DNA of 64,000 nucleotides, from the NCBI RefSeq assembly GCF_000741535.1, contig NZ_JGYQ01000016.1:124001-188000 (forward strand). Direction: 5' to 3'. A model generated the notes under the pieces. That model searched no databases. It was not told the origin of the DNA and was given only the letters and a program-made list of their open reading frames with translations. Shown here in pieces: positions 1 through 64,000 of this stretch. Numbering within the stretch: the first letter of the stretch is position 1; each line of letters starts with the position of its first letter. The DNA comes from Bifidobacterium boum. GTDB taxonomy: Bacteria; Actinomycetota; Actinomycetes; Actinomycetales; Bifidobacteriaceae. The position numbers were made by a program, and so were the translations under genes.

Positions 1-450
1 ATGGTCTTCGGGCAAGCGCGACGAGGCCCCTGCGCGGATGACCGGCTCGCACGGCTCATCGCTGACCAGCCAGGCGTCCGAACCGATGGCCCGCAGCGCC
101 TCGCACAGTTCGACCGCCCCGGCGGGGCCATCCGATTCGGCGGCGGGACGCTCGGCCTGCGGAATGTAGAACCCGGTGACGACCATGGCCTTGTGGCCGC
201 CGGATTTGAGCCACCGGGCGGCATGGAACAGGTCACCGCGCGCGAAGGTCATCATGGTTTCGCTGCCCCGGCCCACATCCGCCGCAGCGGCATTCTGGAT
301 GTGCGCGACGCGAGGTTTCCACCGCCAGCTTGCGATGCGGGCGGCAGGGCCGATGCCGCCATGGTGTGCCGCACTGCCACGGCCGGTATGGAACGTATCC
401 GATTGCCGATTGACATGTCCTGCTTGGTTGTATTGCATCGTTTCCGTCAT
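1..450 (-). CDS. DUF4392 protein, partial (D-glutamate cyclase C-terminal-domain family)
   Basis: Minus-strand gene with its start at 450 and its 3' end beyond base 1, so 150 codons are visible. The start has a good ribosome binding site (GGAGAGGAG just upstream). After a polar N-terminus, the segment reading MVVTGFYIP followed by AESDGPAGAVELCEALRAIG resembles the DUF4392 family, which in animals forms the C-terminal part of mitochondrial D-glutamate cyclase. It lies about 90 bases downstream of the biotin carboxylase gene and looks like the last visible gene of the 5-oxoproline operon. The operon also carries a DUF1445 gene, the partner domain of DUF4392 in the animal enzyme, which supports the call. 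Family assignment is by eye on a partial protein; the reaction is inferred. Confidence 0.72.
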   Translation of the reverse strand, partial: MTETMQYNQAGHVNRQSDTFHTGRGSAAHHGGIGPAARIASWRWKPRVAHIQNAAAADVGRGSETMMTFARGDLFHAARWLKSGGHKAMVVTGFYIPQAERPAAESDGPAGAVELCEALRAIGSDAWLVSDEPCEPVIRAGASSRLPEDH

Positions 451-540
451 ATCCACTCCTCTCCTATCAGCGCCCGGCCGGTTAAATCGGCCGGATGCCG
501 CGTATCACGACTGTTTCACGTATTTGTCTCATGTCTTGTC

Positions 541-2304
541 TCACGATTCGATATGCCCCAGCACGCTTCCGGATCTCGCGCTGTCGCCCGGCTGCGCGGC
601 AATATGGACCACACCGCCAATCGGGGCCGTAACCTGGATTTCCATCTTCATGGCTTCCAGCACGACAACCGGCGTGCCCGCGCCGACTTCAGCGCCGTCA
701 TCGACCAGCCAACGCGCCACCGTGCCGGTAATCGAGGCGAGGATATCCCCGGCATCATGCGCGGCTGTCTCCCCCACGCCGCCATCGTGCGATGTTTCAT
801 CGCCGGCCGCCCCCGCCGCCCCAAGCGAGGAGACCAGACCGGCCGGCAATCCGACCTCCACACGGCGGCCATCCCATTCGATCCACGTACGATGCAATCC
901 GGTATCGGCGTCGTCGAAACGTACCGATGCACCATCGGGCTTGAGCTGTTCGGGGTCAAGCCGCTTGAGCAGCACCTCCTCGATCCACCGCGTGTAGATG
1001 TGGAACCCATGTTCCGCTGTGAAATCAGGGTCCGCGAGCACGGCCCGGTCGAAGGGCACGACCGTGGGCACGCCGTCGATGCGCAGTTCGGCGAGCGCCC
1101 GCCGCGCCCGTTGCAGACATTCCTCGCGCGTGGTGGCGTGCACGATGAGTTTGGCGAGCATGGAATCGAAATGATCGGAGACAATCGAACCGGTTTGCAC
1201 GCCGGTGTCGAAGCGTATGCCCGGCCCGCTGGGCGCCCTCAGCGCAGTGATACGCCCGGGGAATGGCGCGAATCCGAGCGACGGGTCTTCCGCGTTGAGG
1301 CGGAATTCCATCGCGTGCCCGTCGTGCGCCGGTTTGAGCGCAGCGATTGACGCGCCCGCGGCGATACGCAGTTGCCATGCCACGAGGTCGATGCCGCTGG
1401 TCATTTCGGTGACCGGGTGCTCGACCTGGATGCGCGTGTTGACTTCCATGAACGAGAGCGTGCCGTCCGGAGCAACGAGGAATTCCACGGTTCCGGCACC
1501 CACATACCCGACTTCGGAGCAGATCGCCACGGCCGCATCCTCAAGCCGTTGCGTGATGCTGCCGGTCAGGAAGGGCGCCGGAGCCTCCTCGATAAGCTTC
1601 TGGTTGCGCCGCTGAAGCGAGCAGTCCCTGGTACCGACGGCGATGACCCCGCCATACGTGTCGCCGAGTACCTGAACTTCGACGTGACGCGGATGGTCGA
1701 GGAACCTTTCGATGAAGCACTCCCCGTTGCCGAACGCGACTTCGGCCTCGTGGACGGCGGAATCGAAGGCAGGTTCGACGCTATCGAGGTCGCGCACGAC
1801 TTTCATGCCGCGGCCTCCCCCGCCGTGCACCGCTTTGATGACAATCGGCAGACCGTGTTGACGCGCGAATGCGGCGGCTTCCTGCGCGTCCTTGACCGGT
1901 TGCGTGGTGCCGGGGGCCATGGGTGCGCCGACTTTCGCGGCGACGGCACGCGCCTGGACTTTGTCTCCGAGCCTGCGGATGGTCTGCGGTGATGGGCCGA
2001 TCCATGTCAACCCGGCATCCTGGACCGCCTGCGCGAAATCTGCGTTCTCTGATAGGAATCCGTACCCCGGATGAACGGCGTCCGCGTGTCCGCTTGCCGC
2101 TGCCTTGAGCAGTGCCGGGATGTTCAGGTAGGTTTCCGCCGGTGTCGCCCCGTGCAGGGCGATGGCCTCATCGGCGAGCTGGACGAACAGCGCGTCGGCG
2201 TCATCGTCCGCGTAGACGGCGACCGCTTCCAATCCCAGATCATGGCAGGCGTGGATGATTCGTACGGCGATTTCCCCGCGATTGGCGACCAGGATGCGCT
2301 TCAT
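541..2304 (-). CDS. Biotin carboxylase fused to a biotin carboxyl carrier domain
   Basis: 587 residues. The N-terminus ([15 protein letters not shown]) and the ATP-grasp glycine-rich loop (VHGGGGRGMKVV) are those of biotin carboxylase, and ENADFAQA and MEVNTRIQVEHPVTE are core motifs of the family. The last 80 residues form a biotinyl domain with the EAMKME attachment site, so carboxylase and carrier are on one chain. It would carboxylate biotin with ATP and bicarbonate. The ATG overlaps the pxpBC stop codon (ATGA) and has AAAGGAG in front, so the two are translationally coupled. No carboxyltransferase gene is nearby. accC-like genes are commonly found beside pxpABC in other bacteria, but their role there is not established. 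It could instead serve acyl-CoA carboxylation with a distant beta subunit. Confidence 0.9.
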   Translation of the reverse strand: MKRILVANRGEIAVRIIHACHDLGLEAVAVYADDDADALFVQLADEAIALHGATPAETYLNIPALLKAAASGHADAVHPGYGFLSENADFAQAVQDAGLTWIGPSPQTIRRLGDKVQARAVAAKVGAPMAPGTTQPVKDAQEAAAFARQHGLPIVIKAVHGGGGRGMKVVRDLDSVEPAFDSAVHEAEVAFGNGECFIERFLDHPRHVEVQVLGDTYGGVIAVGTRDCSLQRRNQKLIEEAPAPFLTGSITQRLEDAAVAICSEVGYVGAGTVEFLVAPDGTLSFMEVNTRIQVEHPVTEMTSGIDLVAWQLRIAAGASIAALKPAHDGHAMEFRLNAEDPSLGFAPFPGRITALRAPSGPGIRFDTGVQTGSIVSDHFDSMLAKLIVHATTREECLQRARRALAELRIDGVPTVVPFDRAVLADPDFTAEHGFHIYTRWIEEVLLKRLDPEQLKPDGASVRFDDADTGLHRTWIEWDGRRVEVGLPAGLVSSLGAAGAAGDETSHDGGVGETAAHDAGDILASITGTVARWLVDDGAEVGAGTPVVVLEAMKMEIQVTAPIGGVVHIAAQPGDSARSGSVLGHIES

Positions 2305-4079
2305 CGGGACTCCTTTCCATCGTGTTCATCAGCGTGGGATACGTCTTGGCTTTCCGGTGCCGCCATTGCACTCTCCTCGGCTTTGCGGAACCGGATGGAC
2401 GCGCCCGGCGGCAGTTGCGCCGCTAACGCGAGCGCATCAAGTGTCAGTACGGCGATGATCGGATAGCCGCCGGTGACCGGCTGATCGCGCAGAAACAGCA
2501 CGGGCTGCCCGTTTCCGGGCACTTCGAGCGAGCCGGGGACCATGCCTTCGCTGGGCAGTTCCCGCGTATCTTCGCGTTCCAGGGGCTGCGGGCCGTTGAG
2601 CCTCAGCCCGGTACGGTTGGATTGTGCGGTGACCTGCCATGTGGTGTCGAACAGCGTGCCGATGGCGGCCGGCGTGAACCAGTCGTCATGCGGGCCGAGC
2701 ATGACATCGAGCCAGATTGGATGATTGGCGCTGCCGATCGCCTCCGGACCGGCATGGTGCATGGTGCTGGTTGGCAGGTGCCCGTTCCATTTGCACGGCC
2801 GCCCTACGCTTCGTAACGAATCCGGGGTTCCGGCGATGAGCGTGTCGCCTGCGGCCAAGGGGGCCGGTCCGATGCCGGACATAGTGTCCCGCGAAGCGCT
2901 GCCGAGTGTCATCGGGGCTATGAATCCGCCTCGAATGGCGAGATAATCACGTAATCCCGCGTGCGGCATGCCTATGGTCAGGGTTTCGCCGTCGTGGAGG
3001 ATGATGGCTTCCTGCCGGTGCAGGCTTTGCCGGATGGTCGTGTGGCCCGGATCGGCACCTGACGTGGCATTTCCGGTGATACACAAATCGACTGGGGCTC
3101 CCGTAACGGCGACCACCACATTCCCTATCGCGGTGAACGCGGCATCGCCTGCGGTCAGTTCGATGGCGAGCGCGTCCGGCGGATTACCGACAAGCATATT
3201 GGCCAGGCGGTAGGCGGGCATATCGCACGCCCCCGATCCGGCGACGCCCATGGCCGAGGCGCGCCTGCCCTGGTCTTCGAACAGCGCGAGCAGGCCGGGG
3301 CGGATGACACGCAGGCCGTGGTCACATGTCATTGGCCCCAAACCGCTACCGGAGTTCCCGGCATTCGCCCGGATATCGCGGTCCGACAGCATCCGGCGTT
3401 GGCGCGCAATATCAGTCATGACCGTCTGATCGCGCTCGGCGTGGAACATCACACGGTCGCCGGGCATGATGGCCGCGGGCGGGTCGGCGTGTGCATCCCA
3501 CATCGGCATGGCCGTGTGCCCGATCAGCTGCCATCCGCCGGAGCTTTCGCGCGGGTAGACGCCGCTGAACCGCCCGGCAAGACCGACCGCGCCGGAAGGC
3601 ACACTCAACCGTGGCGTTGCGCGGCGCGGCACGTCGAATATCGGGTCGCCATCCACCAGATATGTGAATCCGGGGGCGAATCCGCCGAATGCGGCCGTCC
3701 ACGCGGTGCCGGTATGCCGGGCGACCACCTCGTCGGCGCCGATACCAAGCAGCTGCGCCACGGCCTCAAGATCCTCGCCGTCGTAGATGACGGGCACGGT
3801 CACCGTCCGATGCTCTTGAGCCTGATCGGGGGTATCAGGCAGTGCCATGATCGCTTCGGCAAGCGAAGCTGCACGGATCCTGCGCGGATTGAACCGCACG
3901 AGCACGGTCTGCGCGGCTGGAACGAGTTCGGTAATCGCAGCGAACACCTTGGACGGTACGCCTAACGATGCGGCGTCCGCCACGGCTTCGCCGATGGCGT
4001 GATACAGGCCGAGCGCATAGTGCAAATCCCCGGTCTCCACAAGCAACGCGTCCTGGCCTGCCGGCAATATCCGTCTCAT
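2301..4079 (-). CDS. pxpBC: 5-oxoprolinase subunits B and C, fused (PxpB-PxpC)
   Basis: 592 residues. Residues about 1-230 match PxpB/KipI, with the core [11 protein letters not shown], the arginine-rich [20 protein letters not shown] and the [10 protein letters not shown] segment. Residues about 255-570 match PxpC/KipA ([17 protein letters not shown] then [23 protein letters not shown]). In many bacteria these are two genes, so this is a fusion in the usual order. With PxpA it should form the ATP-dependent 5-oxoprolinase that opens 5-oxoproline to glutamate in the cytoplasm. It overlaps pxpA upstream and the biotin carboxylase gene downstream by ATGA, which places all three in one operon. 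The older annotation of these domains as allophanate hydrolase or Kip proteins is the alternative, but the pxpA neighbour favours 5-oxoprolinase. Confidence 0.92.
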
Positions 4080-4882
4080 GATTTCGCGGCTTCCGTGGAC
4101 ACTGATGGCGATGAGCCGTCACACGCCGCAAACGAGCGTACTGCAATCCCGGCATGTTCCAACGCCTTGCGCACCGCCGTCGCCATGGCCACCGCCCCCG
4201 GCGAATCGCCGTGCACGCACACCGAATCCGCATGCAGGCGGACAATGCTGCCGTCAATCGCCGTCACCGTACCGTCCTCGACCATGCGCAGCACCCGCGC
4301 GGTCACCTGTTCCGGGTCGGTGATGACCGCGCCCGGCTCACGTCGTGAGACCAGATGACCGTCCGGCGTGTAGGCGCGGTCGGCAAACGCCTCACGGAAT
4401 ACGCGAAGTCCCGCATCCTCGGCAAGCCGGCCGACCACCGAACCGGGCAGGGTGAGCAAGGCGAGCGACGGATCAACGGCCTTGATTGCCTCGACCACGG
4501 CTGCGGCATGCCGTTCGTCAATCGCAATCCGGTTGTACAGCGCCCCATGCGGTTTGACATACTTCACTTGTGTTCCAGCTGCCGCCGCGATCCCTTCCAA
4601 CGCGCCAATCTGGTAGATGACGTCGGCGGCGAGATCTTCAGGCGTCTCATCGACATACCGCCGGCCGAACCCGGCAAGATCGCGGTACGCCACATGCGCA
4701 CCGACCGTTACGCCGTGCGCCGCCGCGTAGCCGACCGTGCGCAGCATTCCAGCCGGGTCGCCCGCATGGAAGCCGCACGCCACATTCGCGCTCGATACCA
4801 CGCCGAGCAGCGCCGTGTCGTCGCCGAGCGTCCACCGGCCGAAGCTTTCGCCCATATCGCTGTTGAGGTCTATTCCCGTCAT
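4076..4882 (-). CDS. pxpA: 5-oxoprolinase subunit A (LamB/YcsF family)
   Basis: 268 residues from the chosen ATG at 4882, which follows GGGAGCGGGGAAC. An in-frame ATG 20 codons further upstream would add a charged, non-conserved stretch and is less likely. The family signature is plain: [11 protein letters not shown] at the start, [23 protein letters not shown] and VKPHGALYN. PxpA works with PxpB and PxpC to hydrolyse 5-oxoproline using ATP. The length is close to the usual 250 residues. Its stop overlaps the start of pxpBC, and it lies about 95 bases downstream of the DUF1445 gene. Confidence 0.94.
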
Positions 4883-4976
4883 TGTTGTTCCCCGCTCCCG
4901 CTGTTTTCTGCTTTTCGATATCTCATATCTTCCGCATCGCACGCCATCGGTATTGATGTATTTGCACCGACGCGAG

Positions 4977-5822
4977 TCACACCATGAAACTGCGGTCGGG
5001 AATATCCGTGAGGAACATGTGCCCGGGCGCGTGCGTGATTGCGAACGACGGTTGCGACGCCATCACCGCCGCCTGCGGGGTCACCCCGCACGCCCAGAAC
5101 ACGGGGATGTCACCGTCCTTCATAATCGGCGGGTCCCCATAATCGGGGTGCTGCAAATCCGGAATCCCGATGCCTTCGGGCTCGCCCACCCATACGGGCG
5201 CCCCGTGAACGCTCGGATAGTAGCCAGAGATCCGCACGGCGTCCGCAATCCGGTCCGGTTGGATGCCGCGCATCGACACCACCATCGTCGAACTGAACCG
5301 TCCTGCAGGTTTGCAGGCGATTGACGTGTCATACATCGGCACGTTACGTCCCGCCTCGATATGATGCACCGGAATACCGGCCTCCATCAACGGGAATTCG
5401 AAGGTGAAACTGCATCCGATCAGAAACGTGACCAGATCATCATGCCGTGCCCAGATATCGGTGATATCGCTGCACGTGTCCACCAGCTCGCCGTGCTCCC
5501 AGACGCGGTACAGCGGAATATCCGTACGGATGTCGCTACCGGCGGCGATGGAAGGCTTGGGATTGCCGGGATCAAGGACTTCAAGAATCGGGCAGGGCTT
5601 GGGGTTGCGTTGGGTGAACAGCAGGAAATCAAACGCGTATTCACGCGGCAACGCGATCATATTCGCCTGGGCGAAACCGCGTGCGATACCGCAGGTCGGG
5701 CGCACCACGCCGCGTCGGAACGCCTCACGCGCCTCTTGTGGCGTCGTATTCGCGTCCAGTACGGGCGCAATACCTTGCGTATTGTGTTCAACCGGTGCAA
5801 CGCCGGACATCAACGAACCCAT
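4977..5822 (-). CDS. DUF1445 family putative hydro-lyase (D-glutamate cyclase-like)
   Basis: 281 residues. The ATG at 5822 was chosen because GGGAGG sits six bases upstream; an in-frame ATG seven codons earlier has no such site. Family features include [42 protein letters not shown], the [10 protein letters not shown] segment and [27 protein letters not shown]. The family is PF07286, found in Bacillus subtilis as YcsI inside the kip/pxp operon. The mammalian member, joined to a DUF4392 domain, converts D-glutamate to 5-oxo-D-proline. As first gene of this operon it would feed the 5-oxoprolinase. Family membership is secure from sequence; the D-glutamate substrate is inferred from the animal enzyme and the neighbours. 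Confidence 0.88.
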
Positions 5823-6085
5823 AGGAACCTCCCTTTCGTCCACACGCTAAGTTCGGCGCGTTAAACCCTGATTTCACGCAACAACGAGGAAGATCACCAA
5901 CTTGTGACCGGCGGATTACGGGCATGCCCCGCCCGTGCGATCCGTGAAATACGCGCGGAATAACGTGAGGCTCGTTCGACGACGCGGTGGCTCAGCCACG
6001 ACGCGTCGGCCGCGGGGCACACCGGCGGCAGGGCCGCGAGACCACCAAGGCCATCACGGCAAGCAAACACGAGAGGAGTCATTCC

Positions 6086-7057
6086 ATGAGCGCAGTCGTA
6101 CTCGGGGTAGGAAACGCATCGGTATTGTTCAAGGGGTTGGATAACGGCGGCGGGGACGCGGTCACCATCATTGACGCGCATGATGATTGCGCTTCGGCCT
6201 TTGATTTGAGCGTATTGCGCGGCGACGGGATCTTCGAGGCGACCACGGTCTACGACGGATTCCCCGTATCCTTGGAAAACCATCTCAAACGGCTCGCCCA
6301 TTCCGCCGCACTGGTTGATATGCCCGAACCTGATGTCGACGCGTTCACCGACGCCTGTCAAGGGGTAATCGACGCCTACGACGGGGCCGAAGAAGCGCCG
6401 ATGCTGCGCATTCTCGTCTCGCGCGGGCTAGACCCGACCACGGGCATCGGGGTTGAAGCGGAACGTTCAGGCAACGGCCCATTGCTGCCGAGCGTGTGGA
6501 TTTTCCTTGACGGCTTGGGCACCGGGCACAGCATTGAGCCGATTACCATGGCGACGCTCACCCGCGGATATCCGTCGGATATCACGTCGAAAGCGCCGTG
6601 GCTGCTCAACGGCGCGAAAACCCTGAGTTATGCGGTTAATCAGGCGATGCACCGGGAATGCGACCGCCGCGGGGTCGGCGACGCGGTCACCACCACAACC
6701 GACGGGTATACGTTGGAATGTCCCAACAGCAGCATCGTCGCACGATACGGGGATACGTACGTCACGCCCGACCCGCGCATCGGTATCCTCAACGGCACAT
6801 CGCAACGCGAACTGTTCGCGTGGGCACTTGAGGAAGGCAAGCGGACCGCGTACTGCAAGCTGCCGGTTGACGAGCTGCGGGATGCGGACGCGTTGTATAT
6901 GACGCACGGCGGCTGGGTGGTTCCGGTCAAGGAGCTGGACGGCAAAGCATATGCGGTGGATATGGACGAAATCCGTGCGATGAACGAGGCCATCCACAGC
7001 GGGCGCACGCATGATGACGCACTGACAATCGGGCCGAGCGGGGAATACGACGCGTAA
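6086..7057 (+). CDS. Class IV PLP-dependent aminotransferase (PabC/IlvE-like)
   Basis: 323 residues from the ATG at 6086, preceded by GAGAGGAG. The upstream in-frame extension is arginine-rich non-conserved sequence and was excluded. The fold-type IV pattern is present: LSVLRGDGIFEATTVYDG near residue 40, LENHLKRLAHSA, the likely PLP lysine in LLNGAKTLSYAVNQ, the glutamate in DGYTLECPNSSIV, and LNGTSQRELFAWA near the end. It may act as 4-amino-4-deoxychorismate lyase for folate or as an amino acid aminotransferase; sequence alone does not separate these. It is transcribed away from the 5-oxoproline operon and converges on dnaG with only about 20 bases between stops. Confidence 0.83.
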   Translation: MSAVVLGVGNASVLFKGLDNGGGDAVTIIDAHDDCASAFDLSVLRGDGIFEATTVYDGFPVSLENHLKRLAHSAALVDMPEPDVDAFTDACQGVIDAYDGAEEAPMLRILVSRGLDPTTGIGVEAERSGNGPLLPSVWIFLDGLGTGHSIEPITMATLTRGYPSDITSKAPWLLNGAKTLSYAVNQAMHRECDRRGVGDAVTTTTDGYTLECPNSSIVARYGDTYVTPDPRIGILNGTSQRELFAWALEEGKRTAYCKLPVDELRDADALYMTHGGWVVPVKELDGKAYAVDMDEIRAMNEAIHSGRTHDDALTIGPSGEYDA

Positions 7058-7078
7058 GGAGCGTCGTTCTGCCCCAGG

Positions 7079-9187
7079 CTACCCGACCGTGTTGTTGTAC
7101 ACCTGCGCCTGAAGGTCCTTGCGCGCGGTTTCAAGCGTGGTGATGCTGCCGAGCAGCACGATTTTCTCCTCGCCGTCCGGCAGCTGGGCCATACGGCGTC
7201 TGGCCGCGCCGATTCTGCGCATGTAACCGATATCAAGCAGACGGGCCAACAGTTCGGACGCATACTGGCGCTCCCCCTGGGTCGGCTCCCGCAGCTGGAC
7301 GTCGGCGACTCCGGGAGTCCCGGCAGCGCCAGCACCTTGACTGTCACCTGTCCCGGGTGCTGACTGCTGGTTCGGCGGTGTCGGCAACGGCAAGGGCATC
7401 ACGGCGAGCTCGTCAATCACCGATTGGAGCATCGGCCCGCCCGCCTTGGTCAGGTTGTGTATCCACAAGCCCTGCGGGGTGTCATCCGTCGGCAATCCAC
7501 CTGCCGCGGCGATCGCTTGGAACAGCGTGCGGAATACGGGGGTCATGAAATTCGCCAAAGTCAGTTGGGCGAACCATTCGCGGTCGATGGCCCGCGGAAT
7601 CTGGATGAGCGTCGCCATGAACTGCTGCTCGCAGATGAATACCGCGTCGTCAATGTGGAAATACGTTTGACTGGCCGCATCGCGGTGTTCAAGTTCCCGC
7701 CTGCGGGCCGGATTCGCATACGGATTCTCGCGGTCCGACCGCTCCTCGACACGCACCTGCTGACGCCGACGGGGCGCGTACACATCCTCGTCGCGCACGT
7801 TATACTGCCGTCTGGCCTGCTTGACTTCACGCTGCATGATATCAAGGTCAACGCCGATACGGCGGGTCGCCTTGCGGGTGTAGAGGTCCAGCAGCGAACG
7901 GTCACGAATCTGCGCGATCAGCGGCGCTGCGGCTTTCACTGCACCCATCTGCCCGGTGGCGTACTGGGTGTCGAAACGGTCAATCGCCGTGTCGATGACG
8001 AAATCGTACAGCGGGCGGGCACTGTCAATCAGCGCGCGCACCGCCTCGTTGCCGCGCTGGATGCGCAGATCGCACGGGTCGAGATTGTCATCGGCGACGG
8101 CGACGAAAGTCTGCGACAGGAACGCGGAATCCAATCCGAACGCATGCAGCGCGGCCTTCTGGCCTGCAGCGTCCCCGTCAAACGTGAACACGACACGCGA
8201 GCTGAGCGACTGTCCTTCGACCTTGAGCGGCCCGACCAGTTGGACTGCGCCAAGCGAATCATCCGCGATCAGACGGCGGATGATTTTCGCGTGATCCGCA
8301 CCGAACGCGGTGCCGCATGTGGCGACCGCCGTGTCGATACCTGCCAGATGACAGGCCATGACATCCGTATACCCTTCGACGATCACCGCCTGGCGATGCT
8401 TGACAATCGACGATTTCGCCAGGTCGATGCCGTAGAGCACTTGTGTTTTACGGTATAGCTGGGTGTCTGGGGTGTTGATGTACTTCGCTGCGATGGTGTC
8501 GTCGTCATACAGTTTGCGCGCACCGAAGCCGAGCGTACGGCCGGTCGAATCGCGGATCGGCCATGTGGCCCGGCCGCGGAAATAGTCATAAATACCATGC
8601 TGGCCACGGCGAGCGAGGCCGGCATCCAGCATCTCCTGTTGGGTGAAGCCTTTGTCCGCCAGGTGACGCACGAGATTGTCCCAGCCTTGCGGGGCGTAGC
8701 CGCAGCCGAAACGTTCGCAATCGGCTTGGCTGAAATTGCGTCCGCCGAGCAGTTTACGTGCGGCGAGCGCCTCCTTGCTCATGATCTGCGAGGTGAAGAA
8801 CCGTTGGGCTTCCTCGTTTGCTTCGAGCAGACGCGCGCGTTTCGACCCGGCATGTTCGCCTTGGCGTGAGCCTTGGTCGTAGTGCAGTTCGATGTGGTAT
8901 TTGTCGGCGAGCAGTTCGACCGCTTCACGGAAGTCGATGTTCTCCTGCTGCTCCACGAAACCGAACACGTCGCCGCCCAGACCGCAGCCGAAGCAGTGCC
9001 AGACGCCCAAGGACGGGCGGACGTTGAAACTCGGGGTCTTCTCGTCATGAAAGGGGCATAGGCCGACATAGGTGCCGGTGCCCGAGGGCTTGAGCGTGAC
9101 GGAAGCGGATACGATATCGTACAGGTCCGCGGCGGCGCGCACCTTCTCTACGTCTTCTTTCTTGATCATCCCGGGCATAGGTTCCAT
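7079..9187 (-). CDS. dnaG: DNA primase
   Basis: 702 residues if started at the first ATG; ATGs 3 and 6 codons later are equally possible because no strong ribosome binding site is seen. The CHC2 zinc finger is at the N-terminus (CPFHDEKTPSF then WHCFGCGLGGD). The Toprim catalytic core shows VIVEGYTDVMA and FTFDGDAAGQKAA. A Gln/Pro/Gly-rich low-complexity stretch (QQSAPGTGDSQGAG) lies in the C-terminal helicase-interaction region. It makes RNA primers for replication. Typical length is about 600-650, so this copy is slightly long. The 400 bases upstream hold repeat array B1 and then dgt, which points the same way. Confidence 0.96.
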   Translation of the reverse strand: MEPMPGMIKKEDVEKVRAAADLYDIVSASVTLKPSGTGTYVGLCPFHDEKTPSFNVRPSLGVWHCFGCGLGGDVFGFVEQQENIDFREAVELLADKYHIELHYDQGSRQGEHAGSKRARLLEANEEAQRFFTSQIMSKEALAARKLLGGRNFSQADCERFGCGYAPQGWDNLVRHLADKGFTQQEMLDAGLARRGQHGIYDYFRGRATWPIRDSTGRTLGFGARKLYDDDTIAAKYINTPDTQLYRKTQVLYGIDLAKSSIVKHRQAVIVEGYTDVMACHLAGIDTAVATCGTAFGADHAKIIRRLIADDSLGAVQLVGPLKVEGQSLSSRVVFTFDGDAAGQKAALHAFGLDSAFLSQTFVAVADDNLDPCDLRIQRGNEAVRALIDSARPLYDFVIDTAIDRFDTQYATGQMGAVKAAAPLIAQIRDRSLLDLYTRKATRRIGVDLDIMQREVKQARRQYNVRDEDVYAPRRRQQVRVEERSDRENPYANPARRRELEHRDAASQTYFHIDDAVFICEQQFMATLIQIPRAIDREWFAQLTLANFMTPVFRTLFQAIAAAGGLPTDDTPQGLWIHNLTKAGGPMLQSVIDELAVMPLPLPTPPNQQSAPGTGDSQGAGAAGTPGVADVQLREPTQGERQYASELLARLLDIGYMRRIGAARRRMAQLPDGEEKIVLLGSITTLETARKDLQAQVYNNTVG

Positions 9188-9237
9188 GCTAACCCGAGGA
9201 CTGTTCAGCGGCGTGCGCCGACAGAAAACAGCGTGCC

Positions 9238-9546
9238 ATGCGATGATGATGTCGCACCGCAGGCCGATACTGACGACTCACGCCACTCAATCGCTCGATA
9301 CCAGCCCGCTATGCAACTCAACAGTCGCACCGCAGGCGGATATCTCCATCCAGATCCTCCATAGGACAACAATCTAACCGCCATGCGACTGCATAGTCAC
9401 ACCGCAGACAGATACCCGCCAAACCACTACTGCAGCCCGAGTTATATGCCCCTTGTGTGATCAACCAGTCACACCGCACTCGGATACCGCCGATCTACGC
9501 CGGCCACCGACCGATACCAGCCAGCCATGCGGCCAAACCGTCACAG
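9238..9546. repeat. Phased dyad array B1 (family B, 5 copies, 72-73 bp period)
   Basis: Five imperfect 20-bp dyads start at 9238, 9311, 9383, 9455 and 9527 (intervals 73, 72, 72, 72). The pattern is ATGCGA-N8-TCACAC, with variants GTGTGA, ATGCAA and ATGCGG on the left and TCGCAC and TCACAG on the right. The dyad is usually followed by CGCA and, about 9-10 bases after the right arm, by GATA(C/T). The best palindrome is the copy at 9455 (GTGTGA/TCACAC). The array fills the whole gap between dnaG and dgt. The geometry (20-bp core, two 6-base arms, 8-base centre) and period match family A elsewhere in the window, but the arm ends differ. Confidence 0.8.
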
Positions 9547-9586
9547 CACGCACCGATACATTGTTCCCGCGTGTCCGAGTCGGCAC

Positions 9587-10885
9587 TCAGCACAGGATCG
9601 AGTGCAAGGTCGCCGCCGAGCCATCCGTCAGGCTCGCCACCTGATCGATGGCCACGCGCAGCCGCTCCCCATCATTAGACGCCTGCCGCCAATCATCAAG
9701 GAACACCGTTTCCAACGCATCGCTCGGTTTCGGCGAATCCGCCATCAACACGTCCACCAGATCGGTGACGATCCGCTGCTCCTGCTCATGGAACGGCTCA
9801 CGCTCGCGTGGCGCCATGACAAAATACACAGACATCCCTTTGAGCGCCAAAATCTCGTAGCAAGTCCGGTCAGGCACCACCACCTGCGCCGCATATCGGG
9901 TCAACGGACCGGTACCGTACCGCTGCCGTGTCGCCGATTCCACTGAATCAGCAAACCGCCCGATCAACGCGCTAGTCATGTTCTTCAACTGCGCCAACGC
10001 CTGACGAGACCCGTCAAACCGCCCCGGCAACAGTTTCCCGTCACGCAGCCTGAGCACCGCTGCCAGCAGCAGGTCAGGGTCCCACTGCCGCCCATACCAA
10101 GCGCGCGCCGATTCGACCACCTGATCAATCACCCGATTGTCCGCGAGCGCCACCGGATTCAACGTGCCCGTCGCAATCGCATCCTCGATATCGTGCACGC
10201 TGTACGCGATGTCATCCGACAAGTCCATGACCTGGCATTCCATCGGCGTGCGCAACAAGGACGACACCTCGGGCGTCCCTTGTTTGAGCCAGCGGAACAC
10301 CGGTTCGTCATCCGGGTAGACGCCGAATTTCACGCTGCGCTCCCCCTTGGGGTGTGCGGCCGCCTCGCGAAGCGTCCACGGGTATTTCACCGCAGCGTCC
10401 AATGCCGCACGTGTCAGATTGACGCCGGCGGACCGGCCGTCAGGGTGAAACACTTTCGGCTCGAGTCGCGTCAACAGTCTCAAGGTTTGCGCGTTGCCTT
10501 CGAACCCACCGATGTCTTGTGCGATCGCCGCCAGCGCGCGTTCACCATTGTGCCCGAATGGCGGATGTCCCAGATCGTGCGCCAGACACGCGCAATCCAC
10601 CACATCGGGATCGCAGCCGAGCAGAGCACCGATTTGCCGGCCGATCTGGGCGACCTCCAGCGTGTGGGTCAACCGTGTGCGGGCGAAATCATCGGTTCCG
10701 GCGACAAGGATCTGGCTTTTGCCGCCCAGACGACGCAAGGCCGACGAATGGATCAGGCGCGCCCGATCCCGCTGGAACGCCGTGCGCGACGGGGATTTCG
10801 GCGGTTCGGCGACCCAACGCTCTTCATCCGCCGCAGTATATCCTTCGGCGGCGAGGACGCGCTCGCCGTCGGTGGTGGTCGTCAT
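9587..10885 (-). CDS. dgt: Deoxyguanosinetriphosphate triphosphohydrolase (HD domain)
   Basis: 432 residues starting at an ATG preceded by AAAGGA. The dGTPase pattern is clear: FQRDRARLIHSSALRRLGGKSQ, RTRLTHTLEVAQIGR (first metal histidine), CLAHDLGHPPFGHNGE (the HD pair) and DLSDDIAYSVHDIED (distal aspartate). It cleaves dNTPs to deoxynucleoside and triphosphate, affecting nucleotide pools. In actinobacteria dgt is often close to dnaG, as here, where dnaG follows in the same direction after array B1. The alr gene upstream ends in a hairpin terminator, so dgt probably has its own promoter in the short gap. Confidence 0.95.
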   Translation of the reverse strand: MTTTTDGERVLAAEGYTAADEERWVAEPPKSPSRTAFQRDRARLIHSSALRRLGGKSQILVAGTDDFARTRLTHTLEVAQIGRQIGALLGCDPDVVDCACLAHDLGHPPFGHNGERALAAIAQDIGGFEGNAQTLRLLTRLEPKVFHPDGRSAGVNLTRAALDAAVKYPWTLREAAAHPKGERSVKFGVYPDDEPVFRWLKQGTPEVSSLLRTPMECQVMDLSDDIAYSVHDIEDAIATGTLNPVALADNRVIDQVVESARAWYGRQWDPDLLLAAVLRLRDGKLLPGRFDGSRQALAQLKNMTSALIGRFADSVESATRQRYGTGPLTRYAAQVVVPDRTCYEILALKGMSVYFVMAPREREPFHEQEQRIVTDLVDVLMADSPKPSDALETVFLDDWRQASNDGERLRVAIDQVASLTDGSAATLHSILC

Positions 10886-10920
10886 GCTCGTCCTTTCTTA
10901 TCACCCCGCTGCTGGTTACA

Positions 10921-10955
10921 CCGTGTGCGGATGATGGTATGCCATCCGCACACGG
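10921..10955 (-). terminator. Hairpin terminator after alr
   Basis: A perfect 13-bp inverted repeat (CCGTGTGCGGATG and its complement) with a 9-base loop starts 15 bases past the alr stop and ends before dgt. No clear T-run follows on the minus strand. Confidence 0.7.
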
Positions 10956-10969
10956 CCGGCGTATCAAGG

Positions 10970-12361
10970 CTACAGAATGCTCGCTGGATCGAGTTTCGCC
11001 AAATCCTCAGGCGGCAGCACCTCGGGCGCGTGCAGGTACAGGCGCGGGATGCGGTTGCGCAGGCAGGTGAAGATCTCGTAGCTGATGGTGTCCGCCGCGC
11101 GCGCCCAGTCGTCCGCAGTCGGCTCAGCGTAGTCCTCTCCCCTGCCCGGGCCGAACAGTTCGACGGTATCGCCCTCATGGACGCCCATTTCGGCCGCGCT
11201 GCCATGCAAGTCGAGGATGAACTGGTCCATGCACACGCGTCCGGAGACGCGCAGGAGCTTCGGCCCCTGTTCGGTCATAACGCGCACCGGACCGCCAAGC
11301 TTGGTGACATGCTTGGCGCCCTGCATATCGAATCCGGAGGCGGAACGGTGGATGCCGTCCGCGTAGCCGACCGGTACGATCGCGGTGCTGGTGGATTGCG
11401 GGGTCAGGTATGTGCGTCCGTAGGAGATGCCGTGACCGGATTCCACATCCTTGACGGTGCCGAGCTGCGCTTGCAGGGTCATGGCCGGTTTCAGACGATA
11501 GGTTTGCGGCGTGCCCATCGCCGGATCGGGCTCGTAGCCGTACAGACCGACGCCCGGCCGGGTGAGTTCGAAATGGATCTGAGGACGGTCAAGCGTGGCC
11601 GCGGTATTGGCCAGATGCCTGATTTTCGGGGCGATGCCCGCCTGGCGCATCCGCTCGGTGAACTCGTTGAACGTGGCGACCTGTTGGTCGGTCGCGTCCA
11701 CGAATTCCGGTACATCCGGCGAATCGGCGACCGCCAGATGACTCCACTGGCCGACAATCTCAAGCACGCCTTCCTTGGCGAGCGGTACCAGCTTGTCCAG
11801 TGCCGCGCCGAAGCCCTGCGGGGTGAAGCCGTTACGGCCGAATCCGGAATCGACTTTCACGTGGACGCGCGCCGGACGGCCTACCTTGCGCGCGGCAGCG
11901 GCGAGCGCGTCGATGCCGGCGAGCGAGCCGACGGAAATGTCGATGTCGTTGGCGATCAGCTCGTCGAACGGGACTTGCGTGCCGTTATAGACCCATGTAA
12001 GAATGCGGCAGCGATCTGGACCGATACCGGCTTTGCGCAACAGCAGCGCCTCATGCGATTGCGCGGTGCCAAGCCACGTGGCGCCTCCCGCAAGCGCTGC
12101 GAGGGCGGATGGGATCAGGCCGTGGCCGTAGGCGTCCGCCTTGACGACACCCATGACGGCTGTACCTGACTGTGGTCCGCCGACCACAGACACCAAATGC
12201 CGCATATTGTCACGCATCGCGGCGAGGTCGACAATCGCCTGTGCCGGATATTGACGCAACGCGGCCTTGTAATTCGCTTCGCCTTGCGCCGAGGAAAACT
12301 GCCATGCTGGAACTGCACTTAACGTCATGTCCCCATTGTCGCGCGGGGAGGTAACATTCAC
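10970..12361 (-). CDS. alr: Alanine racemase
   Basis: Up to 463 residues; a start at 12328 (MTLSAVPAW, 452 residues) is an equally good choice because neither ATG has a strong ribosome binding site. The PLP lysine lies in MGVVKADAYGHG. Other family segments are RVHVKVDSGFGRNGF, TRPGVGLYGY, and the catalytic tyrosine region GHGISYGRTY followed by VPVGYADGIHR; GRVCMDQFI is near the C-terminus. It makes D-alanine for peptidoglycan. The 12-residue-plus N-terminal extension before AQAIVDLAAMRDN is not conserved. It is divergently transcribed from the amino acid permease across a gap of roughly 200 bases. Confidence 0.95.
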   Translation of the reverse strand: MNVTSPRDNGDMTLSAVPAWQFSSAQGEANYKAALRQYPAQAIVDLAAMRDNMRHLVSVVGGPQSGTAVMGVVKADAYGHGLIPSALAALAGGATWLGTAQSHEALLLRKAGIGPDRCRILTWVYNGTQVPFDELIANDIDISVGSLAGIDALAAAARKVGRPARVHVKVDSGFGRNGFTPQGFGAALDKLVPLAKEGVLEIVGQWSHLAVADSPDVPEFVDATDQQVATFNEFTERMRQAGIAPKIRHLANTAATLDRPQIHFELTRPGVGLYGYEPDPAMGTPQTYRLKPAMTLQAQLGTVKDVESGHGISYGRTYLTPQSTSTAIVPVGYADGIHRSASGFDMQGAKHVTKLGGPVRVMTEQGPKLLRVSGRVCMDQFILDLHGSAAEMGVHEGDTVELFGPGRGEDYAEPTADDWARAADTISYEIFTCLRNRIPRLYLHAPEVLPPEDLAKLDPASIL

Positions 12362-12422
12362 GACCGGCGTTTCTCACCCGGCGGCCGTTTGTCCACATCG
12401 TGGAAGCGTTCGCATCAGCGCT

Positions 12423-12450
12423 CTGACGCGTCGGGCGGAACGGTTATAAA
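12423..12450 (+). promoter_or_regulatory. Candidate sigma-70 type promoter for the APC permease
   Basis: A -35-like CTGACG (12423-12428) and a -10-like TATAAA (12445-12450) are separated by 16 bases and lie about 110 bases before the permease start. Only the sequence supports this. Confidence 0.4.
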
Positions 12451-12558
12451 AGATGGAGAACATGTGAATCCCGGATATGACGGTCTGGTTCAGCCGTTCC
12501 GCCGTATTCCCCGCATTCGTTGCGACGCGCATCCCGTCGCGTTATCGGAAGAGAAACC

Positions 12559-14064
12559 ATGAATCTGTTACGCAAGAAATCCGTTGAAAGCATGGTGGCG
12601 CAGGCCACGCCGCTCAAGCGGACATTGAAGACCTTCGATCTGACGATGCTCGGTATCGGCGCGATTATCGGCACCGGTATCTTCGTGCTCACTGGCAAGG
12701 GCGCGTTGACCGCCGGCCCCGCGTTGTGCGTGTCGTTCCTGCTTGCGGCGGTGTGCTGCGGGTTCGCCGGCTTGTGCTACGCGGAATTCGCGTCGATGGT
12801 GCCGGTCAGCGGTTCCGCGTATTCGTACGCCTATGTGGCGTTCGGTGAAATCATCGCTTTTATGATCGGCTGGGATCTGATTCTTGAATATGCGTTGCAG
12901 GCGGCGACCGTGTCCGCCGGATGGAGCGGGTATTTCAACAAGCTGTTGGAGGGTTTCGGCATCCATCTGCCGGTTCAGCTGACCGCGGCGTACGGTACGA
13001 CGCCCGGCGTCACCACGTATTTCAACCTTCCCGGTTTCGTGATTGTGCTGCTCATCACGTGGGTGCTGTCGATTGGCATCAATCAGACGAAACGTACAAA
13101 CGACATCATGGTGATGATCAAGCTTGCGATTATCGTGCTGTTCATCGTATGCACGGTGTGGTACGTGAACCCGGCGAATTGGAAGCCGTTCTCCCCGTAC
13201 GGCTGGTATACGTTCCAACCGGGGTCGACCAAACCGATGGGTATCATCCCGGCGGCTTCGATTGTGTTCTTCAGTTTCATCGGTTTCGACGCGGTATCCT
13301 CGTCCGCTGAGGAGACGGTCGAGCCGAATAAGACACTGCCGCGCGGCATCCTGTATTCGCTCATCATCTCGACCGTGCTGTATGTCATTATGACGCTCAT
13401 CATGACCGGTATCGTCAAGTACCCGGAGTTCGCGAAGTTCGTGGACGCCCCGGTCGCCGGCGTGATCCTCGCCACCGGGCTCAACTGGCTGGCCTTCGTC
13501 GTCAATCTCGGCGCGCTGATCGGCATGACCACAGTGATGCTCGTTCAGCTGTACGGCCAGTCGCGCATCTGCTATGCGATGAGCCGTGACGGCCTGTTCC
13601 CGAAGTTCTTCGGCGAGGTCAACAAGAAGTATCACACGCCGTTCAAGGGCACGTGGTTCTTCGGCATCCTGACGGCGATCGCGGGTGGATTCATCAATAT
13701 CAATATCCTGTTCGAACTGGTGAATATCGGTACGCTGTCTGCGTTCATCATCGTGTCGGCGGGCGTGCTGTGGATGCGCAAAACCCAGCCGGACGCCCAT
13801 CGCGGTTTCCGTGCCCCGGGCGTACCGGTCACGCCGATTCTGGCGATTGTGTTCTGCTGCGTGCTCATCGCCGGCCTCAACTGGGAGACCTGGGTGCGGT
13901 TCGTGGTCTGGTTTGCGCTTGGTCTGCTGGTGTATTTCACTTACGGACGCAAGCATTCGAGACTCGGCGCAGCTGACGGTGCCGATTCAGGCGCGCAGAC
14001 GGGCGATCATGCCGGCACCAGTGCCGGCGATACATCCGACAGCCTGGTGGCCTTCGAATCCTGA
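12559..14064 (+). CDS. APC family amino acid permease
   Basis: 501 residues from the ATG at 12559, which follows GGAAGAGA. The first helix carries the APC signature LTMLGIGAIIGTGIFVLTG, and about twelve hydrophobic segments run to residue 480. SIVFFSFIGFDAVSSSAEE in the middle is typical of the cationic/neutral amino acid transporter (YfnA-like) branch. The hydrophilic C-terminal tail is rich in Ala, Asp and Gly. It should import or exchange amino acids by proton coupling; the substrate cannot be read from sequence. It faces alr across the divergent promoter region and converges on the acetyltransferase gene, sharing hairpin 14135-14178. Confidence 0.88.
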   Translation: MNLLRKKSVESMVAQATPLKRTLKTFDLTMLGIGAIIGTGIFVLTGKGALTAGPALCVSFLLAAVCCGFAGLCYAEFASMVPVSGSAYSYAYVAFGEIIAFMIGWDLILEYALQAATVSAGWSGYFNKLLEGFGIHLPVQLTAAYGTTPGVTTYFNLPGFVIVLLITWVLSIGINQTKRTNDIMVMIKLAIIVLFIVCTVWYVNPANWKPFSPYGWYTFQPGSTKPMGIIPAASIVFFSFIGFDAVSSSAEETVEPNKTLPRGILYSLIISTVLYVIMTLIMTGIVKYPEFAKFVDAPVAGVILATGLNWLAFVVNLGALIGMTTVMLVQLYGQSRICYAMSRDGLFPKFFGEVNKKYHTPFKGTWFFGILTAIAGGFININILFELVNIGTLSAFIIVSAGVLWMRKTQPDAHRGFRAPGVPVTPILAIVFCCVLIAGLNWETWVRFVVWFALGLLVYFTYGRKHSRLGAADGADSGAQTGDHAGTSAGDTSDSLVAFES

Positions 14065-14134
14065 ACACCCCTGACGTCAGCGGCATATCCCCGAGGTCGC
14101 CGGTAGCGCCAGGTGCGATCGGCGACCTGAATCC

Positions 14135-14178
14135 AGCTTCTGTCGACGCTGAGCATGCCCTCAGCGTCGACAGAAGCT
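14135..14178. terminator. Bidirectional hairpin terminator, copy 1 of a repeated hairpin
   Basis: A perfect 19-bp inverted repeat beginning AGCTTCTGTCGACGCTGAG, with a 6-base loop, lies between the converging permease and acetyltransferase genes. A closely similar hairpin sits at 25771-25812 between another convergent pair. Confidence 0.8.
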
Positions 14179-14283
14179 TATCAAGGCAACAGATGGCACC
14201 AAGGTGTCATTCCAGCATGTCGGATTCAGCTGCCGGGTACGCGGAGCGTGCGCCGCAGCCACATCAGACTGCCTGCCGGCGAT

Positions 14284-14799
14284 TCACCATTCGTGACGCT
14301 GATAGGCGATACGCGTGGTGTCAGTCGGCCGATCGATGAGCTGGATCAGCCCGCACCGAGTGAATCCGCAGCCTTCCAGCACATGTTGCATGGCCTTGTT
14401 GTTCGGATGGGTGTCGGCGCGGACATTGCCGTACTGTTTGAGCGCCCATTCCAAGCATTCGCGAGCCGCATGCCGGATCAATCCCGACGATGCGATGCGG
14501 TGGATGGTCACATACGCGTCGTCATCCAGCCAATGCCCGTCGATGCTTTGGTACGTCGGATCCTCACCTGTGCACGCCGCAAATTGCGCGAGAATCCGCT
14601 CATTGGCGCCGCTTCCGTCAACCAACAGGATGCTGCGATGACGCATGATATCATCCTGCACGACTTCCGGTTTCGGGAAGGTATGCCCCCATTGGGTGGG
14701 GTTCCCGTTGCGGGCCATCAGTTCACGGGCGCGCTCGTAGTTCTGCTCCATCACCGGAAAATCGCGCATGGTGGCGTGCCGGAATCGCCGTGCAACCAT
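14284..14799 (-). CDS. GNAT family acetyltransferase
   Basis: 171 residues; the ATG at 14799 follows AGGAGA. The C-terminal half carries the N-acetyltransferase pattern, with TIHRIASSGLIRHAARECLEWALKQYG in the acetyl-CoA region and RADTHPNNKAMQHVLEGCGFTRCG, in which the NxxM/CGF segment is typical of GNAT enzymes. It would move an acetyl group from acetyl-CoA to an amine on a small molecule or protein; the substrate is unknown. It appears to be a single-gene unit between two hairpins. Confidence 0.8.
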   Translation of the reverse strand: MVARRFRHATMRDFPVMEQNYERARELMARNGNPTQWGHTFPKPEVVQDDIMRHRSILLVDGSGANERILAQFAACTGEDPTYQSIDGHWLDDDAYVTIHRIASSGLIRHAARECLEWALKQYGNVRADTHPNNKAMQHVLEGCGFTRCGLIQLIDRPTDTTRIAYQRHEW

Positions 14800-14921
14800 A
14801 TTGTCTGTCTCCTAGCCGTAGATAAAACCTGCTCAACCCTACCACGGCATATAACACGGCATCTGTGACGTGGCGCACGCAACGCACAGCAAACGAATCC
14901 AACATCCCCAGCCGAGATCGC

Positions 14922-14963
14922 AACGGCGGGATGTGTCACCGCTTGATGACACATCCCGCCGTT
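14922..14963 (-). terminator. Hairpin terminator after luxS
   Basis: A perfect 17-bp stem (AACGGCGGGATGTGTCA and its complement) with an 8-base loop lies about 45 bases past the luxS stop; short flanking GAGAT/ATCTC arms extend it. Confidence 0.75.
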
Positions 14964-15009
14964 ATCTCACGCGAATGCCGATAAGCATACCGGCACGCAA
15001 CACCTCCGC

Positions 15010-15516
15010 TCAGACCACCTTGCGTTCGAACGGATCAGAGCTGATGCCCTTCGCCAGGATGTCCTTGCACCATTCCTTGGCAGTGAACAGGCTGTGGTCG
15101 CGGTAGTTGCCGCAGCTTTCGATTGTGGTCGCCGGCACATCGTCCCAAGTTGCCTTGTAAGCGATGAATTCCAAGGATTCCTTGAGCGCACGCGCAACAT
15201 CCTCCGTGCTGTGCGTGCCCCAGGTCAGCAGATGGAATCCGGTACGGCAGCCGAACGGCGAGCAGTCGATATACCCCGGGATGCGTTCGCGCAGCAGCAC
15301 CGCGATGGTGTGCTCGATGGTGTGCAGGCCGGCGGTCGGAATGGCGTTCTCGTTGGGCTGGACCAGCCGTAGGTCGTAATTCGAGATCACATCGCCGTTC
15401 GGGCCGGTTTCGGTGTCGATGTAGCGCACGTACGGCGCCTTCACCTTCGTGTGGTCAAGCTGGAAGCTTTCGACAACCGGCTTGTCGTCCTGCGTGGGCT
15501 TGGATTCATCGCTCAT
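15010..15516 (-). CDS. luxS: S-ribosylhomocysteine lyase
   Basis: 168 residues from the ATG at 15516, preceded by GAGGAGGT; the longer in-frame reading is rejected. The iron/zinc site is visible as HTIEH (HxxEH) with the cysteine of [11 protein letters not shown], and the second conserved region reads [14 protein letters not shown]. LuxS splits S-ribosylhomocysteine into homocysteine and DPD, the precursor of AI-2, and so recycles homocysteine for methionine synthesis. That fits metB and the cystathionine beta-synthase gene 3 kb away. It has its own terminator and is transcribed alone. Confidence 0.96.
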
Positions 15517-15737
15517 AGTACCTCCTCGATGCCGGGGTGGCCTGCGTTGCACACGCGGACCACCCGCTTTCCGATGCCTAGTCTAGCCCGCCCGGATGTA
15601 TGCCGCCGCGGGCGAGAGCGTATAGGGCATAGGAAAAAGCTATGCCCGGCTAGCGTGGCGCGGGCGCATGCGCTTCGGCGGCGGATTTTTGCTGGCAGCA
15701 GCCGGCTCGACGAAAGGCGCTGCGCTGCTCAAACCGG

Positions 15738-16256
15738 TCAGAAGATGTCCACGTGCAGTGATGGGGCCTTCCAACGACGGCCTTTCAGCTCGGTGTCCAG
15801 CGCTTCGAGCGTCCCGTCGGCGACAGCCTTGTCGTACCGCTCGATCATCGAGGTCGCGTTCTCCTCTTCCTCGACCTGCTCTTTGACGAACCAGTCGAGG
15901 AACTTCGCGCTGTCTGTGTCCCCGGCCGCCTCTGCGGCATCGTGGAGCGTATGGATCAGCCCGGTGACATACTGTTCATGAGCGAGCGCGAAGTGCAGCG
16001 GATCGTCATCGTCTGTAATGGTTTTGTCGGGTTTGGCGATCGGCAGCAGCTCAATGGTTTCGCCGCGCTTGAGCATCCATGCGCGCATAAGCATCGCATG
16101 GTCGCGTTCCTCCTGCACCTGCACGTCGTACCAGTTGCCGAAGCCATGCAGGCCACGGGCGTGATAATAATCCGCGAAATCCATGTACAGATAGGCGGAA
16201 TACAGCTCCTTGTTGAACTGGTCGTTGAGCAGTTCCTTCAGATGCCTGTCCATCAT
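15738..16256 (-). CDS. ftn: Ferritin-like iron storage protein (non-heme ferritin)
   Basis: 172 residues from the ATG at 16256, placed after AAGGAGG. The four-helix ferritin pattern is visible: LLNDQFNKELYSAYLYMDFADYY, QVQEERDHAMLMRAWMLKRGE with the ferroxidase ExxH, and FVKEQVEEEENA in the last helix. It should oxidise Fe(II) and store iron in a 24-subunit shell. The length matches bacterial FtnA. Bacterioferritin is less likely because no clear haem-ligand methionine context is seen. No regulatory site was identified. Confidence 0.92.
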   Translation of the reverse strand: MMDRHLKELLNDQFNKELYSAYLYMDFADYYHARGLHGFGNWYDVQVQEERDHAMLMRAWMLKRGETIELLPIAKPDKTITDDDDPLHFALAHEQYVTGLIHTLHDAAEAAGDTDSAKFLDWFVKEQVEEEENATSMIERYDKAVADGTLEALDTELKGRRWKAPSLHVDIF

Positions 16257-16362
16257 GTCAGCCTCCTTGCCTTGTTCCAAGTGCCGTCTTCAGTGACGAC
16301 ACCGCCTATGCTATCGCCGTCATGCCACTGGGCGTAGGAGGCTCGCCGGCGTGTCACGCCGG

Positions 16363-18429
16363 TCATGACCGATCTTGCGCGATCGCCTCCATGAACTTCT
16401 CGCCATACTGGCGAAGCTTGCTCTCCCCCACACCGCTGACTTCGAGGAACTCCTCGTCATTGGTGGGTCTGAGTCGGACCATGTCGCGTAGCGAACGGTC
16501 GGAGAACACGATATACGGCGGCTTGCCGATCTTCTGGGCGATGCTGCGACGCAGTGCGCGCAACCGCTGGAACAGCTGTTCATCAGCCTCGGTGAATTCG
16601 GCGGCATCCTGCGCTTGCAGCGCTTGGACCGCGCTTTGGCCGGATTCACTGTCCGTCGCTCCCATGTTCACGCTGCGAGCGTGTCCGGCAGCATGCCGTT
16701 GCGCGTGTTTGATTTCATAGTGGAAGTCCGGGGATACCGTCTGCGCGGCAAGCGGCCCGAACTGGACAATCGGCAGGCGGCCTTCGGTGATGGAAAGGAA
16801 GCCGTCGACACTCATCTGGTTGAGCACATCGCGGATGCGCGCTTCGGGAACATTGCCCAGCATGCCGTAACTGGGAACGCGGTCGAGGCCGCGGTCCAGC
16901 AGGTCCCGAGCTTTGGACCCGCGTAAAACCGCCACGATTTTGCCCATACCGTAGCTTTGCCCCAAATCGTGGACGCACCGGCTGATTGCACGGGCGATAT
17001 CGGAGACGTCGAGTGTTTCGAAACTGCCATCACAATTCGAGCAGTTCCCGCATGCGCGGCCTGAATCGTCTTGTCGTGCCAATCCGCCGCCGTTCTGCCT
17101 ATCCTCGGAATCGGCGAAATACCTGACCATATAGTCATGCAAACAGTGTGTGGTGCGGCAGTAGCCGATCATCCCGTCCAGCAGGCGGCGTTTCGAGACG
17201 CGGACGACCTGCTGCTCCTCCGGGTCGAGGCGTTCGTTGTCGCCGCCCATATCGAGTAATCGCCGGCGGGTGACGATATCACTGTCGTTCCACAGGAGCG
17301 TGCACCGGCTGGGTTCACCGTCACGCCCGGCGCGTCCCGCCTCCTGGTAGTATGCTTCGATGCTTTCGGGCATATTGTGGTGGATGACGTACCGCACATC
17401 GGATTTATCGATGCCCATGCCGAACGCGTTTGTGGCCACGACAACCGGCATGCGGTCGGTGACGAAATCGCGTTGGGTGCGCGACCGGTCTTCCGGCGCC
17501 ATACCACCATGGTAGGCCGCCGCGATCGGGCCGTCCGGCAAGCCTGCCGGGGAATCCGCGCCGGTTTGCGCCCCGGCTGCCGCCATCAGGTTCGGGACCG
17601 CTTGGTTGAGCGTAGCTGCCACCGTTTCGGTCTCCTTGCGCGTAGCGCAGTAGACGATGCCGGATTCGCCGGGGTGCATGGCCACGTAGTGCGCAATCCA
17701 AGCGGTCTTGCGTTTGGTTTCCATGCGAATGACGTCGAAATACAGGTTCGGCCTGTCGAATCCGGTGACCGTGACCAGCGGGTTGTGCAAGTGGATCAGC
17801 GATACGATATCGCGGCGGACTTTGCCGGTCGCGGTCGCGGTGAACGCGGCGACAACCGGACGGACCGGCAGCGTGTCAATGAATTCGCCGATACCCAAGT
17901 ATGAGGAGCGGAAATCCTGCCCCCACTGGGAGACACAATGCGCCTCATCCACAGTGACCAATGAAATGCGCGTATGTGTGGCGAAATCGCGGAATCTCCC
18001 GGTTTCCAAACGTTCCGGTGCGACATACAGCATACGGATATAGCCTTGGGCGGCTCGGGAAAGTACGACTTCCTGCTCGTCGGGGCTTTGTGTGGTGTTC
18101 ACGTACGCTGCGGGAATGCCCGCGTCTTGGAGCGCATCCACCTGGTCGCGCATCAGCGAAATCAGCGGGGAGACGACGATGGTCAGGCCGGGCAGCAGGG
18201 TGGCGGGGATCTGGTAGCAGATGGATTTGCCCGCACCGGTGGGCATGACGCCGAGCACGTCCCGCCCTTGGAGGATTGCGCTGACGAGTCCGGATTGGCC
18301 GGGACGGAACGAATCGTAGCCGAAATACTGTTTCAGCGCGGCGAGTGCCGATGCCGGCGGCGCAATCCCATCCCCCGTGTCGTCATGCGGATGAGTTGCC
18401 GTACCCGTCGTCGAATTGCCTGCCGTCAT
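16363..18429 (-). CDS. recQ: ATP-dependent DNA helicase RecQ
   Basis: 688 residues; the ATG follows CGGAGACT. Helicase motifs appear in order: FRPGQ (motif 0), MPTGAGKSICYQIPA (Walker A), SPLISLMRDQVDAL, VTVDEAHCVSQWGQDFR (DEAH), AFTATAT, and YYQEAGRAGRDGEPS (motif VI). The zinc-binding segment CRTTHCLHDY and CGNCSNC follows, then a winged-helix region. The C-terminal HRDC domain occupies about residues 605-685 (RLRALRRSIAQKIGKPPYIV, EEFLEVSGVGESKLRQYG). It unwinds DNA in recombinational repair. Upstream lies array B2. Confidence 0.97.
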   Translation of the reverse strand: MTAGNSTTGTATHPHDDTGDGIAPPASALAALKQYFGYDSFRPGQSGLVSAILQGRDVLGVMPTGAGKSICYQIPATLLPGLTIVVSPLISLMRDQVDALQDAGIPAAYVNTTQSPDEQEVVLSRAAQGYIRMLYVAPERLETGRFRDFATHTRISLVTVDEAHCVSQWGQDFRSSYLGIGEFIDTLPVRPVVAAFTATATGKVRRDIVSLIHLHNPLVTVTGFDRPNLYFDVIRMETKRKTAWIAHYVAMHPGESGIVYCATRKETETVAATLNQAVPNLMAAAGAQTGADSPAGLPDGPIAAAYHGGMAPEDRSRTQRDFVTDRMPVVVATNAFGMGIDKSDVRYVIHHNMPESIEAYYQEAGRAGRDGEPSRCTLLWNDSDIVTRRRLLDMGGDNERLDPEEQQVVRVSKRRLLDGMIGYCRTTHCLHDYMVRYFADSEDRQNGGGLARQDDSGRACGNCSNCDGSFETLDVSDIARAISRCVHDLGQSYGMGKIVAVLRGSKARDLLDRGLDRVPSYGMLGNVPEARIRDVLNQMSVDGFLSITEGRLPIVQFGPLAAQTVSPDFHYEIKHAQRHAAGHARSVNMGATDSESGQSAVQALQAQDAAEFTEADEQLFQRLRALRRSIAQKIGKPPYIVFSDRSLRDMVRLRPTNDEEFLEVSGVGESKLRQYGEKFMEAIAQDRS

Positions 18430-18479
18430 AGTCTCCGAGTCTACCGTGCGTCACGGAACAGGCAAGCTTTCCGCCTGTC

Positions 18480-18645
18480 CTGTGACGAAACGGTCGCACG
18501 CCAAGTCGATTGGACGGTGCCAGCCTGGGATGGTCCGCGGTATCTGCCGGCGATGCGACCGGGGACGCCACACGGCAAGCCGATAGCACGGAATAATGTC
18601 AGCATTCCGGTGGTATCGGCGTGTGATGCGACGAGATGGTCACAC
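18480..18645. repeat. Phased dyad array B2 (family B, 3 copies, 73 bp period)
   Basis: Three family-B dyads begin at 18480 (CTGTGA-N8-TCGCAC), 18553 (ATGCGA with a 1-base shifted CCACAC arm) and 18626 (ATGCGA-N8-TCACAC), exactly 73 bases apart. As in array B1, the right arm is followed by a (C/G)G(C/G)-type stretch and then CGAT or GATA. A run of about nine C follows the third copy. The array lies in the recQ-metB gap, immediately upstream of recQ. Confidence 0.72.
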
Positions 18646-18715
18646 GCCCCCCCCCGATACCTCCTGCTCGGGTGCGTTCACCCGTCACTTGTACGACCTC
18701 GCCGATACAACAACG

Positions 18716-18756
18716 GTGGGCGTCCGAACGATACTGGTATCATCCGGACGCCCACC
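18716..18756 (-). terminator. Hairpin terminator after metB
   Basis: A roughly 12-bp stem (GGTGGGCGTCCG type) with a loop of about 16 bases lies 90 bases past the metB stop on the minus strand. Confidence 0.65.
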
Positions 18757-18845
18757 GCTTGCGTCTCCCCCATCCGGCATCAATCATCGCCGCCGGTCAG
18801 CTTCTCCTGACGCCACACGTCGGCGTCGTGCAACCCTCAGCGCAA

Positions 18846-20036
18846 TCAGGCTTGGTCAAGCGCCTGGTCAAGATCGGCGATCAAGTCATCGGCATCCTCG
18901 ATACCCACGGACAGACGCACCAGGTTCGCCGGAACCTCAAGCGTCGTACCGGACACCGAAGCGTGGGTCATGGCCGCCGGCAGCTCAATCAGGGATTCCA
19001 CGCCGCCCAGCGATTCAGCGAGCGTGAAGATCTTCGTGGCTGCGGCGAACCGCTTGGCCGCCTCGAGACCGCCCTTGAACTGGACGGAAATCATGCCGCC
19101 GAAACCACCGTGCATCTGGCGTGCCGCGATTTCATGACCCGGATGCGATTCAAGACCCGGATACCAGACACGTTCGATCTGCGGCTGGTCCTCGAACCAT
19201 TCGGCGATCTTCAGCGCGTTGCGGCTATGCTGCTTGACACGCAAATCCAAAGTCTTCAGGCCACGGATGTCCAGCCAGGAGTCGAACGGCGACGGTACGG
19301 CGCCCGCGGAATTCTGCAGGAACGCGACCTTGTCGCGCAGCTCCTCGTCATTGAGTACGACCGCACCGCCGACCACATCCGAATGGCCGCCGATGTACTT
19401 GGTCGTCGAGTAGACCACCACGTCGGCACCGTCATCGAGTGGGTGCTGCAGCACCGGGGACGCGAAGGTGTTGTCGACGGCAACCTTCGTACCATGCGCG
19501 TGCGCGACCGCGGTGGTCGCCGCGATATCGGTGATGTTGAGCAGCGGGTTGCTCGGCGTCTCCACCCAGATCCACTCGTAGTGCTTGGATTCGAGGGCCG
19601 CGCTCACCGCCGCGGTGTCGGTGATGTCGACCACGTCAAGGTTCACGCCCCACGGCACGAACACCTTAGACAGCAGGCGGTAGGTGCCGCCGTACACGTC
19701 GTTGCCGAGCAGGACGCTGTCGCCGGGCTTCAAAGTGGAACGCAGCAGCACGTCAATCGCGGCGAGGCCTGACGAGAAGGCGAGCGCATATTTGGCGCCT
19801 TCGATGGCCGCGAGCTGGGCGTCGAAAGAGTCACGCGTCGGGTTGATGGAACGGCTGTAATCATAGCCGTTGCGCAGGCCGCCAACACCATCCTGCTTGA
19901 AGGTGGAGGTCATGTAGATCGGCGTGACGACAGCACCGGTGATCGGGTCGGGCTCCTGGCCGGCGTGGATGGCGCGTGTGGCGAGCTTGGTTGCAGCGAA
20001 ATCCTTGGCGGACTGTTCGAATGAGGCGACGGACAT
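18846..20036 (-). CDS. metB: Cystathionine gamma-synthase / gamma-lyase family enzyme
   Basis: 396 residues; the ATG follows AAAGGAA. PLP-enzyme landmarks of the Cys/Met metabolism family are YDYSRSINPTRDSFDAQLA near the start, AFSSGLAAI, the lysine in YSTTKYIGGHSD, and the C-terminal SLGGVESLIELPAAMTHAS. Members either join an activated homoserine and cysteine or cleave cystathionine; motifs alone do not decide. Its partner 138 bases upstream is a cystathionine beta-synthase-type gene in the same direction, so reverse transsulfuration (homocysteine to cysteine) is a reasonable reading. Length is typical. Confidence 0.93.
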   Translation of the reverse strand: MSVASFEQSAKDFAATKLATRAIHAGQEPDPITGAVVTPIYMTSTFKQDGVGGLRNGYDYSRSINPTRDSFDAQLAAIEGAKYALAFSSGLAAIDVLLRSTLKPGDSVLLGNDVYGGTYRLLSKVFVPWGVNLDVVDITDTAAVSAALESKHYEWIWVETPSNPLLNITDIAATTAVAHAHGTKVAVDNTFASPVLQHPLDDGADVVVYSTTKYIGGHSDVVGGAVVLNDEELRDKVAFLQNSAGAVPSPFDSWLDIRGLKTLDLRVKQHSRNALKIAEWFEDQPQIERVWYPGLESHPGHEIAARQMHGGFGGMISVQFKGGLEAAKRFAAATKIFTLAESLGGVESLIELPAAMTHASVSGTTLEVPANLVRLSVGIEDADDLIADLDQALDQA

Positions 20037-20174
20037 GATGGGTTCCTTTCGGTTGATGCTTATGAGCCTAGATGGTTGTACGGGGTTTGTCCCGCGTGTC
20101 GGTATCGGTTTTGGTGATGACGGGTTGATATCGGATATGCGGTTGATTGCCGGATCGCTGACGTGCGAGCGGAA

Positions 20175-21185
20175 TCACAGGTACTGCTCGGCAATGGACG
20201 GGCTGCTGGTACGGTCGACAACGTCGCCGTAGCCGTTGGCTCGCATCCAGTCGTCGTTGAAAATCTTCTCCAAATAGCTGCGTCCGGAATCCGGCAGCAG
20301 CACGACGACCAGCTGATGTTCGTCCAGATTGTTCTCACGCGCGTATTTGAGTGCTCCGGCGACCGCCATGCCGGAGGAACCGCCGACCAGCAGGCCTTCC
20401 TCCTTGGCCAGGCGGCGGGTCATCTCGAAGGCCTCGGCGTCGGTGACCTGCTTGATGTCGTCGGTGATGTTGCGATCGAAGGCCTCGGGGTAGAAGTCCT
20501 CGCCAACACCCTCGATATTGTACTGGTGGACGTCATTCGGATTGGAGTAGATGGAGCCTTCCGGATCGGCACCAATGACCTTCACGGCCCCGTTGGAGAC
20601 TTCCTTGAGGTAGCGGCCGGTGCCGGAAATCGTACCTCCCGTGCCGATGCCGGCGACAAAATGCGTGACCTTGTGGTCGGTCGCCTCCCAGATTTCCGGG
20701 CCGGTGGTCTCATAGTGGCTGCGCGGACCGTTCGGGTTGCTGTACTGGTTCGGCTTGAACGCGCCGGGGATGGTGGCGGCAAGACGGTCGGACACGTTGT
20801 AGTAGGAACGCGGGTCGTCAGGTGCGACATCGGTCGGGGTGACGACGACTTCGGCGCCATACGCCCGCAACACCGCTCGCTTGGATTCGGACACCTTGTC
20901 GGGCACGACGAAAATCGTACGATAGCCGCGCTGCTGGGCGACCAGGGCGAGGCCGACACCCGTGTTGCCGCTGGTCGGCTCCACAATCACACCGCCGGGC
21001 TTGAGTTGGCCGGACTCCTCCGCCGCGCTGATGATGCGCTCGGCGATGCGATCCTTGGACGAGCCGCCCGGGTTGAAGTACTCGACTTTGACGACGATAT
21101 CCGCTTTCACGTCGTCAGTGACGTGGTGCAAACGGACGAGCGGGGTGTTGCCGATGAGGTCGGTGAGCGAATCGTGGATGTTCAT
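20175..21185 (-). CDS. Cystathionine beta-synthase / cysteine synthase, catalytic core only
   Basis: 336 residues from the ATG at 21185 (MNIHDSLTDLIGNTPLVRL); the longer in-frame reading is non-conserved. The PLP lysine lies in GGSSKDRIAERI, the Asn loop in EPTSGNTGVGLALVA and the phosphate loop in AGIGTGGTISGTGRYLKE. PDKVSESKRAVLRAYGAEVV followed by RSYYNVSDRLA resembles actinobacterial cystathionine beta-synthase more than classical CysK. The regulatory CBS-domain pair seen in longer homologues is absent. It probably condenses homocysteine (or O-acetylserine with sulfide) to make cystathionine or cysteine, acting with MetB next door. Confidence 0.88.
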   Translation of the reverse strand: MNIHDSLTDLIGNTPLVRLHHVTDDVKADIVVKVEYFNPGGSSKDRIAERIISAAEESGQLKPGGVIVEPTSGNTGVGLALVAQQRGYRTIFVVPDKVSESKRAVLRAYGAEVVVTPTDVAPDDPRSYYNVSDRLAATIPGAFKPNQYSNPNGPRSHYETTGPEIWEATDHKVTHFVAGIGTGGTISGTGRYLKEVSNGAVKVIGADPEGSIYSNPNDVHQYNIEGVGEDFYPEAFDRNITDDIKQVTDAEAFEMTRRLAKEEGLLVGGSSGMAVAGALKYARENNLDEHQLVVVLLPDSGRSYLEKIFNDDWMRANGYGDVVDRTSSPSIAEQYL

Positions 21186-21709
21186 GATATCTCGTTTCTG
21201 TGCTTGGGCTCTATGCTTGGGCTGCTTGTCAGCTGGTTGATGGATGGGTTCATGGGCTTGGTGCCTGGCCATCGGTTGATTGCACAAGAAACGGATTCCG
21301 GAACAGGTACCGGCTGTTCCGACCACACTGATTTGGGTCGATGCCCGACAGTATCGTGTCGACTCATCGTGATTGCGTCATCATCCAACGTCTGCGTTAT
21401 TCATCGTTCGTCTCACTGTGATGATGCGCAGATCCGCATGCCCTTCCATGTGGTCTGCCGGAATCCTATCTCAAGTTGTGCGTTGTCAACCGCTCGCCAA
21501 GGGGCGTCGGTTAGCGACAACAACAACATGAGAAATACATCATGGCTTTTACGGTAGCACGACCCTTGACAACGGCGTGTCTCGGCGTCTCACATCGTAA
21601 GACAGCTGACAAGACACATGCAGCGGCGTGATCCCCCGATGCTGCGAATACATCACCTTGAGCGCCCTCGAACCCCTGAAATCCTGAGATTCTGAGTTAC
21701 AGTGGAATC
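21186..21709. other. Divergent intergenic region, no gene seen
   Basis: 524 bases between the cystathionine synthase start and the membrane protein start. No ORF with family features, no S-box or T-box pattern and no family A or B dyad was found. The only signal noted is the weak promoter listed separately. Confidence 0.5.
21463..21489 (-). promoter_or_regulatory. Weak candidate promoter for the cystathionine synthase gene
   Basis: On the minus strand a perfect TTGACA (21489-21484) is followed after 15 bases by TAGGAT (21468-21463). The spacer is short, so the call is tentative. Confidence 0.25.
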
Positions 21710-23450
21710 ATGCACAGCACCGACACCGACCCAGACAACGCTCCGGAGCCCGCAAACGACAGCACCGCCGCCAACCGACAGAACGCCGCCACGGCAACCC
21801 TCGAACGCTCCAAGCCCCACACCCGGCACCGCATCTTCCGATGCCTGCGACCGGACTGGCTGCCGTTCGCCATCCTGTGGGTCGTGGCGTCAGTCGTCAT
21901 CGTACTGCTCACCATCTCAACCCATCCGGCCGACAGCACATACCCAATGCACTACGCCGGCGGAACATTCCTCGTGGACCAGGCGCAGTATCAGCGGCTC
22001 GCAGACGCGTTCCTCCACGGCCACACATGGATCGACACCCATGTACCCGACTGGCTCGCCACCATGGGCAACCCGTACGACTCGCAGGCCAGAGGCGCCT
22101 TGGGAGCAGCCAGCGGCGACCCGTCACTGTGGGATTGGGCGTTCTATCACGGCCGCTATTACTGCTATTTCGGGCCGCTCCCGGCAATCGTGTTGTTCGC
22201 ACCATACAAAAGCACTGACAGGAACAGACCTGCCGACCGCAGCCGCGTGCGCAATCCTGGCTATCGCAGCATGCGCATCACTGACGTTCCTCGTGCAGAC
22301 CCTGTGGAAACGATTCTGGAAGGGGACGCCGCGTTGGTTCGCCGTACTGACATGCACCGCAATCATCGCAGCATCAGGCCTGTCCTACCTGGTCCTCGTC
22401 CCTTGGTTCTACTCGATTCCGATGCTCGCCTCGTTGGCGCTCGCACCCGCGGGAATCGCATTCTGGGCGCGTTCCGCTGATGATGTCGGCTCCGCTCCCC
22501 GAACCGGTATGGTCGCGGCGGGATCAACACTTGTCGCGCTCACCATCACATGCAGACCGACATTCATACTGACGGCGGTCTTCGGTCTTATCTTGTTGTG
22601 GCCGCACATCAGATCACGCGAGATGCTCTCCGTTCGGTCACGCCACGCGATTCAAGCCAGTCTCGCGGCAATCGTGCCGTTCCTTCTCGCCGGAGGCGCG
22701 ATGATGTGGTACAACGCCGCCAGATTCGACAATCCGTTTGACTTTGGCGCTACATACAATCTGACGGGTTTTGATATGACACAACGGTATGTCAGCCCGC
22801 AAGCCCGGCTGTTCGGCGCGGCCCTGCTATTGTTCGCCCCAATCAGGTTCATGCGCGAGTTTCCGTTCACCGCGGATGTCTTCGCCGCGGACGCCACGAA
22901 TCCTTGGGCGTTCCTGATCCGCAACAGAAACGTCATCGCGGAGCCGACCGTGGGCGGTATCGTCGCTCTGTCGCCAATCTGCCTGCTCGCGCTTCCGGCG
23001 GTCATCTGGTTCATTGTCTCACGCGTCTCACGCAAACGGACGGAAGCAGCCGGGATGACAGGGATGCCGACGGTGACGTCATCCGGAATGCAGTCAGAGA
23101 AGTCGTCAAAAGGAACGTGGCAAAGAACGTCAAGGTCATGCGCAATCGGCATCACGTGTCTGCTTCTTGTCGGTGTTATCGCGTGTATCGACAGTCCTGC
23201 AGGCGTCAACGCGCGATATATGTGTGATATGGCGTGGCTGGCGGTCATCGGAACCATGTGTCTGCTGATGCCGATGGAGGCGGCAAGCCGCAAGAAGGGA
23301 CATCGCTGGCTGACCATCACGATTGTGGCTTTCTTGGTGTTCGGACTCGTGTTGCAGGCGCTTTGGCTGATGACGACCGGACGATTCGAAGCTTGGAACG
23401 TCTCGAATCCTGCGCTATACGCGTGGCTGCAGGGAGTGTTCACGCGCTGA
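21710..23450 (+). pseudogene. Multi-pass membrane protein gene with a single-base frameshift
   Basis: The N-terminal part starts at ATG 21710 and reads a polar head and a membrane helix (LPFAILWVVASVVIVLLTIS), then FYHGRYYCYFGPLPAIVLFAPYK. At the A4 run 22208-22211 the sensible reading moves by +1 and continues ALTGTDLPTAAACAILAIAACASLTFLVQTLWKRF through about eight more hydrophobic segments to the stop at 23450. Removing one A restores one protein of about 580 residues. A 582-codon ORF exists in the second frame from 21702, but its first 170 codons are a Pro/Thr/Ser-rich nonsense reading. The product resembles actinobacterial multi-pass glycosyltransferase-like membrane proteins, but I do not recognise the family. 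It could be an inactive gene, a slippage-controlled gene or a base-calling error. Confidence 0.75.
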
Positions 23451-23658
23451 GCGCGTCTGCCGCTGCGGGTTTTACTGCGATCTGTTCGCGACCAGTCCCC
23501 ATTAGAATGGTTGCGAGCGAGATGCGGCGCCTATTGACTCATCCATCAGGCGATATTCGTTAGACGATAGACAACATGCGTTAAACAACATGCGTTAAGC
23601 ACAGTCAACCAACAACAGACAGCATCATCAGCCCACGCCCTCTGCCTCATTTCTTTGA

Positions 23659-24554
23659 TTGTGAGTCACCACTCACAACGAATCCACTCGGTCAAACTAT
23701 CCAGACCGTGCATGCTCCGACTCATCTTCCAATTGTGAGTCACCACTCACAATCAAAGAACTTTCATGCACCAACCGCACCTGCAACAGGCAATTGCTCA
23801 TGCTGATTGTGAGCAGCCACTCACAACGACGCATCAACGTCTGCAGATTCGCATCGGAACACCGCACTCTCCCGTTGGCTGTGAGTCACCATTCACAACG
23901 AAGAGACATCAGCTCACGAACCACCCCCGCAACGGCTCACTGCCCCGTTGGTTGTGAGCGACCGTCCACAACCAGCTCGAACGCAGAGCGACCGGCACAT
24001 GCTTCCACACAAATAGTTCGTTGATTGTGAGTCACCATTCACAACGAAGAACTCAAGTCGCGAAAATCATGCCGACCTCGCCCAAACCACCAACCAATTG
24101 TGAGTCGTCACTCACAATCAGCAGTCACAACCACCCCAACCATACCTGCAATGCTTACTCCCACTCTTGATTGTGAGTCGCCACTCACAACCAGTGGTTG
24201 AACGGCTGAAACTCCGAGCGCCGCCACACGAGTCGTCTGCCGATTGTGAGCACCGACTCACAATCAATGCAGGTGACCACACTGTATCCGCCCAGCCGCA
24301 TTGCCGACTCACCGATTGTGAGCGACCACTCACAACCAACGGACGTTGACTTACCAGCCGCTCCCGCAATGACTAACCCTCACGTTGATTGTGAGTCACC
24401 ACTCACAACGAAACAAGAGAATCCGCGAATCGGCCTCGAATCGTAAACACTTGACCGCTGGTTGTGAGTGACGACTCACAATCAACTACAGTGCGGGGTA
24501 GTCGACACACATTGTCGCACGAACGACTCATTGATTGTGAGCGGCCACTCACAA
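23659..24554. repeat. Phased dyad array A1 (family A, 13 copies, 73 bp period)
   Basis: Thirteen 20-bp dyads, TTGTGAG-N6-CTCACAA, start at 23659, 23733, 23807, 23879, 23952, 24025, 24098, 24171, 24244, 24316, 24389, 24462 and 24535. The intervals are 74, 74, 72, 73, 73, 73, 73, 73, 72, 73, 73 and 73, a mean of exactly 73.0. Left arms are nearly invariant; only 23879 has CTGTGAG. Right arms vary slightly (TTCACAA at 23879 and 24025, TCCACAA at 23952). The six central bases vary (mostly TCACCA, TCGCCA, CGGCCA). The flanks are often GAT on the left and C(G/C)A on the right. The array fills the gap between the broken membrane gene and the 2-hydroxyacid dehydrogenase, apart from about 200 bases on the left that contain a short direct repeat (ACATGCGTTAA twice near 23575-23598). 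Confidence 0.92.
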
Positions 24555-24664
24555 TCAGGTAAGGGGCTAGGGATGTCACTACATCCTCAACCCCAACGCC
24601 AACACCAACGCACACCGAAATGCGCTCGCAACACTGCCGGCACGCGTGCGTCTAAGGTGGAAGC

Positions 24665-25702
24665 ATGAGCGAAACACCAACATCAGCCACAGCAGACATC
24701 CGGCCAATCATCGAAACCCAACCCGAACGCACCGACCTGCCGTTGGCTGTCATGCCAGTGGTTGTGGATTCAATGATCCCGTATTTCAAGGAGAACATCA
24801 GCCTGTTGCACGACGTGGTCCGACTACGCATGTACGGCGATTTCACACTCGACGAAAACACCATCGTCAGCCGTTGCCAGGACGCCGACGCCGTCATGGT
24901 TATCGGATTCCATGTCACCGACGCGATATTCGACCGCCTGACCCAAGATGCCCACGTACGCTGCTTCGCGTTCGGCGGCACCGGCGTCGCCAGCTACATC
25001 AACCTGCAATCCGCCCGCGAACGCGGGGTGCGCGTGTGCAACGTCGTGCGCTACGGCGATCATGCGGTCGCCGAGCACACTTTCGCGCTGCTGATGGAAC
25101 TCGCCCGGCACGTCGGCGATCTCAACCGTCAGGTACACGCCGGCAGCTGGGAAGGCGCCGACGGATACGCTTTGCACGGCAAGACGGTCGGATTGGTGGG
25201 ATTCGGCGGCATCGGCCAGGTGTTCGCGCGCATGCTCCAAGGCTTCGGCATGAACGTGCTCGTATGGAACTCGCATCTTGACCAGGACGCCGTCGCACGG
25301 CTCGGGGTCACGCCGGTCGACGATATGAGCGACATGTTCGAACAATCCGACATCATCTCCCTGCATATGCCGCTGCTCGCTGCAACCAAAGGCATCGTCA
25401 CCGCGCAATCGCTGGAGCATATCAAGCCCGGCACGCTGTTCATCAACACCGCGCGCGCCGAAGTCATCGAACAGGGGGCGCTCGCCAAGCGACTGGCTCG
25501 CGGGGATGTGAAGGCCGCGTTGGATGTGTTCGAGCACGAGCCGCTTGCCCAAGACGACCCGTTGCGCCAAGTGCCGGGCATCATCCTGACTCCGCATGTC
25601 GCCTGGCGTAACGAAGAAGCGTACCACAACCTGACGCGCCAAGTGTTCCAGTCGGTCGCCTCGTTCGCGGCAGGCGGCGATTTCAACGCGGTCGTCAAAT
25701 AG
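24665..25702 (+). CDS. D-isomer-specific 2-hydroxyacid dehydrogenase family protein
   Basis: 345 residues; the ATG at 24665 follows AAGGTGG. The NAD-binding loop is GLVGFGGIGQVFARML near residue 180. The catalytic triad is readable as the arginine in FINTARAEVIE, the glutamate in LDVFEHEPL and the histidine in ILTPHVAWRNEEA. RVCNVVRYGDHAVAEHTFALLMELAR precedes the nucleotide domain. The family reduces 2-keto acids or oxidises D-2-hydroxyacids with NAD(P); candidates include D-lactate, phosphoglycerate or hydroxyisocaproate type substrates. It stands alone, starting 110 bases after array A1 and ending at a convergent hairpin. Confidence 0.88.
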   Translation: MSETPTSATADIRPIIETQPERTDLPLAVMPVVVDSMIPYFKENISLLHDVVRLRMYGDFTLDENTIVSRCQDADAVMVIGFHVTDAIFDRLTQDAHVRCFAFGGTGVASYINLQSARERGVRVCNVVRYGDHAVAEHTFALLMELARHVGDLNRQVHAGSWEGADGYALHGKTVGLVGFGGIGQVFARMLQGFGMNVLVWNSHLDQDAVARLGVTPVDDMSDMFEQSDIISLHMPLLAATKGIVTAQSLEHIKPGTLFINTARAEVIEQGALAKRLARGDVKAALDVFEHEPLAQDDPLRQVPGIILTPHVAWRNEEAYHNLTRQVFQSVASFAAGGDFNAVVK

Positions 25703-25770
25703 TCAAGCGATCCAATAGTCAGCTGGCAACAACAATCATCCGTCGCAATCAACCTGCTTGATCATACTCA

Positions 25771-25812
25771 GCTTCTGCCGACACTGAGCATCACACCAGT
25801 GTCGGCAGAAGC
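25771..25812. terminator. Bidirectional hairpin terminator, copy 2 of a repeated hairpin
   Basis: A perfect 16-bp stem beginning GCTTCTGCCGACACTG, with loop AGCATCACAC, lies between the convergent dehydrogenase and oppF-like genes. It is near-identical in design to the hairpin at 14135-14178. Confidence 0.8.
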
Positions 25813-25872
25813 AGGAGTCTATGGCGAGCGGCTTGTGGGCTATCATAGCGCTCGGTATCTGTTCCCCCCGTA

Positions 25873-26727
25873 TCACCACGCGGCGGCAGCGATGAGTTGC
25901 TTGGTATAGGCGGATTGCGGATTCGCGAGCAGGTCGCCGGTGGCACCCGTTTCTTCGATGCGTCCGTCGTGCAGCACGACAATCCGATCGGCGAGCTGCT
26001 GTACAACACCCAAATCGTGAGACACGATGACCATCGCCATATGCGGCTGACGCCGCCGGATTTCCGTCAGCGCGTCCAAGATTTGGACACGACCCGACAC
26101 GTCGACCGCGCTCATCGGCTCATCGGCAAGCATGATTCGGGGTTGTGCGACCATCGCCCGCGCGATGGCGACCCGCTGCGCTTGTCCGCCTGACATATCG
26201 AGCGGATACCGTCCGATGAAATCGTCGGGGTCAAGCCCAACCATGGCCAGCGCCCCACGAACCGCCGCATCGATGGCTTCCCCATCGCCTGCACTATGCC
26301 GCCGACGCCCGCTGCGAGCAGCGCGCACAACCAGCCCTTCCGCAATCGAACGCCCCGCACTCCAGCGTGGGTCGAGCGAAGTGAACGGGTTTTGGAATAC
26401 GATCCCGGATTCCACACGCAACTGTCGCATCGCCGCGGAACGCGGACCGGCAAGCAGCCCACCCCGATACCTGACTGTTCCGGCATCCGCCGTATCCAGA
26501 CCGAACATGATGCGTGTCAACGTGGTTTTGCCACACCCCGAGCCGCCGATCACAGCCACGCACTCGCCTTCCCGCACGTCCATATCCACGTCATGCAACG
26601 CTTGGATGCGGTGCGTGCGCGTGCCGAAGAATTTGCAGATTCCACGAGCGGCGAGCAGTACCGTCCCGTTTGACGGTTCGGCCGACTCATGCTTCCGCAT
26701 TGCCGTCTGCTCATTCGTTTCACGCAT
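25873..26727 (-). CDS. Oligopeptide/nickel-type ABC transporter ATP-binding protein (OppF-like)
   Basis: 284 residues. The ATG overlaps the end of the preceding ATPase gene by 8 bases and follows CCGGAG. Walker A is VIGGSGCGKTTLTRIMFG, the Q-loop region GIVFQNPFTSLDPRWS, the signature [16 protein letters not shown], Walker B IMLADEPMSAVD and the switch histidine VSHDLG. It is shorter than typical OppF (about 320), lacking much of the C-terminal oligopeptide-transporter extension; the end is TKQLIAAAAW. It energises the transporter encoded by the four genes upstream. Confidence 0.92.
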   Translation of the reverse strand: MRETNEQTAMRKHESAEPSNGTVLLAARGICKFFGTRTHRIQALHDVDMDVREGECVAVIGGSGCGKTTLTRIMFGLDTADAGTVRYRGGLLAGPRSAAMRQLRVESGIVFQNPFTSLDPRWSAGRSIAEGLVVRAARSGRRRHSAGDGEAIDAAVRGALAMVGLDPDDFIGRYPLDMSGGQAQRVAIARAMVAQPRIMLADEPMSAVDVSGRVQILDALTEIRRRQPHMAMVIVSHDLGVVQQLADRIVVLHDGRIEETGATGDLLANPQSAYTKQLIAAAAW

Positions 26728-27589
26728 GATGATGCTCCGGATTCACGTTCAATGTCAATGTTTTCGCAGCGTTCACCAGCAACCGCGTCTGCGGTTGCCG
26801 CGGGTCGTGCAGCAATGCCGCCGTATCACCGGTCTCGATGATACGACCACGGTCAATCACCATGCACCGGGTGGTCGCCCGTGACAACACCGCGAAATCA
26901 TGGGTGATGAACAGCATGGACGCCCCCGCGGATTCCACCAGTGAGACCAGCAGATCAATGATCGAACGCTGCACAATGGCGTCAAGCGCCGTAGTCGGCT
27001 CGTCCGCAATAATCAGCCGCGGTGAAGTGATCAACGCTGTCGCGATACCGACACGCTGCTGCTGTCCGCCGGAAAGCTCATGCGGGTAGGATCCGGCAAG
27101 CGAAGCCGGCAATCCGACCCGTTCAAGCATGGTCATCACCCGGTCACGGCGTTCGCCCGCATCAAGATCATAATGCAGGCGCAACGGCAGGCACACTTGC
27201 TGCTCGACGCTCAGCACGGGGTTGAGCGCAGCCCCCGGATTCTGGAACACCAAGCCCACATAGCGTCCTCGCAAAGCAGCGAACGCCGCGTCGTCGCCAG
27301 CTTGGAGCCGCGTGCCGCCCATAGTGATATCACCGCCCACGCGGGCGGCGCGTGGCAGCAGCCCGGTGATGGCCTTGACCAGCATCGACTTGCCTGATCC
27401 GGAGGCTCCAATCAATCCGACACGCTCGCTGGCACCGATATCAAGCGTGACATCGTCCAGCACCGTCTTGTCCGCAATCTGCACGCTCAGATCGCGCACG
27501 CGCAGTATCTCGCCGCTTGTGGCAAGTTGCGGGCGTGTCGCGACATCAACATCTTGTGCCATGGCGTCTTTCATATCCGTCCGGTTCAT
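26720..27589 (-). CDS. Oligopeptide/nickel-type ABC transporter ATP-binding protein (OppD-like)
   Basis: 289 residues from the ATG at 27589, which overlaps the stop of the permease gene (ATGA) and follows GGGAG; the longer in-frame reading lies inside the permease gene and is rejected. Walker A is LIGASGSGKSMLVKAITG, the Q-loop LVFQNPGAALNPVLS, the signature [16 protein letters not shown], Walker B LIIADEPTTALD and the switch ITHDFAV. With the next gene it forms the nucleotide-binding pair of the importer. Confidence 0.92.
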   Translation of the reverse strand: MNRTDMKDAMAQDVDVATRPQLATSGEILRVRDLSVQIADKTVLDDVTLDIGASERVGLIGASGSGKSMLVKAITGLLPRAARVGGDITMGGTRLQAGDDAAFAALRGRYVGLVFQNPGAALNPVLSVEQQVCLPLRLHYDLDAGERRDRVMTMLERVGLPASLAGSYPHELSGGQQQRVGIATALITSPRLIIADEPTTALDAIVQRSIIDLLVSLVESAGASMLFITHDFAVLSRATTRCMVIDRGRIIETGDTAALLHDPRQPQTRLLVNAAKTLTLNVNPEHHHA

Positions 27590-28563
27590 GCGTCCACTCC
27601 CGTGTTGTGAGTTTGCCGGCTGACAGTCGCCGCAAGCTTGCGCAACTCCACGTTGGCCAACGGGTCGGCGCAATCGCGGATCGCGTCCCCGAGCAGGTAG
27701 AGCGCTGTCACCACAAGCGTCACCGTCAAACCCGGCCACAACACAGTCAAGGGATATACGCTAATTAATCGTACGGAGGTGGTGAGCGTATGCCCCCAGC
27801 TTGGCACGCCTGATGGCACGCCGACACCCAAGTACGTCAGTCCCGCTTCCGCAAGAATGGATGTGCCGGCGCTCATCGACAATTGCACGGCGAGCACCGG
27901 GAAGGTCGAGGGCACGATATGGGTGAAGAACACGCGCCACGCGCTCACTCCCATGGCGCGGGCGGCCTGTACGTAAGCGCTCCGGGCCGCCAGGCTCGCG
28001 GAAGGCTTGACAATCCGCGCCATATTCAGCCCGTACGTCATCCCGCAGGCGGCGACAATCACCGCGATGGATGCGCCGAACGGCACGGCGAACAGCAGGG
28101 CGAGCAACACGGTGGGAATGGCGATCAGAGCGTCCACAACCACGACGCCCGCCGAGGCGAGCGCCCGCCTGCCGCTGACCATGACCGCAGTACATGCCAG
28201 CCCGATCATCGCACTCACCAGCATCGTGAGCAGTGCGATCACCAGATTCGTGCGTGAACCGGCCATCAGCCAGCTGAGGACATCCGCTCCGACACCATCC
28301 GTGCCCAGTGGGTGCGCCGCTGACGGTGAAGCCCACGCGTGACCGCCATCCGTTTGCAGCAACGGGTATGGCGTCCAGAACAAGGAAAGCAGCGAAACCG
28401 CAATCCAGCATGCCATGACAATCAACGCGAACCGACCGCCAGACTGCTGCCACATGCTACGCATGATCACGCCGAATCTCATACGCAGCGGCACGTTGCC
28501 GGTCGCGTGTCTATCGCGTCCGGAACGCTTGAAACGCTTACCATCATCGGATACCGCGGTCAT
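27586..28563 (-). CDS. Oligopeptide-type ABC transporter permease (OppC-like)
   Basis: 325 residues. The ATG overlaps the upstream permease stop by ATGA. An N-terminal cytoplasmic segment precedes the first helix (FALIVMACWIAVSLLSLFW), then HPLGTDGVGADVLSWLMAGSRTNLVIALLTML, the typical OppC entry into the transport domain. The coupling-helix region reads YVQAARAMGVSAWRVFFTHIVPSTFPVLAVQ (EAA-like loop), and EAGLTYLGVGVPSGVPSWG follows. It makes the membrane channel with the OppB-like partner. Confidence 0.92.
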   Translation of the reverse strand: MTAVSDDGKRFKRSGRDRHATGNVPLRMRFGVIMRSMWQQSGGRFALIVMACWIAVSLLSLFWTPYPLLQTDGGHAWASPSAAHPLGTDGVGADVLSWLMAGSRTNLVIALLTMLVSAMIGLACTAVMVSGRRALASAGVVVVDALIAIPTVLLALLFAVPFGASIAVIVAACGMTYGLNMARIVKPSASLAARSAYVQAARAMGVSAWRVFFTHIVPSTFPVLAVQLSMSAGTSILAEAGLTYLGVGVPSGVPSWGHTLTTSVRLISVYPLTVLWPGLTVTLVVTALYLLGDAIRDCADPLANVELRKLAATVSRQTHNTGVDA

Positions 28564-29543
28564 GCGTGCTCCTCTCCCCCAACATGTTGCGTCCGCTCTC
28601 CCAGCCGCGGGTCGAGCGCGTGATGCATAAGATCGACCAGCAGACCAAGCAGCAGGAAGAACGCCGCCAGCAGGAACAGTTCGCTTTGTACGGCAATCAG
28701 GTCACGGTTGCCGACATCGTTGATCAGCATCGCCCCCAATCCGGGCAGGTTGAACAGACTTTCAACAACCATCACGCCCGTGATCATCTGGGCGAAAGTC
28801 AATCCCGCCACTGAAACCAGCTGGGCTGCGGACAAGCGCAATCCCACGCGTAACATCGCCTGACGCCGGGTCATGCCACACGCCATGGCCATCGCCACGG
28901 TGTCACTGTCTTCCATGGATATCAGGCAGGCACGCGTATACCGCATGATGCCGGCCCCCGCCACCAGTCCGGTGGTAATCGCCGGCAGAATGAGCGATAT
29001 CAACGCCGCTCGGGGAGCATGCCAGCCTGCGTCCGGGAATCCTTGCGACGGCAGGATGCCGATAAGCCCTACACCCCGACCGAACAGCATAATGAGCAAC
29101 AGGCCGCCCCACAATGCCGGTACCGCGCCGCCGACAATAGCGATTGTGTGCAATACGCTACGCACTCGCGGACTGCCGGCAAGCGCTGCTTGGCAACCCA
29201 TCGGGATACCGATGCTGAGCGCCACCAGCAGGCTCAATACAATCAGCGGCAAGGTGATCGCCGCATGCGAACCGATTTGTGAGGCGACCGTCCGCCCACT
29301 GATTGCGGACACACCCATATTCCCATGCAGCAAACCGCCCAACCAATCCGCATACTGCTGCGGATATGAGCGGTCCAGCCCCATACGTGAGCGGATTGCT
29401 GCGACACGTGCCGGTGTGGCGTTCGTACCCGCCATCACGGACGCCACGTCTCCCGGCAGAATGCGCAGCGCGGCGAAGACGAGCAGGGACAGGCCCAATA
29501 GGGCTACGGCGAACCATATGAGTCGCCAGATCAGATATCTCAT
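28560..29543 (-). CDS. Oligopeptide-type ABC transporter permease (OppB-like)
   Basis: 327 residues; the ATG follows GAGGAG. The N-terminus YLIWRLIWFAVALLGLSLLVFAALRILPGD is the standard OppB start. Further on come MGLDRSYPQQYADWLGGLLHGNMGVS and MACGMTRRQAMLRVGLRLSAAQL (the EAA-like loop), and the C-terminus carries VVESLFNLPGLGAMLINDVGNRD. Six membrane helices are expected. It is the second gene of the operon, about 40 bases after the binding-protein gene. Confidence 0.92.
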   Translation of the reverse strand: MRYLIWRLIWFAVALLGLSLLVFAALRILPGDVASVMAGTNATPARVAAIRSRMGLDRSYPQQYADWLGGLLHGNMGVSAISGRTVASQIGSHAAITLPLIVLSLLVALSIGIPMGCQAALAGSPRVRSVLHTIAIVGGAVPALWGGLLLIMLFGRGVGLIGILPSQGFPDAGWHAPRAALISLILPAITTGLVAGAGIMRYTRACLISMEDSDTVAMAMACGMTRRQAMLRVGLRLSAAQLVSVAGLTFAQMITGVMVVESLFNLPGLGAMLINDVGNRDLIAVQSELFLLAAFFLLLGLLVDLMHHALDPRLGERTQHVGGEEHA

Positions 29544-29583
29544 CGCGGTATGCTCCTCGCCCGATTGAGTATGTCAGTAGCGT

Positions 29584-31239
29584 TTATGCCTTGGCCGGCG
29601 TATAGGCGACCTTCCACAGCGGCAATACGCTTTGGGTCAGCCGGCTCGGGAATCCGGTGACGCCTTTGGCTTGTGCGACGCTCACCCGGTAAGCGAACAG
29701 CCAGTCTGCCGGCGCATCCTCGCTGACGATCCTCGCCGCCTGCTTGAGATACTGCGCACTGTCCTGCTCATCCGTTGCGGCGAGCGCTTTCGCGTACAAC
29801 GCCTGGACTTGCGCATTATCGTAATGGTAGTAGTAATCAGGCTGCGTCCACTTGTAGAAGTCGTGACTTTCCGCATGGTCGACGAGCGAGAGGTCGTAAT
29901 CGCCGTTGGTGTGCACGTCCTGGAGCCAGGTGGAGAATTCCACGGTGTTGACGTTGAGGTCGATGCCGATATGGCTCAACTGGCTGCGCAGCTGCTCGCC
30001 GAGTTCTGAACCGTACACGTTCGCGTACGTGAGTGTCAGCTTGAGCGGATGATTGGTAGAGTATCCGGCTTGCTGCATGAGGCTCTTGGCTTTGGCGGGA
30101 TTGTACGGGTACAGGCCGGTCAGGTCCTCGTAGCCGGGGTCGACGGATGGGATCGGCCCGCCGAGCGCCGCGTCCACTCCCCCGCGCGAGGCGATGATTT
30201 CCTTGTGGTTGATGGCGTAGCGGATCGCCTGCCGTACGCGCTTGTCAGCGGTTTTCGCTCCCGTGCAGTTGAACGCGAGCACGAACTTGTCGCTGCCTTC
30301 GGTCGCCTTGACGGTGTATTTCCCGCTGCTCTTGAGCTTGCCGGTCATATTCGCGTTGACCGGGGACAGGACTTGCACGTCCCCGCTGGTCAGCGCGTTG
30401 AGCGCCGCGTTGTCGTCCGGCAGGAAGCGCACGGTGACGGTGGTTGTGCGGGCCTTGTGCGCACTGCCCCAATACTTCGGGTTCGCTTGCAGGACAAGCT
30501 TGCTGCTGGAATCAAACGACTTAACCATGTACGGCCCGGAGCCGACCGCCGTGGTTTTCGCGTCATAATGCGCGTCCTTGTCGAACACCAGTCCGGGGCG
30601 GCCGGAGAGGTACCACAGCATATTCGCGTCGGGACGGCTCAGCGTGAGTTTCACCGTGGTCGCGTCTGATGCACTGGCTTGCTTGAGGTTCTCGACCTGG
30701 TCGCTATTGTAGTACTGCTTGGATTTGAGCTGGTTGATGGACCAAGCGACATCGGTGGCGTCAAGCGTGTCGCCGTTGGAGAAGTTCATATGCTCGTTGA
30801 GCTTGAAGGTGTACGTCAGTCCGTCGTTGCTGATGGTCCAGCTTTTCGCGAGACCGGGTTCGACCTCGTTGTTGGAGTTGCGTGAGACGAGCGCCTCATA
30901 CACGTTGCCGATGAGCAGCTGTTCGAGTGCGGAACCGGACTGGTTGCGGATGTCGAGGCTCACGGGCGCGAGTTTGATGCCGATGGCGACACTGTCTGAT
31001 TGGGTTGGGGTGGCCGTCTTGCGTGAGCGTGAGTTCACGACGACGATGCATGCGATGAGCGCAACGACGATCAATGCCGCGATCATCCATATCACGGGCT
31101 TGTGATGTCCGCTGTCGGGTTGTTTGACGCGTGCGTTCAAGCTGGCGTCCGTGCTGGCGCCGGATGCGGCGCCTGCCTGAATGGTGGTGTCTGCTTCGGT
31201 TGCGTCGGATTCGCCGTGCGCACCATTGGACTGGACCAT
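29584..31239 (-). CDS. Family 5 extracellular solute-binding protein, membrane-anchored
   Basis: 551 residues from the ATG at 31239 (GAGGAG upstream). The protein starts with about 50 polar residues, then one hydrophobic segment (PVIWMIAALIVVALIACIVVVN) and no lipobox in the usual context. It is therefore probably held by an uncleaved transmembrane helix instead of a lipid. The SBP_bac_5 domain follows (LEQLLIGNVYEALVSRN, LAKSWTISNDGLTYTFKLNEHMNFSNGD, AVGSGPYMVKSF, RVRQAIRYAINHKEII). It binds peptides or another ligand for the downstream transporter and is the first gene of the five-gene operon. The ligand is unknown. Confidence 0.9.
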   Translation of the reverse strand: MVQSNGAHGESDATEADTTIQAGAASGASTDASLNARVKQPDSGHHKPVIWMIAALIVVALIACIVVVNSRSRKTATPTQSDSVAIGIKLAPVSLDIRNQSGSALEQLLIGNVYEALVSRNSNNEVEPGLAKSWTISNDGLTYTFKLNEHMNFSNGDTLDATDVAWSINQLKSKQYYNSDQVENLKQASASDATTVKLTLSRPDANMLWYLSGRPGLVFDKDAHYDAKTTAVGSGPYMVKSFDSSSKLVLQANPKYWGSAHKARTTTVTVRFLPDDNAALNALTSGDVQVLSPVNANMTGKLKSSGKYTVKATEGSDKFVLAFNCTGAKTADKRVRQAIRYAINHKEIIASRGGVDAALGGPIPSVDPGYEDLTGLYPYNPAKAKSLMQQAGYSTNHPLKLTLTYANVYGSELGEQLRSQLSHIGIDLNVNTVEFSTWLQDVHTNGDYDLSLVDHAESHDFYKWTQPDYYYHYDNAQVQALYAKALAATDEQDSAQYLKQAARIVSEDAPADWLFAYRVSVAQAKGVTGFPSRLTQSVLPLWKVAYTPAKA

Positions 31240-31382
31240 GGGTACTCCTCTGTTCGGCCTTGCAGCCTGCTTATGTGTTGAACCGGTTGACCGCCCGTGC
31301 GGGTCGATCACCGTGTCCCATCATACGCACGCAGGCGGATTGGTATGCACAGTACTGCGTAACCTTCCGCACCATCCGGCGT

Positions 31383-32159
31383 TCAACGCGTGTTACGCGC
31401 GTAAATATGGGCGAGCCCCTTGAAGATCAAATCAGGGTCATATACGTCAATCAGCTCGGTATCGTCCTTGAACATGCGCCCGAGCCCGCCGGTGGCGATG
31501 ACGCGGAACTCCCCGTCGATCTCCTGCTGGAACTGGCGGATGGTGCGTTCGATGCCGCCGAGGAAGTTGTAGTACAGCCCGGCCTGCATCGCGTCCTTCG
31601 TGTTCGTCGCGAGAATCGACTTGGGCCGTGTGATTTCGACTTCCGGCAGCTGAGCGGTCTCGTTCCACAAGGCTGCCGCCGCGGTACGGATGCCGGTGGT
31701 GATCAAACCGCTGCGAATACTGCCTTTGCCGTCCACATAGTTGAAGGTCGTGGCCGTCCCGAAATCCGCGACCAGCGCCGGCCCGCCGTACGTGAAGTAC
31801 GCGCCCACACAATCGGCGAGACAATCCGCGCCCATGGTCTTGGGATTGTCCATGACCACATTGATGCCGGTTTTGATACCCGGCCCGACAATCATCGGGT
31901 CGATATCGAAGAATTTTACGATACTTGCTCGGAACGAATGCATGACTTTCGGCACGACGGACACGATGATCACATCCTGTACATCGCTTGGGCGGTACCC
32001 GCTCATCGCAAGGAATTGGGTGATCATCAACCCGTATTCGTCCGACGTGTGGTTCGCTTTCGTGGTGATCCGGTACGTGCCGGTGATCCGTTCCCCACGC
32101 TCCCCGTCAAGGAAGCCGAGCACGATATTCGTATTGCCGATGTCCACTGCCAGCAGCAT
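31383..32159 (-). CDS. coaX: Type III pantothenate kinase
   Basis: 258 residues from the ATG at 32159, which follows AAAGGA. The start LLAVDIGNTNIVLGFLDG is the ASKHA phosphate-1 motif of CoaX, and VGPGIKTGINVVMDNPKTMGADCLAD and LVADFGTATTFNYVDGKG are the other conserved blocks; GGIERTIRQF and IATGGLGR are near the end. It phosphorylates pantothenate in coenzyme A synthesis. It starts 49 bases after coaBC in the same direction, so the two probably form one operon. Confidence 0.95.
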   Translation of the reverse strand: MLLAVDIGNTNIVLGFLDGERGERITGTYRITTKANHTSDEYGLMITQFLAMSGYRPSDVQDVIIVSVVPKVMHSFRASIVKFFDIDPMIVGPGIKTGINVVMDNPKTMGADCLADCVGAYFTYGGPALVADFGTATTFNYVDGKGSIRSGLITTGIRTAAAALWNETAQLPEVEITRPKSILATNTKDAMQAGLYYNFLGGIERTIRQFQQEIDGEFRVIATGGLGRMFKDDTELIDVYDPDLIFKGLAHIYARNTR

Positions 32160-32208
32160 GTCGCATCCTTTCTTTCCCGGTGCCCCGGATTCCCGTCCGA
32201 TGACGCCT

Positions 32209-33558
32209 TTACGCCAATCGCGGCTCGTTGTCCGCCAATCGTTCCTGCCGTATACTCGCGAGTCGGCTGACGATACGTGCGGCAAGATCGCGCTTGTCCA
32301 TCAGCGGCAGCGGCTCAACGCGTACACGCGGCGTGGACGCACCGCCGTCAGACGTGTCTGCGGCCTGCGGCGTCAAGATCACGACGCGATTGGTGTCATG
32401 GGCGAAACCGGCGCCCGGCTCGTTGAGATCATTGGCAACGAGCATGTCGCAATGTTTGCGTTGCAGCTTGGATTGTGCGTTGGCGAGCAAATCCTGGGTC
32501 TCCATGGCGAACCCGCACACAACTTGCGAGCCGTCCGCACGCTTGTGTTCACCCGCCCACGCGAGGATGTCCGGATTCTGCACCAACACGATCGGAGGCA
32601 TGGCTCCCCCGGTTTTCTTGATTTTCTGCTCGCTGCGATGCTCGGGGCGGAAATCGCCGACCGCGGCGGCCATGACGGTCAAATCCGCTTGGCTGAAATG
32701 TTCACGAACCGCGTCGAACATCTCCTGCGCGGTCTGCACCCGGATGGTGTGCACGCCTTGCGGCTCGTCGAGCGCGACCGGTCCGGATACGAGCGTGACC
32801 TCAGCTCCCATGAACTGTGCCGCCTGGGCGAGGGCGTACCCCATTTTCCCGGTCGAATGGTTGGTCAGGTACCGTACCGGGTCGAGCGGCTCCTGGGTGG
32901 GTCCGGCGGTGACCAGCACGTGCAATCCAGCCAATTCGCCATCCGCCAGCCGTCCGGTTTCCGCCGTCGTGCTGCGTTCGCCAACAACCGCCCTCCCAAC
33001 GGCCGTTTCGACCGCCGCTTCGATATCCCCTAGGTCGGCGAGCTTGCCTTTGCCGGTATCTTGGCATGCGAGCCGCCCGGTTGCCGGTTCCACGATGGTC
33101 CACCCGAATTCGCGGCATGTCGCAAGGTTTCGCTGGGTGACGGGATTGTCGTACATGCGCGTGTTCATTGCCGGGCACAGGATTTTCGGCCCCTGATAGG
33201 CAAGCGTCATCGAGGTGAGGTAATCGTCGGCGATACCATGGGCGATTTTCGCGATGATATCCGCGGTCGCGGGCGCGATGACCAGCACGTCAGCCCATTT
33301 CGCGTCGTCGATATGGCTGATGCCGAGCCGCTGCGCGTCCAGCGCATCCTGGGAATCCGTGGTATCGGGGAACATGGCTGTACGCACGGGCGTATGCGCC
33401 AATGACGCGAACGAAAGTGGGGTGACGAACCGTTGCGCGGCGACGGTCATGGCGACACGCGTCTCATATCCGCGTTTGCCCCAATCGCTGACCAGCTGAC
33501 AGGCTTTGAACACCGCGATGCTGCCGGTGACACCGAGCATGATATGGGTTGAAGCCAT
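32209..33558 (-). CDS. coaBC: Bifunctional phosphopantothenoylcysteine decarboxylase / phosphopantothenate-cysteine ligase
   Basis: 449 residues; the ATG follows GGGAGG. The N-terminal flavoprotein domain (CoaC) shows GVTGSIAVFKACQLV, the catalytic histidine in GISHIDDAKWAD, PAMNTRMYDNPVTQRN and LACQDTGKG. The CoaB domain from about residue 230 shows VLVTAGPTQEPLDPVRYLTN and STGKMGYALA. The enzyme joins 4'-phosphopantothenate to cysteine with CTP and decarboxylates the product. The length is slightly above the usual 400 because of a linker rich in Val/Gly/Glu between the domains. Confidence 0.95.
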   Translation of the reverse strand: MASTHIMLGVTGSIAVFKACQLVSDWGKRGYETRVAMTVAAQRFVTPLSFASLAHTPVRTAMFPDTTDSQDALDAQRLGISHIDDAKWADVLVIAPATADIIAKIAHGIADDYLTSMTLAYQGPKILCPAMNTRMYDNPVTQRNLATCREFGWTIVEPATGRLACQDTGKGKLADLGDIEAAVETAVGRAVVGERSTTAETGRLADGELAGLHVLVTAGPTQEPLDPVRYLTNHSTGKMGYALAQAAQFMGAEVTLVSGPVALDEPQGVHTIRVQTAQEMFDAVREHFSQADLTVMAAAVGDFRPEHRSEQKIKKTGGAMPPIVLVQNPDILAWAGEHKRADGSQVVCGFAMETQDLLANAQSKLQRKHCDMLVANDLNEPGAGFAHDTNRVVILTPQAADTSDGGASTPRVRVEPLPLMDKRDLAARIVSRLASIRQERLADNEPRLA

Positions 33559-33677
33559 ACGACCTCCCGATTGCCGCGCTGTTGCGGCAGGCTTGTGTTG
33601 TCGCTGCGGCGGTTGCCGTCAGCGCTGCCGCCAGTATAAGCCGCACAACTGACTGTGCTGTTCGCCACCGGCAAGGC

Positions 33678-35108
33678 TCATTGAATGGTGAAGCCCTGAT
33701 TGGCGCCGTACGCCTTGATGTCTTTCTGCCAGCTGGCGAGCGCCCCGGCGAGGGAGACTTTCGGCCCCGGATCGGCGGGCACAGTGACGGGATTGCCGTC
33801 GTCGTCGGTCATACCGGCTTTGTAGCGTTTCTTGGCGATGATGCGCCGCTGGTTGGCGGATTCCCACTTGTAGGCTTTGCCCATGGTCGCACGGAAATCG
33901 CCGCGCGCGTATACTTCGAACGGCAGATACTGGTAGTCCGGTGACACGTTGCCCGCCGCTTTGGCTAAGACTTTGTTGAACTGTTGTCCGCCGAAATACG
34001 GGATTTGAATGCCCCGCGAATCACGGATGGTTGTTTTGTCGAGGAATGCCGCGGATTGCAGGGTTGTGGTGTCTGCGGGGAATGCGCCTCCATCGACGCG
34101 TGTCGCAATACCTTCGGCGTCGTGGCATACGTAGTTGATGAACCGGTAGGCGGCTTCGGGTTTGCGCGTGGTGTTGAGTATGGTCAATGCCGATCCGCCG
34201 ATTTCCGCGTTTGTCACGCTGCCATCGACGGTCGGCATGGTACCGACCCGCCATTGTCCGGCTGCCCCGGGCACGTCTGAAAGCAGCATCGACGGCATCC
34301 ACGCGCCGGACAGCACGGAGGCGACACTGCCGCTGCCGAGCGCACGTTTCCATCCGTTTGACCATGTGGGCAGCCGGGTGTTGATGAGCCCCTCGTCCAT
34401 CATTTTCTGCCAGTATTCGATGAACGTGCGTACCCCTGCGTCCCCTTTGAGGTCCACGGTGACGGTTTTGCCGTCGGATGAGGTGTGGAACGGTCGGCCG
34501 CCGGCCAGCCAGATCATCGCGTCGAAGAAGCTTGCGTCGCCAGCGTCCGCCGCGATATACACGCCGATGTTCTTGAGTTTTTTCGCAGCCCGATAATAGT
34601 CTTCCCATGTGCGGATGGTGGTCGGGTCAACGCCGGCCTGCCGGAACACGCTGTCGTTGTAGAAGAACGCCATGGGGCCGGAATCCATGGGCAGGCCGTA
34701 CATGCGGCCGCCTAATTGGATGGATGACCATGTTCCTGCCGTGTAGAAATTCCCGTAAGATTCCACTGTGCTGGTCAGGTCACGCAGCTGCCCGCTCACC
34801 GCGTATTGCGGCAACGCGTAATATTCGATTTGCGCGACGTCCGGCAGACCATACCCGTCTTGGATGGCGGTATTGAGGTTTTCGTAGCCGCTGGTATCTT
34901 TCACGATGACGTGGATATCCGGGTTGGCGGCTTCGAAGGCTTGGGCGAGTTTGCCCATGCTCGGCTCCCACGACCACACGGTGATGGCGGTGCGTGGGTC
35001 TTGCCTCGCGCATGCGGTGACGGTGAGCAGCATGATGAAAGCCATCACGGCCGCACACATCCGCGATATTCGGGATGGTTGGCGGCGCGGGCGACTACTG
35101 GTGGTCAT
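33678..35108 (-). CDS. Carbohydrate ABC transporter solute-binding lipoprotein (family 1)
   Basis: 476 residues from the ATG at 35108 after GAGGAG. A lipoprotein signal is visible (MAFIMLLTVTACARQ, lipobox ending in Cys). The mature part is SBP_bac_1-like: AITVWSWEPSMGKLAQAFEAANPDIHV, YGLPMDSGPMAFFYNDSVFRQAGVDP, IRTWEDYYRAAKKL, and KPEAAYRFINYV near the C-terminus. It starts 33 bases after the GH42 beta-galactosidase gene and is probably co-transcribed with it. No sugar permease or ATPase gene is nearby, so it must use a transporter encoded elsewhere or have lost its partners. A galactoside ligand is inferred from the neighbour only. Confidence 0.88.
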   Translation of the reverse strand: MTTSSRPRRQPSRISRMCAAVMAFIMLLTVTACARQDPRTAITVWSWEPSMGKLAQAFEAANPDIHVIVKDTSGYENLNTAIQDGYGLPDVAQIEYYALPQYAVSGQLRDLTSTVESYGNFYTAGTWSSIQLGGRMYGLPMDSGPMAFFYNDSVFRQAGVDPTTIRTWEDYYRAAKKLKNIGVYIAADAGDASFFDAMIWLAGGRPFHTSSDGKTVTVDLKGDAGVRTFIEYWQKMMDEGLINTRLPTWSNGWKRALGSGSVASVLSGAWMPSMLLSDVPGAAGQWRVGTMPTVDGSVTNAEIGGSALTILNTTRKPEAAYRFINYVCHDAEGIATRVDGGAFPADTTTLQSAAFLDKTTIRDSRGIQIPYFGGQQFNKVLAKAAGNVSPDYQYLPFEVYARGDFRATMGKAYKWESANQRRIIAKKRYKAGMTDDDGNPVTVPADPGPKVSLAGALASWQKDIKAYGANQGFTIQ

Positions 35109-35140
35109 GCTGCTCCTCACTGATGATTGTCGTTGTGGGG

Positions 35141-37267
<2,127 letters not shown>

Positions 37268-37333
37268 ATAGCATCGACTCCTGTATGGCGTTGGAACGGT
37301 GCATTCCAGCGCCGGTGACAGGATTGTTTGCCG

Positions 37334-38347
37334 TCATGCGATAAACGGTTTGGCTGAGCCGCGTTCGATGAGTGTCGCCGGAATCACGGTTTTCACTCCG
37401 GTTTGCACATACTCCCCCTCGCATTGTCGCCGCAGCATGGTGAACGCCTGTCTGCCGATGACATCGAAATGCATGCGCATCGTGGTCAAATCGAGGCGGG
37501 GCACGATGCTCCGGAGTGAATCATCCACACCGACAATGCTCACATCTTCGGGCACTCGGCGGCCTCCATCTTGCAAGCCCAACATGGCGCCGTACGCCAT
37601 CTGGTCGTTCGCCGCGTAAATTGCAGTACACTCCGGATCCTGTGCGAGCTCGAGTCCGGCGCGATACCCGCTGTCGGCTCCCCAATCGCCGATTTGCGCT
37701 TCCGGAGCGTGAATACCGTGGCGTTCAAGCTCGTCACGCCAGCCTTGCATGCGACTGCGCGCCGCACGCGAATGCGACGGTCCGGCAATATGATGAACGG
37801 TGCGGTGACCTTGTCCAAGCAGATAATCAACCACCGTGGTGGAGCAGCCATACTGGTCCACGTCAATGGTGGGGCACGATTGTGAGGCATCTTCGCATAC
37901 CAGCACAACCGGCAGTTCTTTGGGCGGGACAAATGACATGAAATCAGGCACGTCCTGCTGCAAAATCACGATGATCCCGTCGACGGGAAGCTGTTCCATA
38001 CGGCTGACCGCCGCCTGCAAGGTACGCTCCTTGTCGACACCCATGGTGTGGACGGTGACGGCATACCCCTCATCGACAGCCGCGGCGACAATCCCGTCAA
38101 GAATACGCGAATCCCCGTAATCGTACAGGCTGAACATCACCACGCCGATATCGTTGAATCGGCCGTGCTTCAACGCGCGTGCCGCATAATTGGGACGGTA
38201 TCCCAGCTCATCCATGGCATGTTCGACACGCCGCCTGGTTTCGGGGCGAACCGCGGTGCTGCCATTGGCGACGCGCGAAACGGTCTGGGGAGAAACACCC
38301 GCCACTTTGGCGACATCCTGCATGGAGACAGTACGATTCCGGTTCAT
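37334..38347 (-). CDS. LacI family transcriptional regulator
   Basis: 337 residues from the ATG at 38347 after GGAAGGGG. The N-terminal helix-turn-helix is VSMQDVAKVAGVSPQTVSRV with the hinge region RVEHAMDELGYRPNYAARAL. The sugar-binding core contains IGVVMFSLYDYGDSRILDGIV, VDGIIVILQ, CTAIYAANDQMAYGAM and VSIVGVDDSLRSIVPRLDLTTMRM. It probably represses the GH42 and binding-protein genes downstream in the absence of an inducer sugar. It reads in the same direction, 105 bases before GH42. Confidence 0.93.
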   Translation of the reverse strand: MNRNRTVSMQDVAKVAGVSPQTVSRVANGSTAVRPETRRRVEHAMDELGYRPNYAARALKHGRFNDIGVVMFSLYDYGDSRILDGIVAAAVDEGYAVTVHTMGVDKERTLQAAVSRMEQLPVDGIIVILQQDVPDFMSFVPPKELPVVLVCEDASQSCPTIDVDQYGCSTTVVDYLLGQGHRTVHHIAGPSHSRAARSRMQGWRDELERHGIHAPEAQIGDWGADSGYRAGLELAQDPECTAIYAANDQMAYGAMLGLQDGGRRVPEDVSIVGVDDSLRSIVPRLDLTTMRMHFDVIGRQAFTMLRRQCEGEYVQTGVKTVIPATLIERGSAKPFIA

Positions 38348-38529
38348 ATGTTCCCCTTCCTTGCGCATACTATCGTGCAAGTATAGGCGATTGCACCGAA
38401 ACCGGCGCCGCCGTTCTCGCCATACGCGTCATCCGGTGATACGCAACCGCCGGAACCGTTGTCGCGCCGCTTCTCAACCGTTTCATCGCGGAAAGGGACA
38501 GACCAGGCATGCCGGCAATCGGCACGGCG

Positions 38530-39408
38530 TCATCGTGACAACGGGATTGAGGATATACAACACATGTCCCGACCGCTGATCGGATCGGTGAATTCAAGGC
38601 GGCGTGCGACCAGCTGCAAGGGCGTGCTGAAATCATCCGGCCCATAAGGTTTGAGCGTTGGGTAGAACGGGTCGCCCATGATCGGCAGGCCGAGCGAACT
38701 CATGTGGACGCGTAATTGGTGGGTTTTGCCGGTCACCGGGTGCAACACATACCGGCGGAGGCCGACGGGCAGTGCCGTGGCGTCCGGAGTATCGGCGGTC
38801 ATGCCGCACGCATCGGGCAGCTCGATGACCGTCCGCGCGTTCGGTTCCCCCGGTATCTCGTAGGCTTGCAGGCGTCCGCGGTCCTTGACGATATGCGAGC
38901 AGCGCAGGAGCGGAAACACCGCCGGGGCGTTGAGCCGCGTAATCGTGCCGGTATGCGGGCGTGTGACCGGTGCCGCCGGGGCCAGGCATTCGTAGGTCTT
39001 GCGCGCCTCATGGTTCTGGAACAACATCTGGTAGGCGCCACGACAGGCCGGGTCACGCACGAAGACCACGATGCCGGCGGTCAGCCGGTCCAGCCGGTGC
39101 GCCGGCGTGATCTGCGGTTCTCCGTAGTGCTCGCGCAGTCTGATGAGCGCGGACTGTCGATACCACATGCCGCGCGGCGTGGTCGGCACGAAATGCGGCT
39201 TGTCGACGACGATGATCCGCTCGTCCTCGTACAGTACGCGGCACCGGAACGGGATTTCAGGCTCATTGGTCACCCAGCGGTGACGCCTGGCTTGCGGCGT
39301 ATGCCGTCTGTCTTCACCGGAGCCGGATTGCGCGTCGGAACGCCCCTCAGGCAGTGAAGCCATGCTGGACGCCCCGGCGCTGCGAGTCGCCGCGGGTATG
39401 TGCGACAT
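38530..39408 (-). CDS. RluA family pseudouridine synthase
   Basis: 292 residues from the ATG that overlaps the glmS stop by one base (a GTG one codon earlier is possible). The catalytic aspartate is in PAHRLDRLTAGIVVFVRD, preceded by IIVVDKPHFVPTTPRGMW. ARKTYECLA and LRRYVLHPVTGKTHQLRVHMSSLGLPIMGDPFYP are the conserved later blocks. The first 45 residues are low complexity. It converts uridine to pseudouridine in rRNA or tRNA; the target site is unknown. Coupling to glmS is likely. Confidence 0.9.
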   Translation of the reverse strand: MSHIPAATRSAGASSMASLPEGRSDAQSGSGEDRRHTPQARRHRWVTNEPEIPFRCRVLYEDERIIVVDKPHFVPTTPRGMWYRQSALIRLREHYGEPQITPAHRLDRLTAGIVVFVRDPACRGAYQMLFQNHEARKTYECLAPAAPVTRPHTGTITRLNAPAVFPLLRCSHIVKDRGRLQAYEIPGEPNARTVIELPDACGMTADTPDATALPVGLRRYVLHPVTGKTHQLRVHMSSLGLPIMGDPFYPTLKPYGPDDFSTPLQLVARRLEFTDPISGRDMCCISSIPLSR

Positions 39409-41297
39409 CACTCGACGGTCACGGATTTCGCGAGATTACGCGGCTTGTCAACGTCATAGCCCTTGAGCTGCGCCATATCCATCGCGAATAGCTGCAATGG
39501 CACCACGTCCACGAGCGGGCTGAGCAGCGTGGGACATACCGGCCGCCAGAAGACGACATCCGCGTACTGTTCGACATCCGGGTCACCCAGTTCTGCAACA
39601 GCGATGGTGTACGCGCCACGCGCCTTGACTTCCTCGATGCCGGAAATCACCTTGTTGTGCAGAATGTTGCGCCCGCGTGCCGACGGTACGATCACGACGA
39701 CCGGCTCGCCCGCGTCCACCAGCGCGATCGGGCCGTGTTTGAGCTCGCCCGCGGCGAAGCCCTCGGTGAAGGTGTAGGCGATTTCCTTGAGTTTCAGCGC
39801 GCCTTCCAGCGCGACCGGGTAGCCCACATGACGGCCGAGGAACAGGAAGGAATGCGCGTTAACCATCTGCTTGGCGGCCTGCTCGACATTGCCCGCCTGG
39901 TTGTCCAGCACCCACTGGATTTTTTCGGGCATGCCCTTGAGCTGTTCCAGGATGTGCCTGATCTCGTCGCGGTACATCGTGCCCTTCACCTGCGCCAGAT
40001 ACAAGCCCAGCAGATAGGCGGCGACGATCTGCGCGACGAAGGCCTTGGTGGAGGCGACCGCAATCTCCGGGCCCGCGTGCGTGTAGAGCACGGCGTCGGA
40101 TTCGCGTGGGATGCTCGCGCCTTGCGTGTTGCAAATCGCCAGCACGCGCGACCCCTGTTCACGGGCGTGGCGCAAGGCCATCAGCGTGTCCATGGTCTCG
40201 CCGGACTGCGAAATCGCGACGACCAGCGTGCGCGGGGTCAGAATCGGGTCGCGGTAACGGAATTCATGCGCGAGCTCGACTTCGACCGGAATGCGCACCC
40301 AATGCTCGATCGCGTACTTGGCGACCATGCCCGCGTAGCTTGCCGTGCCGCATGCCACGACGATGATTTTGTCAATCTGGCGGAACACGTCCAGCCCGAT
40401 ATGCACTTCGTCGAGCACGATATCGCCCTGCTCGTCGAAGCGGCCGAGCAGCGTATTGGCCACCGCTTCGGGATCCTCATGGATCTCCTTGTCCATGAAG
40501 GACGGCCAGCCGCCTTTTTCCGCCGCGGACGCGTCCCAATCCACGGTGAATCGCTTGGTGTCGTCCACCGGATTGCCATTGAAGTCGGTGACGGTCACGC
40601 TCGTACCGCTGATGCATACCGCCTGGTCCTGCCCGATTTCCATGGCGTTCTTCGTGTAGGCGACGAATGCGGCGACGTCGGATCCGAGGAAGTTCTCGCC
40701 CTCGCCGAGCCCGACGACCAGCGGAGAATCATGGCGCGCGCCGACGACGATATCCGGCTGACGGCAGTCGACGGCAAGGATGGTGAACGCACCCGTCAGC
40801 ATACGCGCGACGCGACGGAGCGCTTTGAACAGGTCCGGCTTGCCGGTTTCCTTGATGATGATGTTGGCAACCTTGCCGAGCAGTTTCGCCGCGACTTCGG
40901 TATCGGTGCCGGAGGAGAACACGTAGCCTTCGGATTGCAGGTCCATTTTCAGCTGTGATGCGTTTTCGATGATGCCATTGTGGATGATGGCGATTTTCCC
41001 GTCCGCGCTCACATGCGGATGCGCGTTGGTGTCGCTGGGCTCGCCGTTCGTGGCCCACCGCGTATGTCCGATGCCGACCGTTGCGTCCGGAAGAGGCGAA
41101 CGCTTGAGGTCGGCTTTGAGATTGTCCAGGCGACCTGCCTTCTTGCGAACGGCTACGAGATTCATGCCAGGTGCGGCAAGTGCGACGCCCGCGGAATCAT
41201 ATCCACGGTATTCCAGCCTGCCCAGGCCTTGCATGCATACTTCCAATGGTTTGCCGCATGCGGTCATGCCGCCTGCATATCCTACGATTCCGCACAT
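39408..41297 (-). CDS. glmS: Glutamine-fructose-6-phosphate aminotransferase (isomerizing)
   Basis: 629 residues. The start MCGIVGYAGG supplies the N-terminal catalytic cysteine of the class II amidotransferase domain, followed by RLEYRGYDSAGVAL, GHTRWATNGEPSDTNAHPH and IIHNGIIENA. Two SIS sugar-isomerase domains begin with VACGTASYAGMVAKY and FLFLGRHVGYPVALEGALKLKEI, and the protein ends DKPRNLAKSVTVE. It makes glucosamine-6-phosphate for peptidoglycan and other amino sugars. A terminator-like hairpin separates it from the lipoprotein gene upstream. No glmS ribozyme pattern was recognised in the short leader. Confidence 0.97.
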   Translation of the reverse strand: MCGIVGYAGGMTACGKPLEVCMQGLGRLEYRGYDSAGVALAAPGMNLVAVRKKAGRLDNLKADLKRSPLPDATVGIGHTRWATNGEPSDTNAHPHVSADGKIAIIHNGIIENASQLKMDLQSEGYVFSSGTDTEVAAKLLGKVANIIIKETGKPDLFKALRRVARMLTGAFTILAVDCRQPDIVVGARHDSPLVVGLGEGENFLGSDVAAFVAYTKNAMEIGQDQAVCISGTSVTVTDFNGNPVDDTKRFTVDWDASAAEKGGWPSFMDKEIHEDPEAVANTLLGRFDEQGDIVLDEVHIGLDVFRQIDKIIVVACGTASYAGMVAKYAIEHWVRIPVEVELAHEFRYRDPILTPRTLVVAISQSGETMDTLMALRHAREQGSRVLAICNTQGASIPRESDAVLYTHAGPEIAVASTKAFVAQIVAAYLLGLYLAQVKGTMYRDEIRHILEQLKGMPEKIQWVLDNQAGNVEQAAKQMVNAHSFLFLGRHVGYPVALEGALKLKEIAYTFTEGFAAGELKHGPIALVDAGEPVVVIVPSARGRNILHNKVISGIEEVKARGAYTIAVAELGDPDVEQYADVVFWRPVCPTLLSPLVDVVPLQLFAMDMAQLKGYDVDKPRNLAKSVTVE

Positions 41298-41325
41298 AGC
41301 ACACCAGTGTATCGGACGATTATGT

Positions 41326-41376
41326 CAAGCGCCGATGGCGAAAGTCACTTTCACATAACCGGCCAATCGGCGCTTG
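41326..41376 (-). terminator. Hairpin between lipoprotein gene and glmS
   Basis: An 11-bp inverted repeat, CAAGCGCCGAT...ATCGGCGCTTG, encloses a smaller GAAAGT/ACTTTC hairpin. It starts 10 bases past the lipoprotein stop and probably ends that transcript before glmS. Confidence 0.6.
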
Positions 41377-41385
41377 GAATGCACA

Positions 41386-42069
41386 TCACGAATTCGTTTG
41401 GCACGCTTCGTACAGTTTCGCCTTCGCGGCATCATACCCTGGGGCGGATTCGTCGAAATACTTGCCGAATACGTCCTTGTCCTTGTTCTCGTCGCTGACG
41501 ATCGCCTTGTAATCATCCACCGTCATGGATTGTTCGGCGAGCCCGTTTTTCTTCAGGCATTGGAGCAACGGTACCGCTGGATCCTCGTTCTTGGGATTGC
41601 TTTTCATGCTGTCGTGCAGAATGCTCATGCTGGTGAAATCATTGTCCTCGTCGCATTGGGCGACAGCGGAATCGCCATCGCTTTGGCTCATTCCGGCGGG
41701 ATACGTGGTTTGCATGCCGCCTTGCGAGTCAAAAGTGACATCGACGCCTTGCTGTTTCGCGCAATCGCTGAAATGCTCGCTGAGTTCGTTGAACTCTTCG
41801 TCGGTGATTTTGCTGTCCTTCAGTATCTTCTTGGTCAGGGACTGGTGTGCATCATCGTAGGTGCGTTTGATTTGTTGCGCGTAGTATCCGGTGAAGACGG
41901 TGCCGTCCTTCGCAGTGGCGCTACTCGATGCACTTGTCGCGGTGCCAGTGGACGGAGCGGTATGTCCTCCGCCCGCACAGCCCGAAAGCAATGTTGCACA
42001 GCACGCCATGGCGCATACCATGACTGTCACAGCGGTGTGACGGTTCCCCCTATTGTTGGTCTTTTTCAT
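41386..42069 (-). CDS. Lipoprotein of unknown function, paralogue of the next one
   Basis: 227 residues with a lipoprotein signal (VCAMACCATLLSGCAGGGH). After a Ser/Thr/Ala-rich linker the mature part is helical and charged, with FTGYYAQQIKRTYDDAHQSL and LKDSKITDEEFNELSEHFSDC. The neighbour at 42170-42694 has the same pattern (FKGPYARKFADTYNSLQTGF, IEDGKISEKDINAL and a conserved Cys), so the two are paralogues. I do not recognise the family. Co-location with an ABC transporter and a two-component system suggests an accessory role on the outer face of the membrane. Confidence 0.8.
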   Translation of the reverse strand: MKKTNNRGNRHTAVTVMVCAMACCATLLSGCAGGGHTAPSTGTATSASSSATAKDGTVFTGYYAQQIKRTYDDAHQSLTKKILKDSKITDEEFNELSEHFSDCAKQQGVDVTFDSQGGMQTTYPAGMSQSDGDSAVAQCDEDNDFTSMSILHDSMKSNPKNEDPAVPLLQCLKKNGLAEQSMTVDDYKAIVSDENKDKDVFGKYFDESAPGYDAAKAKLYEACQTNS

Positions 42070-42114
42070 GATTTCACTTCTCGGAGTGGTGATTCTTTCG
42101 TTTCGCAGAGTCGG

Positions 42115-42157
42115 AAGGTGGGCTTGTGCCGCGAGTCCCGTAGCGCAAGCCCGCCTT
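42115..42157 (-). terminator. Hairpin between the two lipoprotein genes
   Basis: A 15-bp stem with two G-U pairs (AAGGTGGGCTTGTGC against GCGCAAGCCCGCCTT) and a 13-base loop starts just past the upstream lipoprotein stop. Confidence 0.6.
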
Positions 42158-42169
42158 CGCGGTTATTTA

Positions 42170-42694
42170 TCATTTGGATTGATCGTTATCATCGGGATGT
42201 TCATGGACGTATACGTAGTGGGACAGATCGTTGATCTTATACCCGTCGTAACGTTCCATGCATTGCTTCGCAATCTTGTTCATCCTCTTCGCATTCGCAC
42301 CATGGTATGGAGTCGGTGTCGTCGTGCCTTCCTCCCAAATGAAGGTGATGAAATCATCTTCGCTTTGAGCTTGGGCATCTACGCAACCCTCGACTTTGAA
42401 TTCCAAAGCATTGATGTCCTTCTCGCTGATCTTGCCATCCTCTATGAGTCCCCGGGCAAAACCGGTCTGAAGGCTGTTGTACGTGTCTGCGAATTTTCGA
42501 GCGTATGGACCTTTGAACACATGTCCATTCTCGGCCTTCGCAGTGCTTTGCGATGGGGCTGGGGTCGCGTTCTGATGTCCCGAGCCGCAGGCGATGCACA
42601 AGAGGCATGCCACGATGACGCCGAAAATCAAAAACACATTTCGAATACGAGCAACGGTATGAGTCAACATCCCGGACCAATCACTCATACGCAT
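42170..42694 (-). CDS. Lipoprotein of unknown function
   Basis: 174 residues; the ATG follows AAGGG. The signal region IRNVFLIFGVIVACLLCIACGSG ends in a lipobox cysteine. The mature part resembles the neighbouring lipoprotein at 41386-42069 but is shorter: after INALEFKVEGCVDAQ it ends in a charged tail. It is preceded by a promoter-like region (42790-42840) that shares a box with the transporter operon promoter. It may therefore belong to the regulon of the nearby two-component system. Function unknown. Confidence 0.78.
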   Translation of the reverse strand: MRMSDWSGMLTHTVARIRNVFLIFGVIVACLLCIACGSGHQNATPAPSQSTAKAENGHVFKGPYARKFADTYNSLQTGFARGLIEDGKISEKDINALEFKVEGCVDAQAQSEDDFITFIWEEGTTTPTPYHGANAKRMNKIAKQCMERYDGYKINDLSHYVYVHEHPDDNDQSK

Positions 42695-42789
42695 ACCAAT
42701 GCCCTTGCATCATTGTCATCATTCTCATCGTTGAACCCCCTTTTCTACCTTGTGCCTCGTAGGCGACGCCTCGTTGACATCACGATTGC

Positions 42790-42840
42790 ATTGTTTCGCA
42801 CTTCATCGCACGATGCAAATCCTTGTCGTGAAAAACACTA
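42790..42840 (-). promoter_or_regulatory. Candidate promoter and shared regulatory box before the lipoprotein gene
   Basis: On the minus strand the box CACGACAAGGATTTGC (42830-42815) overlaps a -35-like TTGCAT (42818-42813). After 17 bases comes a -10-like AACAAT (42795-42790). The same box, -35 position and 17-base spacer occur at 45917-45967. A partial GTAG-N4-TTT match extends the box to 42840. Confidence 0.55.
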
Positions 42841-42857
42841 CAAATCCCAGCTTCCGG

Positions 42858-44036
42858 TCATCGATTCTTAAAATATCTGAACAGGTCACGTTCGCGAGTG
42901 ACCAGCATCGCAAGCGTGACACCGGCCAACACACCCGCAAGGGCCGCCGCTGGAACTCTGGAAAGAATACCAACAAGCGTCGGTGAGGCAATGATGATCC
43001 CCGTATCCATATGGGTAATCGCCCAGATCGTCAATGGCAGCGTCACCAGTATCGCCGAACAGCACCAGACCAACGCCTCGAGCAGCATCTGCAGCCAGAG
43101 CGCGGTCTTGGGTTCGCCGCAATGCATGGCGGATGCAAGTTCGAGCCGCCTGACACGGACAACGGCGAATCCGATGAAGAACGCAATGACCAGCATCACG
43201 AGTGGAGCCAGTGCACTCTGTCTCTCCCGGAACGCCTTGACGGCATCCAACTTCGAGCCTTGCGTCGCATTCAATTGGCTGATCGTTGGTTGCTGCGAAG
43301 CATCCGAAGGCCATGAGGATACCGTGGATTGCAACAACGCCTGCAGGGCATCCGGAACCGGCCAGGTCTTCACCACGCACTGATCGAAATCGTTTGCATC
43401 AACCGGAACCTGGCTGAGCGCCACATATTGGTAATTGGATGACCTACCGTCGTCCGGATACTGGAATACGCCGGCGATTCGTACACTGCCACCGGCATGC
43501 AATGCGAGTTGGCTTCCGGCGGAAGCGTTCACAGACTGCGCTGCCTGGGAGGAGAGCCAGATGCCATCGTAATCCCGGGTAGACAACGTAACGGTGCCGG
43601 AACGGGTCGAAGAAGCAAAGACATCTAGCGCCCCGGTCGTGGCATCGAGCGAAGGAATACTCGCAGATGGCAAGACGGCGGATGTGACCTTGTCGTTCTT
43701 CGACCGTAACGCGCCGGATGCGAGCACCCCGTCCACACTGGACAACCGTTCGCATGCTTCACCGCTAATCCTGCCTTTGAACTCGATGACGTACGTCGAC
43801 GCGCCCGATGCGATATACCGGTCAACCTGCTGCGCTATTGACCGAATGCTGAACAGGTCGGCAGCAGACAACCCGCCGACCAACGCGGCGAGAATCAACA
43901 TAAGCATGAACGCATGCGAGGTTCCGGACACGATATCCCGCCATGCTTCGTCCACGACACCACGCAGACGCATACGCCCTGTCGCAGCCGTATCCCGGTC
44001 AATGGCAGGCGCAACGGTATCTTGTTCCCGGCTCAC
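42858..44036 (-). CDS. ABC transporter permease (FtsX/MacB-type)
   Basis: 392 residues. The GTG at 44036 overlaps the ATPase stop (GTGA) and follows GAGGGA, so it is preferred over a start inside the ATPase gene. An N-terminal helix (AFMLMLILAALVGGLSAADLF) precedes a large extracellular domain of about 230 residues, then three helices at the C-terminus (LAPLVMLVIAFFIGFAVVRV, LLEALVWCCSAILVTLPLTIW, AAALAGVLAGVTLAMLV). This is the MacB/FtsX layout. With the ATPase and adaptor it would export a peptide or lipid-like compound or mediate sensing. No substrate can be assigned. Confidence 0.85.
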   Translation of the reverse strand: MSREQDTVAPAIDRDTAATGRMRLRGVVDEAWRDIVSGTSHAFMLMLILAALVGGLSAADLFSIRSIAQQVDRYIASGASTYVIEFKGRISGEACERLSSVDGVLASGALRSKNDKVTSAVLPSASIPSLDATTGALDVFASSTRSGTVTLSTRDYDGIWLSSQAAQSVNASAGSQLALHAGGSVRIAGVFQYPDDGRSSNYQYVALSQVPVDANDFDQCVVKTWPVPDALQALLQSTVSSWPSDASQQPTISQLNATQGSKLDAVKAFRERQSALAPLVMLVIAFFIGFAVVRVRRLELASAMHCGEPKTALWLQMLLEALVWCCSAILVTLPLTIWAITHMDTGIIIASPTLVGILSRVPAAALAGVLAGVTLAMLVTRERDLFRYFKNR

Positions 44037-44731
44037 TGGTAGTCCCTCAAATCGATGATGTCCGTGCACGCGTCGCGGGTGCGCGGATCATGTGTGGCGA
44101 CCACGACAATCGCCCCTGATATCGACAACCCGTGCAAGGTTCGGTTCACGCTCGCCGCAGTCGCCAAATCAAGTTGTGCTGTCGGCTCATCCACAAGAAG
44201 CAGTCCCGCGTGGGAGGCGACCGCGCGCGCAAGCATCAGCCGCTGAGCCTCGCCACCGGACAGGTCACGGAACTGTTTGGCGGCAAGATGGTCAAGCCCG
44301 AACACGCGTAACAGTGACAAAGCGTGCTCTTCGGCTTCGTTCCTGCGTTCCCCGCGAGAAATATAGGGCAGTGCCACATGGTCGATGACTTTCCTACGCG
44401 CTACTCCATGAGGATTCTGCAATACCCAGCACACCCGACCGCATGAGACGCGTATGACCTTGCCCTGCGCTGGCTGCTGCCAGCCTGCGACAATGGACAA
44501 TAGCGTGGATTTGCCCGAGCCGGAAGGACCGACCAGCGCATAAACGCGCCGGGGATACAGCGTCATGGTGATATGCCTGAACAGCCAGTCGTCCCCGTCG
44601 AAGCTGTGCCCGACATCGTCGAGCTTGACATGGGCAGACTGCTCATCACCGGAATTGTCCTGAACTGTACTGGTTCCCGCCAATCCTGCAACCGCGGGTC
44701 GTATGGACTCGAGCCGGTCTTGCCCGCTCAT
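44033..44731 (-). CDS. ABC transporter ATP-binding protein (MacB/LolD-type)
   Basis: 232 residues from the ATG at 44731, which overlaps the adaptor stop by ATGA; a GTG two codons earlier is possible. Walker A is [20 protein letters not shown], the signature FRDLSGGEAQRLMLARAV, Walker B LLLVDEPTAQLD and the switch VVVATHDPRTRD. The Q-loop reads GRVCWVLQNPHG. It is the energy-coupling part of the three-gene operon. Confidence 0.92.
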   Translation of the reverse strand: MSGQDRLESIRPAVAGLAGTSTVQDNSGDEQSAHVKLDDVGHSFDGDDWLFRHITMTLYPRRVYALVGPSGSGKSTLLSIVAGWQQPAQGKVIRVSCGRVCWVLQNPHGVARRKVIDHVALPYISRGERRNEAEEHALSLLRVFGLDHLAAKQFRDLSGGEAQRLMLARAVASHAGLLLVDEPTAQLDLATAASVNRTLHGLSISGAIVVVATHDPRTRDACTDIIDLRDYQ

Positions 44732-45882
44732 CGGCACGCCTTACCTGTGCTGGCGGGAACATCGACGGAAGTCAGGGATGCGCCGGATTGCACGCTGACC
44801 ATCGATTTGCCAAGCTGGGAGGCGACCACATGAACGGCGACCGGCTTGCCGCGCGAAACCACGCATGCCGAATCCGCAGAGACATCGTACATCGCCGCCG
44901 GCGGCACCAAGACCACGTTCAGCGCTTTGGCGAGCTTCCAGCGATATGTAACGTTGATGGTGTTCGGAGCGGTGTCTTGTCCCGTGTCGCTTTGGGCCCC
45001 TCCGGTATCGGAAGCCTGCCCGGAGGCTGCCGGCTGTTGGGCGGCACGGTATTCGTTACTCGCACCGATGGCTGAGAGCAGGGAGGCGTCAGCGCTGTCC
45101 GCTGTCTGATCAGTGATGGTGAACGTCGTCCCGTTGACTTCCATGACCCGATCGCCTTGCAGCATCGAGGAATCATTGCGCCGGAACGTCGCACGGACCG
45201 GTTGGCTGGTAGTCGTCAGCACATCGGCTCCCTGCTCGACGTGCCCGCCATATCGGGCCTGGCACTCCTTGACAGTCACCTGCTGTTGGGGCAACCATGC
45301 AAACAACGACGTATCGATGCTCCACTGGCGCTCCTGCGTGGTACCCTGCGTCCCGGCGGTTGTGGCAAGCGCATTGAAGGCTTTCACCGTATTCCACGTC
45401 ATCACGTCCGAATCCGGGGCCGCATATCCGAGCCGTCTGAGTTCCGCATTGAGCGCCGCGATATCACCGCCCTTCATGCCGCTGGTCATCGTCCGATACG
45501 GTGGAGTCCTGAGATACAGGGCGAGTTGGGGTTGTCCGTCAATGGCAATGAACGCGGAGCCTGATTCAATATTGTTTCCGGCCGCGCACTGTCTCAACTC
45601 CGTAACCACTCCCCCAACCGGAGCGGCTACGGAACCGGATTCACTGCGTTCCACCGTGACGGTGACGGAACGCTCGTCATCATATAGTTCCGATTGCACG
45701 GCGAGTGTGCCCACGCGCGTAGTCGACTCGAACGCGGCGGGTTCGGGCTCACGGGTGAGCAGGAACCCGCCGCACACGCCGGCCGCCAGCATGACGAGCG
45801 CGAGCAGGACAGTCACGGAGACGGACACAGTGTTGCGGCCAGCGTTCCGGTTTGTACCGGTTTTCTGGTGATGCAGCCGCAT
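44728..45882 (-). CDS. Membrane-fusion/adaptor protein with peptidoglycan-binding-like domain
   Basis: 384 residues from the ATG at 45882 after AAGGAG. One N-terminal membrane helix (VSVTVLLALVMLAAGVCGGFLL) is followed by a barrel-sandwich-like region (VAAPVGGVVTELRQCAAGNNIESGSAFIAI). A peptidoglycan-binding-like stretch follows (GGDIAALNAELRRLGYAAPDSDVMTWNTVKAFNAL), then LVPPAAMYDVSADSACVV near the end. Such adaptors pair with MacB-type permeases in Gram-positive bacteria. It is the first gene of the operon and lies under the promoter and box at 45917-45967. A short Gly/Ser/Gln linker interrupts the C-terminal half. Confidence 0.83.
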   Translation of the reverse strand: MRLHHQKTGTNRNAGRNTVSVSVTVLLALVMLAAGVCGGFLLTREPEPAAFESTTRVGTLAVQSELYDDERSVTVTVERSESGSVAAPVGGVVTELRQCAAGNNIESGSAFIAIDGQPQLALYLRTPPYRTMTSGMKGGDIAALNAELRRLGYAAPDSDVMTWNTVKAFNALATTAGTQGTTQERQWSIDTSLFAWLPQQQVTVKECQARYGGHVEQGADVLTTTSQPVRATFRRNDSSMLQGDRVMEVNGTTFTITDQTADSADASLLSAIGASNEYRAAQQPAASGQASDTGGAQSDTGQDTAPNTINVTYRWKLAKALNVVLVPPAAMYDVSADSACVVSRGKPVAVHVVASQLGKSMVSVQSGASLTSVDVPASTGKACR

Positions 45883-45916
45883 TCTGTGCTCCTTCGTGCA
45901 GAATCGAAACGTTGTC

Positions 45917-45967
45917 ATTATCGGTGGGGAGGAATCCGCAGGCAAATCCTTGTCGTGCAAATACCTA
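45917..45967 (-). promoter_or_regulatory. Candidate promoter and shared regulatory box before the adaptor-ABC operon
   Basis: On the minus strand the box CACGACAAGGATTTGC (45957-45942) overlaps a -35-like TTGCCT (45945-45940). A 17-base spacer and a -10-like GATAAT (45922-45917) follow, about 35 bases before the adaptor start. The rest of the divergent gap up to the response regulator gene (to 46189) shows nothing else I can name. Confidence 0.6.
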
Positions 45968-46189
45968 CACGATTGCGCTGCCGGCATCTATGACGACTCG
46001 GACGCCTTGTGGCATAGCCATGCTGTTTTCGTTGGATTGTCGCCGAATACGGCATTCCCCCACGCTTGGAAAGCATGACTGCGCGTCTCACATATTGGCG
46101 ACATTTTTGAAATACCCCTCGGAGCGACTTCCGCGCCGGCCATCGTTTGACGCCAATCCGGCGGCGCCGACACAGCGCTATGCTGGTGT

Positions 46190-46933
46190 ATGAAATCCCC
46201 TATTCGAACGAGCATGGAGCCAGGCACCACTATGAGCCAACAGCAGACACCATCCGCGACCGGCAGCGACCAGACGTCGGGCACCGTGCAGGTCGTGCTC
46301 GTCGATAACGACATCCTTGCCTTGAATATGCTGTGCGAGATCATGTCCGGATGGCCCCGCGTCGCCATCACCTGGACCGAATATAACGGCTCGGACGCCT
46401 TCGACCACTACCGACAATGCGAATCCGGCATCCGCGATCTGCCGGACCTGTTCATCACCGACATCTCGATGCGCGGCCTGTCGGGCGTCGATATGAGCCG
46501 AGCCATCCGCTACACCAACGGCACGATGCCGATACTCGGCATCACTTCATACGAGCCGACCCAGTTCTACCATGATGCCGCCGACGCCGGCATGCAGGCG
46601 GTTATCGGCAAGAACGAGCTGTCGGCCCTCAAAAGCATCATCATGGAGGTCGCGGACACCGGCGCTCTCGCCGTCCGACCGCCCTTCGAGGCACCGGGGC
46701 GGGCGCATCTGCGCATCCGGCAGGAAGGCCTGCCGTACATCCTCTCGCTGAGTCAGCAGGAAAAGCAGGTGCTCACCATGTGTTCGCACGGATATAGCAA
46801 CGCCGATATCGCGCAGGTGCTCGACGTTAGCCCGTCGACCATCAACACCTACATCACACGCGCGTCGCGCAAGATGGGCGTGGCCAGCAAACGGGAGGCG
46901 GTGGCGTTATGGACGAAAACCATCGGACTGTAA
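46190..46933 (+). CDS. Two-component response regulator, LuxR/NarL family
   Basis: Up to 247 residues; starts at 46214 or 46232 are also possible and only the last has a weak AGG nearby. The receiver domain begins VQVVLVDNDILALNML with the phospho-acceptor aspartate in LPDLFITDISMRGLSG and the lysine in MQAVIGKNELS. The LuxR helix-turn-helix is at the C-terminus (LSQQEKQVLTMCSHGYSNADIAQVLDVSPSTINTYITRASRKMGV). It is followed 36 bases later by its likely kinase. The shared box upstream of the divergent ABC operon and of the lipoprotein gene is a plausible target. Confidence 0.93.
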   Translation: MKSPIRTSMEPGTTMSQQQTPSATGSDQTSGTVQVVLVDNDILALNMLCEIMSGWPRVAITWTEYNGSDAFDHYRQCESGIRDLPDLFITDISMRGLSGVDMSRAIRYTNGTMPILGITSYEPTQFYHDAADAGMQAVIGKNELSALKSIIMEVADTGALAVRPPFEAPGRAHLRIRQEGLPYILSLSQQEKQVLTMCSHGYSNADIAQVLDVSPSTINTYITRASRKMGVASKREAVALWTKTIGL

Positions 46934-46969
46934 TCAAGCAACACCATCACAACCGTCATTCCGCAACGA

Positions 46970-48286
46970 TTGCGCCACCATAAACTGCACGTCGCCCTTT
47001 GCTTGGTGACCACGATACTCATGATTGCAGTGCTGGCGTTCTTCCCTGCGAAGACCCCGGTGCAATGGGTGGCTTGTATCATCGCCTGCTGCTGCCCGCT
47101 GGGCATCGCCTTCGCACCGGTACCGATGTCCATCGTCTCATTCGCCGTGGTACTACTGCTGATGTTCACTCCCGGAATATCACTCTCGGATGCCGGTTCG
47201 ATCATTCATATGCTTACGCCGCTGGCCATAGGTACGCTCGCGTATTCGACACCCACCCGATGGTCAATCTGGAGTCTTGTCGCTTCAATCATCACCCTGC
47301 TGTTGGCCTTCGACTTCCGCCACGCGCTGTCACAAGGAGAAGCACTTTCCTTATTCGTATTTCTCGTGCTGTATATCGTCACATACGCAAGTTGCGCATC
47401 CATCCGCACCATCGCCATCGACGATCGGCAACGGCACCGCGATGCCGAGCTGGAACTCCTGCGAACGCAACAGGCGCATCAGCATGAAGTCACCAAGTTC
47501 GCGCAGATGACGCATGATGCGGTCACCGCGAATCTGTCGAGTATCTTCTTGCTCGCGCAGCAGCATATTGATGCTATCGATGCGGTAGGCGCAACCGGCG
47601 TGATTAGCTCTGCCGCTGGCGCTACCTACGGCGCTACCGATGATGCCGCTGCCAAGATTGCCAGTAATGCCGCCTCCGCGTCTGAAGAGGACTGGCGAAC
47701 GGTCAGGCAACTCAGCGAAAGCGCTCTGGCGAGTATCCGCTCGGTAATCAGAACCATGAACTCCGCGGATGAACAGCCTCGCAACGACCAAACTGACGAT
47801 TCGCATGACCTTCCACTGCCGTCGCGCATCGGCATCGCCATCGAACAAGGACAGCATCTGTTGACTCCGCACCGTATGCATGTCGATGTACACATTTCAG
47901 GGCAAATATCGTCGCCCGTCTGCGTACAGTCCGGCGACGAAGCAGTGACGCTCATCGGAGAGATCTTCACGAATCTGCTGCGGCACGCATCCCCGGACAG
48001 CGCGCCGATGCTCACCATCACCTACGATGACGACAATATGTCACTCATGCAGACGAACGCACTGGCACACAAGGGCACACGTGGGCGAGGCACAGACCAG
48101 CAGTCGCCGAAGGTTGCTCAGGCCTCAGCCAGCCATGACGGCGCTCTGCCGCGATCGCAGAGCGGACTGCTGCTCCACCGCGGCATCATCGAATCGCTCG
48201 GCGGCGAGCTGCGCTTCAACAGCGAGGATAACACGTGGACGCTCTACGCGCGCATCCCCTTGCACCCCGAGGTTCAGGCGGGGTAA
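46970..48286 (+). CDS. Sensor histidine kinase (NarL-system type)
   Basis: 438 residues with a TTG start at 46970; no ATG or clear ribosome binding site lies between the response regulator stop and the first helix, so the start is uncertain. Four to five hydrophobic segments fill residues 5-150 (LVTTILMIAVLAFF, WVACIIACCCPLGIAF, IVSFAVVLLLMFTPGI, ALSLFVFLVLYIVTYAS). The phosphoacceptor histidine is in FAQMTHDAVTANLSSI. The N-box of the ATPase domain is VTLIGEIFTNLLRHASP, and LLLHRGIIESLGGELRF replaces the usual G-boxes, which look degenerate. It presumably senses a signal at the membrane and phosphorylates the adjacent regulator. Confidence 0.85.
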   Translation: MRHHKLHVALCLVTTILMIAVLAFFPAKTPVQWVACIIACCCPLGIAFAPVPMSIVSFAVVLLLMFTPGISLSDAGSIIHMLTPLAIGTLAYSTPTRWSIWSLVASIITLLLAFDFRHALSQGEALSLFVFLVLYIVTYASCASIRTIAIDDRQRHRDAELELLRTQQAHQHEVTKFAQMTHDAVTANLSSIFLLAQQHIDAIDAVGATGVISSAAGATYGATDDAAAKIASNAASASEEDWRTVRQLSESALASIRSVIRTMNSADEQPRNDQTDDSHDLPLPSRIGIAIEQGQHLLTPHRMHVDVHISGQISSPVCVQSGDEAVTLIGEIFTNLLRHASPDSAPMLTITYDDDNMSLMQTNALAHKGTRGRGTDQQSPKVAQASASHDGALPRSQSGLLLHRGIIESLGGELRFNSEDNTWTLYARIPLHPEVQAG

Positions 48287-48331
48287 CGCTACTGCGCCTG
48301 AACGCTCAAGGCCGTCATGTCAGGCAATGCA

Positions 48332-48499
48332 CTATGGCAACCACTTGGGGCAGGTGCCCAACAGGATGCTGATACTTGCGGGAGCCGGCGTCGCAAGCGC
48401 ATCATCATACCGGGCACCGGTGCCCCCGGTGGACAGTCCGCAAACACCGATGGCGATTGCAAGATACACCGCCAAGCGGTACGACTGCCATGACGCCAT
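48332..48499 (-). CDS. Possible small membrane or secreted peptide (55 residues)
   Basis: An ATG at 48499 opens a 55-codon frame ending at TAG 48334-48332. The peptide has a basic start (MASWQSYR), a hydrophobic stretch (LAVYLAIAIGVCGLST) and a C-terminus ending ILLGTCPKWLP with Cys and Trp. An in-frame TGA two codons before the ATG excludes a longer N-terminus, and no ribosome binding site is visible. It lies 55 bases past the amino acid ABC ATPase gene and is convergent with the histidine kinase. It could be a short secreted peptide, a remnant, or chance. Confidence 0.25.
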   Translation of the reverse strand: MASWQSYRLAVYLAIAIGVCGLSTGGTGARYDDALATPAPASISILLGTCPKWLP

Positions 48500-48554
48500 G
48501 CATCATTGGCATACGCGATTCACATGACCTGCATCCCCTCTTACCAAACTCACC

Positions 48555-49409
48555 TCACAGCACGTGCTGCAGGAAATCCTTGAAACGCGGCTCGCTCGGA
48601 TGGTCGATGATGTCGGGACCGCCATGCTCAACCACCACACCGCCGTCCATGAACACCACCTGGTCGGCGACTTCGCGGGCGAACCCGATTTCATGGGTGA
48701 CCACGATCATGGTCATGCCCTCGTCGGCAAGCTGACGCATGACGCTCAGCACCTCGCCTACCAATTCCGGGTCAAGCGCGGATGTCGGCTCGTCGAACAG
48801 CATGATCTCGGGCTTCATCGCGAGCGCTCGTGCGATGGCGACACGCTGCTGCTGACCGCCGGACAACTGAGACGGGTAATAGTCAAGCCGCTGCCCAAGC
48901 CCCACACGCTGCAACTCGGCAACCGCCAGCTCACGCGCTTCACTCTTGCCCATATGCTTCACATGGACGGGCGCTTCCATGACATTCTCCAGCGCCGTCA
49001 TATGCGGGAACAGGTTGAACCGCTGGAAGACCATACCCAGTTTGGACCGCTGGGCGGCGATTTCCTTGTCGTTCAACGTCTGGAGCACTTCCTGGCCTTT
49101 GTGTTCGACCTTCTTGAAGCCGATCATTTCGCCATCCACACGGATTTCGCCGCCGGTCAAGGTTTCCAGCTGGTTGATAAGTCGCAGGAACGTCGACTTG
49201 CCGGAACCGGACGGTCCGAGAATCACGGTGACCGTGCCCGGCATGACCGTCATGTCGATGCCCTTGAGCACGTGGAGGCGTCCGAAGGCTTTGTGCACTC
49301 CGATCGCCTCAACTGCCGGCGTGGCGGCGCGTGCATGCAGCTCGTCTTGCTGGCTTGAGGAGGCATCCTGCGTCCGGAACGCGGTATCAGTTGCTGTTTG
49401 GTCGCTCAT
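48555..49409 (-). CDS. Polar amino acid ABC transporter ATP-binding protein (GlnQ-like)
   Basis: 284 residues; the ATG follows GAGGAAGG. Walker A is [21 protein letters not shown], the Q-loop [18 protein letters not shown], the signature [17 protein letters not shown], Walker [15 protein letters not shown] and the switch [14 protein letters not shown]. About 35 residues of low complexity precede the domain. It pairs with the permease 18 bases upstream. Confidence 0.94.
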
Positions 49410-49427
49410 ATTTTTCCTTCCTCACGC

Positions 49428-50429
49428 TCACGCGTTGAGCCCGATCATCTTCACATCGTTGCCGCGGACGATGCGATCCTTCTTCGTTTCGCTGACAGCG
49501 ACCGGGCCGTCCAGCTGATCGCCGTCGTCTTCAGCGACGATGGACCGCGCTTCGAACCCCTTGCCGAAATGCTTCTCGAGCCGGGACTGGATGATCATCA
49601 GGATGGAGGTGATGAACAGGTACCAGATGCACGCGACCAGCAGCAACGGAATCGGCTTGTAGATACGGTTGGCGATCGCGTTGGTGGCGAACTGCAGTTC
49701 CAGTGTGAACGGCACGGCGAGCACCAACGACGTGGTTTTGAGCATGCCGATGGTTTCATTGCCGGTCGGCGGGATGATGATGCGCATGGCCTGCGGCAGA
49801 ATGATACGCCGCATGATCAGCGAACGCTTCATGCCGAGCGCTTTCGCCGCCTCGGTCTGCCCTGGGTCCACCGCCTCAAGGCCTGCACGCACGATTTCGG
49901 AGAGATAAGCCGCCTCGTTAAGAGCCAAGCCGACCCATGCGGCGTTGAACGCGGTGATGATGACGGATGAATCGATGCTCCAGAACGTCACCGAGGTGAA
50001 CGGGATGCCGAGCGACAACTTGGGTACCAGCACGGAGAACAAGCCCCAGAACACAAGCTGTGTGTAGACAGGGGTGCCGCGGAAGAACCAGATGAAGAAC
50101 CAGCTGACCCCGCGCAGCACCGGATTGATGGACTTGCGCATGATCGCCAGGATCACCGACAGAATGATGGCGACAACCATGGAAATCACCGTGAGCAGCA
50201 GCGTGTAGCCGATGCCCTCCAGCACGTTCTCGTTGAACAAATACTTCCAGACGATATTCCACTCGAACCGCGGGTTGGTGATCAGCCCCTGTATGAGCAT
50301 AGCCGCCAAAAGAGCCACAATAATCCCGGCCACTACCGGACCGGTACGCCTTACAGGCAACGCGTGGATACGGTCGGGAATGTCCAGACCTTCGCCGTCG
50401 ACTTGTTTCTTCGCCATGGTTTGCGCCAT
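49428..50429 (-). CDS. Polar amino acid ABC transporter permease
   Basis: 333 residues; the ATG at 50429 or the one four codons later may be used, since GGAG is directly before the first and 13 bases before the second. HisM-type motifs: VLEGIGYTLLLTVISMVVAIILSVILA, FFRGTPVYTQLVFW, LNEAAYLSEIVRAGLEAVDPGQTEAAKALGMKRS (EAA loop) and GNETIGMLKTTSLVLAV. The charged tail after KHFGKGFEAR is longer than usual. It forms the channel for the amino acid importer with the ATPase downstream. Confidence 0.93.
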   Translation of the reverse strand: MAQTMAKKQVDGEGLDIPDRIHALPVRRTGPVVAGIIVALLAAMLIQGLITNPRFEWNIVWKYLFNENVLEGIGYTLLLTVISMVVAIILSVILAIMRKSINPVLRGVSWFFIWFFRGTPVYTQLVFWGLFSVLVPKLSLGIPFTSVTFWSIDSSVIITAFNAAWVGLALNEAAYLSEIVRAGLEAVDPGQTEAAKALGMKRSLIMRRIILPQAMRIIIPPTGNETIGMLKTTSLVLAVPFTLELQFATNAIANRIYKPIPLLLVACIWYLFITSILMIIQSRLEKHFGKGFEARSIVAEDDGDQLDGPVAVSETKKDRIVRGNDVKMIGLNA

Positions 50430-50602
50430 CTCCTATTGTCGGTTCGTTGCCCAGTTCACACCCTCAGCGTGAACACCTTGTGAATTTCATTGTCGCCACG
50501 CCCGACGACACAGTCAAGATATCGTCCATATCCCAATATCACGATGTCGATCCGACACGCCCCCAGCTTCCACGGATGCTTGCGAATCGCCCCCCAACAC
50601 AA

Positions 50603-50647
50603 GTGCGCCCGCCGGCGTTGCAGGAACCCCTATGCCGGCGGGCGCAC
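50603..50647 (-). terminator. Hairpin between binding-protein gene and permease gene
   Basis: A 14-bp inverted repeat (GTGCGCCCGCCGGC type) with a loop of about 16 bases begins 18 bases past the binding-protein stop. It may lower transcription of the permease and ATPase relative to the binding proteins. Confidence 0.7.
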
Positions 50648-50664
50648 CATCACAACCATGTTGG

Positions 50665-51606
50665 TCAGCTCAGATCGGTCGGGTTGATCTCCGCCTCGCT
50701 CAGTGCTCCGGACTGCACACCCCAATGCTTGAGGATCTTCATGTAGGTGCCGTCATCCATCAGCTTCTGCACGGCCTTCTGCACCGCTTTGGTGGTCTGG
50801 TCGTCGTTCTTCGCGATGGCGATGCCCTGCTTGACCGAGCCCTCGTCCTTGCCGAGCGGTTCGAGCTGACCGTCGGTCTGCGAAATCGCGTAGCCCGCCA
50901 CCGGGGAATCAGCATAGAACACATCGGCCTTGCCGGTCACCACGTTGGTCGCAGCATCAGTCTGCAACTTGCTGGAAAGCACGTCGATGGCCTTCTTGCC
51001 GTCCGCCTTGCACTGCTTGGCGGCCTTGTTGGCGTCTTCCTCTTCGACCGTGCCGGTCTGCACGGCGATCTTCTTGCCACACAGGTCAGAGGTATCGACC
51101 TTCTGCGGGTTGCCCTTCTTGACCACCCACGTGGCGCCCGCCTTGTAGTAGCTGACGAAGTTGACCGCGTCCATACGTTCCTTGGTGATTGTCAGCGAAG
51201 TGATGCCGAGATCATACTTGCTGCCAACCGACGGGATGATCGAATCGAAGGATGCGGACACGATTTGGGTGTCCAGACCGAACACCTTGCCCAGCGCGTT
51301 GGACAGGTCGACATCATAACCGACCGGGGTCTTGCCGTCTTCCTTGAGGAATTCCGCCGGAGCGTACGTGAGCTCCATACCGACGGTGAGCTTGCCGTCC
51401 TTGGTTACGGATTTCGGCAGCATGGCGGCGATGGACGCATCCTTCTTGATGCCGGAGACATCATAGCCGGTGGTGGACGAGCTCGATGAGGAGCCCGAGC
51501 CGGAGCCGGACGGCGCTTCATCCTTGGTGCCGCATGCAGCGGCGCCCAACAACATCGCAGCGCTCAGCGTGCAGGCGAGCGCGGTTTTGAAAGCCTTGAA
51601 TGACAT
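50665..51606 (-). CDS. Amino acid ABC transporter substrate-binding lipoprotein, copy 1
   Basis: 313 residues; the ATG follows GAGAGG. The signal peptide ends in a lipobox (AAMLLGAAACGTK), then a Gly/Ser linker. The family 3 domain follows: KLTVGMELTYAPAEFL, VGYDVDLSNALGKVFGL, DSIIPSVGSKYDLGITSLTITKERMDAVNFV, KKIAVQTGTVEEEDA and ADVFYADSPVAGYAI. It is a close paralogue of the gene at 51806-52762, suggesting tandem duplication. It captures amino acids for the permease and ATPase downstream. Confidence 0.94.
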   Translation of the reverse strand: MSFKAFKTALACTLSAAMLLGAAACGTKDEAPSGSGSGSSSSSSTTGYDVSGIKKDASIAAMLPKSVTKDGKLTVGMELTYAPAEFLKEDGKTPVGYDVDLSNALGKVFGLDTQIVSASFDSIIPSVGSKYDLGITSLTITKERMDAVNFVSYYKAGATWVVKKGNPQKVDTSDLCGKKIAVQTGTVEEEDANKAAKQCKADGKKAIDVLSSKLQTDAATNVVTGKADVFYADSPVAGYAISQTDGQLEPLGKDEGSVKQGIAIAKNDDQTTKAVQKAVQKLMDDGTYMKILKHWGVQSGALSEAEINPTDLS

Positions 51607-51805
51607 GTGTTCCTCTCTTCATGCATCACGGTCGGGCTGTTTGCCGACCTGGAGTGCATATGTATGCATTGCTTCGCATAATATACTATGATGCCGACTG
51701 CCAGACGAAAAGACACGCCGGTCGCATCGTGCACAGGCAGACGCCCGATTCACAATACGACCGGCATATTACAGCATGTTACAGGCACCCGGCGAGGGCG
51801 CGACC

Positions 51806-52762
51806 TCAGTCCTCGACCTTCGGATTGATCTCCGCCTTGGTCACGGCGCCGCCTTCAGCACCCCAATGCTTGAGAATCTTCTCGTACGTGCCGTCGTCCA
51901 TCAGCTTCTGCAGGGCCTTCTGCACCGCCTCGTCGGTGGCGGAATCACCCTTCTTGATGGCCGCCCCCTCCGGGGCGACACCCTCATCGTCACCGAGCGT
52001 GGCCAACTGGTCGCCGGTCTGCGAAATCGCATAGCCGGCCACCGGGGTATCCGCATAGAACGCGACCGCCTTGCCGGTCACCACATTCGTCGTCACATCG
52101 GTCTGCAACTTACTGGACAGCACATCCACCGGCTGCTTACCGTCAGCCTTGCACTGCTTGGAAATCTTCGCGACAGCTTCCTCCTGCGTGGTACCGGTCT
52201 GCACGGCGATCTTCTTGCCGCACAAGTCAGAGGTATCCACCTTCTCAGGATTGCCTTTCTTCGTCACCCACGTGGAACCAGCCTTGTAGAAGGTCACGAA
52301 ATCAACGGAATCAAGACGCTCATTCGTCACCGTAAACGACGACACGCCGATATCATACTTGCTGCCGACCGACGGGATGATCGAATCGAAGTTCGCAGTC
52401 ACCGGGTCAGCCTTCAACCCGAAGATATTCGCCATCGCCTTGACCAAGTCAACATCATAACCGACCGGAGTCTTGCCATCCTCGGCAAGAAACTCCGCAG
52501 GAGCGTACGACGTATCCATACCAACCGTAAACTTGCCATCCTTAGTCACCGAATCCGGCAACAGCGCCGCAATCGACGCATCCTTCTTCACGCCGGAAAC
52601 ATCATAACCGGACGTGGACGAGCTCGCAGAAGCACCCGAGCCTGAACCGGACTTCGCGTCCGTCGCATCGCTCGTGCCGCACGCCGCAGCACCAGCCAGC
52701 ACGGCGGCACAACAGACAGCCGCTCCGAAGCGCTTCAGACTCTTGGGAATCGAGACTAACAT
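51806..52762 (-). CDS. Amino acid ABC transporter substrate-binding lipoprotein, copy 2
   Basis: 318 residues. The signal peptide ends AAVLAGAAACGTS (lipobox), followed by a Ser/Gly/Ala linker. The mature domain follows copy 1 almost residue for residue: KFTVGMDTSYAPAEFL, VGYDVDLVKAMANIFGL, DSIIPSVGSKYDIGVSSFTVTNERLDSVDFV, KKIAVQTGTTQEEAV and AVAFYADTPVAGYAI. Differences cluster in the ligand-facing stretches after VGM and in TSLTITKERM versus SSFTVTNERL, so the two copies may favour different amino acids. It is the first gene of the cluster. Confidence 0.94.
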   Translation of the reverse strand: MLVSIPKSLKRFGAAVCCAAVLAGAAACGTSDATDAKSGSGSGASASSSTSGYDVSGVKKDASIAALLPDSVTKDGKFTVGMDTSYAPAEFLAEDGKTPVGYDVDLVKAMANIFGLKADPVTANFDSIIPSVGSKYDIGVSSFTVTNERLDSVDFVTFYKAGSTWVTKKGNPEKVDTSDLCGKKIAVQTGTTQEEAVAKISKQCKADGKQPVDVLSSKLQTDVTTNVVTGKAVAFYADTPVAGYAISQTGDQLATLGDDEGVAPEGAAIKKGDSATDEAVQKALQKLMDDGTYEKILKHWGAEGGAVTKAEINPKVED

Positions 52763-53245
52763 GGCTGAACCCTCTCTCTATGTCCAGGACGCCGAAATCC
52801 GGCGTCTTGACGGCGTAAGCACCCGACGGATGCCCCGTCCTCGCCGATAGCGGCAGAATAAGCCCACCATGCTACAGCGACGTTACGCTTCACCGTAACG
52901 CGCAGGAATCGCTCAGCATCGCACGATTCCAGCATACGGGCAGGGCAGCCACAGACGACAGCACGGACGGCGGCGGCACAATCGACACGCAGCCAGCCGC
53001 CGCCCGACCGGCACACAACCAACAGCGACGCGTCCGATCATCAAGATGACATCGCCAATGTCGGCATCCGGCAACATCACCGCAACTGAGGCTCCCCTCC
53101 CCCACCGCAATCACGAGGTTCGGCCCCGCGCCGACAGCATCCACCGCCATGGCACCGGCGACACCATGCTAATCGCGCGGAAACCGGCACGAGCAGACAC
53201 CGCCCGCCGTCAAGCCCAGTGGCGCGGATTGAGAAGCAGCGACGC
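52763..53245. other. Intergenic region upstream of the binding-protein genes
   Basis: 483 bases without a convincing gene. Two small hairpins are visible: GACGCCG-AAATC-CGGCGTC at 52788-52806, just ahead of the copy 2 start, and CGTTACG-CTTCAC-CGTAACG at 52881-52900. Either might act in the leader of the transporter operon; I cannot assign a riboswitch class. Confidence 0.4.
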
Positions 53246-53725
53246 TCAAATCACCTGCTTGTTCTTGTAGCGCATAATCCGCAATGCCTCACGCTTGTCC
53301 TGCTCCTCGCGCAACGCCTGACGCTTGTCATACTCCTTCTTGCCACGAGCCAGTGCGATCTGCGCCTTGACACGCCCATCCTTGAAATACAAGCTCAACG
53401 GGATAATCGTATAGCCTTTTGCTTGGGTCTGACGTTGCAGCTTCTCGATTTGCGCGGCATGCAACAGCAACTTGCGCTTGCGCTTGGGCGCATGATTATT
53501 CCACGTGCCGTTGAGGTATTCCGGAATATTCGCCGATTCAAGCCACATCTCACCACGACGGTCGATACTGACGAACGCTTCAGCAAGCGAAGCGCGTCCC
53601 TCACGCAATGATTTGACCTCGGTGCCGGTGAGCACCAGTCCTGCCTCGTACGTGTCCTCGATGCTGTAATCGTGACGCGCCTTGCGATTCTGCGCAATCA
53701 TCACGGTCCCCTGTTCCTTCGCCAT
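53246..53725 (-). CDS. smpB: SsrA-binding protein
   Basis: 159 residues from the ATG at 53725, which has GAGG at the right distance; a second ATG two codons earlier is too close to the site. Conserved blocks are [56 protein letters not shown] and the basic C-terminus [18 protein letters not shown] followed by [20 protein letters not shown]. It delivers tmRNA to stalled ribosomes. No tmRNA gene was recognised next to it. Array A2 lies upstream. Confidence 0.96.
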
Positions 53726-54082
53726 ATCCATCCTCGTTCCTCGCGCGTAAAGGGTTTTGCGACGCGTGTTCCTTATCGTTTCCCTCACTATCGCATCGCT
53801 GCGGACGCGACTGCAAGTGCGCGCCCCTCATGCTGCCTGTCGAACCAATCATTGTACACGAATCCACGCTCGACCGTCAGCGCTTCGCTTGCCCGGCGTC
53901 CCACCTGCCCGCGCCTCACCTGCACCGTTCTACAGCGTTCCTCGCTACCGACGTGGTTCGCACCCCACATGCCCGATCCGTCTGTCTGATCCACCTGCCC
54001 GATCCACCTGCCCAGCATCAATCCATCGTCGACTCTATGGGCATAACCGTCTCAGGCTCCGCCCCCACCTGCCCAGCATCGA
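53726..54082. other. Gap upstream of smpB with a 13-bp tandem repeat
   Basis: 357 bases between smpB and array A2. GATCCACCTGCCC is repeated in tandem at 53988-54013. No gene or other signal was recognised. Confidence 0.4.
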
Positions 54083-55201
54083 TTGTGAGTCACCACTCAC
54101 AACCAGCCGCCCGCCACCCCATCTTCAGCCGCTTTCAACCAGTCGAACCAGTTGATTGTGAGTCACCACTCACAACCAGCCGCACGTCAAGCTACACGGA
54201 CCATCCCCGCACTATTCCCTCAGCTTGATTGCGAGCTGCCGCTGACAGCCAAATAATAATTCCCCCCATCTTCCAGTCCTTCCAGCGCCACGAACGAGTT
54301 GATTGTGAGTCACCGCTCACAACCGGCGCCATCCAGATGCCGACTCCACACCAATCTCTGCCTCTGTATCCCTCAATTGCGGACGACCACTCACAACCAG
54401 CGGCTGTCCACTTGACCGCTGGCCCGCCAATAGCCACCAAACCGGTTGATTGTGAACCGCCACTCACAATCAATAGTCAGACACACCTCCTATTAGCCGC
54501 ATAACCGCCCCAACCACATTGGCTGTGCGCCACCACTCACAATCAGCTCGACGGCGATGACGCGCACATAATAACCTCAACAGTGGTATCCCCTGGTTGT
54601 GAATATCCCCCACAACCAGCGGCACTGGAACAAAGGAAAGCGGCAAGAAGCCACTCGCACCGTCCTGCCTGTGAGCCATACCTCACAATCAGTTGCGATT
54701 TGACGGAATTACCGACAACGAGACAGCCAGACCCTCTTGGTTGTGAACCGCGGTCCACAAGCGATAACGTAAGGTGGTCAATCACACCATCAAATACGTA
54801 TCCGCCCACATGATAGTAAGCCCCCACTCACAATCAACGCTCAAACGACGGTACCCGAGAGTAGCGATCTCGCTGGCACTGCTTGATGATTGTGAACAGC
54901 CACTCACAATCATGACAAAGGTAGGATTGCATACCTCAGGCATGGCACCGTCAAGCGATAGATTGCGCACCGTTACTCGCAACCAACCGCCGATTGCACC
55001 AACCATCAATCCCCGACCATCACAGCACACATCGATTGTGAGTCGTCACTCACAACCAGCTGCTTGACGGCTCGCCTCTCCAGCCCCTCAGCCAACCGAA
55101 CAAGTCGGTTGAGAGCCGTCACTCACAACCAAGCAATCATCACTCCTCCAGGCAAGCCCCGCAACCGATCAAGAAGGCTGATTGTGACCCGCCGCTCACA
55201 A
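54083..55201. repeat. Phased dyad array A2 (family A, 16 copies, 73 bp period)
   Basis: Sixteen dyads start at 54083, 54156, 54229, 54303, 54377, 54450, 54523, 54597, 54669, 54741, 54814, 54890, 54963, 55036, 55109 and 55182. Intervals are 72-74 except one of 76; the mean is 73.3. Several copies are intact (54083, 54156, 55036), and others carry one mutated arm (TAGTAAG at 54814, CTGTGCG at 54523, CTGACAG right arm at 54229). Copy 54963 has paired changes in both arms (TTGCG and CGCAA). The right flank is usually CCAGC or TCA. The array lies between smpB and the CHAP hydrolase gene. Confidence 0.9.
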
Positions 55202-55224
55202 TCAACTTCTCGACACATCAGCAC

Positions 55225-55261
55225 TTCAACCACTCAACACATCAACCACTCAACCACTCAG
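55225..55261. repeat. Short direct repeats at the right end of array A2
   Basis: CAACCACTCAA is repeated three times, with a CACAT insertion between the first two, right after the last dyad. It may mark the array edge. Confidence 0.5.
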
Positions 55262-55414
55262 GGCTTTTCCTTGCCGACCAGCACACACCACCCTTCTCAA
55301 ACCAACGGGCTTACACATCGGTGCCATCAGCAGCATTCCGGCAACGACAACAGCCGTGGCACACATTGTTCCCGCACTTTGCTCCCCTTGCCGCCACAGG
55401 ACCTCTAGCAATAG

Positions 55415-55457
55415 CGTCGGGGTCATGCCACCCTGTTCCGGCAGCATGACCCCGACG
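55415..55457 (-). terminator. Hairpin terminator after the CHAP hydrolase gene
   Basis: A perfect 14-bp stem (CGTCGGGGTCATGC and its complement) with a 15-base loop lies about 40 bases past the CHAP protein stop. Confidence 0.75.
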
Positions 55458-55497
55458 ATGCAGCGCAACCGCATATCAGTTACGCATGGGCAGCACA

Positions 55498-56958
55498 TCA
55501 GTAGTGCACATACTGGAAGCTACTCGCGTTGTACACGACCTCCGAATACGGGATGTACGGGCACTTGGTGCCACCCTCGGAAATCAGCACGGACCCGTCA
55601 GAATTCACACGCTCGACAATAGCAACATGACCATAGGCCGCGTTTGCATACCAGTTGGTCACGCGCTGTCCGGGCGCGAACACCATGGCCGCGCCAACGT
55701 GGGGCGTGTTATTGACCAAGTATCCCAACGCGCGTGCCTTGCTCGCCCACTGAGCACCATTACCAAGGTATGATCCGACCGGCAATCCCAGCTGTTGACG
55801 GCGAATATACGCCCACCACGTGCACTGACGTGCCGGATACGCATTGCCGACATTACCGGTGCTATGCCCGTAGCAGAACGATGACCCCGCCGGGCAATTA
55901 CCCGGCACGCTGTAGTTCATGCCCGAAACGCCGGAATTAGAGCTGGAGGAAGACCCCGAATTGCTTGGACGGCTCGGCTGGCTCGGAGTGCTCGGCCGGC
56001 TCGGCCTGGACGTATTCGAATTGTGGGAACCAGACGAACCTGAATTGTTCGCTCCGGCGTTCGATGGCCGTCCACTTGCCGCTTGGGAACCGCCGCTCGA
56101 CGGCAACGCCTGCTGATTCGCATAATTGCTTGACCACGAGTTGATTTCCGATTCCATCGCGACAATTTCAGCGGCTTCTTTCGCTGACTGCGAAGTCAAC
56201 TGGCTCTTCTGGCTTTCCAAGGATTCACGTGCGGCATTCCCCTTGGCCAGCAGGTCGTTGAGCTCGCTCTGCTTGTCTTGAGCGGTTTCCACCGCCCGTT
56301 GTGCAGCGGCGGCCTGCGCATCGGCCTTCTGCTTGAGTGCGGTAATCTCATCCTCAATTGCGGCGAGACGCTGCTCACGATTCTTTGCCGTGCTCAGCTG
56401 CGTCGCAGCATCGTTTGCCGCATTGCTTTCCGTGCGGCTGACCGCCGCGTCCGCCTGCATCTTGTTGACAAAATCCTCAGTCGTACTTGAATTCGTCACC
56501 ACGTTCATGACTTCGGACGCGGTCGTGCCGTGGAAACTGTCTCGCGCCATCTGTGCGACAGCGGCTTTCGCATCGTCATAGTCGGCGCCTGTTTGCTTGA
56601 TTTGCTCTTCAAGGTCAGCTTTGTCCTGCTTGGCGGCATCAAGCCGTTCCGACGCCGCTTGAGCTTGCGCTTGCGCCTGTTCGGCGGAATTCTGAGCATC
56701 CTGCAACGCCTGCTGGGCTGCGGGAATCTGATTCTGGTTGAGATCATTGAGTTCGAGAATCTGATCAGCCAGTTGCGAACTGACGCCCGCAAGCTTGGCT
56801 TTCAGGTCACTCTGGCTTTGCAGCTTTGCCTTGTACTGCTGCATGGTGACAGCCTGCGCCGGTTGCACAGCGGCAAGATTCGCAGTACCCGCGGCGATAA
56901 GAGTGAGCGATGCGACCAGGACACCGGCAATGGCGTTGATCTTCTTCGTGCGCTTCAT
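55498..56958 (-). CDS. Secreted CHAP-domain peptidoglycan hydrolase with coiled coil
   Basis: 486 residues from the ATG at 56958 (AAAGG upstream). A signal peptide is clear (INAIAGVLVASLTLIAAGTANLAAVQPAQA). Residues about 35-290 form a long coiled coil rich in Ala, Gln, Glu and Lys. A Ser/Gly/Asn/Pro linker of about 60 residues follows. The CHAP domain is at the C-terminus, with the catalytic cysteine in NAYPARQCTWWAY and the histidine in NAAYGHVAIVERV. This is the PcsB-like layout, in which the coiled coil contacts FtsEX and the complex activates cell-wall cleavage at division. Its position directly downstream of ftsX supports that role. Confidence 0.92.
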   Translation of the reverse strand: MKRTKKINAIAGVLVASLTLIAAGTANLAAVQPAQAVTMQQYKAKLQSQSDLKAKLAGVSSQLADQILELNDLNQNQIPAAQQALQDAQNSAEQAQAQAQAASERLDAAKQDKADLEEQIKQTGADYDDAKAAVAQMARDSFHGTTASEVMNVVTNSSTTEDFVNKMQADAAVSRTESNAANDAATQLSTAKNREQRLAAIEDEITALKQKADAQAAAAQRAVETAQDKQSELNDLLAKGNAARESLESQKSQLTSQSAKEAAEIVAMESEINSWSSNYANQQALPSSGGSQAASGRPSNAGANNSGSSGSHNSNTSRPSRPSTPSQPSRPSNSGSSSSSNSGVSGMNYSVPGNCPAGSSFCYGHSTGNVGNAYPARQCTWWAYIRRQQLGLPVGSYLGNGAQWASKARALGYLVNNTPHVGAAMVFAPGQRVTNWYANAAYGHVAIVERVNSDGSVLISEGGTKCPYIPYSEVVYNASSFQYVHY

Positions 56959-57068
56959 ATCACAGCCTTTCATATGGTTTACCGACATTGTACCTGCTGA
57001 TGCTCAATGTTCAATGAGAATCCCCTGCCGAGCATCAGCGGCGGGGGTACGAGGCAGCCAGTCGCGCA

Positions 57069-57992
57069 TCACACCTTCAGATAGCGACGCAACGATACCG
57101 CGGACGACAGCGCAGACAACGCCATCGCGCCGATGACCAAACCGGGCGCGACCAGCCACACCGTCTGCTGCGTGATGAACGGCATCCAGCGGACAGTCTG
57201 CGCAATCCCATCAGTGATAAACACCTGGACGATTGCGCTCAACGCTCCCGCGGCAAGCAGCGAACCAATCATCGACGCGGTCATGCCTTCAAGAATGAAC
57301 GGCAGTCTGATAGTCCAATTCGAAGCACCGACCAGACGCATGATTTCAGTCTCGTTTTTTCGCGAAGCGGCACTCATACGAATCGTCGTGCCGGTCAACA
57401 ACACAGCGACCACAATCATCACGCCTGCCAACACCACCGTCACCACGGTCGCCTTATTCAACACGTTGAACACCGGATCGAAAATCTGCCGCTGATCTTG
57501 AACTTCCTCAACACCGGTGACCCCCGACAGCACCTCGGAGACCTGCTGATATTTGGTCGGATTGGTGAGTTTAAGCCGCAACGAGGCCTGCATGTCCGCA
57601 GCGGTCAATGTCCGCCCCTGGTATACGCCGTTGGGGTATTGTTTGAGGAACGTGTTCTTATAGAATTGCTCGCGGCTGACATACGTGACTTTGGACACCA
57701 CGGAACCAAGTTCATCCTGGATTTTATCCTCGATATCCACGATTTCATTGTCGGTCGGCGCCTTGCCGGACGAACAGTTCGCAGACTGGCTTGTCCCATC
57801 CGGGCACAGCCAGACCACGACCTCGACCTTGTCGTACCAATCACCTTTCGCTTTGGTGATTTGCGCCTGCATCAGCACTGAAGCCCCGATGAACAGGAAC
57901 GAAATGAACGTGACCAGCATCACCGACAGAATCATCGGCACGTTACGGCGAAGACTCGTCCAGGTTTCGGAAAGAATGAACCGTAATCTCAT
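57069..57992 (-). CDS. ftsX: Cell division protein FtsX
   Basis: 307 residues. The ATG overlaps the ftsE stop by ATGA. It begins [40 protein letters not shown] (first helix), then an extracellular loop from about residue 45 to 175 carrying [12 protein letters not shown] and [21 protein letters not shown]. Three more helices follow ([18 protein letters not shown] and two near the C-terminus), with the intracellular [25 protein letters not shown] typical of FtsX. It transmits FtsE ATPase action to the extracellular hydrolase, probably the CHAP protein encoded next. Confidence 0.96.
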
Positions 57993-59245
57993 GACTGTTG
58001 ACCGTCCTTCCCGTCATGTTGTGCTGATGCTTTGTCGTCTGCCGCCGGCGGAGCCGGAGGGGCGGGCGGCGACGGCGGGGCGGGAGGTGCCACCTGCTTG
58101 TCTTGCGTGCGCGACGCGTCAACATTCGTACCGTGTTGCTTGGCGTAGGCTTCCTCATGCTCACGCTTGGCCGCGATATCCTCTGCGCTCAACCCTTTAC
58201 CCCAAGTCATCGTGGTTTCCACGGACTGGAACACCTCACCATAACGACCGGTACGCCCCGAATGCACTGAATGGGCGAGACGGGCGATACCCTCATCACC
58301 GTTCTGCGACGCCAGAAGCGACTGGGCGATATCACGCGCTTGAGGCTGGTCAGACGCCTGTGTTGCGGCGCGTACGCTATTCGTCGAATCCGCCGTGCCA
58401 GTTGCACTCGTCGCAGGACGATACTTCGCGTTCCGGTCATCGCCCCCTGGCAGTGCAGACCGGTCGTTGCCGGTTCCAGCAACTCCGGAAGCGCCGGCAG
58501 TGCCAACCAGCGCAGTAGACGCCTTGGACTCCACATCACGGTCGGGAAAATACAATGCGGAATCGTATGACCCGTGCTGTTCGTCACGCACAATCTTGCC
58601 ATTATGCAACTCGACGACGCGTTTGCGCATCGAATTGACGATTTCCTCATTATGCGTGGCCATGACGATAGTCGTACCCGTGCGATTAATCGCGTCAAGC
58701 ACCTCCATAATGCCGAGCGATGTCGTCGGATCCAAATTGCCTGTAGGCTCATCAGCAAGCAGAATCTGCGGGTGATTCACGTACGCGCGTGCGATAGCGA
58801 CACGCTGTTGTTCGCCGCCGGACAGCTCATGCGGATAATTCTTCTCCTTGCCGGAAAGCCCAACCGTTTGAAGTACCTTAGGGACAAGCGTTTTGATGGT
58901 CGAACGACTCGTACCGATCACCTCAAGAGCGAATGCGACATTCTGCCAAACCGTCTTATTGTTCAGCAGCTTGTAATCCTGGAACACGAAACCGATAGAA
59001 CGCCGATACTGCGGCACCTGCCTGTTCGTCAGACGCCGCAAATCGTTGCCCGCGACGCGAATCTCCCCGTCCGTCGCCTCCTCCTCACGCAGCAGCAGAC
59101 TCAGCAGCGTCGTCTTGCCTGAACCGGACGCGCCGACAAGAAAGACGAAATCGCCGCGGTCGATGTGCAGCGTGATATCGTCCAGCGCCGGTCGCGTACC
59201 CTTCGGGTAAATCTTCGTCACATCATCAAGCGAAATAAGCGACAT
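57989..59245 (-). CDS. ftsE: Cell division ATP-binding protein FtsE with a long C-terminal tail
   Basis: 418 residues from the ATG at 59245 (ACAGGA upstream). The first 225 residues are standard Fts[18 protein letters not shown], Walker [20 protein letters not shown]-loop [18 protein letters not shown], signature [17 protein letters not shown], Walker [14 protein letters not shown] and the switch [10 protein letters not shown] tail of about 190 residues follows, rich in Ala, Ser, Thr, Asp and Gln, ending in a proline-rich [19 protein letters not shown] stretch. FtsE is normally about 230 residues; the tail is not part of the ATPase fold. Confidence 0.95.
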
Positions 59246-59347
59246 GATTCCTGTCTTCCGTATCGTTGCGATGGTGTGCCGCCCGCCGTCCGCACCCCGA
59301 TGCGGAAGCAAGGCGGCATATCATCGCAAGGCATGCACGTTGAAATA

Positions 59348-60487
59348 TCAGTTGTTGTCTTGTGCGGCTTCCTCAGCGGCCTGCTTGCGCTGGTCGTGAC
59401 GCCAGCGGATACCGGCCTCAATGAAGCCATCAATATCGCCGTCGAACACCGCCTGGGTCTGCGAGGTCTCATACCCCGTGCGCAAATCCTTGACCATCTG
59501 GTACGGATGCAACACGTACGAACGCATCTGATCACCCCAGCTGGCCTTGATATCGCCGGCAAGCTCCTTCTTCTTCTTGGCTTCTTCCTCATGGCGCAAC
59601 ACCAGCAGTCGGGACTGCAACACCGCCATGGCGGCCGCACGATTCTGGATCTGGCTGCGTTCATCCTGCATGGAAACCACCAAACCCGTAGGCAAGTGGG
59701 TGATGCGGACCGCGGAATACGTGGTATTCACGCCCTGACCGCCCGGGCCGGACGCTTGGAAGGTGTCGACACGAATATCGGAATCCGGGATATCGATATG
59801 ATCAGTGGATTCCACAAGCGGAATCACCTCAACCGCGGCGAACGACGTCTGGCGACGACCCTGATTATCGAACGGCGAGATACGCACCAGACGATGCGTG
59901 CCACCCTCAACCGACAGGCGGCCATACGCATATGGGGCATCCACTTGGAATGTCGCGGATTTGATACCAGCCTCTTCAGCGTACGACGTATCCATCATCT
60001 TGGTTTTGAAATCATGCCGCTCAGCCCAACGCAGATACATACGCAGCAGCATCTGGGCGAAATCGGCGGCATCAACGCCGCCGGCGCCGGAACGAATCGT
60101 GACGACGGCAGAACGCGCATCATACTCGCCGTCCATGAGGGTCTGAACCTCCATGTCGACCAGATCCTGGTCAAGCTGCTTCAAATTGTTGACAGCCTCA
60201 TCCATGGACTCTTTGTCTTCTTCTTCAGAGCCGAGTTCATACAATGTTTCAACATCGTCAATACGACGCTGCGCGTCCTTCAGACGCTTCAACTGAGACT
60301 GCGCGGCCGAAAGCTTGCTCGTGACGCGCTGGGCGTTTTCCTGATCGTCCCACAGGCCCGGCGCGCTGGCCTCCGCCTCGAGATCCTTAATCGACGCAGC
60401 CAAAGCGTCCATATCGACGGCCTTGGCAATCATGTCGAATTTCGCCTTGGTCTCGTTCAAATCCTGAGTAAAGTCATAGTCTGCCAC
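59348..60487 (-). CDS. prfB: Peptide chain release factor 2
   Basis: 379 residues with a GTG start at 60487, supported by AAGGTGG six bases upstream. The stop-codon recognition motif SPF is in [18 protein letters not shown], which marks RF2 rather than RF1, and the catalytic GGQ is in [21 protein letters not shown]. It recognises UGA and UAA. The gene is a single open frame; no programmed frameshift is needed, unlike Escherichia coli prfB. It is the first gene of the prfB-ftsE-ftsX-CHAP set. Confidence 0.96.
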
Positions 60488-60705
60488 ATCTATCCACCTT
60501 ACAGGTACAGGCGGAAATCAACTCCCGGCTGAATGGAACGTTCACACGGCGCGCGATTCTGGTTCTTGTGGGATTTCCTTGACGGGACGGCAACGCGCGT
60601 CATGGGTGGAGCCATTCCCCGGTCGGGTCCCGATCTTATTCCCGTTCCTACGATTCCGCTCAGGACACGACCGCAGCTGGTTCACTCCCTTGTGTTTATC
60701 GCTGA

Positions 60706-61609
60706 TTGTGAGTGGCGACTCGCTAGCACTCAGCCACATGCTCGACCATCCGCCAGATCGATGCGAGACAATGACGATTCTTCCCGTCGGTTGTGAGTGC
60801 TTATTCACTATCATCTTGTCGCAAACCCCATCAGCACTATTGCAATGGCCTCTCTTCCCCCATCGGTTGTGAGTGCTGGCGAGCGCAATGCGCTGGGACC
60901 GGTCGCGGGCCATCTCTCTTCCCCCATCGGTTGTGAATGCCGATTCACAACCAGCCGATGTCCATCCCAGATTGACCCATGTTGCGGCCCTCTCCCTCGC
61001 TGATTGTGAGCGGCGGCTCAAAGCCAGCTGACACTGTACCCGATCGGCGCTGTTGCAGCGCCGCTTTTCTCAGCGACTGTGCATAGCCGCTCACAACCAG
61101 CCGGCATTCCAACCGAGTCAGCATCGTTTCGGCATCGCTTTTCCCAATGGTTGTGAACGGCCACTCACAATCAGCCGGCAGGTGCCGCGACATATCGACA
61201 ATTGTCATGCGCTCATCTCGTGGACCGGAAGCAGCGGCTCACAACCAGCCGATAGGTGCATCGACACGCGAATTCATCCCGCTGCCCCCCTACTCGTTGT
61301 GAGTGGCCACTCACAACCAACTCAGCAACTCTGCAATCGGCGCTCATTGGCAATGTCGATTCCACTGACAGCAAGCAGCGACTACAACCAACAACAGCGA
61401 TACACAATCGGCATCATCACAGCCGACAACTCTCCTCTCGGTTGTGAGCGGCGACTCACAACCAGCTGATAGACGCCACGCAATGTGCGCTTATTGCGTC
61501 ATCATCCTTGTGCTAACTGCCAGCAACCACTCACAACAAGTAATAAATCCCCTTGTTCGACCCCGCCATCGCGGCATGGATTTTGATAACTGCCAGCAAC
61601 CACTCGCAA
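60706..61609. repeat. Phased dyad array A3 (family A, 13 copies, decayed)
   Basis: Thirteen copies start at 60706, 60791, 60867, 60931, 61004, 61077, 61151, 61225, 61297, 61368, 61442, 61517 and 61590. From 60931 on, intervals are 71-75; the first three (85, 76, 64) are irregular. Intact copies include 61297 and 61442. Others keep one arm only: 61225 and 61517 keep the right arm, 60867 keeps the left. The last two share CTGCCAGCAACCACTC, suggesting local duplication or conversion. The right flank is often CCAGC. The array lies between prfB and the DUF559-type gene. Confidence 0.85.
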
Positions 61610-61727
61610 TCAATTCGAAAACAGGACGCATTGCACACCGGAATATCGCCGACGTCAGCTGAATCTTCCCCCCATCCGCGGCAAATACTGCGTTCATCGC
61701 ATACGATTCACAGCAGAAAACCACATC

Positions 61728-62753
61728 TCATCCAGCAGACAGAAGCATCGACCCTTCTACCGAAGCGATTCCTTCGTGTTGCGCGGCGGCTCTCGCTTGT
61801 CGCGCCAGTCGCGACGCCAGGCGACGAAGCGTCATCGGCTGATGCACTTGGACATCCTTTCCGATCCGCTTGGACAAGCGTGCAGCAACACTGCGAACAA
61901 ACGACATTCTGGAAGCGGCATCCTTTACATCTTGCCAAGTAGCGTTGATACACGACCATTCGGCATCCTCAAGCAACTTACGACGCTGCACATCATATTC
62001 CCAAGTACCAGCATGATGTTTACCATCATATTCAACAGCGATTTTCGCTTGAGGATATGCAAGATCAAGGAAAAAACGCCGTTTGGCCGTACCGCTTGCA
62101 GTTGCGGCATCGGGAACCTCGACGGCAGGATTGACTTGAGGTGCGGGAAGTCCATGCGACATCAATATCAAACGCAATTCGCTTTCGCGGAACGAATCCG
62201 TGTTCTCACGCATGAGTGTCATCGCACGGCGGCAATCCGCGGTTCCGCGCGGCATCCGACGACGCTCAGCTCGAATAGCTTCATGCGTCTCGTGGCACAA
62301 ATCACGCAACTCACGAAGTGCCATCCATCGTTGAGCCGCATCCCTCCGCATCAGAGCGTCACCAAGCAGCACCAGAGTCCGCAGTCCCGACTTCCGCGCA
62401 TACATCAGCCATGTGATGTCAGGCGCTACGCACGTGATGTTGCCCAGCTGCATCCGCCGCATCGGATAACTCCAATACACGCATCGAACTCCCGCAATAC
62501 GGCGGCGCGTTTTCTGTGAACTTGCGACGACGACCAGCTCCTCGTGATCGAGCTCACTCGGCACATCGATGCACAGCAGTTTCAGCGCAGTACTCAACGC
62601 GAAAACCAATGGTGACGCGACCCGCGCCTGCAATTCACGGCAGCGGACCAGCGTCTCGGCTTGGATGCGCAGCAGTCTGACCGGGGTTGTCTCAACCCGC
62701 CGGCCATTCGCCTGTTCTAAGAGTCCGGATTTGTTGCGGTATATGGTATTCAT
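61728..62753 (-). CDS. Protein with a DUF559-type (PD-(D/E)XK-like) nuclease domain
   Basis: 341 residues if started at ATG 62753; an in-frame ATG 12 codons earlier and a longer reading to 62867 also exist, and no strong ribosome binding site decides. The first 200 residues are basic and helical, including LRELRDLCHETHEAIRAERRR. The C-terminal domain from about residue 205 reads SFRESELRLILMSHGLP, FFLDLAYPQAKIAVEYDGKHHA and RRKLLEDAEWSCINATWQDV; this is the E...D...ExDGxxH pattern of the DUF559/very-short-patch-repair-like nuclease fold. Such proteins are frequent in actinobacteria, and their role is not settled. It is flanked by arrays A3 and A4 and stands alone. Confidence 0.75.
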   Translation of the reverse strand: MNTIYRNKSGLLEQANGRRVETTPVRLLRIQAETLVRCRELQARVASPLVFALSTALKLLCIDVPSELDHEELVVVASSQKTRRRIAGVRCVYWSYPMRRMQLGNITCVAPDITWLMYARKSGLRTLVLLGDALMRRDAAQRWMALRELRDLCHETHEAIRAERRRMPRGTADCRRAMTLMRENTDSFRESELRLILMSHGLPAPQVNPAVEVPDAATASGTAKRRFFLDLAYPQAKIAVEYDGKHHAGTWEYDVQRRKLLEDAEWSCINATWQDVKDAASRMSFVRSVAARLSKRIGKDVQVHQPMTLRRLASRLARQARAAAQHEGIASVEGSMLLSAG

Positions 62754-62901
62754 GGGGGCGAGCCTATCGGGCTTGTCATGGTGAGACATAGCAGAAAGAG
62801 AGAATGTGGTCAGAAGTTGCAGATTGATGTGACGACGGCGCACCAACGTCTGACTATCGCCTAGCAAATAGGATTATCGGCGTCAAGCTCCGTGCCATTG
62901 A

Positions 62902-63518
62902 TTGCGAGCGGCCACTCACATCACGGTATAGTCACCTCCTCCGCAGCCTGGCTGACGATTCAATCCACAGGCTGATTGTGAGTCATCGCTCACAACGGGG
63001 TCGCGGAATCTCAAGGTGCTCGCAAACCCTCGTGTCCTGCCGAAACGGTTGACACGGTTGCGAGTCGCAGCTCACAACCAGCGACATCATACGAAGCAAG
63101 CAATCAGGTTCATATCCAATACCTTCCATCACAGTGCGTATCCGCTCACAACCAATACCAGGATGAAGCCATCGATGGCAGATTTCGCACTCAATACCCT
63201 GACACTGTGAGTCGTTGCTCACAACCAGAATGGCGATTCAACGGCAAACGGCATGACTTACGTTCGATACCCCCAATGCTGTGAGTCGCCACTCACAATC
63301 AGGACCATGATTGAGAAGGAAGCGGCACAGTTTCACCCAATATCTCCGCCATTGTGAGCCACCACTCACAACCAGCCAGCAATCAAGCCGCAGACGGATT
63401 CGCAAACGCTTGACGCCGCATTGCTTGATGGTCATCACTCACAACCAGCAACGCAATATGTCCCCCAAACGGCCTGACGCGCGCGGATAGCCCCGACGCG
63501 GTGAGTCGCCACTCACAA
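62902..63518. repeat. Phased dyad array A4 (family A, 9 copies, 73-74 bp period)
   Basis: Nine copies start at 62902, 62976, 63058, 63132, 63205, 63279, 63352, 63425 and 63499. Intervals are 73-74 apart from one of 82. Right arms (CTCACAA) are nearly invariant; left arms vary (TTGCGAG, CAGTGCG, CTGTGAG, TTGATGG, CGGTGAG). The right flank is mostly CCAG or TCAG. The array lies between the DUF559-type gene and dapD. Confidence 0.88.
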
Positions 63519-63905
63519 TCAGCATGAGAAAGACTAAGATCTGCAACACTGCCACAGGCGCACACACGACCGTACGCCTCATGCGCACACTCGAAAACGA
63601 AACAAACCGATACACCCCACGGGAACCGCTCGGAAAACGAAACAACCCCGACACGCCGCCATCAGCACGTGCGGCCGCACGCTCCACAGACACAATCCGC
63701 GCCCCGCCTATCCGAAAAACCGACGTCGCAACCGCTCGCGGTAACCTGCAAGCTGCAGCCGCAACCACAACGCCATCACCCAAAGCACCCTGAATGACGC
63801 GGACCACAGCCGGCGACATCATCCCGTCCGTAATATACTCAACGATGAAGCGCGCAATCACAACACAAAACCGCGCACCACAGACAGCAACGGCAGGAGA
63901 ACATC
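63519..63905. other. dapD upstream region
   Basis: 387 bases with no convincing gene. A -10-like TATACT at 63834-63839 lies about 70 bases before dapD, with no good -35 at 17 bases. Confidence 0.35.
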
Positions 63906-64000
63906 ATGGCAGATCAACGCACCGCATGGGGATGGGGATTGGCAAGCATTGACGCAGCCGGCACCACGCTCGACGTGTGGTACCCCAAGCTCACCATCGG
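63906..64000 (+). CDS. dapD: Tetrahydrodipicolinate N-succinyltransferase, 5' part
   Basis: The ATG at 63906 follows GCAGGAGA. The visible 31 codons read MADQRTAWGWGLASIDAAG and then TTLDVWYPKLTIG, which matches the start of actinobacterial-type DapD (GLATI...G..LD.W.P). The enzyme acts in the succinylase branch of lysine and diaminopimelate synthesis. The gene runs past the window end, so the call rests on the N-terminus alone. Confidence 0.75.
   Translation, partial: MADQRTAWGWGLASIDAAGTTLDVWYPKLTI

Follow-up and report, generated by a model that had tools for sequence, protein, structure and literature searches.

REPtrons combine many copies of a REP palindrome with a cognate gene of nuclease type (TnpA_REP/RAYT), and the palindromes and the gene co-evolve (PMC8266576). 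In the type IV toxin-antitoxin system AbiE, the promoter of an AbiEi-type antitoxin carries two or four inverted repeats to which the antitoxin itself binds (PMC7319586). EDxHD homing endonucleases such as I-Bth0305I have an EDxHD/Vsr-like catalytic fold (PMC3943268), and regularly spaced repeats are also a feature of CRISPR and TIGR arrays. The window, that is, the whole 64-kb stretch of DNA analyzed here, resembles each of these systems in part. It carries four arrays of phased dyads, and between arrays 3 and 4 lies a gene on the minus strand (61728–62753) for a predicted protein with an AbiEi-antitoxin-like domain and an EDxHD/Vsr-type nuclease domain resembling I-Bth0305I. Together these features point to a new repeat-and-nuclease element of bifidobacteria.

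We propose that the element may work like a REP/RAYT REPtron without the enzyme or the DNA structure of the latter. As in a REPtron, the gene is flanked by its own repeats, copies are scattered in intergenic gaps, and gene and repeat co-vary (PMC8266576). Unlike the HuH (Y1-type) enzyme of REPtrons, the enzyme here is AbiEi-like and EDxHD/Vsr-like, and the five flanked genes scanned matched no transposase family. The dyads differ as well, appearing to be of a double-stranded type with independent half-sites and approximately whole-turn phasing instead of a conserved folding single strand. The sequence-only reading of the window had recognized no named element of this design, and we likewise found no publication on such arrays in the open-licence literature searched, where papers on DUF559 were judged by title and the start of the abstract.

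Array 1 (23659–24554, plus strand) consists of 13 dyads of TTGTGAGYSRYSRCTCACAA at intervals of 74, 74, 72, 73, 73, 73, 73, 73, 72, 73, 73, and 73 bp, and the motif scan thus reproduced the mean of 73.0 bp noted earlier. Its arms are exact in 10 dyads, with one mismatch in one dyad and two mismatches in two, and its neighbors are a 2-hydroxyacid dehydrogenase gene and, on the other side, a gene without a Pfam match. Array 2 (54083–55201, plus strand; about 15 dyads spaced 72–76 bp apart with one skipped unit of 146) is intergenic, with a minus-strand gene that ends at 53731–53788 on one side and a CHAP-domain gene (55498–56988) on the other, and has orthologues in Bifidobacterium thermophilum JCM 1207 (G101) and B. 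apri DSM 100238 (G008). Array 3 (60706–61609, plus strand; about 12 dyads, part of them degenerate) is bordered by the nuclease gene on one side and on the other by the peptide chain release factor gene prfB (59348–60487, minus strand), the marker of the syntenic site in other genomes. Array 4 (62902–63518, plus strand; about nine dyads, spacing 73–82 bp) follows on the far side of the nuclease gene, and the next gene, in the adjoining stretch L027, is dapD-like. Arrays 2–4 are less regular than array 1, with intervals of 64, 76, 82, and 85 bp in addition to skipped units of 145–146 bp. The number of arrays agrees with the earlier reading, whereas its total of 51 copies becomes about 49 in our list, degenerate ones included. 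With up to two mismatches, TTGTGAGN6CTCACAA matches the window 38 times, whereas 100 dinucleotide-shuffled versions averaged 0.13 matches, and 18 of the 20 places with exact-arm dyads in the genome (2.17 Mb) are inside the window.

The arms of array 1 hold 1.89 bits per column, the core 1.16, and the spacer 0.33 (0.20 expected from composition), in line with the earlier impression of conserved arms and drifting cores and spacers; divergence along the 73-bp unit is therefore not uniform. Between orthologous arrays, counted over the aligned parts of ten collinear segments, 27 of 755 arm positions and 177 of 2225 spacer positions have changed (p = 1.8e-5), and the same type of comparison gave 34 of 323 for the core and 126 of 2540 outside the arrays. 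The arms diverge between species at about half the rate of the spacers and are under purifying selection, and relatives keep the dyads and the spacing together, as the proposed selection on both had implied. The gaps that hold arrays differ in length between species by approximately whole units (1117 versus 899 bp and 615 versus 469 bp). Ordinary tandem duplication without function could account for the B. apri arrays that resemble recent one- and two-unit duplications (L041 and L088) and for the slight mutual similarity of array 1 spacers (0.30 versus 0.27 shuffled). It is the least probable of the explanations considered, given the halved rate of change in the arms, the spacing that is kept while spacers drift, and the linkage of arrays to a gene.

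The dyad itself is a symmetric, protein-type site of approximately 26 bp, more in keeping with a protein dimer bound to double-stranded DNA than with RNA pairing or a cruciform. Among 186 sites of class I (TGRTTGTGAGYSRYSRCTCACAAYCA) and 239 sites of class II (GTGTGAGYSAATCCTCACAM), a pool that included the loci L080, L085, and L037, the half-sites vary independently in both arms and core. At positions 6/11 of class I, for example, 68 sites have TA, 56 CA, 30 TG, and 19 CG, with 88 Watson-Crick pairs observed and 89.7 expected; positions 2/15 gave 151 and 151.5, and the largest excess at any variable arm or core position was 155 over 150.3. A small excess appears only in the outer flanks of class I (141 versus 126.6 at −1/18 and 76 versus 66.8 at −2/19), with the class I sites turned so that the flanks are A/C-rich. 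No conserved RNA hairpin is indicated, because the half-sites vary independently. Of the two earlier suggestions, a bound protein is thus favored over rows of RNA hairpins, whether as transcribed repeats, terminators, or a guide RNA array. We regard hairpins as very improbable: the dyads could form stem-loops and the spacers of arrays 1, 2, and 4 are A/C-rich on one strand, but Watson-Crick pairs stay near or below expectation in both classes, whole-turn spacings are meaningless for RNA, and an Rfam scan of the window and five loci at the gathering threshold found no family except a tRNA in one locus. The composition bias lies on the plus strand (A + C above G + T; only C is raised in array 3), and true array polarity is slight. 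The common orientation that the sequence-only reading saw in the right flank is mostly dyad symmetry, since the left TGR mirrors the right YCA. The view that the arrays are not CRISPR is supported: in contrast to CRISPR and TIGR repeats, these dyads resemble protein sites, without covariation of their half-sites, no Cas family was found among the neighbors and flanked genes scanned, and no Tas protein with a Nop domain among the flanked genes scanned.

The frame of the nuclease gene opens at 62867 (TTG), with the ATG at 62753 as the likelier start, and residues 1–17 have a pLDDT under 50 in the structure model. The AbiEi match is confined to residues 31–180 of the protein against residues 56–195 of AbiEi. 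This match does not include the N-terminal winged-helix part, and in contrast to AbiEi a nuclease domain is added and there are dozens of sites. No AbiEii nucleotidyltransferase toxin gene was found among the neighbors scanned, which cover some sides and are mostly housekeeping genes. E188, D228, H245, and D252 are invariant in 13 of 13 proteins and, by their order as in the EDxHD name, would correspond to the catalytic set of the family. What sets the gene apart from EDxHD homing endonucleases is its solitary position between repeat arrays and the fusion to the AbiEi-like domain. The five flanked genes scanned match DUF559, and none of five proteins matched the anti-phage defense models of PADLOC (best E-value 0.015). 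The protein is 96% identical to that of G101 and 66% identical to that of B. thermophilum DSM 20210 (G100).

Relatives with at least 42% identity occur in the genome under study (G000), which is close to that of JCM 1207, in G101, G100, and G008, and in the Pseudoscardovia genomes G132, G153, G143, and G117, the last being P. radai, since it matches L085 at 3001 of 3001 bases. At the level of at least 38% identity, with broken copies excluded, 13 of 15 genes lie between phased arrays, and the dyads are of eight types in total. The 13 comprise ten motif-scanned genes, all with arrays on both sides, and the class I genes of G101, G100, and G008, which were assigned by coordinates. Class I dyads surround the gene in the window and class II dyads that of L175. 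The other types are YGCGCATG..CATACGCA (L176), CGAGGGTGCA..TGCNCCYTSG (L177, L179, and L182), TATGTGYSAG..CTGGCACATA (L178), CGGCGGTG..CACCGCCG (L180), CGTGGCGAG..TCGCCATG (L186), and GGTGTGAG..CTCGCACC (L187). A flanking scan based on gene calls listed no both-flanked gene in L020, L175, or L176, yet motif scans show arrays on both sides; the L175 gene has no right neighbor before the contig end, and the other two misses may reflect gene-calling errors. No array was found at two copies of approximately 40% identity (L183 and L188), at the broken copies L181, L184, and L185, or at 11 loci with at most 35% identity (L199, L205–L207, L211, L213–L215, and L217–L219), where one isolated hit occurred. 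Distant DUF559 genes gave no detections at 22 loci (L153–L174), and a looser setting gave isolated hits at 6 of 28 loci (L223–L250), five of which carry genes already among the 22, and no array. These distant results are suggestive only, because the detector misses degenerate arrays; the stricter setting overlooked arrays 3 and 4 at their own gene (L145).

Protein identity and dyad similarity are correlated (r = 0.68, p = 0.00045 over 10 loci; r = 0.45, p = 0.013 over 8 loci). This co-variation and the linkage of gene and arrays suggest that the dyads are probably bound by the 61728–62753 protein. A different protein could read the dyads while the nuclease gene merely travels with the arrays or inserts into them; three of four genomes (G000, G101, and G008) retain class II arrays with no class-II-flanked gene found in them, so that either the pairing is loose or these arrays are relics, and in B. 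minimum a few class II dyads lie beside cytosine-permease and PucR genes, with no related gene that we could find. We consider this explanation improbable, since the dyads around the genes are mostly distinct and follow protein identity, and CGAGGG dyads are absent from G153, the only one of the four Pseudoscardovia genomes in which no gene of that type was found.

The spacings may point to cooperation between neighboring sites. Clustered by family, they fall at 52.4, 61, 62, 64, approximately 72–74, 82.5–84.3, 91, 105, and 116.6 bp, mostly 5, 6, 7, 8, 10, or 11 helical turns, and the helical phasing proposed from array 1 therefore extends to the arrays of relatives. The best common period is 10.45 bp, which the 91-bp cluster does not fit. 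Outside the seven-turn class, phasing gave p = 0.002 for 11 clusters and p = 0.003 for 10 clusters with 64 bp excluded. The value was p = 0.03 without the five-mismatch copy at 60867 and p = 0.12 when equal values were pooled across families; gaps above 130 bp were excluded, except one of 140 in the p = 0.03 test, and the families may be non-independent. In-phase dyads are somewhat more likely than not to cooperate.

The search of related genomes recovered dyads and spacing together in Bifidobacterium and Pseudoscardovia relatives. In the spaced-pair scan of genome contigs, 63 of 66 stretches came from the two B. thermophilum genomes and B. apri, and one each from B. minimum (G048, LMG 11592), P. 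radai, and Paractinoplanes; the viral contigs scanned for the exact spaced pair gave no match. Four of the 112 genomes analyzed from the genus contain exact TTGTGAG dyads. The looser TGTGAGN6CTCACA is present in 18 of 181 family genomes, with 143 occurrences in G008, 102 in G100, 73 in G000, and 60 in G101. Class I is local: on contig C16, of which approximately 484 of 495 kb were read, it was seen only at 147–187 kb, and the 30 places listed of 33 in G100 are all at 202–246 kb of one contig. Class II is spread genome-wide, as single dyads or as many as 11 in a row, likewise approximately 73 bp apart. G117 contains 81 CGAGGG dyads, G132 35, and G143 19, distributed over several contigs; G153, a genome that is 82% complete, has none. 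None of 96 dyad clusters examined is inside a called gene, and 22 of the 52 class II clusters with both neighbors called are between convergent genes (our own gene calls, with overlapping loci counted separately).

Such a distribution bears on whether the arrays serve the host. As a DNA-binding regulator, the protein may coat the arrays, repress itself, and perhaps organize or insulate intergenic DNA, with the nuclease domain secondary. This would agree with the AbiEi-like domain, as the AbiEi of S. agalactiae binds inverted repeats with positive cooperativity and represses its own promoter (PMC7319586), with the avoidance of called genes, and with class I arrays whose arms are under purifying selection and which are mostly kept at the same gaps across species. 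Ten of the 11 class I arrays compared are in gaps corresponding to arrays 1–4 of G000, and one G100 array maps to a G000 gap where no array was found. A host-serving role nevertheless appears rather unlikely in view of the invariant nuclease residues, of class II and CGAGGG arrays scattered genome-wide, class II most often between convergent genes, and of class II gaps that differ between species. Four of six compared are longer in B. apri than in G000 (616/130, 699/48, 819/219, and 335/37 bp), and two are shared at equal length; gaps that hold class II arrays and gaps that lack them both occur.

The flanking genes are unrelated to one another and mostly housekeeping: dapD-like and prfB (G000, G132, and G153), guaB-like and an ammonium transporter gene (G132 and G143; guaB-like also in G117), ROK (G100 and G008), dnaG-/purE-like (G117), and cysS-like with an ABC-F-like ATPase gene that also matches the general AAA_21 (G143); the neighbor at L182:8270–9265 has no Pfam match. 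The unit is therefore array–gene–array, found at five sites. The ROK-linked genes of G100 and G008 are syntenic and are surrounded by differing dyads, and the dapD–prfB orthologues of G000, G132, and G153 have three different dyads. In G117 and G143 the dapD–prfB gap holds CGAGGG-type dyads and no gene, part of the G143 gap being masked. A scan of 23 other prfB loci showed no comparable array at 22 of them, the exception being a 72-bp direct repeat in G052, and dapD lies within 1.5 kb of prfB at 12 of 30 loci. The gap upstream of prfB (L120 961–1400, L121, and L119) appears as a recurrent site, with differing dyads per genome and with or without the gene. A role at the replication origin or terminus was dropped: dnaA belongs to a different contig, the GC skew is of a single sign along almost the whole of C16, and several single-contig genomes, assuming that they start at dnaA, have prfB roughly a quarter of the way along. 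Three findings go beyond the earlier reading: a nuclease gene lies between arrays 3 and 4, a second dyad class is dispersed, and related genes are surrounded by differing dyads.

These observations can be combined into a mechanism. A protein dimer would read one dyad, each subunit taking one half-site, and dimers on adjacent dyads, being about whole helical turns apart, would face the same side and join directly or via a small loop. The EDxHD-type domain would then nick or cut inside the array, and recombinational repair would add or remove whole units and copy arrays into new intergenic gaps. Recombination may also insert the gene, together with the arrays on either side of it, into a gap, and joint change of protein and dyad would leave each lineage with its own pair. 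Spread driven by the nuclease, suggested by the fold, the invariant catalytic-type residues, the whole-unit length changes, and the class II gap differences, has in our judgment slightly less than an even chance. That the arrays are binding and target sites of this protein, with phased cooperation and nuclease-driven spread jointly, is on balance the reading we adopt. More tentatively, the element may represent a new type of selfish genetic element, a homing-endonuclease-type enzyme that targets a phased array of its own making, is active solely on pairs of in-phase dyads, amplifies the array by repair, enters gaps with or without kindred arrays, and switches dyad specificity repeatedly at one site. 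Under this selfish reading, the stages would be visible at the dapD–prfB gap, from the lack of a comparable array (22 of 23 others) through an array without gene (G117 and G143) to array–gene–array with three dyads (G000, G132, and G153). If true, this would be a second, unrelated answer to the REP/RAYT problem of how short palindromes spread and persist in intergenic bacterial DNA. The family also offers natural protein-site pairs of diverging specificity, and natural spacings near 5, 6, 7, 8, 10, and 11 turns make helical phasing in recognition testable.

Several minor observations concern other loci. In B. minimum (L037 11–7078), the few class II dyads (TGTGAGGATTGGCTCACA) flank a 6–7 kb region with cytosine permease, amidohydrolase, and PucR genes, and dyads at similar distances occur in G186 (C1 98290–104631 and 2210414–2217481); both may possibly be operator sites or a transferred cassette. 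In P. radai (L085 1220–1400), a TGTGAGCGAAC dyad pair 73 bp apart adjoins a second run, approximately 72 bp apart by eye, with sites resembling those of the L186 gene. B. apri has a class II array beside the YGCGCATG array (L176 14350–15227), approximately 5 kb from the nuclease gene. In G117 (L182 8270–10265), two more genes lie between CGAGGG arrays, one without a Pfam match and one with a TM2 domain. Paractinoplanes lichenicola (L080 663–853) has three identical TGTGAGTACTCACTCACA sites with a TGTGAG dyad, 102 and 71 bp apart, which bear a distant resemblance to the arrays and are taken as unrelated or due to chance. Finally, G100 and G101 are both named B. thermophilum yet differ strongly, and the genome set lists them as different species; both DSM 20210 and JCM 1207 are type-strain numbers, and one label may thus be wrong.
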